Source: Desulfobulbaceae bacterium (GTDB lineage Bacteria; Desulfobacterota; Desulfobulbia; Desulfobulbales; Desulfocapsaceae). Taken from it: DNA of 45,028 nt. The notes beneath the pieces were generated by a model. That model was not told where the DNA came from and ran no database searches. It saw only the letters and a program-made list of their open reading frames with translations. Shown here piece by piece: positions 1-45,028 of this stretch. Within the stretch, counting starts at the first letter, position 1. Every line of letters starts with the position of its first letter. The stretch spans positions 1-45,028 of the forward strand of contig JAIFKM010000048.1 in the NCBI GenBank assembly GCA_020049575.1, read 5' to 3'. The translations under genes and the position numbers were made by a program.

Positions 1-418
1 GAGCCAGAGCCTCGGGTATCGAAGCAATATATTCGCGGTCGGTGGCGGTCATGCCCTTCTCGACTTGAGCTGAAAAGCCGCCGAGAATGTCGACTCCCAC
101 AGCAGTTGCGGCCCGGTCGAGGCACTTGGCCAACTCAACAAAGCCATGTCTGTCAAAACCGGCGCCGACAAAGGCGATGGGCGTCACGGATATCCGCTTG
201 TTGACCACGGGGATACCGAGTTTCTTGCTGATGGCATTACAGGTCGGCACGAAATTTCCGGCCAGTTCCTGTATCCTCTGTTCAATTCGTGCGCAAGTTC
301 CCTGCACGTCTCCGGTGCGGCAGTCAAGAATGTTGATGCCCATCGTGACTGTGCGGACATCGAGATTCTCCTTTTGGATCATCTCAACCGTGGCAAGGAT
401 CTGGTCTGATCGAAGCAT
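1..418 (-). CDS. UPF0210 / PFL family protein (DUF711), N-terminal part, cut by window edge
   Basis: Translating the minus strand from the ATG at 418-416 gives about 139 residues that read through the left edge. They match the start of the UPF0210/PFL family: MLRSDQILATVEMIQKENLD, later NILDCRTGDVQG, then VNKRISVTPIAFVGAG and GGFSAQVEKGMTATDREYI. A GGAG ribosome-binding site lies about 9 nt before the ATG. The family's enzymatic role is not firmly known; it is distantly related to glycyl-radical (pyruvate formate-lyase-like) folds. It lies 54 nt after an ACT-domain gene on the same strand, and this pairing is common in bacteria and archaea. The C-terminal part lies outside the window. The family call is confident, the function is not. 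Confidence 0.85.
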   Translation of the reverse strand, partial: MLRSDQILATVEMIQKENLDVRTVTMGINILDCRTGDVQGTCARIEQRIQELAGNFVPTCNAISKKLGIPVVNKRISVTPIAFVGAGFDRHGFVELAKCLDRAATAVGVDILGGFSAQVEKGMTATDREYIASIPEALA

Positions 419-472
419 AGTGTTTCTCCTCGCCGGTATTTCCGGCATGGCGATAGAGTATTAATCTGAAAG

Positions 473-1030
473 TCAATGCAGGCCTATCTCGTGGGTGACC
501 CGGAAAATGTCATTGTGCTGAATCACCAGCTTCAAACCACTGTCACGGGAAAAAATCTCGAGATCAGCAAGGATTGTGTCCATCGAGGCGGTATTGCGCA
601 AATCGAGTTGCAGGACCATTGTATACTGGTCGCCGGTCAGTGTCGTGGCCAGGTCGAGAATGTTGATGCCGTGACTGAAGCAGAACTGGCTGATGCTGTG
701 CACAAGTCCACTCCGGTTTTTGCCCTGGGCAGTCAGAATGTAGGTGTCTGAAGGAAGTGGCATGCTGGCTATTTCAATAGGAATATCCATTTCTTTGATC
801 AGTACCTCAAATTTCTCTCCTGACTGGATATGAGAAATTTCGGCGAGAACATCTTCTCGAGTGATGTCCTCTTCGAACGTGGCGATAAGGATCATGGTCA
901 GATAGCCGCAGAGAATGGACTGGTTGAGGTCGGCGAGATCTCCCTTGAGTGCATAGATTGCCCCAGTGATTTCTGCGATTATTCCCGGTCGGTCTTTCGA
1001 CATTACCGAGATGATCATTTGTTTACTCAT
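473..1030 (-). CDS. Tandem ACT-domain protein (GcvR-like)
   Basis: The 185-residue protein starts MSKQMIISVMSKDRPGIIAE, a typical ACT-domain opening. A second ACT unit starts near residue 95 (YILTAQGKNRSGLVHSISQF). ACT domains bind small ligands, often amino acids. Two in tandem without a catalytic domain resemble the glycine-cleavage repressor GcvR and related stand-alone sensors. I chose the ATG at 1030 because it begins the conserved domain and follows a GGAGC Shine-Dalgarno; the open frame extends upstream to 1261 but that extension has no ACT-like sequence. The UPF0210 gene follows on the same strand, so the pair is probably co-transcribed and functionally linked. The ligand cannot be told from sequence. 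Confidence 0.8.
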   Translation of the reverse strand: MSKQMIISVMSKDRPGIIAEITGAIYALKGDLADLNQSILCGYLTMILIATFEEDITREDVLAEISHIQSGEKFEVLIKEMDIPIEIASMPLPSDTYILTAQGKNRSGLVHSISQFCFSHGINILDLATTLTGDQYTMVLQLDLRNTASMDTILADLEIFSRDSGLKLVIQHNDIFRVTHEIGLH

Positions 1031-1206
1031 GCTTATTGGTGCTCCTGTAAAAATGACGCGATGGTTGCGGGTTGAGGCAGATCCGGAGGATATTTCCCGG
1101 TTGATTGGCCACGACAATATGGCACTGTTTGCCGGAATCATCAACGATATAATAGTCTCATCTGGCCTGTTTGAGGGAAATATAGTTGATGAAACCATAT
1201 GGATAT

Positions 1207-1234
1207 TTGAATTGCGGAGGATAATGTTTATACT
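1207..1234 (+). promoter_or_regulatory. Probable sigma-70 promoter for the lipoprotein pair
   Basis: TTGAAT at 1207-1212 and TATACT at 1229-1234 are separated by 16 nt, close to the sigma-70 consensus. Transcription would begin near 1241, about 50 nt before the first lipoprotein ATG. Confidence 0.45.
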
Positions 1235-1291
1235 CCAATGAAAATGAACATGTTGATACAAAATTGCTCAAACTCATAGAGGGGAAGGCGT

Positions 1292-1774
1292 ATGCAGAGG
1301 ACGGCGCAAGTACTGATGTTTCTTTTGGCAGCACTGCTGGTAAGTGGCTGTGCTGTCGTAAATAATGGAACTGTAAGCAGAAATGCTGAGGTGGATGGAT
1401 TCTTCAAGGCGGGCGCAATTCCCAATGAATACCGCTATTACTATTTCGGAGAGCGACAGCAGCCTGTGGCAATATTAGGGATCAGAAAAGAGTATACACT
1501 GCAGACAGACTTCTGGACGCCGATTGTGCTCAGCGATGAACAAATGGAAAAATGGCGTAAGTATTTCAAAGATAACTTTGGCTGGATTGACAACAGTTCA
1601 CGGCAGCGGCTGATGTTTGCCGGATACAGTCTCGCGGACCCGCAGGGTAAACAAGCAGGTGTGCTGTATTCTCTCTATGATTGGATTGTTGTTAAATTTC
1701 CTGGGGAAAATACGGTTGTTGTCTATCCGCCGCAGCCCAGAATCAAGGATCCGCTGTTGGCTCCGGCCCAGTGA
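1292..1774 (+). CDS. Predicted lipoprotein, paralogue 1 of a tandem pair
   Basis: The 160-residue protein has a short basic start, a hydrophobic stretch and a lipobox (LVSG|C, Cys at about residue 20), so it is predicted to be lipidated and exported. The mature part carries EYRYYYFG, ILGIRKEYTL, FAGYSLADPQG and YDWIVVKFP, all of which recur in the next gene. I do not recognise a named family. The ATG at 1292 is preceded by an AGGGGAAGG ribosome-binding site. The paralogue begins 41 nt downstream and ppk follows. The aromatic-rich conserved blocks suggest a compact globular domain; no enzymatic motif is apparent. Confidence 0.8.
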   Translation: MQRTAQVLMFLLAALLVSGCAVVNNGTVSRNAEVDGFFKAGAIPNEYRYYYFGERQQPVAILGIRKEYTLQTDFWTPIVLSDEQMEKWRKYFKDNFGWIDNSSRQRLMFAGYSLADPQGKQAGVLYSLYDWIVVKFPGENTVVVYPPQPRIKDPLLAPAQ

Positions 1775-1815
1775 GCGGTTGCGTGGTATGGTTTTGCAGT
1801 TGAGAAGGAGGGAAT

Positions 1816-2304
1816 ATGCTGAAAATTACATATCGAATCGTGGTGTTTTTGCTGGTCATGTTGACGACCGGCTGCGCGGCAGGCAATTTTGGTTCAAACA
1901 GCAGAAATAATGATGTCGACAGGATTTTTCGTTCAGGCTCCATGCCAACAGAATATCGTTATTATTATTATGGCTGGGAGACTGAACCTACAGCCATCAT
2001 GGGCATCAGAAAGGACTTGACGCTGCGGTCGAAATATTGGCACGAGGTCGCCATTACTGCCCAGCAGACGCAGAAATGGCGGAAATTTTTTATTCAAAGC
2101 ATCGGTTGGTATGATGATCGCAAACATGGTCCCCTCAGGTTTGCCGGATACAGCCTCTTTGATCCGCAGGGACGTGAGGTCGGGATTGTTTATTCCCAGT
2201 ACGACTGGATTGTTGCCGACTTCCCGGAACCAGGCGTGATTGTAGTGCATCCTCCGCAACCTAAGGAAAGTGCCCACTCAATATTGCGACCATCTTTTCG
2301 GTAA
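1816..2304 (+). CDS. Predicted lipoprotein, paralogue 2 of a tandem pair
   Basis: This 162-residue protein has a signal peptide ending in a lipobox (LTTG|C, Cys at about residue 20). Its mature region aligns along its length with the preceding gene: EYRYYYYG, IMGIRKDLTL, KWRKFF, FAGYSLFDPQG and YDWIVADFP. This is most simply a tandem duplication followed by divergence. The AAGGAGG ribosome-binding site 6 nt before the ATG is strong. The two genes probably form one transcript. The function is unknown and the family is not one I can name. Confidence 0.82.
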   Translation: MLKITYRIVVFLLVMLTTGCAAGNFGSNSRNNDVDRIFRSGSMPTEYRYYYYGWETEPTAIMGIRKDLTLRSKYWHEVAITAQQTQKWRKFFIQSIGWYDDRKHGPLRFAGYSLFDPQGREVGIVYSQYDWIVADFPEPGVIVVHPPQPKESAHSILRPSFR

Positions 2305-2314
2305 CAGGAAAAGG

Positions 2315-2336
2315 ATAGTCCCCCCCCTTTGACTAT
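2315..2336 (+). repeat. Inverted repeat enclosing a run of eight C upstream of ppk
   Basis: ATAGTC (2315-2320) and GACTAT (2331-2336) can pair, with a loop containing the rest of a C8 run (2320-2327) and TTT. It sits in the 66-nt gap between the second lipoprotein and ppk. It could be a weak RNA hairpin or simply a homopolymer tract; no T tract follows directly. Confidence 0.35.
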
Positions 2337-2370
2337 ATGATTCCTTGTACACCAGCAAAAAGAGCATCTT

Positions 2371-4560
2371 GTGAATATACCAGTAAAACCTCCTATTTCT
2401 CGCCGAAGTTCCTCGAGAAGGAAAACAGGCCAGAATGTGCCGCCTTCTGTCCCTGGCAGTGAACTGTCACGATCGCCGCAGCGATTTTTTAACCGGGAAT
2501 TGAGTTGGCTGGCTTTTAACGAGCGAGTGCTGGAAGAGGCCCGGAATGTCAGCCATCCATTGCTTGAAAGGGTTCGTTTTCTTTCCATATCCGCTTCGAA
2601 TTGGGATGAGTTCTATATGGTGCGGGTTGCCGGTCTCAAGGGACAGATTGAGGCAGGTATCGTCACTCCGAGTATCGACGGTCTCAGTCCGCAGGAACAG
2701 ATCTCCGTCATACTCGCCAGGGCGGCCTCCTTGATGCAGGAACAGCAGGCCTGCTGGCGGGAGCTGCAAGTGGAACTCAAGGAGAAAGGGATTGAACTGC
2801 AGTCGCCGGAAGAACTCGAGGTTGCAGAACGGAAATGGCTGCAGGACTGTTTCGTTGAGCATATTTTTCCTCTCCTTACGCCGATTGCAGTCGATCCGGC
2901 CACTGCCTTCCCGTTCATTCCCAATCTCGGCTTCTGTTTGCTTCTGCAGCTTGAAAGGCCAGATGGCGAAGGGATGTATGCCCTCGTACCCATCCCTAAG
3001 CAGGTGGACCGGTTTATCCGTCTGCCCGGCGGCAGGTCTGCCAGGTTTGTCCTCCTGGAGGATATTATCCTGCATTTTCTGACCTACCTCTATCCAAGTT
3101 TCAAACTCAAGCGTGGCGGTACCCTGCGTGTTATCCGCGATACGGTTATGGAGATCGATGAGCGGGCGGAAGATCTGGTGGAGACCTTCGAAACGGCGCT
3201 GAAGGCCCGACGCCGCGGTTCGGTTATCCGCCTGTCGATCAATGCCGATATTGATCCTGGCCTGCGCCGGATTATCGTCGATGAACTGGAGGTCGATCAG
3301 AACAATATTTTCCTGCGCGAGGGGATACTCGGCCTTGTTGATATAAAGCAGTTGATCGTTGCTGATCGGCCGGATCTGCTTTTCCCGCCGTTTGAGGCCC
3401 GCTTCCCAGAAAGGGTCAGGGATTTCAACGGTGATATCTTTGTTGCCATTCGGGCTAAGGACTTTATAGTTCATCATCCTTACGAGAGCTTTGATGTGGT
3501 CGCGCAGTTTGTCAACCAGGCTGCCCATGATCCGGCCGTTATAGCCATCAAGCAGACCCTGTATCGTACCAGCAGCGATTCGCCGATAGTGGTAGCCCTC
3601 ATTGAGGCGGCCGAGGCCGGCAAACAGGTGACGGCGGTCGTGGAGTTGAAGGCTCGCTTCGACGAAGAGGCGAATATCCGTTGGGCGAGGGAATTGGAGG
3701 AAGCGGGGGCCCATGTGGTCTATGGTTTCGTCGACAAGAAGATCCATGCCAAACTTAGCCTGGTGGTGCGCCGGGAGGGCAGGCGACTGCAGTCCTATGC
3801 CCATTTCGGCACAGGTAACTATCACCCGGTCACCGCCCGGATTTATACCGACCTGTCATTTTTTACCGACAACGAAAGCCTTTGTTGGGATGCGCTGCAG
3901 ATCTTTAATTATATGACCGGCTATGATCCGCCCCAGTGTCTGAATAAGCTGGCCTTTGCCCCAAAGACCCTGCGTGTTGCCCTGATGGATCTCATTTCCC
4001 AGGAGGTGGACCATGCCCGATCGGGGAGGCCGGCCACGATCTGGCTCAAGACCAATGCCTTGACTGATCGAGACCTCATTGATGGGTTGTATCAGGCCTC
4101 ACAGGCCGGGGTGCAGATCAAGGCAATTGTCCGCGGCATCTGCGCCCTGAGGCCCGGTGTCCCGGGGCTTTCCGAAAACATTGAGGTGAAGAGCATTATC
4201 GGGCGCTTTCTCGAGCATTCAAGAATATTTGTCTTTGGTGCCGGAAACCCCGTGCCGTCGGAGAACGCAAAGGTTTTCATCTCCTCGGCCGACTGGATGG
4301 GGCGCAATATGGATGGCCGGGTCGAGTTGCTGGTGCCGATCGAGAATTCGACGGTGCATCAGCAGGTGCTCAATGAAATCATGGTGCGCTGTTTTAAGGA
4401 TACATCGCAGAGCTGGGAGCTGATGCCCGATGGGCAGTATCGGCGACTGCCGGTTGAGGGGCAAGGCTTTTCAGCGCACACCTATTTTATGACCAACCCC
4501 AGTCTCTCCGGGCGTGGCAGCGCAGGTGAACGGGAGGAAATACTGAAAGAGAGACCGTGA
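2371..4560 (+). CDS. ppk1: Polyphosphate kinase (PPK1)
   Basis: The 729-residue protein matches PPK1 in length and motifs. It polymerises the gamma-phosphate of ATP into polyphosphate, reversibly. The PPK N domain opens with NRELSWLAFNERVLEEA at about residue 41. The PLD-like catalytic half has RTSSDSPIVVALIEAA, and KKIHAKL with His459 is the expected autophosphorylated histidine. A second conserved histidine is His478 (YAHFGTGNYH). The start is GTG at 2371; no in-frame ATG occurs before the conserved domain, and the ribosome-binding site is weak. It follows the lipoprotein pair and could share their transcript. The about 35-residue basic N-terminal extension looks disordered. Confidence 0.96.
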   Translation: MNIPVKPPISRRSSSRRKTGQNVPPSVPGSELSRSPQRFFNRELSWLAFNERVLEEARNVSHPLLERVRFLSISASNWDEFYMVRVAGLKGQIEAGIVTPSIDGLSPQEQISVILARAASLMQEQQACWRELQVELKEKGIELQSPEELEVAERKWLQDCFVEHIFPLLTPIAVDPATAFPFIPNLGFCLLLQLERPDGEGMYALVPIPKQVDRFIRLPGGRSARFVLLEDIILHFLTYLYPSFKLKRGGTLRVIRDTVMEIDERAEDLVETFETALKARRRGSVIRLSINADIDPGLRRIIVDELEVDQNNIFLREGILGLVDIKQLIVADRPDLLFPPFEARFPERVRDFNGDIFVAIRAKDFIVHHPYESFDVVAQFVNQAAHDPAVIAIKQTLYRTSSDSPIVVALIEAAEAGKQVTAVVELKARFDEEANIRWARELEEAGAHVVYGFVDKKIHAKLSLVVRREGRRLQSYAHFGTGNYHPVTARIYTDLSFFTDNESLCWDALQIFNYMTGYDPPQCLNKLAFAPKTLRVALMDLISQEVDHARSGRPATIWLKTNALTDRDLIDGLYQASQAGVQIKAIVRGICALRPGVPGLSENIEVKSIIGRFLEHSRIFVFGAGNPVPSENAKVFISSADWMGRNMDGRVELLVPIENSTVHQQVLNEIMVRCFKDTSQSWELMPDGQYRRLPVEGQGFSAHTYFMTNPSLSGRGSAGEREEILKERP

Positions 4561-4605
4561 GCACCATTCGTAATTCTGCCCGGAACACTCTTCTCGTATT
4601 GGTCG

Positions 4606-5298
4606 TCATTCCAGATCGACTGGACCGATATTCCGCATCTGCCGCATGATCCATTGCCTTCGCTGCTGCAGGTAGGCGGTTGGTCGTGCGGCATTCCATC
4701 GTCGAGGAGAAGGCAGTACGGCGGCGAGCATGGCAGCTTCTGACGTTTTGAGCTGTGCGGCCCTTTTGTGAAAATATTTTCGAGATGCCTGCTCGGCGCC
4801 ATAGATTCCGGGGCCGAATTCAGCGACATTGAGGTAGACCTCGATGATTCGCTCTTTGTTCCACGCCAATTCCAGGAGAAGCGTAAAGTATACCTCAACC
4901 GCCTTGCGCAGATACGAACTGGTTGGCCAGAGAAAGAGATTCTTGGCCGTCTGCTGGGATATGGTGCTCGCCCCTTTCTGTCTCTTTCCCCGGCTGTTGT
5001 CTTTGTATGCTTTGGCAATGGCATCAAGGTCAAAGCCCGAATGGTGGAGGAATTTCTGGTCTTCGGAGGCAATAACAGCCTGTATCAGGAAAGGAGAAAT
5101 TTTTTTCAGAGGCTGCCATTGTTTTTGAATGACAAAACCCTTGCCCTCTGACAGCCCTTCAAATCCTCGGATGATCATCAATGGCGTAATGGGCGGAGGG
5201 ACAAAACGCAGGCAAATCGTTGAGGCGATGCTCAAGAGGATACAACTGCAGAAGAAGCGCAGGAACAGTTTCTGCAGGGTGGAAAATCGTAGCATCAT
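4606..5298 (-). CDS. mtgA: Monofunctional peptidoglycan glycosyltransferase MtgA
   Basis: A glycosyltransferase family 51 domain follows a single N-terminal membrane anchor. The motifs are EDQKFLHHSGFD with the catalytic Glu, GASTISQQTAKNLFL and NKERIIEVYLNVAEFGPGIYG. The enzyme polymerises lipid II into glycan strands on the outer face of the inner membrane; there is no transpeptidase domain and the length of about 230 residues fits MtgA. I take the ATG at 5298 as start; the frame also has TTG at 5310, and no clear ribosome-binding site favours either. It begins 38 nt after the mtaD stop on the same strand, so the two are probably co-transcribed. Its 3' end converges on ppk. Confidence 0.92.
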   Translation of the reverse strand: MMLRFSTLQKLFLRFFCSCILLSIASTICLRFVPPPITPLMIIRGFEGLSEGKGFVIQKQWQPLKKISPFLIQAVIASEDQKFLHHSGFDLDAIAKAYKDNSRGKRQKGASTISQQTAKNLFLWPTSSYLRKAVEVYFTLLLELAWNKERIIEVYLNVAEFGPGIYGAEQASRKYFHKRAAQLKTSEAAMLAAVLPSPRRWNAARPTAYLQQRRQWIMRQMRNIGPVDLE

Positions 5299-5336
5299 GG
5301 AATCAGTCAAGGAATAAACCGTATGTGGAAGCGGGG

Positions 5337-6641
5337 TCAGCGGGCCTGCCGTACCTGATGCGCCAGGAAAGTGATTTTCTCGAGGGTTTCCTCCAGGTCA
5401 AATGAGAGAATTTTCCTGTTTTCCATGATAATCCGGCCATCAATCATGACTGTGTGGACATCTGCGCCGCTCGCCGCATATACCAGTAGATCAGGATTGT
5501 AGAAAGGGGTCAAGCGAGGGGTGGCAAGGTCGAGGACGATCAGGTCCGCCTTGTAACCGGCCTTCAGATGGCCAAGGCGAGGGAGGCCCAGCAGCTTGGC
5601 GTTGTCCGTCGTGGCACATTGCAGCACACTCTGGGCCGGCATGGCGGTTGCATCCTGTTGCCGGACCTTCTGGATCTTGGCGAACAGATCCATCTCTTTG
5701 AACATATCCAAGCTGTTATTGCTGGCGCAGCCGTCGGTGCCTAGGCCAACGGTGATTTTTCGTTGGCGCATTTCTTCAACTCGGGCGATACCCGAGGCCA
5801 GCTTCATATTGCTCTGTGGGCAGGTAACCACCGAGGTTGCAGTTTTTTCGATGAGATCAAGGTCATGGTCATCGAGCCAGACACTGTGCACGCAGACGGT
5901 GTTCTCTCCGAGAAGGTTCAGGGATGCCAGATGGCGCACGGGGCTGGTGCCTTGCGGGTCGATGATCATTTCCATCTCCTGCTGTCCCTCCGCCAGGTGG
6001 ATGAAAAATCGTACATCCGTCTTGTCGGCAAGTTCCTTGGCCTTTCTCAGGGTGGCAGGTGAGCAGGTGTAGGGGGCATGGGCAAACACCGCCGGCGTTA
6101 TTCGGGGATCGCGGTCTTTCCAATCTGCGATGAAAGAGGCAACTGTCTCGATATTTTTTCTGGGGTCGGGGACGCTTGGTGCCGGGAAGTCGACGATACC
6201 GTGTCCAATCACGGCCCGCATGCCGCAATCGCTGAGGGCTTGGGCCGACATTGCCGAAAAGAAATAGGCGTCGGCCACGCAGGTGGTGCCAGACAGAATC
6301 ATCTCAGCTGCGGCAAGTCTGGTGCACCAGTAAACCATCTCAGGGTTGACGTGCCGTGCCTCGGCTGGAAAGATGTGGCCGTGCAGCCAGGTCTTGAGGT
6401 CCAGGTCATCGGCCAGTCCCCTGAAAAGAGTCATGGCGCAGTGATTGTGGCCATTGATCAGTCCGGGCATGAGGAGTTTGCCACTGGCATCGATCACACT
6501 TGCTCCTGGAGGAATGGAAATTCCAGCCATGTCTCCTGTCTCGGCGATGGTGTCACCCTTTACCCGGAGATATGCATTATGGGTGAGATTCCCGTATGCT
6601 TTTGGCAGGAATGTGCAGTTTATGAACAGAGTTTCAGGCAT
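5337..6641 (-). CDS. mtaD: 5-methylthioadenosine/S-adenosylhomocysteine deaminase (amidohydrolase)
   Basis: The 434-residue protein is an amidohydrolase-superfamily TIM barrel. Metal ligands are visible in NGHNHCAMTLFRGLADD, in the FFIHLAEG and VHSVWLDD segments, and in VGLGTDGCASNNSLDM. This arrangement is typical of MtaD/TrzN-like deaminases acting on methylthioadenosine and S-adenosylhomocysteine; related family members deaminate other adenosine derivatives or guanine, so the substrate is an inference. I placed the start at 6641 (MPETLFINCTFLP), where the family homology begins; the frame stays open to a TTG at 6767 but that extension is not conserved in character. No clear ribosome-binding site is seen. 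mtgA follows. Confidence 0.85.
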   Translation of the reverse strand: MPETLFINCTFLPKAYGNLTHNAYLRVKGDTIAETGDMAGISIPPGASVIDASGKLLMPGLINGHNHCAMTLFRGLADDLDLKTWLHGHIFPAEARHVNPEMVYWCTRLAAAEMILSGTTCVADAYFFSAMSAQALSDCGMRAVIGHGIVDFPAPSVPDPRKNIETVASFIADWKDRDPRITPAVFAHAPYTCSPATLRKAKELADKTDVRFFIHLAEGQQEMEMIIDPQGTSPVRHLASLNLLGENTVCVHSVWLDDHDLDLIEKTATSVVTCPQSNMKLASGIARVEEMRQRKITVGLGTDGCASNNSLDMFKEMDLFAKIQKVRQQDATAMPAQSVLQCATTDNAKLLGLPRLGHLKAGYKADLIVLDLATPRLTPFYNPDLLVYAASGADVHTVMIDGRIIMENRKILSFDLEETLEKITFLAHQVRQAR

Positions 6642-6881
6642 GATCGGATAACAGGCTGAGGAGGAACGTCGCCGCGCATCGTTTGAAAACATGGGCGTTT
6701 TCGAATATTCCAGGTATAATACTTCGTTTTGAAATATTTGTCCGCAAAAGCTCTTTTTGTGCCGCAAGAATCCTGTCTGTTACTCGGGATGACCTTTACG
6801 GCTGTGATGGAGAAGAAGGCTGGCGGGTCATGTGGTCGGTTCCGACAGTTGTACCACGGGATAAACAGAAGAGAGGCGGAT

Positions 6882-6917
6882 GACAAGGGTGCTTGTCCCG
6901 ACCTCTTGTCTTTTTTT
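6882..6917 (+). terminator. Hairpin plus T7 in the leader of ychF (terminator or attenuator)
   Basis: GACAAG (6882-6887) can pair with CTTGTC at 6905-6910, which is followed directly by seven T residues. The same GACAAG can instead pair with a second CTTGTC at 6892-6897. The ychF ribosome-binding site (AAGGAG) begins just 4 nt after the T run. The mutually exclusive pairings resemble a small attenuator, but the terminator stem is only six pairs with a long loop. Confidence 0.4.
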
Positions 6918-6934
6918 GATAAGGAGTTGTTGTT

Positions 6935-8032
6935 ATGGGGTTTCGCTGCGGTATTGTCGGGTTGCCCAATGTTGGCAAATCGACAATTTTTAATGCATTG
7001 ACGGCGGCAGGTATTGCTGCCGAGAATTATCCGTTCTGCACAATTGAACCGAATGTTGGTATTGTCCCTCTGCCGGATGCACGCTTGGATGTCTTGGCCG
7101 ATATAGCCAAAACGAAAAAAAAGATCAATACCCAGATGGAATTCGTCGATATCGCCGGGTTGGTCAAAGGTGCCAGCAGAGGTGAAGGTCTGGGCAACCA
7201 GTTTCTTGGCCATATCCGGCAGGTTGATGCCATTGTGCATGTCATCCGCTGTTTTGAGGATGAAAATATTGTCCATGTCGATGGCAGCATTGATCCGGAC
7301 CGAGACCGCGAGGTCATCACCATGGAGTTGATTTTGGCCGATCTCGATACCGTTGAGAAAAGGCTGCGTAAAACCCAGAGCCAAGCCAAATCAGGTGATA
7401 AGACCTACAAGGCCCAGGCCGCCTGCCTTGAGCGCCTGCAGGCCCTTCTCGACTCGGGACAACCGGCCAGGAAACTCGTTCTCGAGAGTGAACTGGAAGA
7501 GGAACTTGTCAGGGATCTCTGCCTTCTCACTGCCAAACCGGTTCTTTATGTGGCGAATGTCAGTGAGGAAGAGGTTCTGGTCGGCAACGAATATGTGCGG
7601 CGTCTCGAGGCCGCGGCCGCCATCGAGGGCGATCGGGTGGTGATGATAGCCGGCAGCATCGAACAGGAACTGAGCCAGCTTGACAAGGAAGAACAGCAGG
7701 AATTTCTGCATGACATGCAGATGGAAGAGCCCGGTCTCAATCGCCTGATCAAGGCTGGATATGCCCTCCTGGGGTTGCAGACCTTTTTTACGGTCGGCGA
7801 AAAAGAAACCCGGGCCTGGACGATTACTGTGGGCACTAAGGCACCTGGCGCTGCCGGAAAAATCCATTCCGACTTCGAGCATGGATTTATCAGGGCGGAA
7901 GTGATTTCCTATGCAGACTATGTCGCCTGCCAGGGAGAAGTCAAAGCCAAGGAAAAGGGCCTGATGCGAGTTGAAGGAAAGGAGTATGTGGTAGCGGACG
8001 GTGACTGCATGTACTTCCGGTTCAACGTTTAG
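6935..8032 (+). CDS. ychF: Redox-regulated ATPase/GTPase YchF (Obg-like)
   Basis: The 365-residue protein opens MGFRCGIVGLPNVGKST with the P-loop at residues 9-17. It continues with FVDIAGLVKGASRGEGLGNQFL (switch II region), a coiled-coil insertion around residues 130-160, and the C-terminal TGS domain ending near EGKEYVVADGDCMYFRFNV. YchF proteins bind ribosomes and hydrolyse ATP in preference to GTP. Length and order match the family throughout. The AAGGAG ribosome-binding site is well placed. The gene heads a same-strand run with the YhaM-like nuclease, holB and ricT. Confidence 0.97.
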   Translation: MGFRCGIVGLPNVGKSTIFNALTAAGIAAENYPFCTIEPNVGIVPLPDARLDVLADIAKTKKKINTQMEFVDIAGLVKGASRGEGLGNQFLGHIRQVDAIVHVIRCFEDENIVHVDGSIDPDRDREVITMELILADLDTVEKRLRKTQSQAKSGDKTYKAQAACLERLQALLDSGQPARKLVLESELEEELVRDLCLLTAKPVLYVANVSEEEVLVGNEYVRRLEAAAAIEGDRVVMIAGSIEQELSQLDKEEQQEFLHDMQMEEPGLNRLIKAGYALLGLQTFFTVGEKETRAWTITVGTKAPGAAGKIHSDFEHGFIRAEVISYADYVACQGEVKAKEKGLMRVEGKEYVVADGDCMYFRFNV

Positions 8033-8052
8033 CCAAGAGGGCGGGAGAAGGC

Positions 8053-9072
8053 ATGGGGAAAAGCCGATTTATCGAGAATCTCAAGGAAGGAGACCGCCTT
8101 GACGATCTGTTTCTGGTTAAATCGGTAAGGATATCCGAAACCAAGGCCGGAAAGAGTTATCTCATCCTGACGGTTGTCGATCGCAGCGGCGAATTGAGCG
8201 GTCCTGTTTGGGATAACGTCGATGCTTTCCAGAAGATCTGCCTTCCCGGGGAATTCATCCAGCTGACCGGCATGGTCCAGTCGTTTCGCGAGAAATTGCA
8301 GCTGAAAGTTGAGGGTATCAGGGAAGTTGGCAGAGATCAGGTCGATCTGGCCGACTTTATTGCCGTCAGCAGCAAGGACCCGCAGCAGATGGCGGAGGAG
8401 ATTCAGCGACTGGTACGCTCGATCAAGAATCCTTATGTAAAAAAGCTGCTCAATCATTTTTTCAAACCAGGCGAGATCTGGGAGAGATTTCAGGTGGCTC
8501 CTGCTGCAAAGGGCATTCATCATGCCTACAGCGGTGGTCTCATGGAACATTCTCTATCCATGGCGCACATCGCCGAGACTCTTGCCTCACATTATGAAGG
8601 GGTTGACCGGTCCCTGCTGCTGGCCGGCGTCCTGTTGCATGATATCGGCAAGGTTGACGAGTTGGTAATGGATCTGGGTATTGTTGATTACACCGATCGA
8701 GGCCGATTGAAGGGGCATCTTGTCATCGGCAGTGAGATGGCTGCAGCTGCCGCTGCCAGAATTGCAGATTTTCCCCAGAGCTTACTGGAACAAGTGCAGC
8801 ATCTCATCCTCAGCCACCACGGCCGGCAGGAATTCGGTTCCCCCACCGTGCCCATGACCGTTGAAGCCATGATTCTCAGCTTCATTGATGATCTTGATGC
8901 CAAAATGAACATGATTGAGGGTTTGCGTCGTAAAATGCGCGGCAACCAGATGCAGTGGACGGAATACCAGCGAGCCTTGGAAAGGTTTCTTTTTTTGAAT
9001 GGTCTTGAGGATAATTGCGGTCCTGAGGAAGCGGTAAATCCCCAGCAGGTCAGGCAGCAGTCGCTTTTCTAG
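8053..9072 (+). CDS. YhaM-like 3'-5' exoribonuclease (OB-fold plus HD domain)
   Basis: Residues about 15-90 form an OB-fold nucleic-acid-binding domain (KSYLILTVVDRSGELSGPVW). An HD domain follows, with GIHHAYSGGLMEHSLSMAHIA, LLAGVLLHDIGKVDELV and LILSHHG supplying the expected metal ligands. This order and the 339-residue length match Bacillus YhaM and related 3'-5' exoribonucleases. The GGGAGAAGG ribosome-binding site overlaps the end of the ychF intergenic gap, and holB starts 1 nt after this stop, so it is part of a tight operon. Substrate preference (RNA or DNA) cannot be judged here. Confidence 0.88.
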   Translation: MGKSRFIENLKEGDRLDDLFLVKSVRISETKAGKSYLILTVVDRSGELSGPVWDNVDAFQKICLPGEFIQLTGMVQSFREKLQLKVEGIREVGRDQVDLADFIAVSSKDPQQMAEEIQRLVRSIKNPYVKKLLNHFFKPGEIWERFQVAPAAKGIHHAYSGGLMEHSLSMAHIAETLASHYEGVDRSLLLAGVLLHDIGKVDELVMDLGIVDYTDRGRLKGHLVIGSEMAAAAAARIADFPQSLLEQVQHLILSHHGRQEFGSPTVPMTVEAMILSFIDDLDAKMNMIEGLRRKMRGNQMQWTEYQRALERFLFLNGLEDNCGPEEAVNPQQVRQQSLF

Positions 9073-9073
9073 C

Positions 9074-10096
9074 ATGAAGAGGTCTGCTGATATGGCTGAC
9101 GCCGGGCAGGGTATATGCTTTACTGGACTTCTGGGACAGGATAAGGCTAAAAAGCTTATTTCGAGAACCGTTGCTGCCGGTCGATTGCCCCATGCTTTTT
9201 TGTTCAAGGGACCGGATGGTGTAGGAAAGCAGCTCTTTGCCCGAGGTCTGGCGGCTGCTTTGAACTGCCGAGATAAGAAGATTCCGGGAGCTTGCGGGGT
9301 GTGTGCCTCATGCCGCAAATTTCGTTCCGGTAATCATCCTGATTTTATGGTGGTCAGTCCTGAAAAGGGGGCGATCAAGATTGAGCAGGTGCGGCAGATG
9401 TGTCAGGCCCTGAGCTATCCTCCCTATGAATCCGCCATCCGGGTTGTGCTGCTGGAAGACGTCCATGCCATGCGGGCCGAGGCAGGGAACAGTCTATTGA
9501 AGACCCTGGAGGAACCGCCGGTCGATAATCTTCTGATATTGACCGCAGATTCCTCACGGGACGTTCTTCCGACCATCGCCTCGCGCTGCCAGATTATCCC
9601 CTTCCATGCCTTGACTGAAGAAGACACGGCCAGAATATTGACGGAAATGCCCGGCCAGCCGGATTCACAGACGGCCCATCTGCTCGCCAGGCTGGCGGAA
9701 GGGAGTCCAGGCCGGGCAGGGATGTTTTTAAAAACCAATATGGTTGGCATCCTCAAAGAAGTTGTGGCCGTTATTGCTGATCCGAATCTTGATGCTGATC
9801 GGGATCTGGGCATCCTGCTGCAGAAAGCTGAGGTGATGGCCGACCTCAAGGAGAATCTACCGCCGTTTCTTGGCCTGTTGAAACTCTGGCTGCGGGATCA
9901 GCTGATGTATGTCAGCCAGTTGCCGGAGCGCTGCGGCAGTGAGGGACTGACCCGTGGAGATGATTCATTTCGTCGGAAAATGCAAAGCACCAAACAGATT
10001 TTTTCCCGACTGCAGGCTGTCGGCAGGGCTGAGATGGAACTGGGGCGTAATTGTAACCGCAGCCTGGTGTGTGAAAACCTTGTGTTCAACCTATAG
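9074..10096 (+). CDS. holB: DNA polymerase III delta' subunit
   Basis: The clamp-loader ATPase-like subunit has LLGQDKAKKLISRTVAAGRLPHAFL near the start. A Walker A-like GPDGVGKQ is followed by zinc-binding cysteines (CGVCASCRKF plus an upstream Cys), EAGNSLLKTLEEP, and the SRC motif in IASRCQIIPF. The 340 residues fit the family. The start at 9074 lies 1 nt after the previous stop; an internal ATG at 9092 preceded by AAGAGG is a reasonable alternative. The order holB-ricT-metG is also seen in Firmicutes and other lineages and supports the call. Confidence 0.93.
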   Translation: MKRSADMADAGQGICFTGLLGQDKAKKLISRTVAAGRLPHAFLFKGPDGVGKQLFARGLAAALNCRDKKIPGACGVCASCRKFRSGNHPDFMVVSPEKGAIKIEQVRQMCQALSYPPYESAIRVVLLEDVHAMRAEAGNSLLKTLEEPPVDNLLILTADSSRDVLPTIASRCQIIPFHALTEEDTARILTEMPGQPDSQTAHLLARLAEGSPGRAGMFLKTNMVGILKEVVAVIADPNLDADRDLGILLQKAEVMADLKENLPPFLGLLKLWLRDQLMYVSQLPERCGSEGLTRGDDSFRRKMQSTKQIFSRLQAVGRAEMELGRNCNRSLVCENLVFNL

Positions 10097-10197
10097 TACC
10101 ATGGGTTTGCTGCCTTTTATATGCTTGCCGACATACCTGCTTCTCTGGTTGTGTCTGTGTGGGATACTACGATTGAAACTTTTTTTATTCTGAAATT

Positions 10198-11127
10198 ATG
10201 ACAGAAATTCAAGAAGAAGGACCTGCTGTATTGTCCCCTCATGATCCTGCGGATGTCTTTTATCATATCCGCTTCCGGGAGGATGGCCAGCAATTCACCG
10301 CAGCTGCCTCAATTGCCGGGCTTCGTCGTGATACGGTGGTGATGGTCAAGACCGATCACGGATTGGAACCTGCGCTGATCAAAGAGACTGCCCCTCCCTG
10401 TATGTGCAGCGAAAAACCGCGCCAGGCCTCATTTGAAATCGTCAAAGAGCTTGGTCAGGAGGACTTGGAGCGCTATACGCACCTCCTCGAACAGGAAAAG
10501 CATGCTTTCAATGCCTGTGTCTCATTGATAGAGAAACATGACTTGGATATGAGCCTTGTGCGGGTGGAGAGGTTCTTCAACGGCAGCAAGATGATCTTTT
10601 TCTTTACCGCAGATAACCGGGTGGATTTCCGGAATCTGGTCAAGGATCTGGTGCAGGAATTCCGTACCCGCGTAGAGATGCGGCAGGTCGGTGTGAGACA
10701 CGAAACCAAGATGCTCGGTGGTCTCGGGACCTGTGGTCGGGAACTCTGCTGTTCTTCCTTTATCAAGAAATTTGACTCCGTCTCGATCAAGATGGCCAAA
10801 GAGCAGGATCTGCCGCTCAATCCCTCAAAAATTTCCGGTCTCTGTAATCGCCTGTTATGCTGTCTTACCTATGAGTACGACACCTATCGCAGGCAGCGAA
10901 AGGGGATGCCGAAAATTGGTAAAAAGATCAAGATCGGGGATGAATATTTCCTTGTCAAACGACAGAATCCATTGCAGGAGTCAATAGTTGTGAGTAATGA
11001 AAAAGGCGAGGACACTTTGCTGCAAAAGGATGAGTGGAGTGTTTCCGAGCTACCGAAAACCGAGAACTTCGACAAGGTGGAGAAAATTGAAAGGACGTTC
11101 AAAAAAGAAAGAAAAGGCAGGGAATAA
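10198..11127 (+). CDS. ricT: PSP1-domain protein, RicT/YaaT family
   Basis: The 309-residue protein contains the PSP1 C-terminal domain with LGGLGTCGRELCCSSF and SGLCNRLLCCLTYEYDTYR. These conserved cysteines characterise the RicT (YaaT) family. In Bacillus, RicT joins RicA and RicF in an Fe-S-containing complex that influences RNase Y and sporulation; no RicA or RicF homologue is in this window. The gene lies between holB and metG as in many genomes. The ATG at 10198 has no obvious ribosome-binding site; a T-rich stretch precedes it. The charged C-terminal tail (KKERKGRE) looks disordered. Confidence 0.9.
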   Translation: MTEIQEEGPAVLSPHDPADVFYHIRFREDGQQFTAAASIAGLRRDTVVMVKTDHGLEPALIKETAPPCMCSEKPRQASFEIVKELGQEDLERYTHLLEQEKHAFNACVSLIEKHDLDMSLVRVERFFNGSKMIFFFTADNRVDFRNLVKDLVQEFRTRVEMRQVGVRHETKMLGGLGTCGRELCCSSFIKKFDSVSIKMAKEQDLPLNPSKISGLCNRLLCCLTYEYDTYRRQRKGMPKIGKKIKIGDEYFLVKRQNPLQESIVVSNEKGEDTLLQKDEWSVSELPKTENFDKVEKIERTFKKERKGRE

Positions 11128-11174
11128 TAACATCAATCTTAAACCTGTCTCTTTTGCCGCCAGTGTGATGACAT

Positions 11175-13112
11175 ATGAATACCTATATAACAACTCCTAT
11201 CTATTACGTTAATGCCCAGCCGCATCTAGGCCATGCCTATACCACAATCGTGGCGGATACCTACAGCCGTTTCCGCAGACTGGCCGGGGCAACGGTACGA
11301 TTCCAGACCGGCACCGATGAGCACGGAGACAAGATCGCAGAGGCGGCGGCAAAAGAAGATGTCCCGCCAAAAGAATATGCCGACCGGATCAGTCGACTCT
11401 TTCAGGATACCTGGCCGCTCCTCGAGGTTCAGCCGGACAACTTTATCCGCACTACCGATCCCGGCCACGTGGCCACTGTCCAGTCGATCCTGCAGAAGGT
11501 GCATGACAGCGGTGATATCTATTTCGATGAGTACTCAGGCCTGTATTGCCGTGGCTGTGAGAGATTCCTGACGGAAAAGGAACTGGTCGACGGACTCTGT
11601 CCGGACCATCAGGTCCCGCCGCAGGAGATTGCCGAGCAGAATTATTTTTTCCGTATGTCCCGCTATCAGCAGAGATTGATTGAGCACATTGAGGAGAACC
11701 CGGATTTTATAACTCCGGAGCGCTACCGCAATGAAGTCCTTTCCTTTCTATCCGAACCGCTTGAGGATCTGTGCATTTCCCGGCCGAAATCGCGCCTGAC
11801 CTGGGGTATCGAACTGCCGTTTGATGCCAACTTTGTCACCTATGTCTGGTTTGATGCCCTCATCAACTACCTGAGCGGTCTGGACTATCCGGATGGGGAA
11901 GATTTTGACCGCTTCTGGTCTGTCGCCGAACATGTAATCGCCAAAGACATACTCAAACCTCATGCCATCTACTGGCCGACCATGCTGATGTCCATGGGGC
12001 TGCCCCTGTATAAAAAACTTCATGTGCATGGTTACTGGAATGTGGATGACACCAAGATGTCCAAGAGTATCGGTAACGTGGTGCGTCCCGCGCAGTTGAT
12101 CGAGGAGTACGGCGTTGATACCCTGCGCTACTTTACCTTGCGCGAGATGTCTTTTGGCTTGGATGCCTCGTTCAGCAGTGATGCTATCATTGCGCGCAAG
12201 AATTCAGATCTTGCAAATGATATAGGAAATCTTTTCAGCAGATCGATAGCCATGCTGCAGAAGTATACCGAGGGCCGGATTCCCACTCCCGGCCCGGCAG
12301 GCCCAGCTGACTTGCTACTGCAGAAGACCACTGAACAGATGCTTGAGATATATACGGAAGAGATGGCAAATTTCCAGTTTCATCGAGCCTTGCAAGCGGT
12401 GTGGGAGGTTATCAGTTCCGCAAACAAATATATAGTGACCAATGAGCCCTGGACCCTGGCGCGGGAAAGCAGCAACAGCAAGCGCCTCGCTACTGTATTG
12501 TATACTCTTTCCGAATGTCTGCGTCTTCTGGCCATGGTTCTCGGGCCTGTTATGCCGGGTGCGGCTGCGAAGATGGTTTTCGGTTTGGGGCTGGAAACCG
12601 GCAGCAATCTTGTATCCGACCTGGAGCGGGGTGGACGATGGGGGCTTCTACCGGCGGGCACCGTCCTGCGGCCGATTGAACCGCTCTTTCCGCGGATGGA
12701 AAGACAGCAGGTCAAGGAGACCGAGAAAACGGTAAAAATAGTCAGCAAAGGCGATCCAGCTCAATCGGAGACAGACTTTGGTTTGATTACCTTCGACCAG
12801 TTCCAGAAAGTTGATCTCCGGGTTGCCGAGATAGTGGCGGCGGAACGTGTAAAAAAATCGGAGAAACTGTTAAAGCTTACGGTGATGGCTCCAGAAAGAA
12901 GAACCATTATGGCCGGAATAGCTGAATCCTATGCGCCGGAAGAACTGATTGGCTGCCAGGTCCTGATAGTGGCAAATATGAAGCCGGCAAAACTAATGGG
13001 TATCCCGTCCCAGGGCATGGTGTTGGCGGCCAGAGCCATGGTAGACGGCAAAGAACGGCTGGTATTGTCTACCGTCAGCAAAACGGTGCCGACCGGAAGC
13101 AGAGTTGCTTGA
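11175..13112 (+). CDS. metG: Methionyl-tRNA synthetase
   Basis: This class I synthetase charges tRNA-Met. The HIGH-equivalent is HLGH in TTPIYYVNAQPHLGHAYTT. A zinc-knuckle insertion contains CRGCERFLTEKELVDGLC, with PDH after the third cysteine, so one ligand may be His. KMSKS lies at residues 294-298. The C-terminal 110 or so residues form the Trbp111-like tRNA-binding/dimerisation domain (FDQFQKVDLRVAEIVAAE). The 645-residue length matches the long bacterial form. It begins 47 nt after ricT and is probably in the same operon; yggT follows by 16 nt. Confidence 0.97.
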   Translation: MNTYITTPIYYVNAQPHLGHAYTTIVADTYSRFRRLAGATVRFQTGTDEHGDKIAEAAAKEDVPPKEYADRISRLFQDTWPLLEVQPDNFIRTTDPGHVATVQSILQKVHDSGDIYFDEYSGLYCRGCERFLTEKELVDGLCPDHQVPPQEIAEQNYFFRMSRYQQRLIEHIEENPDFITPERYRNEVLSFLSEPLEDLCISRPKSRLTWGIELPFDANFVTYVWFDALINYLSGLDYPDGEDFDRFWSVAEHVIAKDILKPHAIYWPTMLMSMGLPLYKKLHVHGYWNVDDTKMSKSIGNVVRPAQLIEEYGVDTLRYFTLREMSFGLDASFSSDAIIARKNSDLANDIGNLFSRSIAMLQKYTEGRIPTPGPAGPADLLLQKTTEQMLEIYTEEMANFQFHRALQAVWEVISSANKYIVTNEPWTLARESSNSKRLATVLYTLSECLRLLAMVLGPVMPGAAAKMVFGLGLETGSNLVSDLERGGRWGLLPAGTVLRPIEPLFPRMERQQVKETEKTVKIVSKGDPAQSETDFGLITFDQFQKVDLRVAEIVAAERVKKSEKLLKLTVMAPERRTIMAGIAESYAPEELIGCQVLIVANMKPAKLMGIPSQGMVLAARAMVDGKERLVLSTVSKTVPTGSRVA

Positions 13113-13128
13113 AAAGAGAGGATTTTTT

Positions 13129-13428
13129 ATGTTTGTAATAAATAATTTTATGATGGCCCTGGCTCAACTCGTGGAATTTCTTCTAGTCGCCTACATGTGG
13201 ATTGTCATCGGTCGGGCGGTAATATCTTGGGTTAACGCTGATCCGGGAAATCCGATTGTTCGGTTCCTCTACGAGGTTACAGAGCCTTTACTGAGTCGAA
13301 TACGGCGTATGCTGCCAATCAGCATGGGCAGTATTGATTTCTCACCTATGATTCTCATACTGGCGATCATGTTTCTCCAGAATTTTTTGGTTCCGACCTT
13401 GAAGCGTCTGGCCATGGGACTGCAGTAA
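13129..13428 (+). CDS. yggT: YggT family membrane protein
   Basis: The 99-residue protein has two hydrophobic spans (about 8-28 and 65-90) and the family motif WIVIGRAVISWVNADPGNP, followed by RFLYEVTEPLLSRIRRMLP. YggT proteins are small inner-membrane proteins found near cell-division genes and implicated in envelope or osmotic phenotypes; the mechanism is unclear. The ATG at 13129 is preceded by GAGAGG. A longer frame from a TTG at 13105 would overlap the metG end and is less likely. The order yggT, DivIVA-domain gene, yggU is a recurrent division-associated neighbourhood. Confidence 0.9.
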   Translation: MFVINNFMMALAQLVEFLLVAYMWIVIGRAVISWVNADPGNPIVRFLYEVTEPLLSRIRRMLPISMGSIDFSPMILILAIMFLQNFLVPTLKRLAMGLQ

Positions 13429-13478
13429 CCGCTATCCTCGGAATAAAAATCTCTTCCCTTAACGCATGGAGCGCTCAT

Positions 13479-14399
13479 ATGTCAATTACTCCACAAGCTA
13501 TTAAAGATCAGGAATTTCAGGTAAAATTTAGAGGATACGATACTCTTGAAGTGAAAGCCTATCTTGAGCTTCTCGCTGAAGAATTCTTTGAATTGCATGA
13601 ACAGAACAGGAAAATGGCTGAGGAGGGTGCCGGCCTTGCCAGTGATGTAGAAACACTGCAGCGAGAGAAGGAGGAGGCTCAGCGAGATGGCAGAAAAAGG
13701 ATCGAAGAGCTTGAAAACCTCAAAGATGAGATCAAACGCCAGCAGAATCAGACCATTGCGCTGCAGAAAGAAGTTGACGAGTTGCGTGGCAAACTCGATA
13801 GCAGTCTAAAAGAAACAGAGCTTGCAAAAGAGATGGTTGAATCTGCAGAAGAACGAATGAAATCAGAGCAGGCCATTGCTGCCGCAAAAATGCAGGAAGA
13901 ACGCGATGAAGCAGAAGCGAGAAGAGTAGCCGAGAACGAAAGTGCGCAGCAGATTCGCTTGGAAATCGAAAAGCTTCGACATGAGTTGAAAATTCTAGAG
14001 GAGCAGAACAGGGAGTTGAAAAAAGGCGAAGCCGATTTCAAGACAGCGATTGTAGCTGCCCAGAAATTCTCTGAGGATCTGAAGAAGCGAGCAGAAAAAG
14101 AGGCCAGACAGATAATGGAGAGAGCCAAAACGGATGTCGAGAATTTCCGAAAGCAGGCCCATGAGGAGTTATCTCGACTGCCTGTTGAAATCGAGAAGCT
14201 GCATAAAAAAAGGAATGAGATCCGTGACGAATTGAAAATGGTTCTGCAGAGTTATTTGCATAACGTCGATATTTTTTCAGAAGTTAAAGAGGCCGAACGG
14301 GAAGAGGATCTGTCGGAATTGTTTCAATCCATCCAGTTACCCGATGATAGTGAAATTGACCACACAGACGTGGAAGACCTCAATCTCAAGCTGGCCTGA
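13479..14399 (+). CDS. DivIVA-domain coiled-coil protein
   Basis: The first 50 residues (ITPQAIKDQEFQVKFRGYD, then EVKAYLELLAEEFFEL) form a DivIVA N-terminal domain, which binds curved membrane. Residues about 50-260 are heptad-rich and charged, predicting a long coiled coil. The acidic C-terminus may be a partner-binding tail. At 306 residues it is longer than Bacillus DivIVA. In Gram-positives such proteins mark poles and septa; in Desulfobacterota the role is inferred. Its neighbours yggT and yggU are the usual partners. Confidence 0.88.
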   Translation: MSITPQAIKDQEFQVKFRGYDTLEVKAYLELLAEEFFELHEQNRKMAEEGAGLASDVETLQREKEEAQRDGRKRIEELENLKDEIKRQQNQTIALQKEVDELRGKLDSSLKETELAKEMVESAEERMKSEQAIAAAKMQEERDEAEARRVAENESAQQIRLEIEKLRHELKILEEQNRELKKGEADFKTAIVAAQKFSEDLKKRAEKEARQIMERAKTDVENFRKQAHEELSRLPVEIEKLHKKRNEIRDELKMVLQSYLHNVDIFSEVKEAEREEDLSELFQSIQLPDDSEIDHTDVEDLNLKLA

Positions 14400-14469
14400 G
14401 GGATCAGGAAGGATGCTGCGGCTCTTGTATTTTGATGATTTTCTCAACAAAACAGCAGCATGAAGATAT

Positions 14470-14808
14470 ATGTCCTATCTGAGCGTACAGAAAGACGGGT
14501 CGATCCAGTTGAGGATTTACGTGCAGCCTAAAGCCTCTCGCAACGGTTTGGTCGGGATGCATGACGGCTATCTCAAGCTGGCGATTTCATCTCCTCCGGT
14601 TGATGATAAGGCCAACAAATCTGTTATCTCGTTTTTTGCTGAATTTTTTCAGGTATCATCCAAGGAAATTGTCTTGTGTTCTGGGAGAAAATCTCGGAAA
14701 AAACAATTTGTCATTGGTTCGACGGATGAGGTTACCATCCGCCGTCTAGTTGAGGCAGCTCTTGCACGAGCGGAAAATAAACGGGCTGAAGGAGAGGGGC
14801 ATCTATGA
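14470..14808 (+). CDS. yggU: YggU/DUF167 family protein
   Basis: This is a 112-residue small conserved protein with the DUF167 signature: RIYVQPKASRNGLVG, LKLAISSPPVDDKANKSVI and SGRKSRKKQFVI. The family is widespread and its structure is known, but the function is not settled. The last four bases overlap the tpiA-like start (ATGA), implying translational coupling. The spacing after the DivIVA-domain gene is 70 nt. Confidence 0.92.
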   Translation: MSYLSVQKDGSIQLRIYVQPKASRNGLVGMHDGYLKLAISSPPVDDKANKSVISFFAEFFQVSSKEIVLCSGRKSRKKQFVIGSTDEVTIRRLVEAALARAENKRAEGEGHL

Positions 14809-15512
14809 AACGCTTCGTTGTCGCCAATTGGAAATGTCATAAAAATCTGGAAGATGCCTGTCGATGGTTTGATATCTTTGCTTCAACCTATCAGGCAAAT
14901 GCAGACATCGAGGTAATCGTCGCCCCTTCCTTCATTTGTATGGAGAATCTCGCTTCGCATGTGCGCAAACTGCAGCTGGAAAATGTCTATCTAGCCGCCC
15001 AGGATATATCTCCTTTCCCCAAAGGTGGTTATACCGGAGCAATTGCCGCTGATATGCTGCGGGGGATTGCTCATTATGTCATTGTTGGGCATTCCGAGCG
15101 ACGGCGCTATTTCCACGAGACAAATCAGGATGTTGTGAACAAGGTGCACGAGGCGGTGGATTTCGGTCTGCGTCCGATCCTTTGTCTTGATCAATCCTAT
15201 GCGATGTCACAACTCTCGCCGCTGACGGGTATTGACTGTGAGAAGATGATTATCGCTTATTGTCCGGTCGATGCGGTAACCTTCCGGATACCCGAATCTC
15301 CGGAGAAGGTCAAAGAAGCGATTGGATTTATATCAAATCTTCATCCGAATCGGGCATTGATCTATGGCGGCTCGGTTTATCCCGACAACGTTCGAGATTA
15401 TTTTCAGATTCCTGGCCTTTCTGGGGTTATCGTCGGATCTGCCAGCCTTGAGGCCGAGTCATTTGCGGCAATCTGCAGAGAGGCGCGGGAGGCAGGCCCC
15501 GTTCTGTCGTAG
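14805..15512 (+). CDS. tpiA: Triosephosphate isomerase homologue lacking the usual catalytic glutamate
   Basis: The 235-residue TIM-barrel protein keeps many TIM landmarks: VANWKCHK with Asn8 and Lys10, GHSERR with His96, ILC, and the phosphate-binding YGGSV and GVIVGSASLEAESF. In place of the catalytic AYEPVWAIGTG segment it has AYCPVDAVTFRI, so the general base is Cys153 and the loop-6 lid sequence is lost. The protein is also slightly shorter than the usual 250. It may be a repurposed or inactive TIM, or an unusual variant; ordinary isomerase activity is doubtful by family knowledge. It overlaps yggU by 4 nt. If this is the only copy in the genome, the unusual active site would have to work. 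Confidence 0.85.
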   Translation: MKRFVVANWKCHKNLEDACRWFDIFASTYQANADIEVIVAPSFICMENLASHVRKLQLENVYLAAQDISPFPKGGYTGAIAADMLRGIAHYVIVGHSERRRYFHETNQDVVNKVHEAVDFGLRPILCLDQSYAMSQLSPLTGIDCEKMIIAYCPVDAVTFRIPESPEKVKEAIGFISNLHPNRALIYGGSVYPDNVRDYFQIPGLSGVIVGSASLEAESFAAICREAREAGPVLS

Positions 15513-15570
15513 CTGCAAAAAAAGCCACGAATAGGTGGCGTACCAGTAAATCCTTAGGTGAGATAAAAAA

Positions 15571-16257
15571 ATGTTCAACGCTGAGAAATTATTAGGTCAG
15601 GTTATTGGCGGGGTGCTCGGGCATGGTGGCAAGAAAAAGAAGAAAAACAGTCTTCTCGGGGGATTATCATCCGGCGCAGGATTGATGACGGCGATAGGGC
15701 TGGCCGTCGGGGCCTATGAGATTCTCAAGGATAAAAACAGCGGCCAGGCTCCTGCTCCGCAGAATTATGCTCCAGGGCACTCTACGCCGCCACCTCCGCC
15801 TCCGTGGGGGCAGGCCGCAAACACGATGCCCCCCCCACCGCTCCCGTCGGAAGCAACTGCTGTGGCAGCACCGACGGCAATCGCTCAAGTGTCGGGTGAT
15901 CCGGGCAGTGATGAACTAGCCCGCCGGATGATTCAGGTGATGATCGCCGCGGCATGCGCTGATGGAGCGATGGACGAGCAGGAGGAGAAGGCCATTCTCG
16001 ATAAGCTTCGCGACATCGAGCTCTCCCAGGAAGAAAAGATGTTCATGCTCGAAGAACTCCATCATCCCAAAGATATCGCCACATTGACAGCGGGAATCAG
16101 TCAACCCTCAGTTGCCAAGGCCATGTACATGCTGGCTGTTTCTGCCGTTGCCATTGATACTGAGAAAGAGCGAAGCTGGCTTGATGAACTGGCGCGGAGC
16201 CTAGGGCTCAGTCCGGCCATCCAGAAGTTTATCGAAGACCAACAGGCAGACTCCTGA
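15571..16257 (+). CDS. DUF533/YebE-like TerB-fold protein
   Basis: The 228-residue protein has an N-terminal Lys-rich and Gly-rich segment with a hydrophobic stretch (LMTAIGLAVGAYEIL). A Pro-rich linker around residues 65-95 is encoded partly by a C8 run at 15829-15836. The C-terminal helical domain (MIQVMIAAACADGAMDEQEE, then MYMLAVSAVAIDTEKERSWL) resembles the tellurite-resistance TerB fold and DUF533. The function is unknown; E. coli YebE is an envelope-stress-responsive member. An AGGTGAG ribosome-binding site precedes the ATG. It follows the tpiA-like gene by 58 nt and converges with the ABC1-kinase gene. Confidence 0.82.
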   Translation: MFNAEKLLGQVIGGVLGHGGKKKKKNSLLGGLSSGAGLMTAIGLAVGAYEILKDKNSGQAPAPQNYAPGHSTPPPPPPWGQAANTMPPPPLPSEATAVAAPTAIAQVSGDPGSDELARRMIQVMIAAACADGAMDEQEEKAILDKLRDIELSQEEKMFMLEELHHPKDIATLTAGISQPSVAKAMYMLAVSAVAIDTEKERSWLDELARSLGLSPAIQKFIEDQQADS

Positions 16258-16297
16258 GAAGCCTTGGGATATTTCTCGGGATCACGCCTGGTCCGGG

Positions 16298-17989
16298 TTA
16301 TTCACGTTTTTTGGGCAGAAGGAAGGAAATTACGAAGCCGACCGCGTTGATTCCGGCCAAGCCTAAACCAAGAAGCCCCATCGTGCCGAGAAATCCTTGC
16401 TGAGCGGCTAACCGGTCGGCAAGGATGAGGATGGACGATCCGACAATCAAGGCGGCGATAATCATCGCCATCCCCATAATGCGGCTGGCGAGATCAATTT
16501 TTTCGGCCAGGTGCTCAATCCGTTTCAATTCAAGATTCAGGGTGAAGCGACTGTGCCGCACATAGTCGAGGAAGCGCTGGATGTCCGAGGGGATACTCTC
16601 AAGCAGCTCAAAATAACCGGTCATGGTCTTTTGCAACCGCTCTTTGATAGCGTTGACACCGTATCTGTTGGTGACAATCTCCTGGATCTGCGGCTCAACA
16701 TGGGCAAGGACATCAAAGGTCGGATCAAAATGGGCAGCCACCCCTTCAATGGTGGTAAGGGCTTTGGTCAGCAACAGCAGGTCGCTGGGGCATTGAAGCT
16801 GATAGTGCTGGAGCATACTGAAGAACTCTGAAAGCAGAGTGCTGATATTCAGATGCTGGAGATCTGAATTCGGGAAATGACTGATGAGGTGCTGCAGGTC
16901 GGCACGAAAATCTCGTCTATCGGTCTTGGATGGATCGGTATCTGTCAATTCAATAACGACTCTGCAGAGCTTTTCAATGTCGCCTTTGCTCACACCAGCC
17001 ACTAGGTCGATGAGCTGTTCGGTGGTTTTACGGTCGAGTTGCCCGGTCATACCGCAGTCGATGAAACAGAGCGAACCGTCGTTTTGCAGGAATATGTTAC
17101 CGGGATGCGGATCGGCGTGGAAAAAACCGAACCGCAGGCACTGCTTGAAAACTGCATCAGTGCCTTTGGCAACGATTGCCCGGCGCTCTGCCACCGTCAG
17201 ATCGTCGGGGGAAAGGGTTGAAAGGAGCCGCCCGTGAATTTCTTCCAGGGTGAGGACGCTGCGTGTCGTGGCAGGCCAGAACACCTTGGGAAAATGGATG
17301 TTGGCATCGCTTTCGAAATAACGTCGGAGCCGGTCGGTTGACTGACCTTCGTAAATGAGGTTGATTTCCTTGGAGAGTTCTCTGGAGAATTCCTTGGCCA
17401 CGGAAACCGGACTGTAGCCAAGATTGGAAAAATACTGCTCAGCGAACTGTGAAAGAGTTTCGAGCAGGGCCATGTCCTCTTCAACAAGCTGCCTGCTGTC
17501 TGGTCGGAGAACCTTGATGACCACCTGCTGGCCGTCAACGAGAGTAGCCCGGTGAACCTGAGCCATCGATGCGGCAGCAAGCGGCGTTTCCTCGATGGCG
17601 GAGAAGATCAGGTCGAGACGTCCAGGGAATTCAGAGGCAAGCACTTCGTAGATATCAGAGAACGGCACCTCAGTGCAGCGATCCTGAAGTTTCTTCAGTT
17701 CATCTGCCCAATCCTGCGGTATCAGGTCGGGTCGGGTCGACAGGATCTGTCCGCATTTGATAAAAGTTGGCCCAAGTTCCTCAAGAACCCTTCTGAAACG
17801 CTCGGGTTTGGGAATGTCGGCAGTCTCCCGGCCACTCTCTTTGGTTTCCTCCTCCTTGACCAGATCCTGCAGTCGATGGATGCCTGAGTCAATGAGTACC
17901 TGGCGGAATCCATAGGCCGAGAGGACTTTGATGATTTCTGCCAGTCGCTTGGTGTTTCGTATTGTGCGCTTGATATTGACAATGTTCAT
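16298..17989 (-). CDS. ABC1/AarF/UbiB-family atypical kinase, membrane-anchored
   Basis: The 563-residue protein has the ABC1 family KxGQ motif as [16 protein letters not shown], then [22 protein letters not shown] and the catalytic region [14 protein letters not shown] followed by FIDCGMTG. Two hydrophobic stretches at the C-terminus ([16 protein letters not shown] and [20 protein letters not shown]) anchor it in the membrane. UbiB-type proteins are ATPases needed for quinone biosynthesis or lipid transport. A sulfate reducer uses menaquinone rather than ubiquinone, so the ubiquinone role should not be assumed. Its ATG overlaps the HDOD gene stop by 4 nt. Confidence 0.9.
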
Positions 17990-18876
17990 GAAGCAGAGAG
18001 TATGTCGAGAACGGCGCCATCTTTTTGCCGGCTTTGAGTGAGTTCAGTATACCAGATTCCGGTCTTCTCCACCTCCCAGGGAAGATTGTTGTCGCGCCAG
18101 ATCTGCAGATTATCCGGCAGGAAGTCTTTGAATATGGCTATAACGTCATCAGCATTTAATTTTTCGGGATTGCAGTAAATCAGCGAGAGAATGTCTGCCA
18201 TCTGGACGATAAGCGGGGAAATTCTGCTGGTTGGAGCTAACAGCGGACTGTGATGGTAACCGACGGCCATGATCAGGGATTCAGGAAAGAGCCAGCGCCG
18301 CAAGAGCCGTTTGCCTATATCGTCATGACCGATCGAGAACATCTCGTTTTCTTTGATGACACTTCGTGATTGATTCGGCTCCGACAGTTCGAGAAGGGGT
18401 GAATAGTCATGAGGAAAGGTCATCAGCATTGCCAGTTTGCCAATATCATGGATTAGCCCGGCGATGAAGAATTCGCTGGGCGAATAGCCCAGGTGTTCAG
18501 CAAGTATCTTGGCTGCAAGACCGCAGGTGAATGAATGCTCCCAGAATAGCCTAATGTTAGTTTTGTTGTTTTTGGTGAGTGACTGGAAAGAAGAAAAAAC
18601 AGCCTTGCCGATAACAATGTTGCGGATCTCAGCAAAACCAAGGACTATCACGGCTTTTTCAATGGTGCTGACCTCGCCCGGCAAGCCGAAAAAGGCTGAA
18701 TTGGCAATTTTCAGAATGGCTGCGCACATCGACTGATCGGGAAGGATGGCCTTCATGAGATCCTGGGCTGAACTCTCAGGGTTGCCGGTGACGGTCATGA
18801 CCTTATTGACGGTCATCGGCAGGGCTGGGAAAGAGTCAATCTGTTTGAGCAGAGCAGTGAAGTGGGCGTGTGTCAT
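17986..18876 (-). CDS. HDOD-domain signalling protein
   Basis: A single HDOD domain spans most of the 296 residues: FPALPMTVNKVM, then LPDQSMCAAILKIANSAFFG, STIEKAVIVLGFAEIRNI, and FIAGLIHDIGKLAM near residues 140-155. The HD dyad is present in the last motif. HDOD proteins usually act as adaptors in bacterial signalling rather than as proven hydrolases. The gene overlaps both neighbours by 4 nt, so it is translationally coupled to the GGDEF/HD-GYP-like gene upstream and the ABC1-kinase gene downstream. This arrangement suggests one regulatory module. Confidence 0.9.
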   Translation of the reverse strand: MTHAHFTALLKQIDSFPALPMTVNKVMTVTGNPESSAQDLMKAILPDQSMCAAILKIANSAFFGLPGEVSTIEKAVIVLGFAEIRNIVIGKAVFSSFQSLTKNNKTNIRLFWEHSFTCGLAAKILAEHLGYSPSEFFIAGLIHDIGKLAMLMTFPHDYSPLLELSEPNQSRSVIKENEMFSIGHDDIGKRLLRRWLFPESLIMAVGYHHSPLLAPTSRISPLIVQMADILSLIYCNPEKLNADDVIAIFKDFLPDNLQIWRDNNLPWEVEKTGIWYTELTQSRQKDGAVLDILSAS

Positions 18877-20513
18877 AGGTCAATATCTGGATTATTGTTG
18901 AGCAGATCAGCCCGCATGTCTGTCATGAAGATGTCGTCAAGCTCAAGCAGGTTGTGTTCCTGGATGATGTCGAAGATTTTGAGAACAAGGAATGGGTCAA
19001 ATTGCTTGCCTGCCTGGCTGACTAATTCTTTGATGATGGCCTTTGGTTTGAGTTTCCGGCGAAACGGCCGGTTGGAATTCATCGCTGCCAGTGAATCGAC
19101 AATGTTGAAAATCCTGGCCCCGAGCGGGATCTCCTCCCCCTTCAGACCCTCGGGGAAACCACTGCCGTCATAGTGCTCACCGTGATACAAAAGAATAGAG
19201 CGCTCGTTGGCAAAATAGTCGAAAACCTCAGTTATTTCTGCAAGTTTATAAGGGAATTCGTCCATTTTTTTCCGGTCATCCTTGTTAAATTTCTTCTCCT
19301 GGCTGATGATATCATTGTGGAGAAGAAAACGGATGCTGGTGTTCAGGGTAATGGCATTCTGAAAGGTCCGGATCAGGGCGAGAGGGAGGCCCAATCGGTC
19401 TCCGAGCAGATTGATATAGTGAGAAACATTCTGGATATGATCCCGATGCTCTGCTCCGGCCAGATCTTTGGCCAGGAGTTGCAGTGAGGAAATTGCCGAA
19501 CTGCGGGTCTTGTCGAGAATACGGGCAATTGTCACTTTCAGTGAGGCAAGATTTTTTTCGGTGGAGTAACGATTGACTTCCAGCGGTGTGAAAATATTGC
19601 ACCGATTTCTTCCCTCAGCCTTAGCCATATTCAGGGCGGTTTCCGTCATCGTGATGAACTCATCCTGGCTCTCCGGATGGTGCTTGCGCAAGGAGGCGAT
19701 ACCGATGGAAACAGTGATATGTTTTTTGACAGAGCCATTGCTGAAGGGTTTGGAAGAACAGGCAAGCCGCAGCTTTTCTGCTTTCTTGAAGGCCTGATCG
19801 ATATCTGCCCCGGGCATCAGGATGACAAAATCTTCGCCTGAGAATCGAAAACAGATGTCTTCCTGACGAGTGGCCTTGGTAAGCCTGGCTGACATTTCAT
19901 TCAGGACGGAATCGCCATAGCTGTGTCCTGCTGTTTTGTTGACTTCATTGAAGTAATCGATGTCCAGTATCAAGAGCGAGAGTTCTGCGCCGTTTTTCTC
20001 AGCCTTGACTATTTCATCATGGAGGATCTTGGTCAATTGCCGGCGGTTGTATAGGCCGGTGAGGCCGTCTCTGGTTGACAGCCTGTCAAGAAATTCATTG
20101 TGGGCTTTGATATTGCGATAATGTTCTTCACTGAGGTTGCGCAGGTGTTCGAGCATTCGCAGCTTAAAAAAGAGGTAATCACCCGAAAAAGGCTCTCGGA
20201 TATAATCAATGACTCGGAAAGTCCTCTGTTTGAGGATTTCCTCCAGAGAGGATGCTGCCGTACCGATAATCATTATAGGCAGATAGGTAGGTATTTCTTT
20301 GCTACTGAGGAGCTCGGCGAGGTCACTGCGATGTTCCGAGACAAGTACAAGAGAGAGCTTGGGGAAGAGCGAGGGTGACCAGGGTGTGCCGGGCTGGTCG
20401 GCCCGGATAATGTCTACCTGATTGCCCTCCAACATTTTTTCGAGCTCGAGGGTCTGCTGTAGGGTTGAGCCCATCACGAGGAGCTTCATGGCCATTTTTT
20501 GCGGTGTTGACAA
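18873..20513 (-). CDS. Pseudo-receiver, GGDEF and degenerate HD-GYP protein
   Basis: Residues about 8-115 resemble a response-regulator receiver, but the phospho-acceptor Asp position reads LVLVSEH, so phosphorylation is unlikely. The GGDEF domain (about 145-310) has DGLTGLYNRR at 149-158, the I-site RQED at 216-219, and a signature SGEDF at 225-229 in place of GGEEF. The C-terminal domain has the GYP-like HYDGSGFPEGLKGEEIPLGARI, but the segment where LLHDIGK should be reads ITLNTSIRFLL, so the HD dyad is missing. Cyclic-di-GMP synthesis may survive (other first-position variants exist); phosphodiesterase activity is improbable. It is the first gene of a three-gene overlapping operon. Confidence 0.88.
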   Translation of the reverse strand: MSTPQKMAMKLLVMGSTLQQTLELEKMLEGNQVDIIRADQPGTPWSPSLFPKLSLVLVSEHRSDLAELLSSKEIPTYLPIMIIGTAASSLEEILKQRTFRVIDYIREPFSGDYLFFKLRMLEHLRNLSEEHYRNIKAHNEFLDRLSTRDGLTGLYNRRQLTKILHDEIVKAEKNGAELSLLILDIDYFNEVNKTAGHSYGDSVLNEMSARLTKATRQEDICFRFSGEDFVILMPGADIDQAFKKAEKLRLACSSKPFSNGSVKKHITVSIGIASLRKHHPESQDEFITMTETALNMAKAEGRNRCNIFTPLEVNRYSTEKNLASLKVTIARILDKTRSSAISSLQLLAKDLAGAEHRDHIQNVSHYINLLGDRLGLPLALIRTFQNAITLNTSIRFLLHNDIISQEKKFNKDDRKKMDEFPYKLAEITEVFDYFANERSILLYHGEHYDGSGFPEGLKGEEIPLGARIFNIVDSLAAMNSNRPFRRKLKPKAIIKELVSQAGKQFDPFLVLKIFDIIQEHNLLELDDIFMTDMRADLLNNNPDIDL

Positions 20514-20715
20514 TGTGTTATCCTCGAAAGAAGAGCCGTCAGCAGACTGCTTTGGTGAAGAATATCTGCTTAAGTATATAGTCTTTCAGAGGGAAAAAGC
20601 AAATCGAATATAACTATGGGCAATATCATGCAAACTTCTTTTTTCAGAGCGTGTGGAATGCCTTCGTATTGGAAAAGAAGGAAGCTTTTCGGCGAGAGCC
20701 CGAGGGGAACGATGG

Positions 20716-21450
20716 TCAGCCTGTGGCCAAGACCTCTGTTTTCAGGTCGAAATCACGGGGTATTAAGTACGCCTCATCAATCAGTTTAGTGAGTTGGCGG
20801 TGAATTGTCTTGATGGGAGGCAATGGAGCGATAGTTGGCAGAAGATCGCAGGCAGGTAGAGGTGGACGGAGTCGCATCTGTTCATCAAGCCCATGCTGGG
20901 GATCACCTACGCGACCTGATTCCATCAGTTCACTTCGGCCGGAATCGGAGTTGTCGATCCTGCGGATGAAATTCATAATGCTGTCTATATCGTTCTTTTG
21001 ATAAAACAGCTTGATCTGCTCGCGGATGGTTTCCTGTTCTTCGGTAAGTTCAGAGAGAGTTTTACAGTACTCTTCAACCTGATGAGCCAGCGATACATAG
21101 GTGTCAAAAAACATGTTGCGGAACCGGCGGCGTCTTGTCCAGCCCCTGAGGTTTTTGCCGGCGAAGGCCTTTTTGCGGATAGTTGGTGACTGGACAAGAT
21201 ACGGATCATAAAAGAATTCCTCGGGCAGTCCGACGAGTTGGGTGAAGCGATGAATCAAATCTTTGCGGTGGAGAAGGATATACATGCGTATGAGGTCAAA
21301 ACCGATTTTGTTCTCCAACTCCAGGGAGGATATGGTGAGCCGTTGTTCGTAGAGTTCCTTATCGTCTTCAATACGTTTGCGGAATCCGAAATAGCGTTCA
21401 GCTATCTCTTTTTTTACCTCAAACGATAATATCTTCGTCAAATCTTCCAT
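20716..21450 (-). CDS. Conserved-looking hypothetical protein, charged and helical
   Basis: I do not recognise this 244-residue protein. Residues 1-60 and 95-165 are rich in charged helical sequence (EEQETIREQIKLFYQKNDID). There is a strongly basic patch GWTRRRRFRNMF near residue 105 and a Pro-rich stretch PLPACDLLPTIAPLPP near 195-215. There is no signal peptide or membrane span, so it is probably cytoplasmic. The frame has good coding character and starts ATG at 21450, divergent from dnaG across 127 nt. A TATAAT on the minus strand (21532-21527) may belong to its promoter. Placement beside dnaG and rpoD does not by itself indicate function. Confidence 0.65.
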   Translation of the reverse strand: MEDLTKILSFEVKKEIAERYFGFRKRIEDDKELYEQRLTISSLELENKIGFDLIRMYILLHRKDLIHRFTQLVGLPEEFFYDPYLVQSPTIRKKAFAGKNLRGWTRRRRFRNMFFDTYVSLAHQVEEYCKTLSELTEEQETIREQIKLFYQKNDIDSIMNFIRRIDNSDSGRSELMESGRVGDPQHGLDEQMRLRPPLPACDLLPTIAPLPPIKTIHRQLTKLIDEAYLIPRDFDLKTEVLATG

Positions 21451-21577
21451 GGATTTAAGTATTGACCCGGGGTGAGGAAAAAAAGCAGTTCGCTGGCCTC
21501 TGCATGAGGATATTTAAGAAAGAAGTATTATAGTATTTAGTTAGTGGAGATTCACCTATCATTTTTACGGAAGAGAA

Positions 21578-23392
21578 ATGAGATACCAGCAATCGCGCGA
21601 GGACATGGCCGCGCAGGTCAAAGAGCAGGCTGATATCGTCAAAATTATTGGCGAGTGCGTCAGTTTGAAAAAGAGCGGTGCCCGATTTCTTGGGTTGTGT
21701 CCTTTTCACGGCGAGAAAACGCCGTCGTTCACGGTGCATCCGGCCCAGCAGTTTTTCCATTGTTTCGGCTGTGGTGAATCGGGAGACGTCTTTAATTTCA
21801 TGATGAAGTATTACCATCTTGATTTCTTGTCAGCATTGAAGGAGCTTGCTCGCCGGTACCAGATCGTTCTGCCGGAAAGGCCGAGATCCGCCGAGGACGA
21901 GAAGAGGGCGAAGAGGCATCGACTCTTGTATGATGTCAACAGAAAGGCTGCTGATATTTATCGAAAATATCTTCTTGAAGCTCCAGGCGCCGAGGCCGCA
22001 AGAGGGTATTTGGACTCGCGTGGTGTTATACCTGAGATCCAGGAAAAATTCCATCTGGGATACGCCCCGTCGACTGAAACAATGGGCTGGGAGTTTCTCG
22101 GGCGCCAACTCAGCAGCGAGGAAAAACAGTTGGCTGAGGAGTTGGGGCTGTTGGTGAGAAAAGAGGGGAAAGGCGGGACATATGATCGCTTTCGTGATCG
22201 CATCCTTTTCCCTATTTTTGATATAAGCGGTCAGATTCTCGGTTTTGGCGGACGAATTCTCGGAGAAGGTCAGCCCAAGTATATGAATTCGCCGGAGAGC
22301 CCGATCTTCAGCAAAAGTCGATCCCTGCTCGGCCTTTATCAACAGAAGGACATTCTCAGACAGATGCGGCGGGCTGTTCTGGTGGAGGGGAATTTTGACC
22401 TGATATCGTTGGTGCAGAGAGGCTGCCGCAACGTTGTCGCGCCACTGGGTACAGCTCTGACCCGAGAGCAGGTCCGTCTCCTTAAACGTTACGTGACTGA
22501 GGCGACACTGCTTTTTGATGGTGATGCGGCTGGCACCAAGGCGGCTGTGCGCGCTGTGCCTCATTTTTTTGCCGAACAGATGACGGGACGGGTGGCCCTG
22601 CTGCCCGAAGGTCACGATCCTGACACATTTGTCAGGCAGGAAGGGCTGCCTGCACTGCAGAAGCTGTTTGATAAGGCTGAGTCGCTGCCGGAGTTTGTTC
22701 TAGCCCAGTTGATACAAGAACATGGACTCAGTCTTGATGGCAAAACAAGGATTATTGAAGGGATTCAGCCGTTGATTGAGGCTGCCTCTTCCCCCTTGCA
22801 GCGCTCCCTGATTATCTCCCATTTTAGTGAAAAAATTGGTATTCCTGCGCAACAGATGGAAAAGCTGATCGGCAGGGGGAGCGGTCAGCAGGAAGTGCAG
22901 CCTCATGAAAAAGTAAAACCGCGTGATGGGTATATAGCGCCGCTCGCATCGGCGCAGCGTCAATTGGTCAGTTTCATGCTCTTCTATCCGCAATATTTCG
23001 ACAGCCTTTCAAAGAGTGGCCTGCGCGAATGCCTTGCTGGAAGCGTTGGGGAGGTGCTTTTCCTGCAGATGCAGGCCTTGCTGAGTGGCAGATCTGAGGT
23101 TGAACCGGAGGAATTGCTCAGCGCCCTGCCGGAAGGCGCCGAGCGAAACCTAGTTGCTGATCTGCTCTTGAAAGCCACGGAAAGAAGTGGAGGCAATGCA
23201 CTCTCAGCCACCCCTGAGGAGGAATTGGCTGATCTTCTGGAGTGGTTGAAACGCTTCCAATTGCAGCAAGCGTCGGAAAATCTGCAGCAGCAGATTGCCA
23301 CAATCGTGACGGTGGGTGATGGGGTTGAGCTGCAACGTCTTGTCATGGAAAAACATGAAATCGATCGACAGATTCAGGGGCTGTCGGGATAG
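21578..23392 (+). CDS. dnaG: DNA primase
   Basis: The 604-residue protein has the CHC2 zinc-ribbon with Cys41, His44, Cys62 and Cys65 (LCPFHGEKTPSF, HCFGCGESGD). The RNA-polymerase core includes LGGRIL-type sequence (GFGGRILGEGQPKYMNSPE). The TOPRIM acidic residues sit in VLVEGNFDLISL and LLFDGDAAGTKA. The C-terminal helicase-binding domain follows after about residue 440. It synthesises RNA primers for replication with DnaB. A purine-rich GGAAGAG precedes the start. rpoD follows, a truncated version of the macromolecular-synthesis operon without rpsU. Confidence 0.97.
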   Translation: MRYQQSREDMAAQVKEQADIVKIIGECVSLKKSGARFLGLCPFHGEKTPSFTVHPAQQFFHCFGCGESGDVFNFMMKYYHLDFLSALKELARRYQIVLPERPRSAEDEKRAKRHRLLYDVNRKAADIYRKYLLEAPGAEAARGYLDSRGVIPEIQEKFHLGYAPSTETMGWEFLGRQLSSEEKQLAEELGLLVRKEGKGGTYDRFRDRILFPIFDISGQILGFGGRILGEGQPKYMNSPESPIFSKSRSLLGLYQQKDILRQMRRAVLVEGNFDLISLVQRGCRNVVAPLGTALTREQVRLLKRYVTEATLLFDGDAAGTKAAVRAVPHFFAEQMTGRVALLPEGHDPDTFVRQEGLPALQKLFDKAESLPEFVLAQLIQEHGLSLDGKTRIIEGIQPLIEAASSPLQRSLIISHFSEKIGIPAQQMEKLIGRGSGQQEVQPHEKVKPRDGYIAPLASAQRQLVSFMLFYPQYFDSLSKSGLRECLAGSVGEVLFLQMQALLSGRSEVEPEELLSALPEGAERNLVADLLLKATERSGGNALSATPEEELADLLEWLKRFQLQQASENLQQQIATIVTVGDGVELQRLVMEKHEIDRQIQGLSG

Positions 23393-23452
23393 GCCTCTCT
23401 GTAAATGATTTCGATTATTTGATTATTGTCAGCCACTCGTTGATTAAATTGC

Positions 23453-23482
23453 TTGACAATTTGTAATATTTTGTTCCATATC
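23453..23482 (+). promoter_or_regulatory. Possible rpoD-proximal sigma-70 promoter
   Basis: A perfect TTGACA at 23453-23458 lies in the dnaG-rpoD gap. The best -10 candidate is weak (CATATC at 23477-23482, 18-nt spacing). It would give rpoD its own promoter inside the operon. Confidence 0.35.
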
Positions 23483-23606
23483 TACGATGTGGCTGAATTG
23501 TTAGATTTTTTGTTATTTGCAGGGAAGAAAAGGGCATCTGTCGAATGAATTGCAGAATGACGCCTTGGAAAGCTCTCTGCAAGAGACAGTTAGGAGGAGA
23601 ACGTTC

Positions 23607-25259
23607 ATGGTTTCAAGTGGACATAGGCGCGAGGAATCCAGCTCATTTGGGCTGGAGGAAGATTTTTTTACCGCAGACGAAGACGAGTCGTCGATCTTTG
23701 AATTGACGGGGATGTATCAGGCCGACGATGAGGCTGTTCCCATCGATCTCTGTGAAACATTTCCGGAAGACAGAAGGGCTCGAGGCACTGATCGGCGTGA
23801 AAGCAGCTTCAGTGACAGGCGCAAAGGCGATCGCCGGCGGATATCAAGGAATCCGAGCAAGGATGGGACCCACTCCATTGATCCGATGAATATTTACCTC
23901 CGTGAGATGGGGGCTCTCACCCTCCTCAGCCATGAGGAGGAACTCAAACTAGCCAAGATGATGGAGGAAGGGAAGCGAAGAATTCAGAACGCCGTGTTCA
24001 AGACACCGCTGGCTATTCCGGCCCTGGTCGAGGTATCAAAGGATCTGGCGGTGAGCAAGGAGAATATCTGCAACGTCGTCAACGGAGTCTCCGAGGATCA
24101 ACCTGAACTCATCGCCCGCGAAGCCAAGGCATTCCTGGAGAATGTCGAAAGGGCCATCGATCTGGACAAGATGCGTGATGACCTGCTGAAACAATACCGC
24201 ACTCTTGCTAAGGATTCTCCTGAATCCGCTGATATCCATGGAAAAATACTTGAGAAAGGCAGCGAGATAGTGGGACTTTTCCAGGATAGAATCGTCTGCT
24301 CCGAATGTGTCAATGCGGTCGCGGCAGGACTTGAGGATCTCTCCAGAAGATTTCGTAAAGTATTTGTGGAGATGATGCGCAGTCGCAATCTTCCTTCTGC
24401 CGAACCTGCAGTCGGGTTCAAATCTCAGGAAATAGAAGAAGAGGTGAACCGGCAGCTTTTGAGTGAATCAGGTATGGATCATAAGGACTTGCAGCTTGCT
24501 CTTTACGAGATTGATGCAGGCAGGGATATGGCCAAATATGCCAAGGAAGCGCTGGTCAGGGCAAATTTACGTCTTGTTATTTCTGTGTCCAAAAAATTTG
24601 CCAATCGCGGACTGCAGTTCTCCGATCTGATCCAGGAAGGCAATATCGGACTCATGAAAGCCGTCGAGAAGTTTGACTACCACCGGGGGTATAAATTCAG
24701 CACATATGCCACTTGGTGGATTCGACAATCAATTACGCGTGGCATTGCCGACCAAGGACGGACCATTCGTCTGCCGGTGCATATGATTGAGACAATCAAT
24801 CGACTGCTACGCGTTTCAAAGGATTTCCTCCTTGAAGAGCATCGCGAACCCACCCCGGAAGAAATGGCGGAACAGCTTGGAACAGAGGTTTCGAAAGTCA
24901 AGTCGGCCTTGAAAATTGCCAAGGATGCCATTTCGCTTGATACCCCAGTCGGTGATGATGGTGAGACCTATCTTGGAGACTTTATCGAAGACAGCGAGCA
25001 TCCAGGTCCCCATGAAATCTCAATGGTTTCAAGTCTTCGGGAATGCCTTACGCAGGTGATGTCTTCTCTCTCGCCGCGCGAGGCCAAAGTCCTTCGAATG
25101 CGGTACGGTATTAATGCCGATTGCGATCATACACTTGAAGAAGTGGGGCGGTGTTTTGCAGTTACCCGTGAACGCATCAGGCAGATAGAGGCTCAGGCTA
25201 TTGCCAAGCTCAAGCATCCTTCTCGGATTGAAGAATTACGCGTATTCATGACAGACTAA
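23607..25259 (+). CDS. rpoD: Primary sigma factor RpoD (sigma-70)
   Basis: The 550-residue sigma factor has region 1.2 ([21 protein letters not shown]), a non-conserved insertion, and region 2 ([38 protein letters not shown], then [20 protein letters not shown]). Region 3 and region 4.2 ([21 protein letters not shown]) follow. I chose the ATG at 23607 because TAGGAGGAG sits just upstream; the frame extends to a TTG at 23517 without a ribosome-binding site. The N-terminus is acidic and then carries four DRR repeats (about residues 57-80) instead of a recognisable region 1.1. It directs RNA polymerase to housekeeping promoters. Confidence 0.96.
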
Positions 25260-25342
25260 CGCCCCGGGCAGGTCATTGTCGGAGCCCATCAGGGAAATGC
25301 CAGACGGTTGCTCCTGTTATTTATTGAAGATTGAGGAGAGCT

Positions 25343-26458
25343 ATGACGGCCATTCTTGACTGGGTAGGTCTTTGTCTGGCTCCCGGAATTGGGCTGGCAG
25401 GATTCTGGCGATTGGTTGAGTGCCTGGGAAGTCCTGAGCGAGTGCTGGCTACCAGCCCTCATGAGTTGCGCAAAATTCCCGGAATTCAGGCCAGGCAAAT
25501 CTCCGCCCTCTCATCGCCCGAGTTGCTGCGCCAAAGAGCAAAAGATGAACTTGAACACCTTGCTGCTCAAGGGGGCCTGGCTATTGCATATAGCGATGAA
25601 CGCTATCCTCCCCTCTTGAGGCAGATTTCAGATCCTCCGCCGATCATTTATTTGGCTGGCTGCCCGGATTTGCTGCAGACCGACATGATCGCTGTAGTCG
25701 GTTCCCGTGCCGCCTCGACGTATGGTCGACGAATTGCCTTTTCACTGGCCCGAACTCTTGCACATTCGCTCACAATCGTATCCGGATTGGCACTCGGCAT
25801 CGATACCGAGGCACATTCCGGTACCCTGTCGGTGAATGGCAGGACTATCGCTGTTCTCGGATGTGGCTTGGACGTGGTCTATCCCTATCAGAACAGACGA
25901 CTTTATGAGAGGATCAGGGAGACAGGTCTTCTCGTGAGTGAGTACCCATTGGGAACGACGCCGGAAGGCTTTCGCTTTCCCGCCCGTAATAGAATCATTG
26001 CAGGCTTGAGTCTTGGAGTTCTTGTTGTGGAGGCGGCCCGCAAGTCTGGATCCCTCATTACAGCCCAATTGGCCCTCGATTCAGGGCGTGAAGTTTTTGC
26101 GGTTCCCGGTCAGGTTGACTCAATCAAGAGTGAGGGCACCCATTGGCTGTTGAAACAAGGGGCAAAACTGGTACAATCCGCTGACGATGTCCTCGAGGAA
26201 TTTCAAGTAATGGGGATATCATCCTGCCATTCAGGTGGAGTCGAGGGAAAAAATGAGGGGACGCTCCTTGCTGATCCGGATGCTGTAGCCTTGCTCAGTA
26301 TGATAGAGGCTTATCCGCAAAGCCGGGACAATCTTACTCGGAGTTCGGGCTATCCCCCAGCCCGTCTGAGTGAACTGCTCTTGCTGCTTGAACTCGAGGG
26401 ATATGTCGAGGTGCTGCCGGGTGATGCGGTAAGGATTATATCGGGGCACAATAACTGA
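25343..26458 (+). CDS. dprA: DNA-processing protein DprA
   Basis: The 371-residue protein carries the Rossmann-like DprA domain: VGSRAASTYGRRIAF, SGLALGIDTEAHSG, VLGCGLDVVYPYQNRRLY, FPARNRIIAGLS and FAVPGQVDS. An N-terminal SAM-like helical part and a C-terminal winged-helix-like part (DNLTRSSGYPPARLSELLLLLELEG) complete the usual architecture. DprA loads RecA on single-stranded DNA in transformation. The ATG at 25343 has GAGGAG upstream; a TTG at 25331 in frame is less likely. It sits 83 nt after rpoD; topA, a frequent neighbour, is not here. Confidence 0.94.
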   Translation: MTAILDWVGLCLAPGIGLAGFWRLVECLGSPERVLATSPHELRKIPGIQARQISALSSPELLRQRAKDELEHLAAQGGLAIAYSDERYPPLLRQISDPPPIIYLAGCPDLLQTDMIAVVGSRAASTYGRRIAFSLARTLAHSLTIVSGLALGIDTEAHSGTLSVNGRTIAVLGCGLDVVYPYQNRRLYERIRETGLLVSEYPLGTTPEGFRFPARNRIIAGLSLGVLVVEAARKSGSLITAQLALDSGREVFAVPGQVDSIKSEGTHWLLKQGAKLVQSADDVLEEFQVMGISSCHSGGVEGKNEGTLLADPDAVALLSMIEAYPQSRDNLTRSSGYPPARLSELLLLLELEGYVEVLPGDAVRIISGHNN

Positions 26459-26528
26459 AACGACCGACCGCTGCTTGACAGGGGGATTGAAACCGGTCAT
26501 CTCCAAATTCTTATAATAGGCTTGCGCT

Positions 26529-27224
26529 ATGCGAACGATACAACTCGCTCCTTCGATCCTGTCTGCAGATTTTACTCGACTAGGTGAAGAAATACAGAAT
26601 GTCGACCGGGCTGGGGCCGATGTCATTCATATCGATGTCATGGATGGTCATTTTGTCCCGAATATCACTATCGGGCCACTCCTTGTGAAGGCGGCACGCA
26701 CTGTTACAAGCAAGGAACTGGATGTGCATCTGATGATTTCAAACCCTGACTGTTATCTTGATGCTTTTGCTGAGGCCGGAGCTGATTGGATCACGGTCCA
26801 CGTTGAAACCTGCCATCATCTGCATCGGACGATTTCGCGAATAAAACAACTCGGTAAAAAGGCGGGAGTTGTTCTTAATCCTGCAACTTCGCTTGCAAAC
26901 CTCGATTATATTCTGGAAGATGTTGATCTTGTTATGCTGATGACGGTGAATCCCGGATTTGGCGGGCAGTCGTTCATTCCTTCGAGTCTGGAGAAAATCT
27001 GGCAACTCAATCAGCGCATTGAAACTCTGGGGCTCGATGTAGACATAGAGGTCGACGGGGGGGTCAGTAACAGTACTATTGCAGACGTGGCTGAAGCGGG
27101 AGCCAACATCTTTGTCGCGGGTTCGGCGGTATACGGCAGTGACGACTATGCCGCTACCTTGGCGGAACTCAGGTTATTGGCGGAAACGGCACAGGCACGC
27201 AAGGGGAAGTCAACACTTCGCTGA
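26529..27224 (+). CDS. rpe: Ribulose-phosphate 3-epimerase
   Basis: The 231-residue TIM-barrel protein begins LAPSILSADFTRLGEEI and continues VIHIDVMDGHFVPNITIGP, VHLMISNP, MLMTVNPGFGGQSFI and EVDGGVSNSTI, all Rpe signatures including metal-binding His and Asp residues. It interconverts ribulose-5-phosphate and xylulose-5-phosphate in the pentose-phosphate pathway. No Shine-Dalgarno sequence is obvious, and a TATAAT lies only 12 nt before the ATG. pgi follows by 12 nt, so the two sugar-phosphate genes are probably co-transcribed. Confidence 0.96.
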   Translation: MRTIQLAPSILSADFTRLGEEIQNVDRAGADVIHIDVMDGHFVPNITIGPLLVKAARTVTSKELDVHLMISNPDCYLDAFAEAGADWITVHVETCHHLHRTISRIKQLGKKAGVVLNPATSLANLDYILEDVDLVMLMTVNPGFGGQSFIPSSLEKIWQLNQRIETLGLDVDIEVDGGVSNSTIADVAEAGANIFVAGSAVYGSDDYAATLAELRLLAETAQARKGKSTLR

Positions 27225-27236
27225 GGAGGATGGGTT

Positions 27237-28847
27237 ATGACAGAAAAATGGCAAAACCTCATTGGTGCAAACGCTGGGAAGCGTCTGCGGCTTCTTGCGC
27301 GGCAACCCTATGATCTGACGCTGCCTGAGGCGCTGGTCGTGAAAAATCGACTTGAAAGATATATCTGTGATTGTGGCGGCATGAGACTCTTGTATGCCAC
27401 GCAACGAGTTACTGATGAGGTGCTCGATGCCTTGCAGGATCTTGCTGATGAGTGTGGTTTGGTTGCCCAGTTTCAAAAGATGCGGCGGGGAGCGATAATG
27501 AATCGTATCTCCGGTTACGAAAGTGAGAATCGTCAAGTGCTGCATACCGCCTGCCGTGATCTGTTTTCAGATCTGCCCGCTGAACCAGGGGCAACAGATC
27601 AGGCTCGCGGTGAATTGGCGAAGCTTAAGGTATTCCTCGAAGAAATAGATAGTGGCAAGATTACCACTGCAAAAGGTGAACAATTTACCAGCATGGTCCA
27701 CGTCGGTATTGGCGGTTCGGATCTGGGGCCGCGGTCGATTTATGAAGCTCTTCGGCCCTATGGCCAGTTTGGCAGAGAGGTATTCTTCGTATCCAATGTT
27801 GATCCGGACGATGCTTTTGCTGTTCTGGCAAAGGTGGACTTATCAAAAGTGCTTGTCAACATTGTATCAAAGAGCGGAACAACCCTTGAAACCCTGACAA
27901 ATGAAAAAATAGTTCGCGAAGCCCTGCAAAAAGCCGGGCTTGATCCTCGACGGCATTGTATCGCTGTGACTGGTGAGGGCAGTCCAATGGATAATCCTGA
28001 GGAGTATCTGCGGTCATTTTACATGTATGATTATATCGGTGGACGATACAGCGCCACATCGATGGTCGGTGCAGTCATGCTTGGCTTTTTTATGGGCTAT
28101 GACCAGGTGGTCGAGTTCCTGCGCGGAGCATCAGAAATAGATATGGTTGCGGAGGATTTGGATATGCGTCGGAATCTGCCTCTGCTTCTTGCAATGCTGG
28201 GAATCTGGAACCATAATTTTCTCGATTGCTCAACGCTTGCAATTCTGCCATACAGTCAGGCGCTTCACCGTTTCCCGGCTCATCTCCAACAGTGTGACAT
28301 GGAGAGTAATGGCAAGTCAATTGATCGGGACGGCAACTTGGTCTCCTGTAAAACAGGACCGGTGATCTGGGGTGAGCCAGGCACTAACGGTCAGCACGCT
28401 TTCTATCAACTCCTTCATCAGGGGACTGAAGTTGTACCCGTTGAATTCATAGGCTGCAGGAAGAGCCAGAAAGGTATGGATGTTGAAGTTGCGGGAAGCA
28501 CCTCGCAGCAGAAACTGAATGCAAATCTATTTGCGCAGTGCATGGCTCTTGCGGTGGGACAGAAAAATAGCAATCCGAATAAGCAATTTCAAGGAAATCG
28601 ACCTTCGAGTTTACTGCTTCTTGACCAATTGACGCCGAAAACAATGGGCGCTTTGCTCGCGCTGTATGAGGCGAAAATTGTATTTCAGGGATTTGTCTGG
28701 AATATAAACTCGTTTGACCAGGAAGGCGTGCAGTTGGGCAAGGTGCTTGCCGGCCGTTTTCTTGATTACTTGTCTGGTAAAACGAGAGAGGACAGCAGCG
28801 CCGAGGCACGATTCCTCAAAGTTGCTTTGAAAACCACTGATCAATAG
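27237..28847 (+). CDS. pgi: Glucose-6-phosphate isomerase
   Basis: The 536-residue enzyme contains HVGIGGSDLGPRSIYEAL, VNIVSKSGTTLETLTN (sugar-phosphate-binding SIS motif), GGRYSATSMVG, MESNGKSIDRDG, and the second-signature-like GEPGTNGQHAFYQLLHQGT. It interconverts glucose-6-phosphate and fructose-6-phosphate. GGAGG lies 8 nt before the ATG. Transcription appears to stop at a hairpin 26 nt after the stop codon. Confidence 0.96.
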   Translation: MTEKWQNLIGANAGKRLRLLARQPYDLTLPEALVVKNRLERYICDCGGMRLLYATQRVTDEVLDALQDLADECGLVAQFQKMRRGAIMNRISGYESENRQVLHTACRDLFSDLPAEPGATDQARGELAKLKVFLEEIDSGKITTAKGEQFTSMVHVGIGGSDLGPRSIYEALRPYGQFGREVFFVSNVDPDDAFAVLAKVDLSKVLVNIVSKSGTTLETLTNEKIVREALQKAGLDPRRHCIAVTGEGSPMDNPEEYLRSFYMYDYIGGRYSATSMVGAVMLGFFMGYDQVVEFLRGASEIDMVAEDLDMRRNLPLLLAMLGIWNHNFLDCSTLAILPYSQALHRFPAHLQQCDMESNGKSIDRDGNLVSCKTGPVIWGEPGTNGQHAFYQLLHQGTEVVPVEFIGCRKSQKGMDVEVAGSTSQQKLNANLFAQCMALAVGQKNSNPNKQFQGNRPSSLLLLDQLTPKTMGALLALYEAKIVFQGFVWNINSFDQEGVQLGKVLAGRFLDYLSGKTREDSSAEARFLKVALKTTDQ

Positions 28848-28855
28848 AATCCAGA

Positions 28856-28871
28856 GCTGAATGAGTGTTCA
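28856..28871 (+). promoter_or_regulatory. Operator-like repeat, copy 1
   Basis: GCTGAATGAGTGTTCA, with AATGA and TCATT as arms of an inverted repeat at 28860-28873. A near-identical copy lies 81 nt downstream. The pattern resembles TetR-family operators such as TGAATGA-N4-TCATTCA. Confidence 0.4.
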
Positions 28872-28873
28872 TT

Positions 28874-28901
28874 GCGGGCCTGATATCAGAGCCGCTTTTT
28901 T
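28874..28901 (+). terminator. Rho-independent terminator after pgi
   Basis: GCGG (28874-28877) pairs with CCGC (28892-28895), enclosing the inner palindrome CTGATATCAG, and six T residues follow (28896-28901). It separates pgi from dsrA. Confidence 0.7.
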
Positions 28902-28902
28902 G

Positions 28903-28931
28903 TTGACAAAAGGGATGCACAACGATATTCT
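28903..28931 (+). promoter_or_regulatory. dsrA promoter
   Basis: A perfect TTGACA at 28903-28908 and TATTCT at 28926-28931 are separated by 17 nt. Transcription would start near 28938, leaving a leader of about 185 nt before dsrA. The second operator-like repeat overlaps this start point. Confidence 0.6.
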
Positions 28932-28936
28932 CCTCC

Positions 28937-28952
28937 GCTGAATGAATGTTCA
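28937..28952 (+). promoter_or_regulatory. Operator-like repeat, copy 2, at the dsrA transcription start
   Basis: GCTGAATGAATGTTCA differs from copy 1 at one of 16 positions. It begins 5 nt after the -10 box, where a bound repressor would block RNA polymerase. Confidence 0.45.
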
Positions 28953-29122
28953 AAAGTTGTGTTTTTCCAGCCCTCCCCGAGGTAGCATGTGATTGTGGGA
29001 TGGGAGAAAGGTTTGTCCCCAGGGACTTTGCAAAGCCAATTTTTTGGAAAACAAGAACTGCTGATAAGTTTATTGTTTTTGGTTAAGGTTGCAGTTTAAA
29101 CAGAAATTCAAAGGAGGAATTC

Positions 29123-30403
29123 ATGGCAAAGCATGAGACGCCCTTGTTGGACCAACTGGAGAGTGGCCCTTGGCCAAGCTTCGTTACAGACCTCAAGCGG
29201 CAGGCCGAGACTAAACCAGAGTGTTGGGATATTCTTGGTCAGCTTGAGCTGTCTTACGAAGAGAGGATCACCCACTGGAAGCATGGTGGCATCGTAGGTG
29301 TTTTCGGATACGGCGGTGGTATCGTTGGACGATATTCAGATCTTCCGAAAAGGTTTCCTGGTGTAGAGCACTTCCACACCATACGCGTAGCGCAGCCGGC
29401 ATCGAAATACTACTCGACCAAAAATCTACGTCAACTTATGGATCTTTGGGAGAAATACGGTTCAGGTATGACCAATTTTCATGGGTCCACAGGGGATATT
29501 ATCCTTCTTGGCACCCGTACCGAGAATCTCGAACCTTTCTTCTGGGATCTGACCCATGACATGGGCCAGGATCTTGGCGGTTCTGGTTCTAACCTTCGTA
29601 CTCCTGCAAACTGTATCGGTCAGTCACGTTGTGAATGGGCCTGCTATGATACAGAAGCAGTCTGTCATGCTATGACGCTGAAATATCAGGATGAGATTCA
29701 TCGTCCTGCCTTCCCGTACAAGTTCAAATTCAAATTCTCTGGCTGTCCGAATGACTGCGTTGCTGCTATTGCTCGTTCTGATATTGCCGTTATCGGTACC
29801 TGGAAAGATCAGATCCGCATCGACCAGGCTGCCGTTAAAGAGTATATTGCCGGAAATTACCCATCTAATGGTGGTGCACATAGCGGCAGGGATTGGGGTA
29901 AGTTTGATATTGAGAAGGAAGTTGTCGCTCTTTGCCCGACCCAGTGTATGTGGATGGAAGGTGGAGAACTCAAGATTGATGATACAGAATGTACCCGTTG
30001 CATGCACTGTATCAATGTAATGCCTCGGGCTCTGCGTCCAGGTGCAGATACTGGTGCGACTATTTGTGTTGGTGCAAAGGCCCCGATTCTTGATGGTGCC
30101 CAGTTTGCAACCCTCATCATACCGTTCATGAAGATGTCAGCCGACAATGAGTTTGAAGAGTTGGTAGAATTCATTGAGAAAATCTGGGATTGGTGGATGG
30201 AAATTGGTAAGAACCGTGAGCGTGTTGGTGAGACCATGCAGCGACTTGGTTTGCCGGCTTTCCTGAAGGTTATGGAAGTTGAGCCTATCCCGCAGCATGT
30301 GAAAGAGCCTCGTTCAAACCCGTATGTATTCTGGTCAGATGAAGAGGTTCCTGGTGGCTTTGAACGTGATGTTGTTGAATTTCGGGCTCGTCACGCTGCC
30401 TGA
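29123..30403 (+). CDS. dsrA: Dissimilatory sulfite reductase alpha subunit
   Basis: The 426-residue protein matches DsrA in length and motifs: [60 protein letters not shown] (siroheme-[4Fe-4S] cysteines), and a ferredoxin-like part [15 protein letters not shown]. With DsrB it forms the alpha2beta2 cytoplasmic enzyme that reduces sulfite toward sulfide with DsrC. The Shine-Dalgarno is a perfect AAGGAGG, as expected for a very abundant protein. It is separated from pgi by a terminator and has its own promoter. The form appears to be the reductive bacterial type, judged by its linkage to dsrD. Confidence 0.98.
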
Positions 30404-30450
30404 TACAGTTTGATCCGATACTTCCTCTATACAAAATAAGGAGATTTACC

Positions 30451-31578
30451 ATGGGTTATAATCCCGACAAACCAATGGATGGCCGGATCTCGGATCTGGG
30501 CCCACCCCACTATGAGCAATTCTTTCCAGCTGTAATAAAAGAGAACAAAGGCAAATGGTTGTGGCACGAGATTCTCCAACCGGGCGTCCTGATGCACAAA
30601 TCCGAGACAGGCGCAGAAGTCTACACAGTACGTGTTGGTGGCGCTCGATTGGTATCAGTGGAATTTATTCGTGAAGTCTGCGACATCGCTGATAAACATT
30701 GTGATGGTTTCCTGCGCTTCACCACCAGGAACAATATTGAGTTCATGGTCGATTCAAAGGCAAAGGTACAGCCTCTGCTGGATGAACTTGCCAGTCGTGG
30801 TAACAAATTCCCGGTTGGTGGTACCGGCGCTGGTGTAACAAATATTGTTCACACTCAGGGCTGGGTACATTGCCATACACCTGCAACAGATGCTTCCGGT
30901 GTTGTAAAGGCAGTCATGGACGAGTTGTTTGATTATTTCACCTCGATGACTCTGCCAGCACAGTGCCGTATCGCGTTGGCCTGCTGTTTGAACATGTGTG
31001 GTGCGGTTCATGCTTCAGATATTGCTATTCTCGGTGTTCACCGTAAGCCGCCGATGATTGATCATCTGCGTATTACCGGTGTCTGCGAATTGCCTCTGGC
31101 AATCGCTTCTTGTCCTTTGGGAGCTGTCAAGCCGGCAAAAGCTGTGGTAGATGGAAAAGAGATCAAGTCTGTACAAGTCAACGTTGAGCGCTGTATGTTC
31201 TGCGGTAACTGCTACACTATGTGTCCCGCCATGCCTCTTGCTGATCCAGAGGGTGACGGTATTGCTATTCTAGTTGGTGGAAAGGTTTCTAACCGTATAT
31301 CCATGCCGAAATTCTCCAAGCTTGTAATCCCGTTCCTGCCGAATACTACTCCTCGTTGGCCTGAGACTGTGGCTGCCGTGAAGAAAATCGTCGAAGCGTA
31401 TTCCAAAGATGCTCATAAGTATGAGAGAGTTGGTGAATGGGCTGAGCGAATCGGTTGGGAGAAATTCTTCGAGAAATGTGATATACCTTTCACCATGAAG
31501 AGCATAGACGATTACCGATTAGCTTATGATACGTGGCGTACAAGTACGCAGTTTAAGTACACCAGTCATATCAAGTAG
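30451..31578 (+). CDS. dsrB: Dissimilatory sulfite reductase beta subunit
   Basis: The 375-residue protein contains the siroheme-binding cysteines in [19 protein letters not shown] and [18 protein letters not shown] [4Fe-4S] ferredoxin-like motif [15 protein letters not shown] lies in the C-terminal half. It carries the catalytic siroheme site of DsrAB. It begins 47 nt after dsrA with AAGGAG upstream, in the expected dsrA-dsrB order. A long hairpin follows the stop codon. Confidence 0.98.
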
Positions 31579-31593
31579 TCAGCGTTTCCTTTC

Positions 31594-31624
31594 GGTCAGG
31601 CCGGATTCGATATCCGGTCTGACC
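31594..31624 (+). repeat. Stable hairpin between dsrB and dsrD
   Basis: GGTCAGGCCGGAT (31594-31606) pairs with ATCCGGTCTGACC (31612-31624), a 13-pair stem with one G-U pair and a 5-nt loop. The nearest T run starts 7 nt later, so it is not a typical terminator. It could stabilise the dsrAB mRNA or reduce read-through into dsrD. Confidence 0.7.
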
Positions 31625-31662
31625 ATGGTGCTTTTTCGAGTACCCAAAACCAGGAGTTTAAT

Positions 31663-31905
31663 ATGGCCCTCAGCAAAGACGAACTTAAAGCTGCTATTTT
31701 GGAGAAAGCCGAAAAATCTCCAAAACCTCAGTTGTATATCAAAGATTTCTATGCATGTGATCCTGAGACTAAACCGCGTGATATAAAGAACGTGGCAAAC
31801 GATCTGGTTAAAGAAGGGAAGATGATGTTTTGGTCTTCCGGTTCAACTACCATGTATGCGTTGAAACACCGCATTAAAAACGAAGAAGGTTCAGAAGGTA
31901 TCTGA
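31663..31905 (+). CDS. dsrD: DsrD, activator of dissimilatory sulfite reductase
   Basis: The 80-residue protein opens MALSKDELKAAILEKAEKS and ends with DLVKEGKMMFWSSGSTTMYA, a winged-helix-like fold typical of DsrD. It occurs next to dsrAB in reductive-type sulfate reducers and has been reported to stimulate DsrAB activity. The CAGGAG ribosome-binding site is good. It is 84 nt after dsrB, beyond the intercistronic hairpin, and is followed by a strong terminator. Confidence 0.95.
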   Translation: MALSKDELKAAILEKAEKSPKPQLYIKDFYACDPETKPRDIKNVANDLVKEGKMMFWSSGSTTMYALKHRIKNEEGSEGI

Positions 31906-31936
31906 GACCCTCTCTTTTTTTATTACTGGCTGCTTT

Positions 31937-31986
31937 AAAAAGGTGCAGAGACATTCTCATGTCTTCGCACCTTTTTTGTTTTTTAC
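31937..31986 (+). terminator. Rho-independent terminator after dsrD
   Basis: AAAAAGGTGC pairs with GCACCTTTTT at the base and GACAT with ATGTC nearer a TCTC loop; a T-rich tract runs to 31986. This closes the dsrABD transcript. The birA ATG is only 14 nt beyond the T run. Confidence 0.85.
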
Positions 31987-31999
31987 CTAAGGTCATTTC

Positions 32000-32761
32000 A
32001 TGTATCCAATTTTTTCATTTGAAACTGTAGATTCGACAAATAGAATAGGTTGGGAACTTGCACTGCAAGGAGTTGCGCATGGATCTGCTGTAAAGGCTGA
32101 TAGACAGACAAGCGGACGTGGACGGCTTGATAGGTCCTGGCATTCGCCAGCCCAGAAGGGATTGTACTGCTCTATTGTAATTCGTCCTCAAGTTTTAGCG
32201 AGAGAATACCCCAAAATTACCTTAGTTGCAGGTCTTTCGGTGGCTACGGCTCTGGATAAAATTTGTGGGTGTAAGATCTCATTAAAATGGCCTAATGATA
32301 TCTTTTTAGGTGGAAGAAAGCTTGGTGGAATACTGACGGAAGCTTTCCCAATAGCAAATGATAAAGGGGCTGCTTTTGCTGTGGTTGGTATTGGCGTAAA
32401 TATAAATTCTAGAAAGGAAGATTTCCCCCTTGAGTTAGTTGATAGGGTGACTTCAGTCTTTCTCGAAATCGGTAGGGAACACAATATCCACGATGTTTTC
32501 AAAGAGATTAGAAAGGTCTTCCTGGGCGATATCTCTAGATTTGAACATGGCCAATTTCCAGAAATTTTGGCCGAATGGCAGAGAAGAGATATGCTTAATG
32601 GAAAAATGGTCACTTGGATGAAACAGAGTGGAGAGGTAATATGCGGGAGATGTTTGGGACCTGACTCTGATGGTCTTCTTTCGATAATGGATGATTTAGG
32701 CAACTATCAGATGGTCATTTCCGGAGATGTTCTTCTCCACGTTGAGGAAACTGGATTTTAA
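32000..32761 (+). CDS. birA: Biotin-[acetyl-CoA-carboxylase] ligase, catalytic domain only
   Basis: The 253-residue protein has TVDSTNRIGWELA, the biotin-AMP loop SGRGRLDRSWHSP, GLYCSIVIRP, LKWPNDIFLGGRKLGGILTE and VGIGVNI. It joins biotin to a conserved lysine of carboxyltransferase carrier domains. There is no N-terminal winged helix, so this is a monofunctional (class I) enzyme that cannot act as the biotin repressor. TAAGG precedes the ATG. It sits immediately after the dsrD terminator with no visible promoter of its own. Confidence 0.95.
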   Translation: MYPIFSFETVDSTNRIGWELALQGVAHGSAVKADRQTSGRGRLDRSWHSPAQKGLYCSIVIRPQVLAREYPKITLVAGLSVATALDKICGCKISLKWPNDIFLGGRKLGGILTEAFPIANDKGAAFAVVGIGVNINSRKEDFPLELVDRVTSVFLEIGREHNIHDVFKEIRKVFLGDISRFEHGQFPEILAEWQRRDMLNGKMVTWMKQSGEVICGRCLGPDSDGLLSIMDDLGNYQMVISGDVLLHVEETGF

Positions 32762-32779
32762 CGTAAGCTCAGGAGTTAT

Positions 32780-34004
32780 TTAGTAGCGATAATATTCAGG
32801 TTTATAGGGCCCATTGATTGGTACTCCTATATAATCAGCTTGTTCCTGGTTAAGTTGAGTAAGTACTGCACCAATTTTGCTGAGATGAAGTCTTGCCACC
32901 ATTTCGTCAAGTTCTTTCGGCAGAAAATACACCTTCCGCTCATATTTTTCTGAGTTCTGCCAAAGTTCTATCTGGGCCAGGACCTGGTTGGAGAATGAAT
33001 TACTCATAACAAAACTTGGATGACCTGTGGCGCAACCGAGATTGACGAGTCGTCCTTCGGCGAGGATTATGATTTTTTTGCCGTCTGGGAAAATGATGTG
33101 ATCAACTTGTGGTTTTATGTTTTCCCACGGTAAATCACGAATGCCAGCAATATCAATCTCCGAGTCAAAGTGTCCAATATTGCAAACTATAGATTCATTA
33201 GGCATTTTTTCCATATGTGCCCTGGTGATGACTCTCAGATTGCCAGTGCACGTTACAAAAATATTACCATAAACGGCTGCCTCGTCCATCGTCACGACTT
33301 TGTAGCCTTCCATTGCCGCTTGAAGTGCGCAGATTGGATCGATCTCGGTGACAAATACCGAGGCGCCCATACCGCGCAGGGCTTGGGCACAGCCCTTGCC
33401 TACATCCCCATAACCAACTACAACCGCTGTCGAACTTTGATTTAGTCACTGAATCATTAACATTGATAGCCGGGCATTTTAGTCGCCCATCTTTTGCCAT
33501 TTCATTGAGACGATGGACACCAGTGGTTGTTTCTTCACTGATTCCACGGATGTTTTTGAGTTCTGTGGTGTATTTCTCATGCATGACAAGAGTGAGGTCA
33601 CCCCCATCGTCGAGAATCATATTTGGCCGCCAGTTGTCTGGGCCGAAAATTGTCTGGTCAATACACCACCAGAAATCTTCCTCATTCTCACCTTTCCAGG
33701 CAAATGTTGGGATGCCGGCTGCAGCCATCGCGGCGGCCGCGTGATCCTGTGTCGAAAAAATATTACAGCTAGACCAACGGATTTCTGCGCCGAGCGCTGT
33801 GAGTGTTTCCATGAGTACAGCAGTCTGGATAGTCATATGCAGACAACCACCTATTCGTGCTCCTTTCAATGGTTGTTTGTCTGCATATTCCTTACGCAGT
33901 GCCATAAGACCAGGCATCTCTGTTTCGGCAATTTGGATCTCTTTTCGTCCCCAACTTGCAAGGGAGATATCAGCGACTTTAAAATCATCATGTTGAGTAG
34001 TCAT
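32780..34004 (-). pseudogene. ahcY: S-adenosylhomocysteinase with an internal deletion and frameshift
   Basis: Two adjoining minus-strand frames together give AhcY. The first (from the ATG at 34004) has [32 protein letters not shown] and [12 protein letters not shown], ending at Asp192 (33431-33429). The second resumes in another frame at 33427 with [18 protein letters not shown] (NAD-binding) and runs to the family C-terminus KPEYYRY. The stretch normally between them, about 25 residues beginning NLYGCRE, is missing. One base remains at 33428, so about 74 nt are deleted and the frame is lost. No other damage is visible, so the event is recent or an assembly error. The gene lies 56 nt downstream of metK on the same strand. 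Confidence 0.85.
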
Positions 34005-34060
34005 GTTGTACCTGAGTATTTAAAATTTAGATTTTTGTTGTAAGGAATTACGGGATATTC

Positions 34061-35224
34061 TTAGAGTTTTGCTGTATCCCGGAGAATGTCTGCTTTATCA
34101 GTTCGTTCCCATGTAAAATTCTGCTCTTCTCTGCCAAAGTGGCCATAAGCCGCAGTAGCTCTATAAATGGGCCGTAAAAGATCGAGTTGCTGGACAATGG
34201 CTTTAGGCCGAAGGTCAAATATTTCAAGAATAAGATCACGGATTGAATCATCGGAAATTTTACCTGTGCCGAAGCTGTTGACATTTACCGATACAGGAGT
34301 GGAGATGCCGATGGCATATGCTACCTGGACTTCAATTTCTGTCGCGATGCCTGCGGCTACAATATTCTTGGCAACATAGCGACCCATATAGGATGAAGAA
34401 CGGTCTACCTTGGAAGGATCTTTGCCAGAAAAAGCGCCTCCTCCATGGGAACCCTTGCCACCATAGGTGTCGACGATAATCTTACGGCCAGTAACTCCAC
34501 AGTCTCCAACGGGACCGCCGATGACAAAACGGCCGGTTGGATTAATGAAATATTTTGTTTTTGAATCAAGCATTGCTAATGGAAGAATAGGCTTGATGAT
34601 TTCTTCCATGACCCCTTCTTTGAGGTTCTGGTAGGTTACGCTTTCATCATGTTGAGTGGATAGAACAACTGCTTCTATTCTCAGTGGTTGGCCGTCTACA
34701 TATTCTATGGTGACTTGACTTTTTGCGTCTGGACGTAACCATGGAAGGATTCCTGATTTACGCACTTCCGCCTGTCTTTTCATGAGTCGATGAGCAAATG
34801 TGATGGGCATGGGCATAAGAACTTCGGTTTCATTACAGGCATATCCGAACATGAGCCCTTGGTCGCCTGCGCCTTGGTCAAGATCAAGCCCTTTTCCCTC
34901 ATCAACTCCCTGGGCGATATCTGCCGATTGTTTATCGATTGAAGTGAGAACTGCACAAGACTGCCAGTCAAAACCCATGTCGGAAGAATTGTAACCGATT
35001 TCCCGGATAGTCTGGCGGACGACATCTGGCATATCCACCCAGGCTGATGTAGTAATTTCTCCCGCAATTATCGCCATGCCGGTAGTAACCATGGTTTCAC
35101 AGGCTACACGTGCAGCAGAGTCCTGAGTGAGTATGGAGTCCAGTATGGCATCAGAGATCTGGTCCGCAACTTTGTCTGGATGTCCCTCTGAAACTGATTC
35201 TGAAGTAAAAATATAATTAGACAT
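34061..35224 (-). CDS. metK: S-adenosylmethionine synthetase
   Basis: The 387-residue enzyme contains [56 protein letters not shown] and [18 protein letters not shown], all hallmark motifs. It makes S-adenosylmethionine from methionine and ATP. GGAG precedes the ATG. ahcY follows on the same strand, the usual methyl-cycle pairing. I saw no SAM or SAH riboswitch in the leader. Confidence 0.98.
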
Positions 35225-35697
35225 GTGAAATCTCCAAATTGAGTTGATAAGGTGAGTTTTGGCGATACAATGAAAAACTTCTGCCTTTATAAACCCTTGT
35301 GCGAAGTTGTGGTGTACACGAGATAGAACAATAGAATGTTCTCACACCAAGGAATATATTTCAGCTAGCAAAAAATCAGAACTTCGTATTTTATATCAAA
35401 ATCATGACAAAAGCTTGACAAAAATTTGAAACAGCTTTCTCGGTGAACACGATTGTTCAAAAATGATTGTGCTTCAAATCTGGCAAGGTGCAATGGTTTT
35501 GTTGTTTCGGAATAGAAACTCAATGAAAAAGATACATGGACCTTGACTTGAACTATTACAGGAAGTGGTTACAATGGTTCCGCTTGCTCGATAGCATCGG
35601 GAAGTATTTACATTGTATCATTTGCTGTCACTGAAGGAAGATATGAGCAGGAACGAAGAAAAATTAAAGGAGACTCTCTGGTTAGAGATTGAAATGA
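35225..35697 (+). other. Divergent intergenic region between metK and kdsD
   Basis: About 470 nt, AT-rich, with no gene of normal length. It holds the likely kdsD promoter (35548-35575), a 21-codon micro-ORF overlapping the kdsD start (35643-35708), and a lone TTGACA at 35415-35420 without a convincing -10. A recognisable metK promoter or riboswitch was not found on the minus strand. Confidence 0.5.
35548..35575 (+). promoter_or_regulatory. Probable kdsD promoter
   Basis: TTGAAC (35548-35553) and TACAAT (35570-35575), 16 nt apart, resemble a sigma-70 promoter with a start near 35582, about 115 nt before the isomerase gene. Confidence 0.45.
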
Positions 35698-36669
35698 ATG
35701 ACCATTGAAGAAGCAAAAAGAGTTTTTGAAATCGAAGAACAGGGTTTGGCTGCGGTTCGCTCACAGATTGGACTGGAATTTCTAAAAGCAGTTGAACTTG
35801 TGCTTGCCTGCCCAACCCGTCTTGTTATTACAGGTATCGGCAAATCCGGCATAATCGGTCAAAAGATTGCAGCCACTCTAAATAGTACGGGAACACCATC
35901 TTTTTTTCTGCATCCTGTCGAGGCTATGCACGGAGATCTTGGTATGGTGAGTTCCACAGATGTAGTTCTTGCAATCTCCTATTCCGGTGAAACTGTTGAA
36001 TTGAATGCCCTGCTTGTAAGTCTGAAGAGGAGGGGGATTCGCATTATAGCCATGACCGGAGGGCCAAACTCCTCCCTCGCATTGGCTTCTGATGTTATCC
36101 TTGATATTGCAGTTCCACGGGAAGCATGTCCTCTTGGTTTGGCTCCAACTGCTAGTACTACTGCGACTTTGGCAATGGGTGATGCCTTGTCTGTGGTTCT
36201 ATTAAACAGAAAGAAATTTCAAGCCGAAGATTTCCGCTATAACCATCCAGGCGGCAGCCTAGGAGAGCGATTGAAAGTAAAGGTTTCCGAAGTAATGCTC
36301 ACAGATGAGAAAGTGCCGACAATATCTCCAAAGGCTTCGGCAAGGCTTGCTGTGCAGGTGCTCAACGAGAAAAATCTGGGTGCTGTACTCGTTATTGACA
36401 ATGCGGATCACGTTGTGGGGATTATAACTGATGGGGATATGCGACGGTTTATCGTAGAGAGGGCAGGTTTCTCAGGCATTGGAGTCTCTACGCTGATGAC
36501 CGCCGATCCCATTTGCATTGACCCTGATATACTTGCAGCTGACGCTTTGAGCATTATGCAGCGGCATGAAATTACAGTTCTGCCGATAGTGAATTCGGAA
36601 AAGAAACTCGTTGGTATTCTTCATCTCCACAATCTCTTGGGCAAAGGAGAATTCCGTTTTCTGCTCTAG
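35698..36669 (+). CDS. kdsD: D-arabinose-5-phosphate isomerase (KpsF/GutQ/KdsD family)
   Basis: The 323-residue protein has a SIS domain (VITGIGKSGIIGQKIAATL, SYSGETVELNAL, TASTTATLAMGDAL), then FRYNHPGGSLGERL, and two CBS domains in the last 130 residues. It converts ribulose-5-phosphate to arabinose-5-phosphate, the first step toward Kdo for lipopolysaccharide, consistent with a Gram-negative envelope. The ATG at 35698 has no good ribosome-binding site at normal distance; a short upstream ORF overlaps it. Paralogues (KpsF, GutQ) cannot be separated by sequence alone. Confidence 0.92.
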   Translation: MTIEEAKRVFEIEEQGLAAVRSQIGLEFLKAVELVLACPTRLVITGIGKSGIIGQKIAATLNSTGTPSFFLHPVEAMHGDLGMVSSTDVVLAISYSGETVELNALLVSLKRRGIRIIAMTGGPNSSLALASDVILDIAVPREACPLGLAPTASTTATLAMGDALSVVLLNRKKFQAEDFRYNHPGGSLGERLKVKVSEVMLTDEKVPTISPKASARLAVQVLNEKNLGAVLVIDNADHVVGIITDGDMRRFIVERAGFSGIGVSTLMTADPICIDPDILAADALSIMQRHEITVLPIVNSEKKLVGILHLHNLLGKGEFRFLL

Positions 36670-36726
36670 CGATTAAGCAATATCCTGAGCCCCGATATGC
36701 ATGCGCTTTCGAATCGCACCGCTGAA

Positions 36727-39237
36727 TTATTCGGGATTGCTATGGAAGGCCCAGTTTTTTGTCGACTCTGAATAGCTATAGTACATGACCAGCTTCAAAG
36801 GACGTCCCCTGCCTTCTTCCGTACACTGAAGCTTGAAGATCAGTTTGTCTCCGGCATCTTTGATGAAGGTGATTACAGGTGAAGTGAGAGTTTCCGGTGC
36901 GGCGGCGGGATAGTTCTCGGAAAACAAGGTTTGGTAGTTGTCTTCGAGGTATTTGATCTTGTCGGCAATATACAGCTTGTCTTTGAAATCCTTGATTTTC
37001 TTGTTTGATTCTGTGAGGATTGTTTGAAATTCTTTCTCTTTTCCTGCTGGGCTCTTGTTAATTGCCTCTATTACGAGCAAGAGATTTTTCTCAGCTTCGA
37101 TCCAGTTTTCTTCCTTGACAAGCCTGTCCACTTCCTGGCGGTCTCTGATGATCGAGGCCTGAAGCATAATGCGGGTGAGTTTCTCCCTGTTCTGCTCTAA
37201 ATCTTGAGGGTTGAGCAGGCCTTGGTTATCCATGAGAATTTTGCTGGCTTTGGCATATTTCTTTATGGCCTCGTCCCACTGACCGTCAGTAAAAGCAGTT
37301 TTGCCTTCATTGATGGTTGAATAGAGTTCGGCTTTGATAATGTCCCCTTGTAGCGAACTGAGTTCTTGAGTTTCGGATTGGTCCAACTTTGCACCGAGGG
37401 CCATGGCATTCTGAAAGTGCATAAAAGCTCCTGTCCAATCAGAACCAGCGAAGAGTTCGTCACCCTTCTGCTTGAGCAGCAGGAAAATACATTTATCGAG
37501 CTGCGGCCTGATCTCAGCGCTCAAGTTCTGTTGATTCTCGACGTCAAGATTTTTCATCTCCGCAAGGGCCAGTTCGAAATTCTGGCGGGCTTGTTGCCAT
37601 GATTTCTGACTCATCGCTTCCTTGCCGTTCTGCATGAGCAGACGGGTCTTAGCCAATGAAAGCTTAGTTTGAAGTTCGGCAAGATATGTGCTTTCAGTCT
37701 TGTTATTTTTCTTGAGGGATTCGAGACCTTGTGTATACGCGTCAATGGCATTCTGCCATTTTGACGCCAACATAAATTTGTCGCCTTCTGCTACGATATC
37801 TTTTGATGATTTGAGAATATCTGCTGTGGCCTGCAGTACATATTTGCCGTCAAGCAGGACAAACCCGGCAAGTCCCTGACGCATCTCTTCTGAAGTAAGA
37901 ATAGCATCGATCTTTTGATTGAGCTCGAATCGTGCCTGTTGTTTAAAAAAGAGCACGTCCTTGGAAAGGGCTAGAGCAGAGGTACATGATTTTGAGGCTG
38001 CCTCAAATTGTTTTGCCTCCATCTGTTGATAACATTGGTTAAAAAGTTGTTCAGCTTGAGTATATTGACTATTTTCTGAGGAGTAAAAATAGGCGAGAGG
38101 TGCTGCGATGAAAAGGATAGAACAGATAATGACCACGGGAACAACATTGAATTGGCGTTTGCTTTTTTCGGTATAGAACGTAAGACCTGAAGATTTAGTA
38201 GTTTTTTTCTCCTGAACTTTTCTGTCCTTCTTTGTCTTTTCCAGGACCTTGGCACCGTTTTTGGCTTTTTCACCATCGGCCTGAACCCAATCGCCAAGAA
38301 GATCTTTGGACTGTTCTGTTCGACGGATATCGTCATGAATTTTGGGGTAGTCGCTTACCAACTCCTCTACCGCAATATATTTTTCCAGGGCCTTGCCGGG
38401 AAGCCCTTGGTGTTCAAAGGATTCTCCCTGTGAATAAATTTGTCGTGCTTCGGTGAAGACCGTTTCGATTCTCGCTGCGAGTTCTTCTTTACCTTCAAAA
38501 TCTGTCTCTGCAGGGAGATCTTTGAGGATACCTTTGAGTTGAAGAAAACGTTTTTGTCGAGACAGGAGCCAGATAGTTTCAACGTCAATGACAGGTTCTT
38601 TACTCGAACCTTCTGGAGCAAGCGGAGAAGCTTCTTCAGTTTTTCGGGCCTTTTTTTCTTCCTGTTCGATTCCAAGAAAATCAAAATCTGAAGTGAAGTC
38701 GGAGTCTTCTAACGTATCTATTTGAATCTCTTGAGTGATTGATGAAGAGAGTGATGATGTGTCGGGCTGTCTTTGAAGAGATTCCTGGCCCTTGAGTTCA
38801 GCAAAAGGGAGTTTGTCTGTGTTTTCTCGATACCAGAGGGCCGCTTCTTCGTTAAAAGTGTTTTCTTTTGAATAGATTTCCCCTGCAATCATCTTCCCTA
38901 TAAAATAAATAAGATCAGAAAGCGATCGATCATGCTCCCAGAAATCACCGAGACAGATTGCAGCTGGATCAAAGTCGGGATGAAAGAGCGGAGTTTTGGG
39001 CTTGCAACTCGGCGGGAAGTGTGGAAAACCAAAGGGAATGGTTATAGTTATAATATGGTTTGAGGTTTGTTGAATCTTGCCGGTCTCATCTTTGTAGACT
39101 CCGGTAAGAGTATAGCGGACTTCATACTGGTCAGGGGGGTCACCTTTGATCGGGGTGACCACAATAGAGGGATGCTGTGCAAAAGCCTCTCGGACTTCTT
39201 GGAAAATGTCTGCAAGCTGCTGTGTCTCTAAGCCCAT
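36727..39237 (-). CDS. Membrane protein with N-terminal E2/UBC-like domain and TPR-like repeats
   Basis: Residues 1-145 read like a ubiquitin-conjugating (E2) fold: a beta-strand segment HIITITIPFGFPHFPPSCKP, then FHPDFDPAAICLGDFW, where HPD (86-88) and Cys95 sit where E2 enzymes have HPN and the catalytic Cys, and then helices (DLIYFIGKMIAGEIYS, EEAALWYREN). An acidic, Ser-rich linker and a TPR-like stretch follow (about 215-310). A strongly basic segment precedes one membrane span (about 364-386), predicting a cytoplasmic N-terminus. The rest (about 390-760) is repeated helical TPR-like sequence on the far side of the membrane, with a small C-terminal beta-rich domain. Whether it transfers a ubiquitin-like modifier is unknown; no E1 or ubiquitin-like gene is in the window. 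Confidence 0.75.
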   Translation of the reverse strand: MGLETQQLADIFQEVREAFAQHPSIVVTPIKGDPPDQYEVRYTLTGVYKDETGKIQQTSNHIITITIPFGFPHFPPSCKPKTPLFHPDFDPAAICLGDFWEHDRSLSDLIYFIGKMIAGEIYSKENTFNEEAALWYRENTDKLPFAELKGQESLQRQPDTSSLSSSITQEIQIDTLEDSDFTSDFDFLGIEQEEKKARKTEEASPLAPEGSSKEPVIDVETIWLLSRQKRFLQLKGILKDLPAETDFEGKEELAARIETVFTEARQIYSQGESFEHQGLPGKALEKYIAVEELVSDYPKIHDDIRRTEQSKDLLGDWVQADGEKAKNGAKVLEKTKKDRKVQEKKTTKSSGLTFYTEKSKRQFNVVPVVIICSILFIAAPLAYFYSSENSQYTQAEQLFNQCYQQMEAKQFEAASKSCTSALALSKDVLFFKQQARFELNQKIDAILTSEEMRQGLAGFVLLDGKYVLQATADILKSSKDIVAEGDKFMLASKWQNAIDAYTQGLESLKKNNKTESTYLAELQTKLSLAKTRLLMQNGKEAMSQKSWQQARQNFELALAEMKNLDVENQQNLSAEIRPQLDKCIFLLLKQKGDELFAGSDWTGAFMHFQNAMALGAKLDQSETQELSSLQGDIIKAELYSTINEGKTAFTDGQWDEAIKKYAKASKILMDNQGLLNPQDLEQNREKLTRIMLQASIIRDRQEVDRLVKEENWIEAEKNLLLVIEAINKSPAGKEKEFQTILTESNKKIKDFKDKLYIADKIKYLEDNYQTLFSENYPAAAPETLTSPVITFIKDAGDKLIFKLQCTEEGRGRPLKLVMYYSYSESTKNWAFHSNPE

Positions 39238-39284
39238 AAAAAATCCCGGCTGAAAATAAAGGTTAAACGACGATTTCCGTGTCT

Positions 39285-39312
39285 ATTATAACAACATCTT
39301 TGGGTAACTCAA
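39285..39312 (-). promoter_or_regulatory. Probable promoter of the E2-like gene
   Basis: On the minus strand, TTGAGT (39312-39307) and a perfect TATAAT (39290-39285) are 16 nt apart. Transcription would start near 39278, about 40 nt before the ATG. Confidence 0.5.
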
Positions 39313-39340
39313 AAAAAATCGTATGAATTTGAAATATAGG

Positions 39341-39368
39341 AAAAAAATACCTTCGCTCTTGCGAAGGT
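39341..39368 (-). terminator. Minus-strand terminator upstream of the E2-like gene
   Basis: ACCTTCGC (39349-39356) and GCGAAGGT (39361-39368) form a perfect 8-pair hairpin with a 4-nt loop. Read on the minus strand it is followed by TA and then seven T residues, so it is a good terminator in that direction. No annotated gene ends there. Confidence 0.6.
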
Positions 39369-39488
39369 TCAGGCCTGCTGTATTGAGGGGCACTTGGCCA
39401 AATAACCTTCGGGCTGATCTCAAATGTGTTTTGACGATATCAGTTCTCCATCGATTTAACCCTGTTTATTTCTTGATATGTGGTCGAT

Positions 39489-40550
39489 ATGAAACAGTTT
39501 AAGGCAGTCTTTGAGATTGTTGAACAAAACAATTGTCCACTCTACGTGGCAGGAGAATGCCTTACTCTTTCCGATCGGGCCATTGGGTGTCCTGAAGGCA
39601 AAGAGGTGTGCCTGATATTGGTGCGTGAAATGACGGAGCTCCTTTTTGTTTTACTGAAAAAAAAATCGGTTGACGGCCAGGGTGAACAGGATCATCGACT
39701 GTATACCTGCAGTGGATGCACAGGCCTTATAAAGTTCCGTCGGGTGCGAAATTCCGTCCCGGTATCAACAACAAAAGGCCCTGCTGCTCAGATACGATCT
39801 ATAGCAAGTCTCCTCAAGGGTCGGAAGATCGACAGCCCCTTTCTTCGAGTTTTGCCTGAGAGCGTGCTTGAGAACTTTTTTAAAGCGTGTAATGAGGTGG
39901 TCATTGAAGAGAGGGGCATCCTGATTCACAAAGGAGAACCTAACCACAATCTGTATATTATCCTAGAAGGCATCCTCCTTGTAGAGGATACCCACGTTAT
40001 AATTGCCACTCTCGGAGAGGGTGAGATCTGCGGTGAAATGAGCTATCTGGGCTCTGGTGTGGCTGGTTTGACAGTGAGAGCGAAACAGGAGAGCGTGGTG
40101 CTGGCCATTCATGGTGAGGACTTCAGTCGACTACTTGGCTCAATAGCCTCGGTTCAGGTGTTCATGGCCCAACTTCTTGCCTCGAGACTGCAGAAAACTA
40201 ATGCAGCCCGAGCAAAAGAGTTTGAATCATGCATGTCTGGAAAGCTGGACGAGGTTGTCCCTGCTGAACTTTTCCAAATATTCCATATGCATCAGAAGAC
40301 TGGCGTTTTGACATTCCACTTGCAGGAGGGCGAAGGTAAAGTCTCTTTCCGGGAAGGTTGTATTATCAATGCGCACTATGGCAAGAAGGTGCATCAGGAT
40401 GCAATATTTGCTATTCTTGCTGAAAAACAAGGGGCTTACAGATTTACAGCTGGTTTGACACCTCAAGAAATGAAAGCAGCAGAAATTGGCGATTTCATGA
40501 TGCTTTTGATGGAAGGTGTAAAAAGAATAGATGAAGAGCAGACTGTCTGA
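39489..40550 (+). CDS. Cys-rich N-terminal domain, cNMP-binding domain and DUF4388-like domain protein
   Basis: The first 95 or so residues contain six cysteines (NNCPLYVAGEC, AIGCPEGKEVC, TCSGC), suggestive of metal or Fe-S binding. Residues about 115-225 form a cyclic-nucleotide-binding domain (GILIHKGEPNHNLYIILEG, LGEGEICGEMSYLGSG). The C-terminal 110 residues resemble DUF4388/PATAN (LFQIFHMHQKTGVLTFHL, GKVSFREGCIINAHYG). There is no helix-turn-helix, so it is more likely a signalling adaptor than a Crp-type transcription factor. I prefer the ATG at 39489; a GTG at 39480 is possible and neither has a clear ribosome-binding site. It is divergent from the E2-like gene. Confidence 0.75.
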   Translation: MKQFKAVFEIVEQNNCPLYVAGECLTLSDRAIGCPEGKEVCLILVREMTELLFVLLKKKSVDGQGEQDHRLYTCSGCTGLIKFRRVRNSVPVSTTKGPAAQIRSIASLLKGRKIDSPFLRVLPESVLENFFKACNEVVIEERGILIHKGEPNHNLYIILEGILLVEDTHVIIATLGEGEICGEMSYLGSGVAGLTVRAKQESVVLAIHGEDFSRLLGSIASVQVFMAQLLASRLQKTNAARAKEFESCMSGKLDEVVPAELFQIFHMHQKTGVLTFHLQEGEGKVSFREGCIINAHYGKKVHQDAIFAILAEKQGAYRFTAGLTPQEMKAAEIGDFMMLLMEGVKRIDEEQTV

Positions 40551-40563
40551 AAAATAGCTTGAA

Positions 40564-41196
40564 TCAGCACCGGTTTATTGTGAAAGGCTGTAATTCCAGA
40601 ATTTCCAGAAAACTGTCTACATGAAAAGCTGCCCGCAGGTCTTTATTCCTGAAAGCGATGAAAGGAACACCGCAACCGGCTGCATGTTCCTGATCAATGA
40701 TAGAATCGCCGATATAGATAGCTTCTTCTGACTGGCATGCAAAGTGTTCAAGAATTTCTTCGAGCGCATCGGGGGCGGGTTTGGGTCTCCTGGCATTCTG
40801 TGCTGTCATAACCTTGCCGAAATACTGCTCCAGATCAAATCGTTTGAGGAGCGATTCCATCGTATTGGTTCGATTGGTTGAGATGGCAAGATGATAGTGT
40901 TTACACGTACATTCAAGAAATGGACGAAGATCTTTCTCCATTTCGAGCAACTGCAGGAACGGTGTGTAATCACATGAAAGTCGATAGTGATCAACTTCTT
41001 GGAGATCCTGATCCGGGTAATGTCTGAAGATGTGGGCAATGGATGTGACTGTATTATTTATATGAACAAAATCCAATTCAGACGCACTCATTGGTGGCCG
41101 GCCGAAGTGATCGAGTAGATGATTGTAGAATTGGCAATTGGATTCTTTAGAGTCGAACATCACTCCATCGCAATCAAAGACAATAAGTTTCAGCAT
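40564..41196 (-). CDS. HAD-family hydrolase, phosphoglycolate-phosphatase-like
   Basis: HAD motifs are present: LIVFDCDGVMFDS (nucleophile and acid/base Asp), LAISTNRT (motif II), RRPKPAPDAL (motif III Lys) and IYIGDSIID (motif IV). A helical cap domain lies between motifs I and II. I chose the ATG at 41196, where homology begins; an upstream ATG at 41253 would overlap the preceding gene. The substrate could be phosphoglycolate or another small phosphoester. It is probably co-transcribed after the cysteine-cluster gene. Confidence 0.82.
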   Translation of the reverse strand: MLKLIVFDCDGVMFDSKESNCQFYNHLLDHFGRPPMSASELDFVHINNTVTSIAHIFRHYPDQDLQEVDHYRLSCDYTPFLQLLEMEKDLRPFLECTCKHYHLAISTNRTNTMESLLKRFDLEQYFGKVMTAQNARRPKPAPDALEEILEHFACQSEEAIYIGDSIIDQEHAAGCGVPFIAFRNKDLRAAFHVDSFLEILELQPFTINRC

Positions 41197-41233
41197 GTGT
41201 AACCCTGGCAGAATTGCAGAAAAATGATCGAAC

Positions 41234-41977
41234 CTAACCAAAAATCCTTTCATTGAACCATTTCAAAGAAAAAAGCAGGAGATCCTCGTCAGTACTCTGC
41301 CCCATGGTTCGAGCAGCTTTGTTGTCAATCGAATCGTATTCTCCTCGAAGAAGAATTTCGCGCCACTCATCAAGGTTATATAAGACCAGGAGAAAAAGCT
41401 CCTTCTCGGATGTCGTTGGGATAAATCCCTGGCTAGTCTTTTCGCTGTGCACGAGAGCGGCAAAGGCATCATTGAACGCACAATATTCTGTCATCCCTTG
41501 CTCAATACTGTAACGTTCTGCAGTTTGGTAGGTGTTTTCCTCGAAACCGCGGCAGTGCTCTTCTTTCACCAGGACAAATTGTTCCTCAATCTTTCCCGAT
41601 TTATCTTGTCTGGCTGCACGACCTAAGGGATAAACCCGGCAGGCACCCGGACGATGCTGATAGACTGAGCAACCATTCGGGGAGACAAATGGACAGCTGC
41701 CTCTTCCGTCATCGACCATTGTCAGATAGAGACGAGGAAAGGATTCATCCGCTTCCTGCTCGATGATGACGTATTTGTCGAGCAGAATTCTCGAATCAAT
41801 ACCTGTGGCTCTGCGCAGCCTCAGGATATCATAAGGGGTAAGTGCCAGATCAAGGAGTCTGCAGCACTCGGTGAAACAGCCTACGCCCTTGTGACAGGCA
41901 AAATTGAATTCTTCATTTCTATCAAGCTTGTGAACAAAACCTGGCAACTGTTCATCCTGCCATCCATCCAAGCCCAT
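41234..41977 (-). CDS. YkgJ-family zinc/iron-chelating cysteine-cluster protein
   Basis: The 247-residue protein has the CxxxCC-type cluster as GVGCFTECCRLLDL, followed by CPFVSPNGCSVYQHRPGACRVYPLG, the pattern of the YkgJ/UPF0153 family. The cysteines are thought to bind Zn or an Fe-S cluster; the biological role is not established. It starts 1 nt after the secDF stop codon, so it is probably translated from the same mRNA. The C-terminal half (ELFLLVLYNLDEW) has no motif I recognise. Confidence 0.82.
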   Translation of the reverse strand: MGLDGWQDEQLPGFVHKLDRNEEFNFACHKGVGCFTECCRLLDLALTPYDILRLRRATGIDSRILLDKYVIIEQEADESFPRLYLTMVDDGRGSCPFVSPNGCSVYQHRPGACRVYPLGRAARQDKSGKIEEQFVLVKEEHCRGFEENTYQTAERYSIEQGMTEYCAFNDAFAALVHSEKTSQGFIPTTSEKELFLLVLYNLDEWREILLRGEYDSIDNKAARTMGQSTDEDLLLFSLKWFNERIFG

Positions 41978-41978
41978 T

Positions 41979-44546
41979 TCAGATCTTCTTCTCAGGCATG
42001 AGGGTTAGGATAGGGCTGGCAACAAATACTGATGAGTAGGTACCGATGACAATACCAATAAGCAGAACGAGCGAGAAATCATGGATGACCGATCCCCCCA
42101 TGAAAAATAATGCAAGCAGGACCAAAAGTGTCGTTGTGCCAGTGACTACAGTCCGGCTTAAAACCTCGTTCACACTGAGATTGATTACCTCGTCGAGTGG
42201 TTTTCCTTGATATTTATGGATGTTTTCACGGATACGGTCGAACACGACAACAGAGTCATTGATTGAGTAGCCTGCAAGGGTCAACAGAGCCGTCACTATG
42301 AGAAGGTTCATTTCAAGATTCAAAAGCCAGCATATACCAATGACGCAAAAGACGTCATGTAAAGTGGCGATCATTCCCGCAATGCCAAATCTGAAGTCAA
42401 ACCGAACGGCGAGATAGAGGACAATTCCACTAAGAGACAGAACAATAGCAAGCAGAGCCTTGTCGCGGAGTGCCGAACTGACGGAGGAACCGATTTCTGA
42501 TTGGCCCTCAAGAAAAAATTTCTGTTCAGGAAGTTCTTTGTTAAGGACAATTGTGATTTTGTCGCTGACACCCGACAGGACTTCCTCACTTTTTTTAACT
42601 TTGATAATCAGGCGGGACTCATTTTCAACTTCTTGCAGATCAATTCCCTCAAAATTGTTACGGTCAAGAGCTTTGCGGATTTCACTCAGATTGAAAGGTT
42701 TCTCGGCCTGATAGTTGAGGAGTGAACCGCCGGTAAAATCTACGCCCATATTGGCATGGCCTCTGGCAAACTGAACCATGGCAATGATGCCGATGATAGC
42801 AGTAACTCCGGAGATGATGAAAGTGATATTTTTAATCTTGAGATAGTCGAAATTTGGCTTCTCAATGAGATTCAAGTATCTGATCCTCTTAATGGGACGG
42901 AAGTGATTCAGTACATTGAACATCATTTCTGAGCATGTAAGCGATGTGAAAAGATTAAAGATAATACCCAGAGAGAGGGTGATGGCAAAACCTTTAATCG
43001 GGCCGGTACCGAACATGAAAAGAGCCACAGCTGTTATCAATGTAGTGACCTGAGAATCCATGATTGAAAGAAATGCCTTGTCAAATCCGCGGTCAATACT
43101 TGATCGGACTGATTTCCCCAGGGCCATTTCCTCCCGGATGCGCTCAAAGATCAGAACGTTTGAATCGACGGCCATCCCGATGGAGAGGACGATTCCGGCA
43201 ATACCAGGGAGTGTGAGGGTTGCGTTGAGAATGGCGAGACCGGCAAAAAGGAAAAGGATGTTGAGAAATAATGCACTGTTGGCGATGACTCCAGATGTTC
43301 GATAGTAAATGAGCATGAAGCTGATAACCAGAATTGTGCCAAAGATACCTGAAGTCAATCCCTTGTTGATAGAATCCTGCCCAAGACTTGCCCCGACGGT
43401 CATATTCTGGATGATATCAACGGGTGCTGGTAAGGCTCCCACCCTGAGTACGATGGCTAGGTCAGAGGCCTCCTCATGAGTAAAGGTGCCTGAGATCTGG
43501 GCAGAGCCGCCGAGGATACGCTCGCGAATCACCGGGGCAGAGCGGACATTGTTGTCAAGTACAATAGCCATCCGCCTGCCAACGTTCTTTTCAGTGAGCT
43601 GGCCGAAAACCTTGCCGCCTCTTCCTGTAAGGTCAAGGCTGACATAGGGTTCGTTGAAGGTTCCGCCGATTCTCACCTGAGCGTCCTTGACCATCTCGCC
43701 TGTCATGAGCGTTTTGTTTTCAAGAAGCAGAGGGGTGGCCCGTTCGAGCTTGGTTTGCGGATCGACCTCTTTCTCAAAGGAGATGGTAGTATCACTGGGC
43801 AGTTGGTTCTGCAGGGCGCGATTCAGTTTTTTCAGGTCCTCTCCATCTTTCCATTGGCCAGACTTCTTCGCCTTTTCAATGAGTTCATTGAGATTGAGGC
43901 CTGCCGGTTCGGCTACGAGTTTGAATTCAAGCTGGGCTGTATCACCGATCAATTTCATGGCCCGTTTTGGATCTCTCACCCCTGGAAGCTGGATGACGAT
44001 TTCATCCTCTCCCTGACGGATAATGACAGGTTCGGCAACACCGAACTGGTCAATTCTGTTGCGAATAATCTCAAGTGACTGCTCAACAGAATGTGTTTTA
44101 ATGTAGTCTTTCTTTGCCTCTTTCAGGGTGAGTATAATACGGGGAAAGCTGCCTTCCTGGGACTCGATCTTTGTATCAATATCAGGGAAATCCTCCGCCA
44201 CCAGTTTCTTTACCTGTTCAATGCTGCTCGTGTTGGGCAGAGTGAAGATAACTGTCTCCGGTGAGGCAGAGGGTGTTCGGATTGCACTGACAGATTGCTC
44301 GGACAGAGTGTCCTTGAGATCATTGGCGGCGAGTTCGAGAGAATTCTCCTCTGCCTTTTTCAGGTCGACCTTAAGGACAAGATGCATTCCTCCCTGGAGA
44401 TCGAGACCGAGTCGCAACCCTTCGGGTGCCATATACTTTTTCCACCAATCCGGCGTCGCGGAATAGAATGAGGGGACGATTGTGACAACAGACAGGACAA
44501 GCAGAAAAACGAGCAGGCCCAGTTTGAGTTTAAGTGATGTATTCAT
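41979..44546 (-). CDS. secDF: Fused protein-export membrane protein SecDF
   Basis: This is a single 855-residue frame containing SecD (TM1 at about 8-27, then LRLGLDLQGGMHLVLKV, the large periplasmic domain, and a five-helix block with GIAGIVLSIGMAVDSNVLIFERI). SecF follows (MGVDFTGGSLLNYQ, then LAGYSINDSVVVFDRIREN). SecD/F couples the proton-motive force to late steps of Sec export. The ATG at 44546 is supported by a promoter that would start transcription near 44605, which excludes the open frame's upstream extension to 44603. Many relatives keep secD and secF separate. yajC, a usual neighbour, is not next to it. Confidence 0.93.
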   Translation of the reverse strand: MNTSLKLKLGLLVFLLVLSVVTIVPSFYSATPDWWKKYMAPEGLRLGLDLQGGMHLVLKVDLKKAEENSLELAANDLKDTLSEQSVSAIRTPSASPETVIFTLPNTSSIEQVKKLVAEDFPDIDTKIESQEGSFPRIILTLKEAKKDYIKTHSVEQSLEIIRNRIDQFGVAEPVIIRQGEDEIVIQLPGVRDPKRAMKLIGDTAQLEFKLVAEPAGLNLNELIEKAKKSGQWKDGEDLKKLNRALQNQLPSDTTISFEKEVDPQTKLERATPLLLENKTLMTGEMVKDAQVRIGGTFNEPYVSLDLTGRGGKVFGQLTEKNVGRRMAIVLDNNVRSAPVIRERILGGSAQISGTFTHEEASDLAIVLRVGALPAPVDIIQNMTVGASLGQDSINKGLTSGIFGTILVISFMLIYYRTSGVIANSALFLNILFLFAGLAILNATLTLPGIAGIVLSIGMAVDSNVLIFERIREEMALGKSVRSSIDRGFDKAFLSIMDSQVTTLITAVALFMFGTGPIKGFAITLSLGIIFNLFTSLTCSEMMFNVLNHFRPIKRIRYLNLIEKPNFDYLKIKNITFIISGVTAIIGIIAMVQFARGHANMGVDFTGGSLLNYQAEKPFNLSEIRKALDRNNFEGIDLQEVENESRLIIKVKKSEEVLSGVSDKITIVLNKELPEQKFFLEGQSEIGSSVSSALRDKALLAIVLSLSGIVLYLAVRFDFRFGIAGMIATLHDVFCVIGICWLLNLEMNLLIVTALLTLAGYSINDSVVVFDRIRENIHKYQGKPLDEVINLSVNEVLSRTVVTGTTTLLVLLALFFMGGSVIHDFSLVLLIGIVIGTYSSVFVASPILTLMPEKKI

Positions 44547-44603
44547 TGATACCCCGAAGGTTTCTAAATATATGATGAGAGATCGTAGATTGTTCTGCGC
44601 CAA

Positions 44604-44992
44604 ACCACGGGATTATACCGCAATACTTGAATCTTGCAAGGGTGGTGGGCCACCGAACAGGGGAAATATACGTTTGACTTTGCATTGATGCGAAATGATT
44701 GAAAGGGAGGCCATTGCTAGGTTGTTGTTGGCAACTGCCGTTATGTACAAGAGTGAGGAGTTGCTTAATAACTGACTGATCCATATTATAGTACTTGTGA
44801 AGAACAAGTCGGTTGGAATGGTTATTTTTCCGGTGAGATACTTTCCAGACATAGGAGCATGGTAAATCTTAAAGGTACTGAAGCAGTCGAATAGTGGAGG
44901 GCAATGCCTTGATTGATATGTAGATCTCACAGGCACATGAGTGCACATTCTCCACGACCCGTTTTGAAATGAATCCTTGGAGGATTTTTACC
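44604..44992 (+). other. Divergent intergenic region upstream of secDF
   Basis: About 390 nt without a credible gene; short open frames on either strand lack ribosome-binding sites and recognisable products. It contains the secDF promoter at its left end and the ribosome-binding site of the right-edge gene at 44979-44984. I see no tRNA-like structure. Confidence 0.5.
44612..44639 (-). promoter_or_regulatory. secDF promoter
   Basis: On the minus strand, TTGCAA (44639-44634) and a perfect TATAAT (44617-44612) are 16 nt apart. Transcription would start near 44605, giving a leader of about 60 nt before the ATG at 44546. Confidence 0.6.
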
Positions 44993-45028
44993 ATGGGTGA
45001 GAATAATCTCCCCGATTACATTAACTAT
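44993..45028 (+). CDS. Start of an unidentified gene, cut by window edge
   Basis: ATG at 44993 is preceded by a strong TTGGAGGA ribosome-binding site and opens a frame reading MGENNLPDYINY up to the edge. Twelve residues are too few for identification. It is divergent from secDF. Confidence 0.5.
   Translation, partial: MGENNLPDYINY

Follow-up and report, generated by a model that had tools for sequence, protein, structure and literature searches.

The E2-like membrane protein and its neighborhood

The window, by which we mean the whole stretch of 45,028 nucleotides that was analyzed, encodes on its reverse strand a protein of 836 residues (36727..39237, −), orthologues of which are found in the window's family, f1, in 84 of 93 genomes. 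The protein begins with an E2/UBC-like domain (residues 1-148; 38794..39237, −), which was delimited by profile searches, hhalign, and conservation. A preliminary description had reported the E2-type motifs FPHFPPSCKP, FHPDFDPAAICLGDFW, and EEAALWY in this open reading frame, and we found all three at the claimed positions, with His86 nine residues before Cys95. His86-Pro87-Asp88 (38974..38982, −) is the counterpart of the HPN motif of E2 enzymes, Cys95 (38953..38955, −) is at the position of the catalytic cysteine, and a further cysteine, Cys78, belongs to a PPxCKP motif (39004..39006, −). The E2-like domain is followed by a helical, TPR-like segment (residues 216-320; 38278..38592, −), a single membrane span (residues 365-383; 38089..38145, −), a second TPR-like helical array (residues 386-780; 36898..38082, −), and a small C-terminal beta domain (residues 781-836; 36730..36897, −).

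The preliminary description had placed the span at about residues 364-386, after a basic stretch. This agrees with the hydrophobic segment of 19 residues that we identified, whose N-terminal flank is basic, and a span was present in every homologue checked except one fragment that ends at a contig end. Because of this charge pattern and the absence of a signal peptide, the N-terminus most likely faces the cytosol, and the E2-like domain and the first TPR-like segment would thus be cytosolic and the second array periplasmic. The proposed TPR-like nature of the region beyond the span was borne out by a Pfam match to TPR_2 above the cut-off (E=2.1e-7) and by structure prediction: for residues 385-836, AlphaFold2 gave a model (pLDDT 83) that matched TPR structures in Foldseek, with residues 781-836 modelled as a small four-stranded domain. 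All matches of the protein in an NCBIfam search were far below the cut-off. The E2 domain is the best-conserved region, with a mean identity of 55.8% to the orthologues of the family versus 33.1% for the periplasmic TPR region, and the C-terminal beta domain ranks second. Two cysteines in the first periplasmic hairpin (residues 402 and 418) are conserved across the window's family and possibly form a disulfide.

Within the order Desulfobulbales, the gene was detected in 158 of 243 genomes, whereas a phylum-wide survey (Desulfobacterota) found it in only 7 of 297. Family f1, whose nearest named relative is a Desulfoprunum MAG, shares with family f2 the locus order metK/ahcY, kpsF, the E2/TPR gene, its divergent partner, a HAD gene, a CxxCxxCC gene, and secDF. 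The E2/TPR gene resembles a core gene that is passed on vertically rather than a mobile or defence element. A role as a defence system was considered and rejected, as there was no PADLOC match and the core syntenic inheritance speaks against it. In the window, the gene for S-adenosylhomocysteine hydrolase, ahcY (32780-34004, −), occupies two overlapping reading frames (33264-34004 and 32780-33370), either because of a frameshift or because the contig was misassembled.

The only conserved functional neighbor is the divergently encoded gene at 39480..40550 (+), which was characterized by Pfam searches and neighborhood comparisons and remains next to the E2/TPR gene in families f3 and f99 despite changed surroundings. 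Its product combines a Cys-rich N-terminal domain, a cNMP-binding domain, and DUF4388. The Cys-rich domain, with four invariant cysteines, and DUF4388 occur in all linked partners, and the cNMP-binding domain is present in f1 and part of f3 and absent in f2. The best sigma-70-like site in the intergenic region of the divergent pair (39238..39479) is at 39312-39285 (−), but promoter and terminator scans gave no more sites than shuffled sequences, including the sigma-70-like count in this region. The partner is one of several paralogues, with often 3-5 copies per genome, and Pfam recognized no DNA-binding domain in the linked copy. We take DUF4388 to be the PATAN domain. In cyanobacteria, the PATAN domain forms a link between signals and the motors of type IV pili (PMC7690835), which for the partner studied here serves as a pointer only.

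The N-terminal domain belongs to the E2 superfamily

The single window protein matched the Pfam family UQ_con with E=1.5e-4 and 21.8 bits, below the curated cut-off of 27 bits. Each of 58 homologous domains (58/58) matched the same family, with a best E-value of 2.9e-9, and relatives above the cut-off include those of genomes G180 (33.8 bits) and G118 (33.6 bits). In the reverse direction, a profile built from the 58 domains retrieved E2s of solved structure, UBE2C among them (E=2.7e-7), in an alignment that covered the HPN and Cys region. A hhalign comparison with three human E2s gave E=9.5e-8 and a probability of 94. AlphaFold2 modelling of residues 1-167 from two input sequences yielded a poor model (pLDDT 45) with an E2-like order of elements, and its best Foldseek matches were E2s with E-values of only about 0.1, so that confirmation of the fold rests on the sequence profiles. 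Matches to the RWD profile were marginal (3 of the 58 members, best E 0.042), none of the Pfam families Prok-E2_A to E matched the window protein or its homologues, and PADLOC gave no match to the E2 families of the Bil and CBASS systems. Judged by these profile statistics, which are firm, the N-terminal domain is a true relative of the E2 superfamily, and the resemblance noted in the preliminary description goes beyond chance.

Homology to the eukaryotic enzymes UBE2C, UBC9, and UBE2D is evident at the profile level for about residues 43 to 140, and the positions of the His-Pro motif and the cysteine are shared. The protein family studied here differs from these E2s in having HPD instead of HPN, in a cysteine that is not universal, in the absence of a cascade, and in its spacings, which are one residue shorter from His to Cys and three residues shorter from Cys to Trp.

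Kinship with cassette E2s and orthologues without the domain

When we searched the phylum with UQ_con, the nearest E2s found outside the order were Cys-bearing, HPN-type proteins encoded inside complete conjugation cassettes. The E2 of genome G586 (L174:8933-10018; HPN and Cys present) was recovered with E=1.4e-34 by an HMM of the window's protein family and is 31% identical to the window domain over 142 residues. Its cassette (L174:3904-17842) contains genes for a ThiF-type E1, JAB, Prok-RING_1, FHA, DnaJ, AAA, and subtilase proteins; kinase and trypsin genes are also present. The E2 of G169 (L184:7325-7882), likewise with Cys and HPN, is more distant (E=7.8e-9), and its cassette (L184:5468-11977) includes an E1 gene, an AAA gene, weak JAB and RING matches, and a small open reading frame without Pfam match that was judged by eye from its sequence to be ubiquitin-like. 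The AAA protein of this cassette has OB domains like those of proteasomal ATPases. The cassette E2s have the same E2 domain and the same His-Pro and Cys positions as the window protein, but they carry HPN, belong to cassettes of several genes, and lack the fusion to a membrane TPR protein. As they are the nearest relatives, the window's domain appears to be a cassette-type E2 that was captured by a membrane TPR scaffold.

This scaffold also exists without the domain. Membrane TPR orthologues that lack any E2 domain, in which the cytosolic TPR-like segment has a counterpart, were found in families f107 and f102 and in genome G004, and no adjacent partner gene accompanies the E2-less orthologues of G004, G394, G404, and G416. 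The simplest account would be that a cassette-type E2 was fused to an older membrane TPR protein and that the domain was later lost in G004. These orthologues, the cassette kinship, and the divergent partner gene had been missing from the preliminary description, the account of which was to this extent incomplete.

Two genera of f1 additionally encode paralogues of about 530 residues that lack the cysteine and group with f2 on the tree (L035, L037, and L038 in genus g8; L033, L034, and L036 in g7). By eye from sequence, the g8 paralogues adjoin clpS- and clpA-like genes, and an FtsH-like gene is located close to the E2-less orthologues of f107 (L160:2892-8610 and L161:2539-8103).

It is conceivable that the membrane TPR protein alone carries out the conserved work, for example in envelope assembly or proteostasis, in which case the E2 domain would be an appendage with a regulatory role and gene order alone would explain the position of the divergent gene. 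Retention of the rest of the protein in the E2-less orthologues fits this explanation, as do the FtsH-like and clpS/clpA-like neighbors just mentioned. However, no part of the protein is better conserved than the E2 domain, and the divergent neighbor persists across families with otherwise differing neighborhoods, and we therefore regard this explanation as unlikely.

The active-site cysteine has been lost repeatedly

Cys95 is present in 67 of 107 distinct domains and replaced by other residues in 40. Among the distinct orthologues of f1, 60 of 64 (94%) have Cys95; the exceptions carry Arg (G042), Ser (G043), His (G046), or Tyr (G080), and G042 and G043 belong to the window's own genus. At the same syntenic place in f2, Arg occupies position 95, with Ala in rare cases; f3 proteins have Cys, Lys, or Arg there, and G118, which lies outside the order and shows the same E2-TPR-span-TPR layout, has Asp. 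The tree requires at least five changes at this position, or six with the cassette E2s as outgroup, the root being unsure because of long branches. His86 and Pro87 are invariant and Trp100 is nearly so, including in members without Cys95; at the third residue of the motif, we counted 85 HPD, 3 HPE, 2 HPA, and 1 HPN (His in 91/91). The proposed check, conservation of both HPD and Cys95 in close homologues, thus gave a split result: HPD is nearly invariant (85/91), but Cys95 is replaced by Arg and Ser within the same genus and absent from the sister family. Relaxed constraint after loss of the cysteine was tested and not seen, as the E2 domains of three full-length f1 orthologues without Cys95 were no looser than the rest of the protein predicts (z from −1.4 to +0.4).

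Conservation of the catalytic cysteine across the whole family, as expected of a catalytic E2, was thus not found. As Cys95 was lost repeatedly and the rest of the domain was kept, the conserved function of the fold is independent of the thiol in much of the family. At least five losses of the active-site cysteine in a conserved domain suggest that the E2 fold has been reused as a docking module, and a thioester-independent binding module was indeed among the options that had been rightly listed at the outset.

Cys78 occurs in every Cys95-bearing member, is missing from the clade formed by the Cys95-less f2 proteins and the paralogues, and changed once on the tree. Cys78 and Cys95 might therefore form a redox-sensitive or metal-binding site, which perhaps exchanges thiols or metal with the partner, in which the four N-terminal cysteines are invariant. 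As Cys78 is retained without Cys95 in several lineages, and as the cysteines of the partner persist where the E2 domain has neither Cys95 nor Cys78, such a site is very unlikely to be the explanation.

No conserved conjugation partners accompany the protein

The window contains no E1 or JAB gene, as had been noted before, and no ubiquitin-like gene either, and our survey found none of the three conserved near the homologous loci in any lineage of the order. JAB matches are sparse in the family (8 of 60 over the cut-off, none in the window's genome). Most genomes encode two or more ThiF-family proteins, and these are also found where Cys95 or the entire E2 domain is missing. A co-occurring E1 or JAB as the partner of the E2-like protein was therefore rejected, as ThiF proteins are present whatever the state of Cys95 or the E2 domain and JAB is sparse.

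These data bear on the possibility of an active E2 in the Cys-bearing lineages, in which a housekeeping ThiF/MoeB/TcdA-type enzyme would charge Cys95 with a ThiS/MoaD-like or unrecognized small protein that is passed on to membrane-proximal targets, the Cys-less lineages having lost the activity. The high conservation of Cys95 in the window's family, its alignment with the catalytic cysteine of E2s, the complete cassettes of the kin E2s, and the general availability of ThiF proteins would agree with this. Against it stand the lack of conserved E1, ubiquitin-like, or JAB genes nearby, the scarcity of JAB, the indifference of ThiF occurrence to Cys95 and the E2 domain, the Arg and Ser residues in two congeners, and the substitution of Asp for the HPN asparagine in almost every member. 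We consider an active E2 quite unlikely, and it is still more improbable that the Cys95 lineages possess a membrane-anchored E2 without dedicated cassette that is charged by a housekeeping ThiF-family enzyme and thus constitutes a chromosomally core conjugation pathway at the inner membrane.

Association with the divergent partner

Genomes G004 and G005, which lack the E2 domain, contain no close copy of the partner, and neither do the f1 genomes in which position 95 is Arg, Ser, His, or Tyr. Full-length partners accompany 53 of 63 orthologues with Cys95 and 2 of 33 without it when ancestry is ignored. The pairing is not strict, as an adjacent partner is missing beside nine Cys95-bearing orthologues and a full-length one is found beside two with Arg95. 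When ancestry was allowed for, three of five independent pairs agreed and none opposed (p=0.25), and the association is therefore suggestive only; a strict tie between Cys95 and the full-length partner was rejected, since the strong raw table is not significant given ancestry.

Proposed role of the E2-like domain

We propose, with a probability of about 0.5, that the E2-like domain is a cytosolic docking module with the divergent regulator as its likely ligand and with the membrane span and TPR array as output. A Cys-bearing E2 of the E1/E2/JAB/RING cassette type would have been added N-terminally to an older protein that crosses the membrane once and carries TPR-like repeats on either side, and this E2 would now serve mainly as a cytosolic binding module that is mostly non-catalytic and resembles in this respect the Cys-less E2 variants (UEVs) of eukaryotes. 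Docking may occur at the conserved face around His86-Pro87-Asp88, the PFGFPHFPP loop, and Trp100; the best candidate for the bound protein is the Cys-rich/(cNMP)/DUF4388 regulator encoded by the divergent gene, and the span would couple docking to the periplasmic TPR/beta part. Docking itself, the identity of the docked protein, and the coupling across the membrane are what we infer. The retention of Cys95 in 60 of 64 f1 orthologues exceeds the need of a pure docking role and counts against the docking module, as do the loose pairing with the partner, the non-significant link between Cys95 and a full-length partner when ancestry is considered, and the low confidence of the model of the E2 fold.

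E2 domains that lack the catalytic cysteine, as do many members of the wider protein family, are known from eukaryotic UEV/RWD proteins and from inactive E2/RWD-like domains encoded in polyUbl operons of bacteria (PMC1779556), but the family described here keeps the His-Pro motif without the cysteine and has no Ubl, E1, or JAB gene nearby. BilB, the E2 of BilABCD, and the CBASS E1-E2 proteins are likewise of bacterial E2 type; unlike the window protein, BilB has a CEHH motif and is encoded in a four-gene operon (PMC11354881). Bacterial E2-like proteins occur in operons with E1, JAB, and Ubl genes (PMC1779556), and they are also known from Bil and CBASS systems (PMC11354881; PMC10097602). None of the open-licence papers that we searched describes a core protein, present across an order, that combines an E2-like domain, a membrane span, and TPRs without a cassette. 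The bacterial E2-like proteins of the cited papers are encoded in cassettes of several genes for conjugation or defence, whereas here the domain belongs to a core gene of an order and is carried on a TPR scaffold in the membrane. Because the active-site cysteine is naturally replaced even within one genus, the family offers a natural experiment on the E2 fold without thioester chemistry and on E2 repurposing outside eukaryotes.
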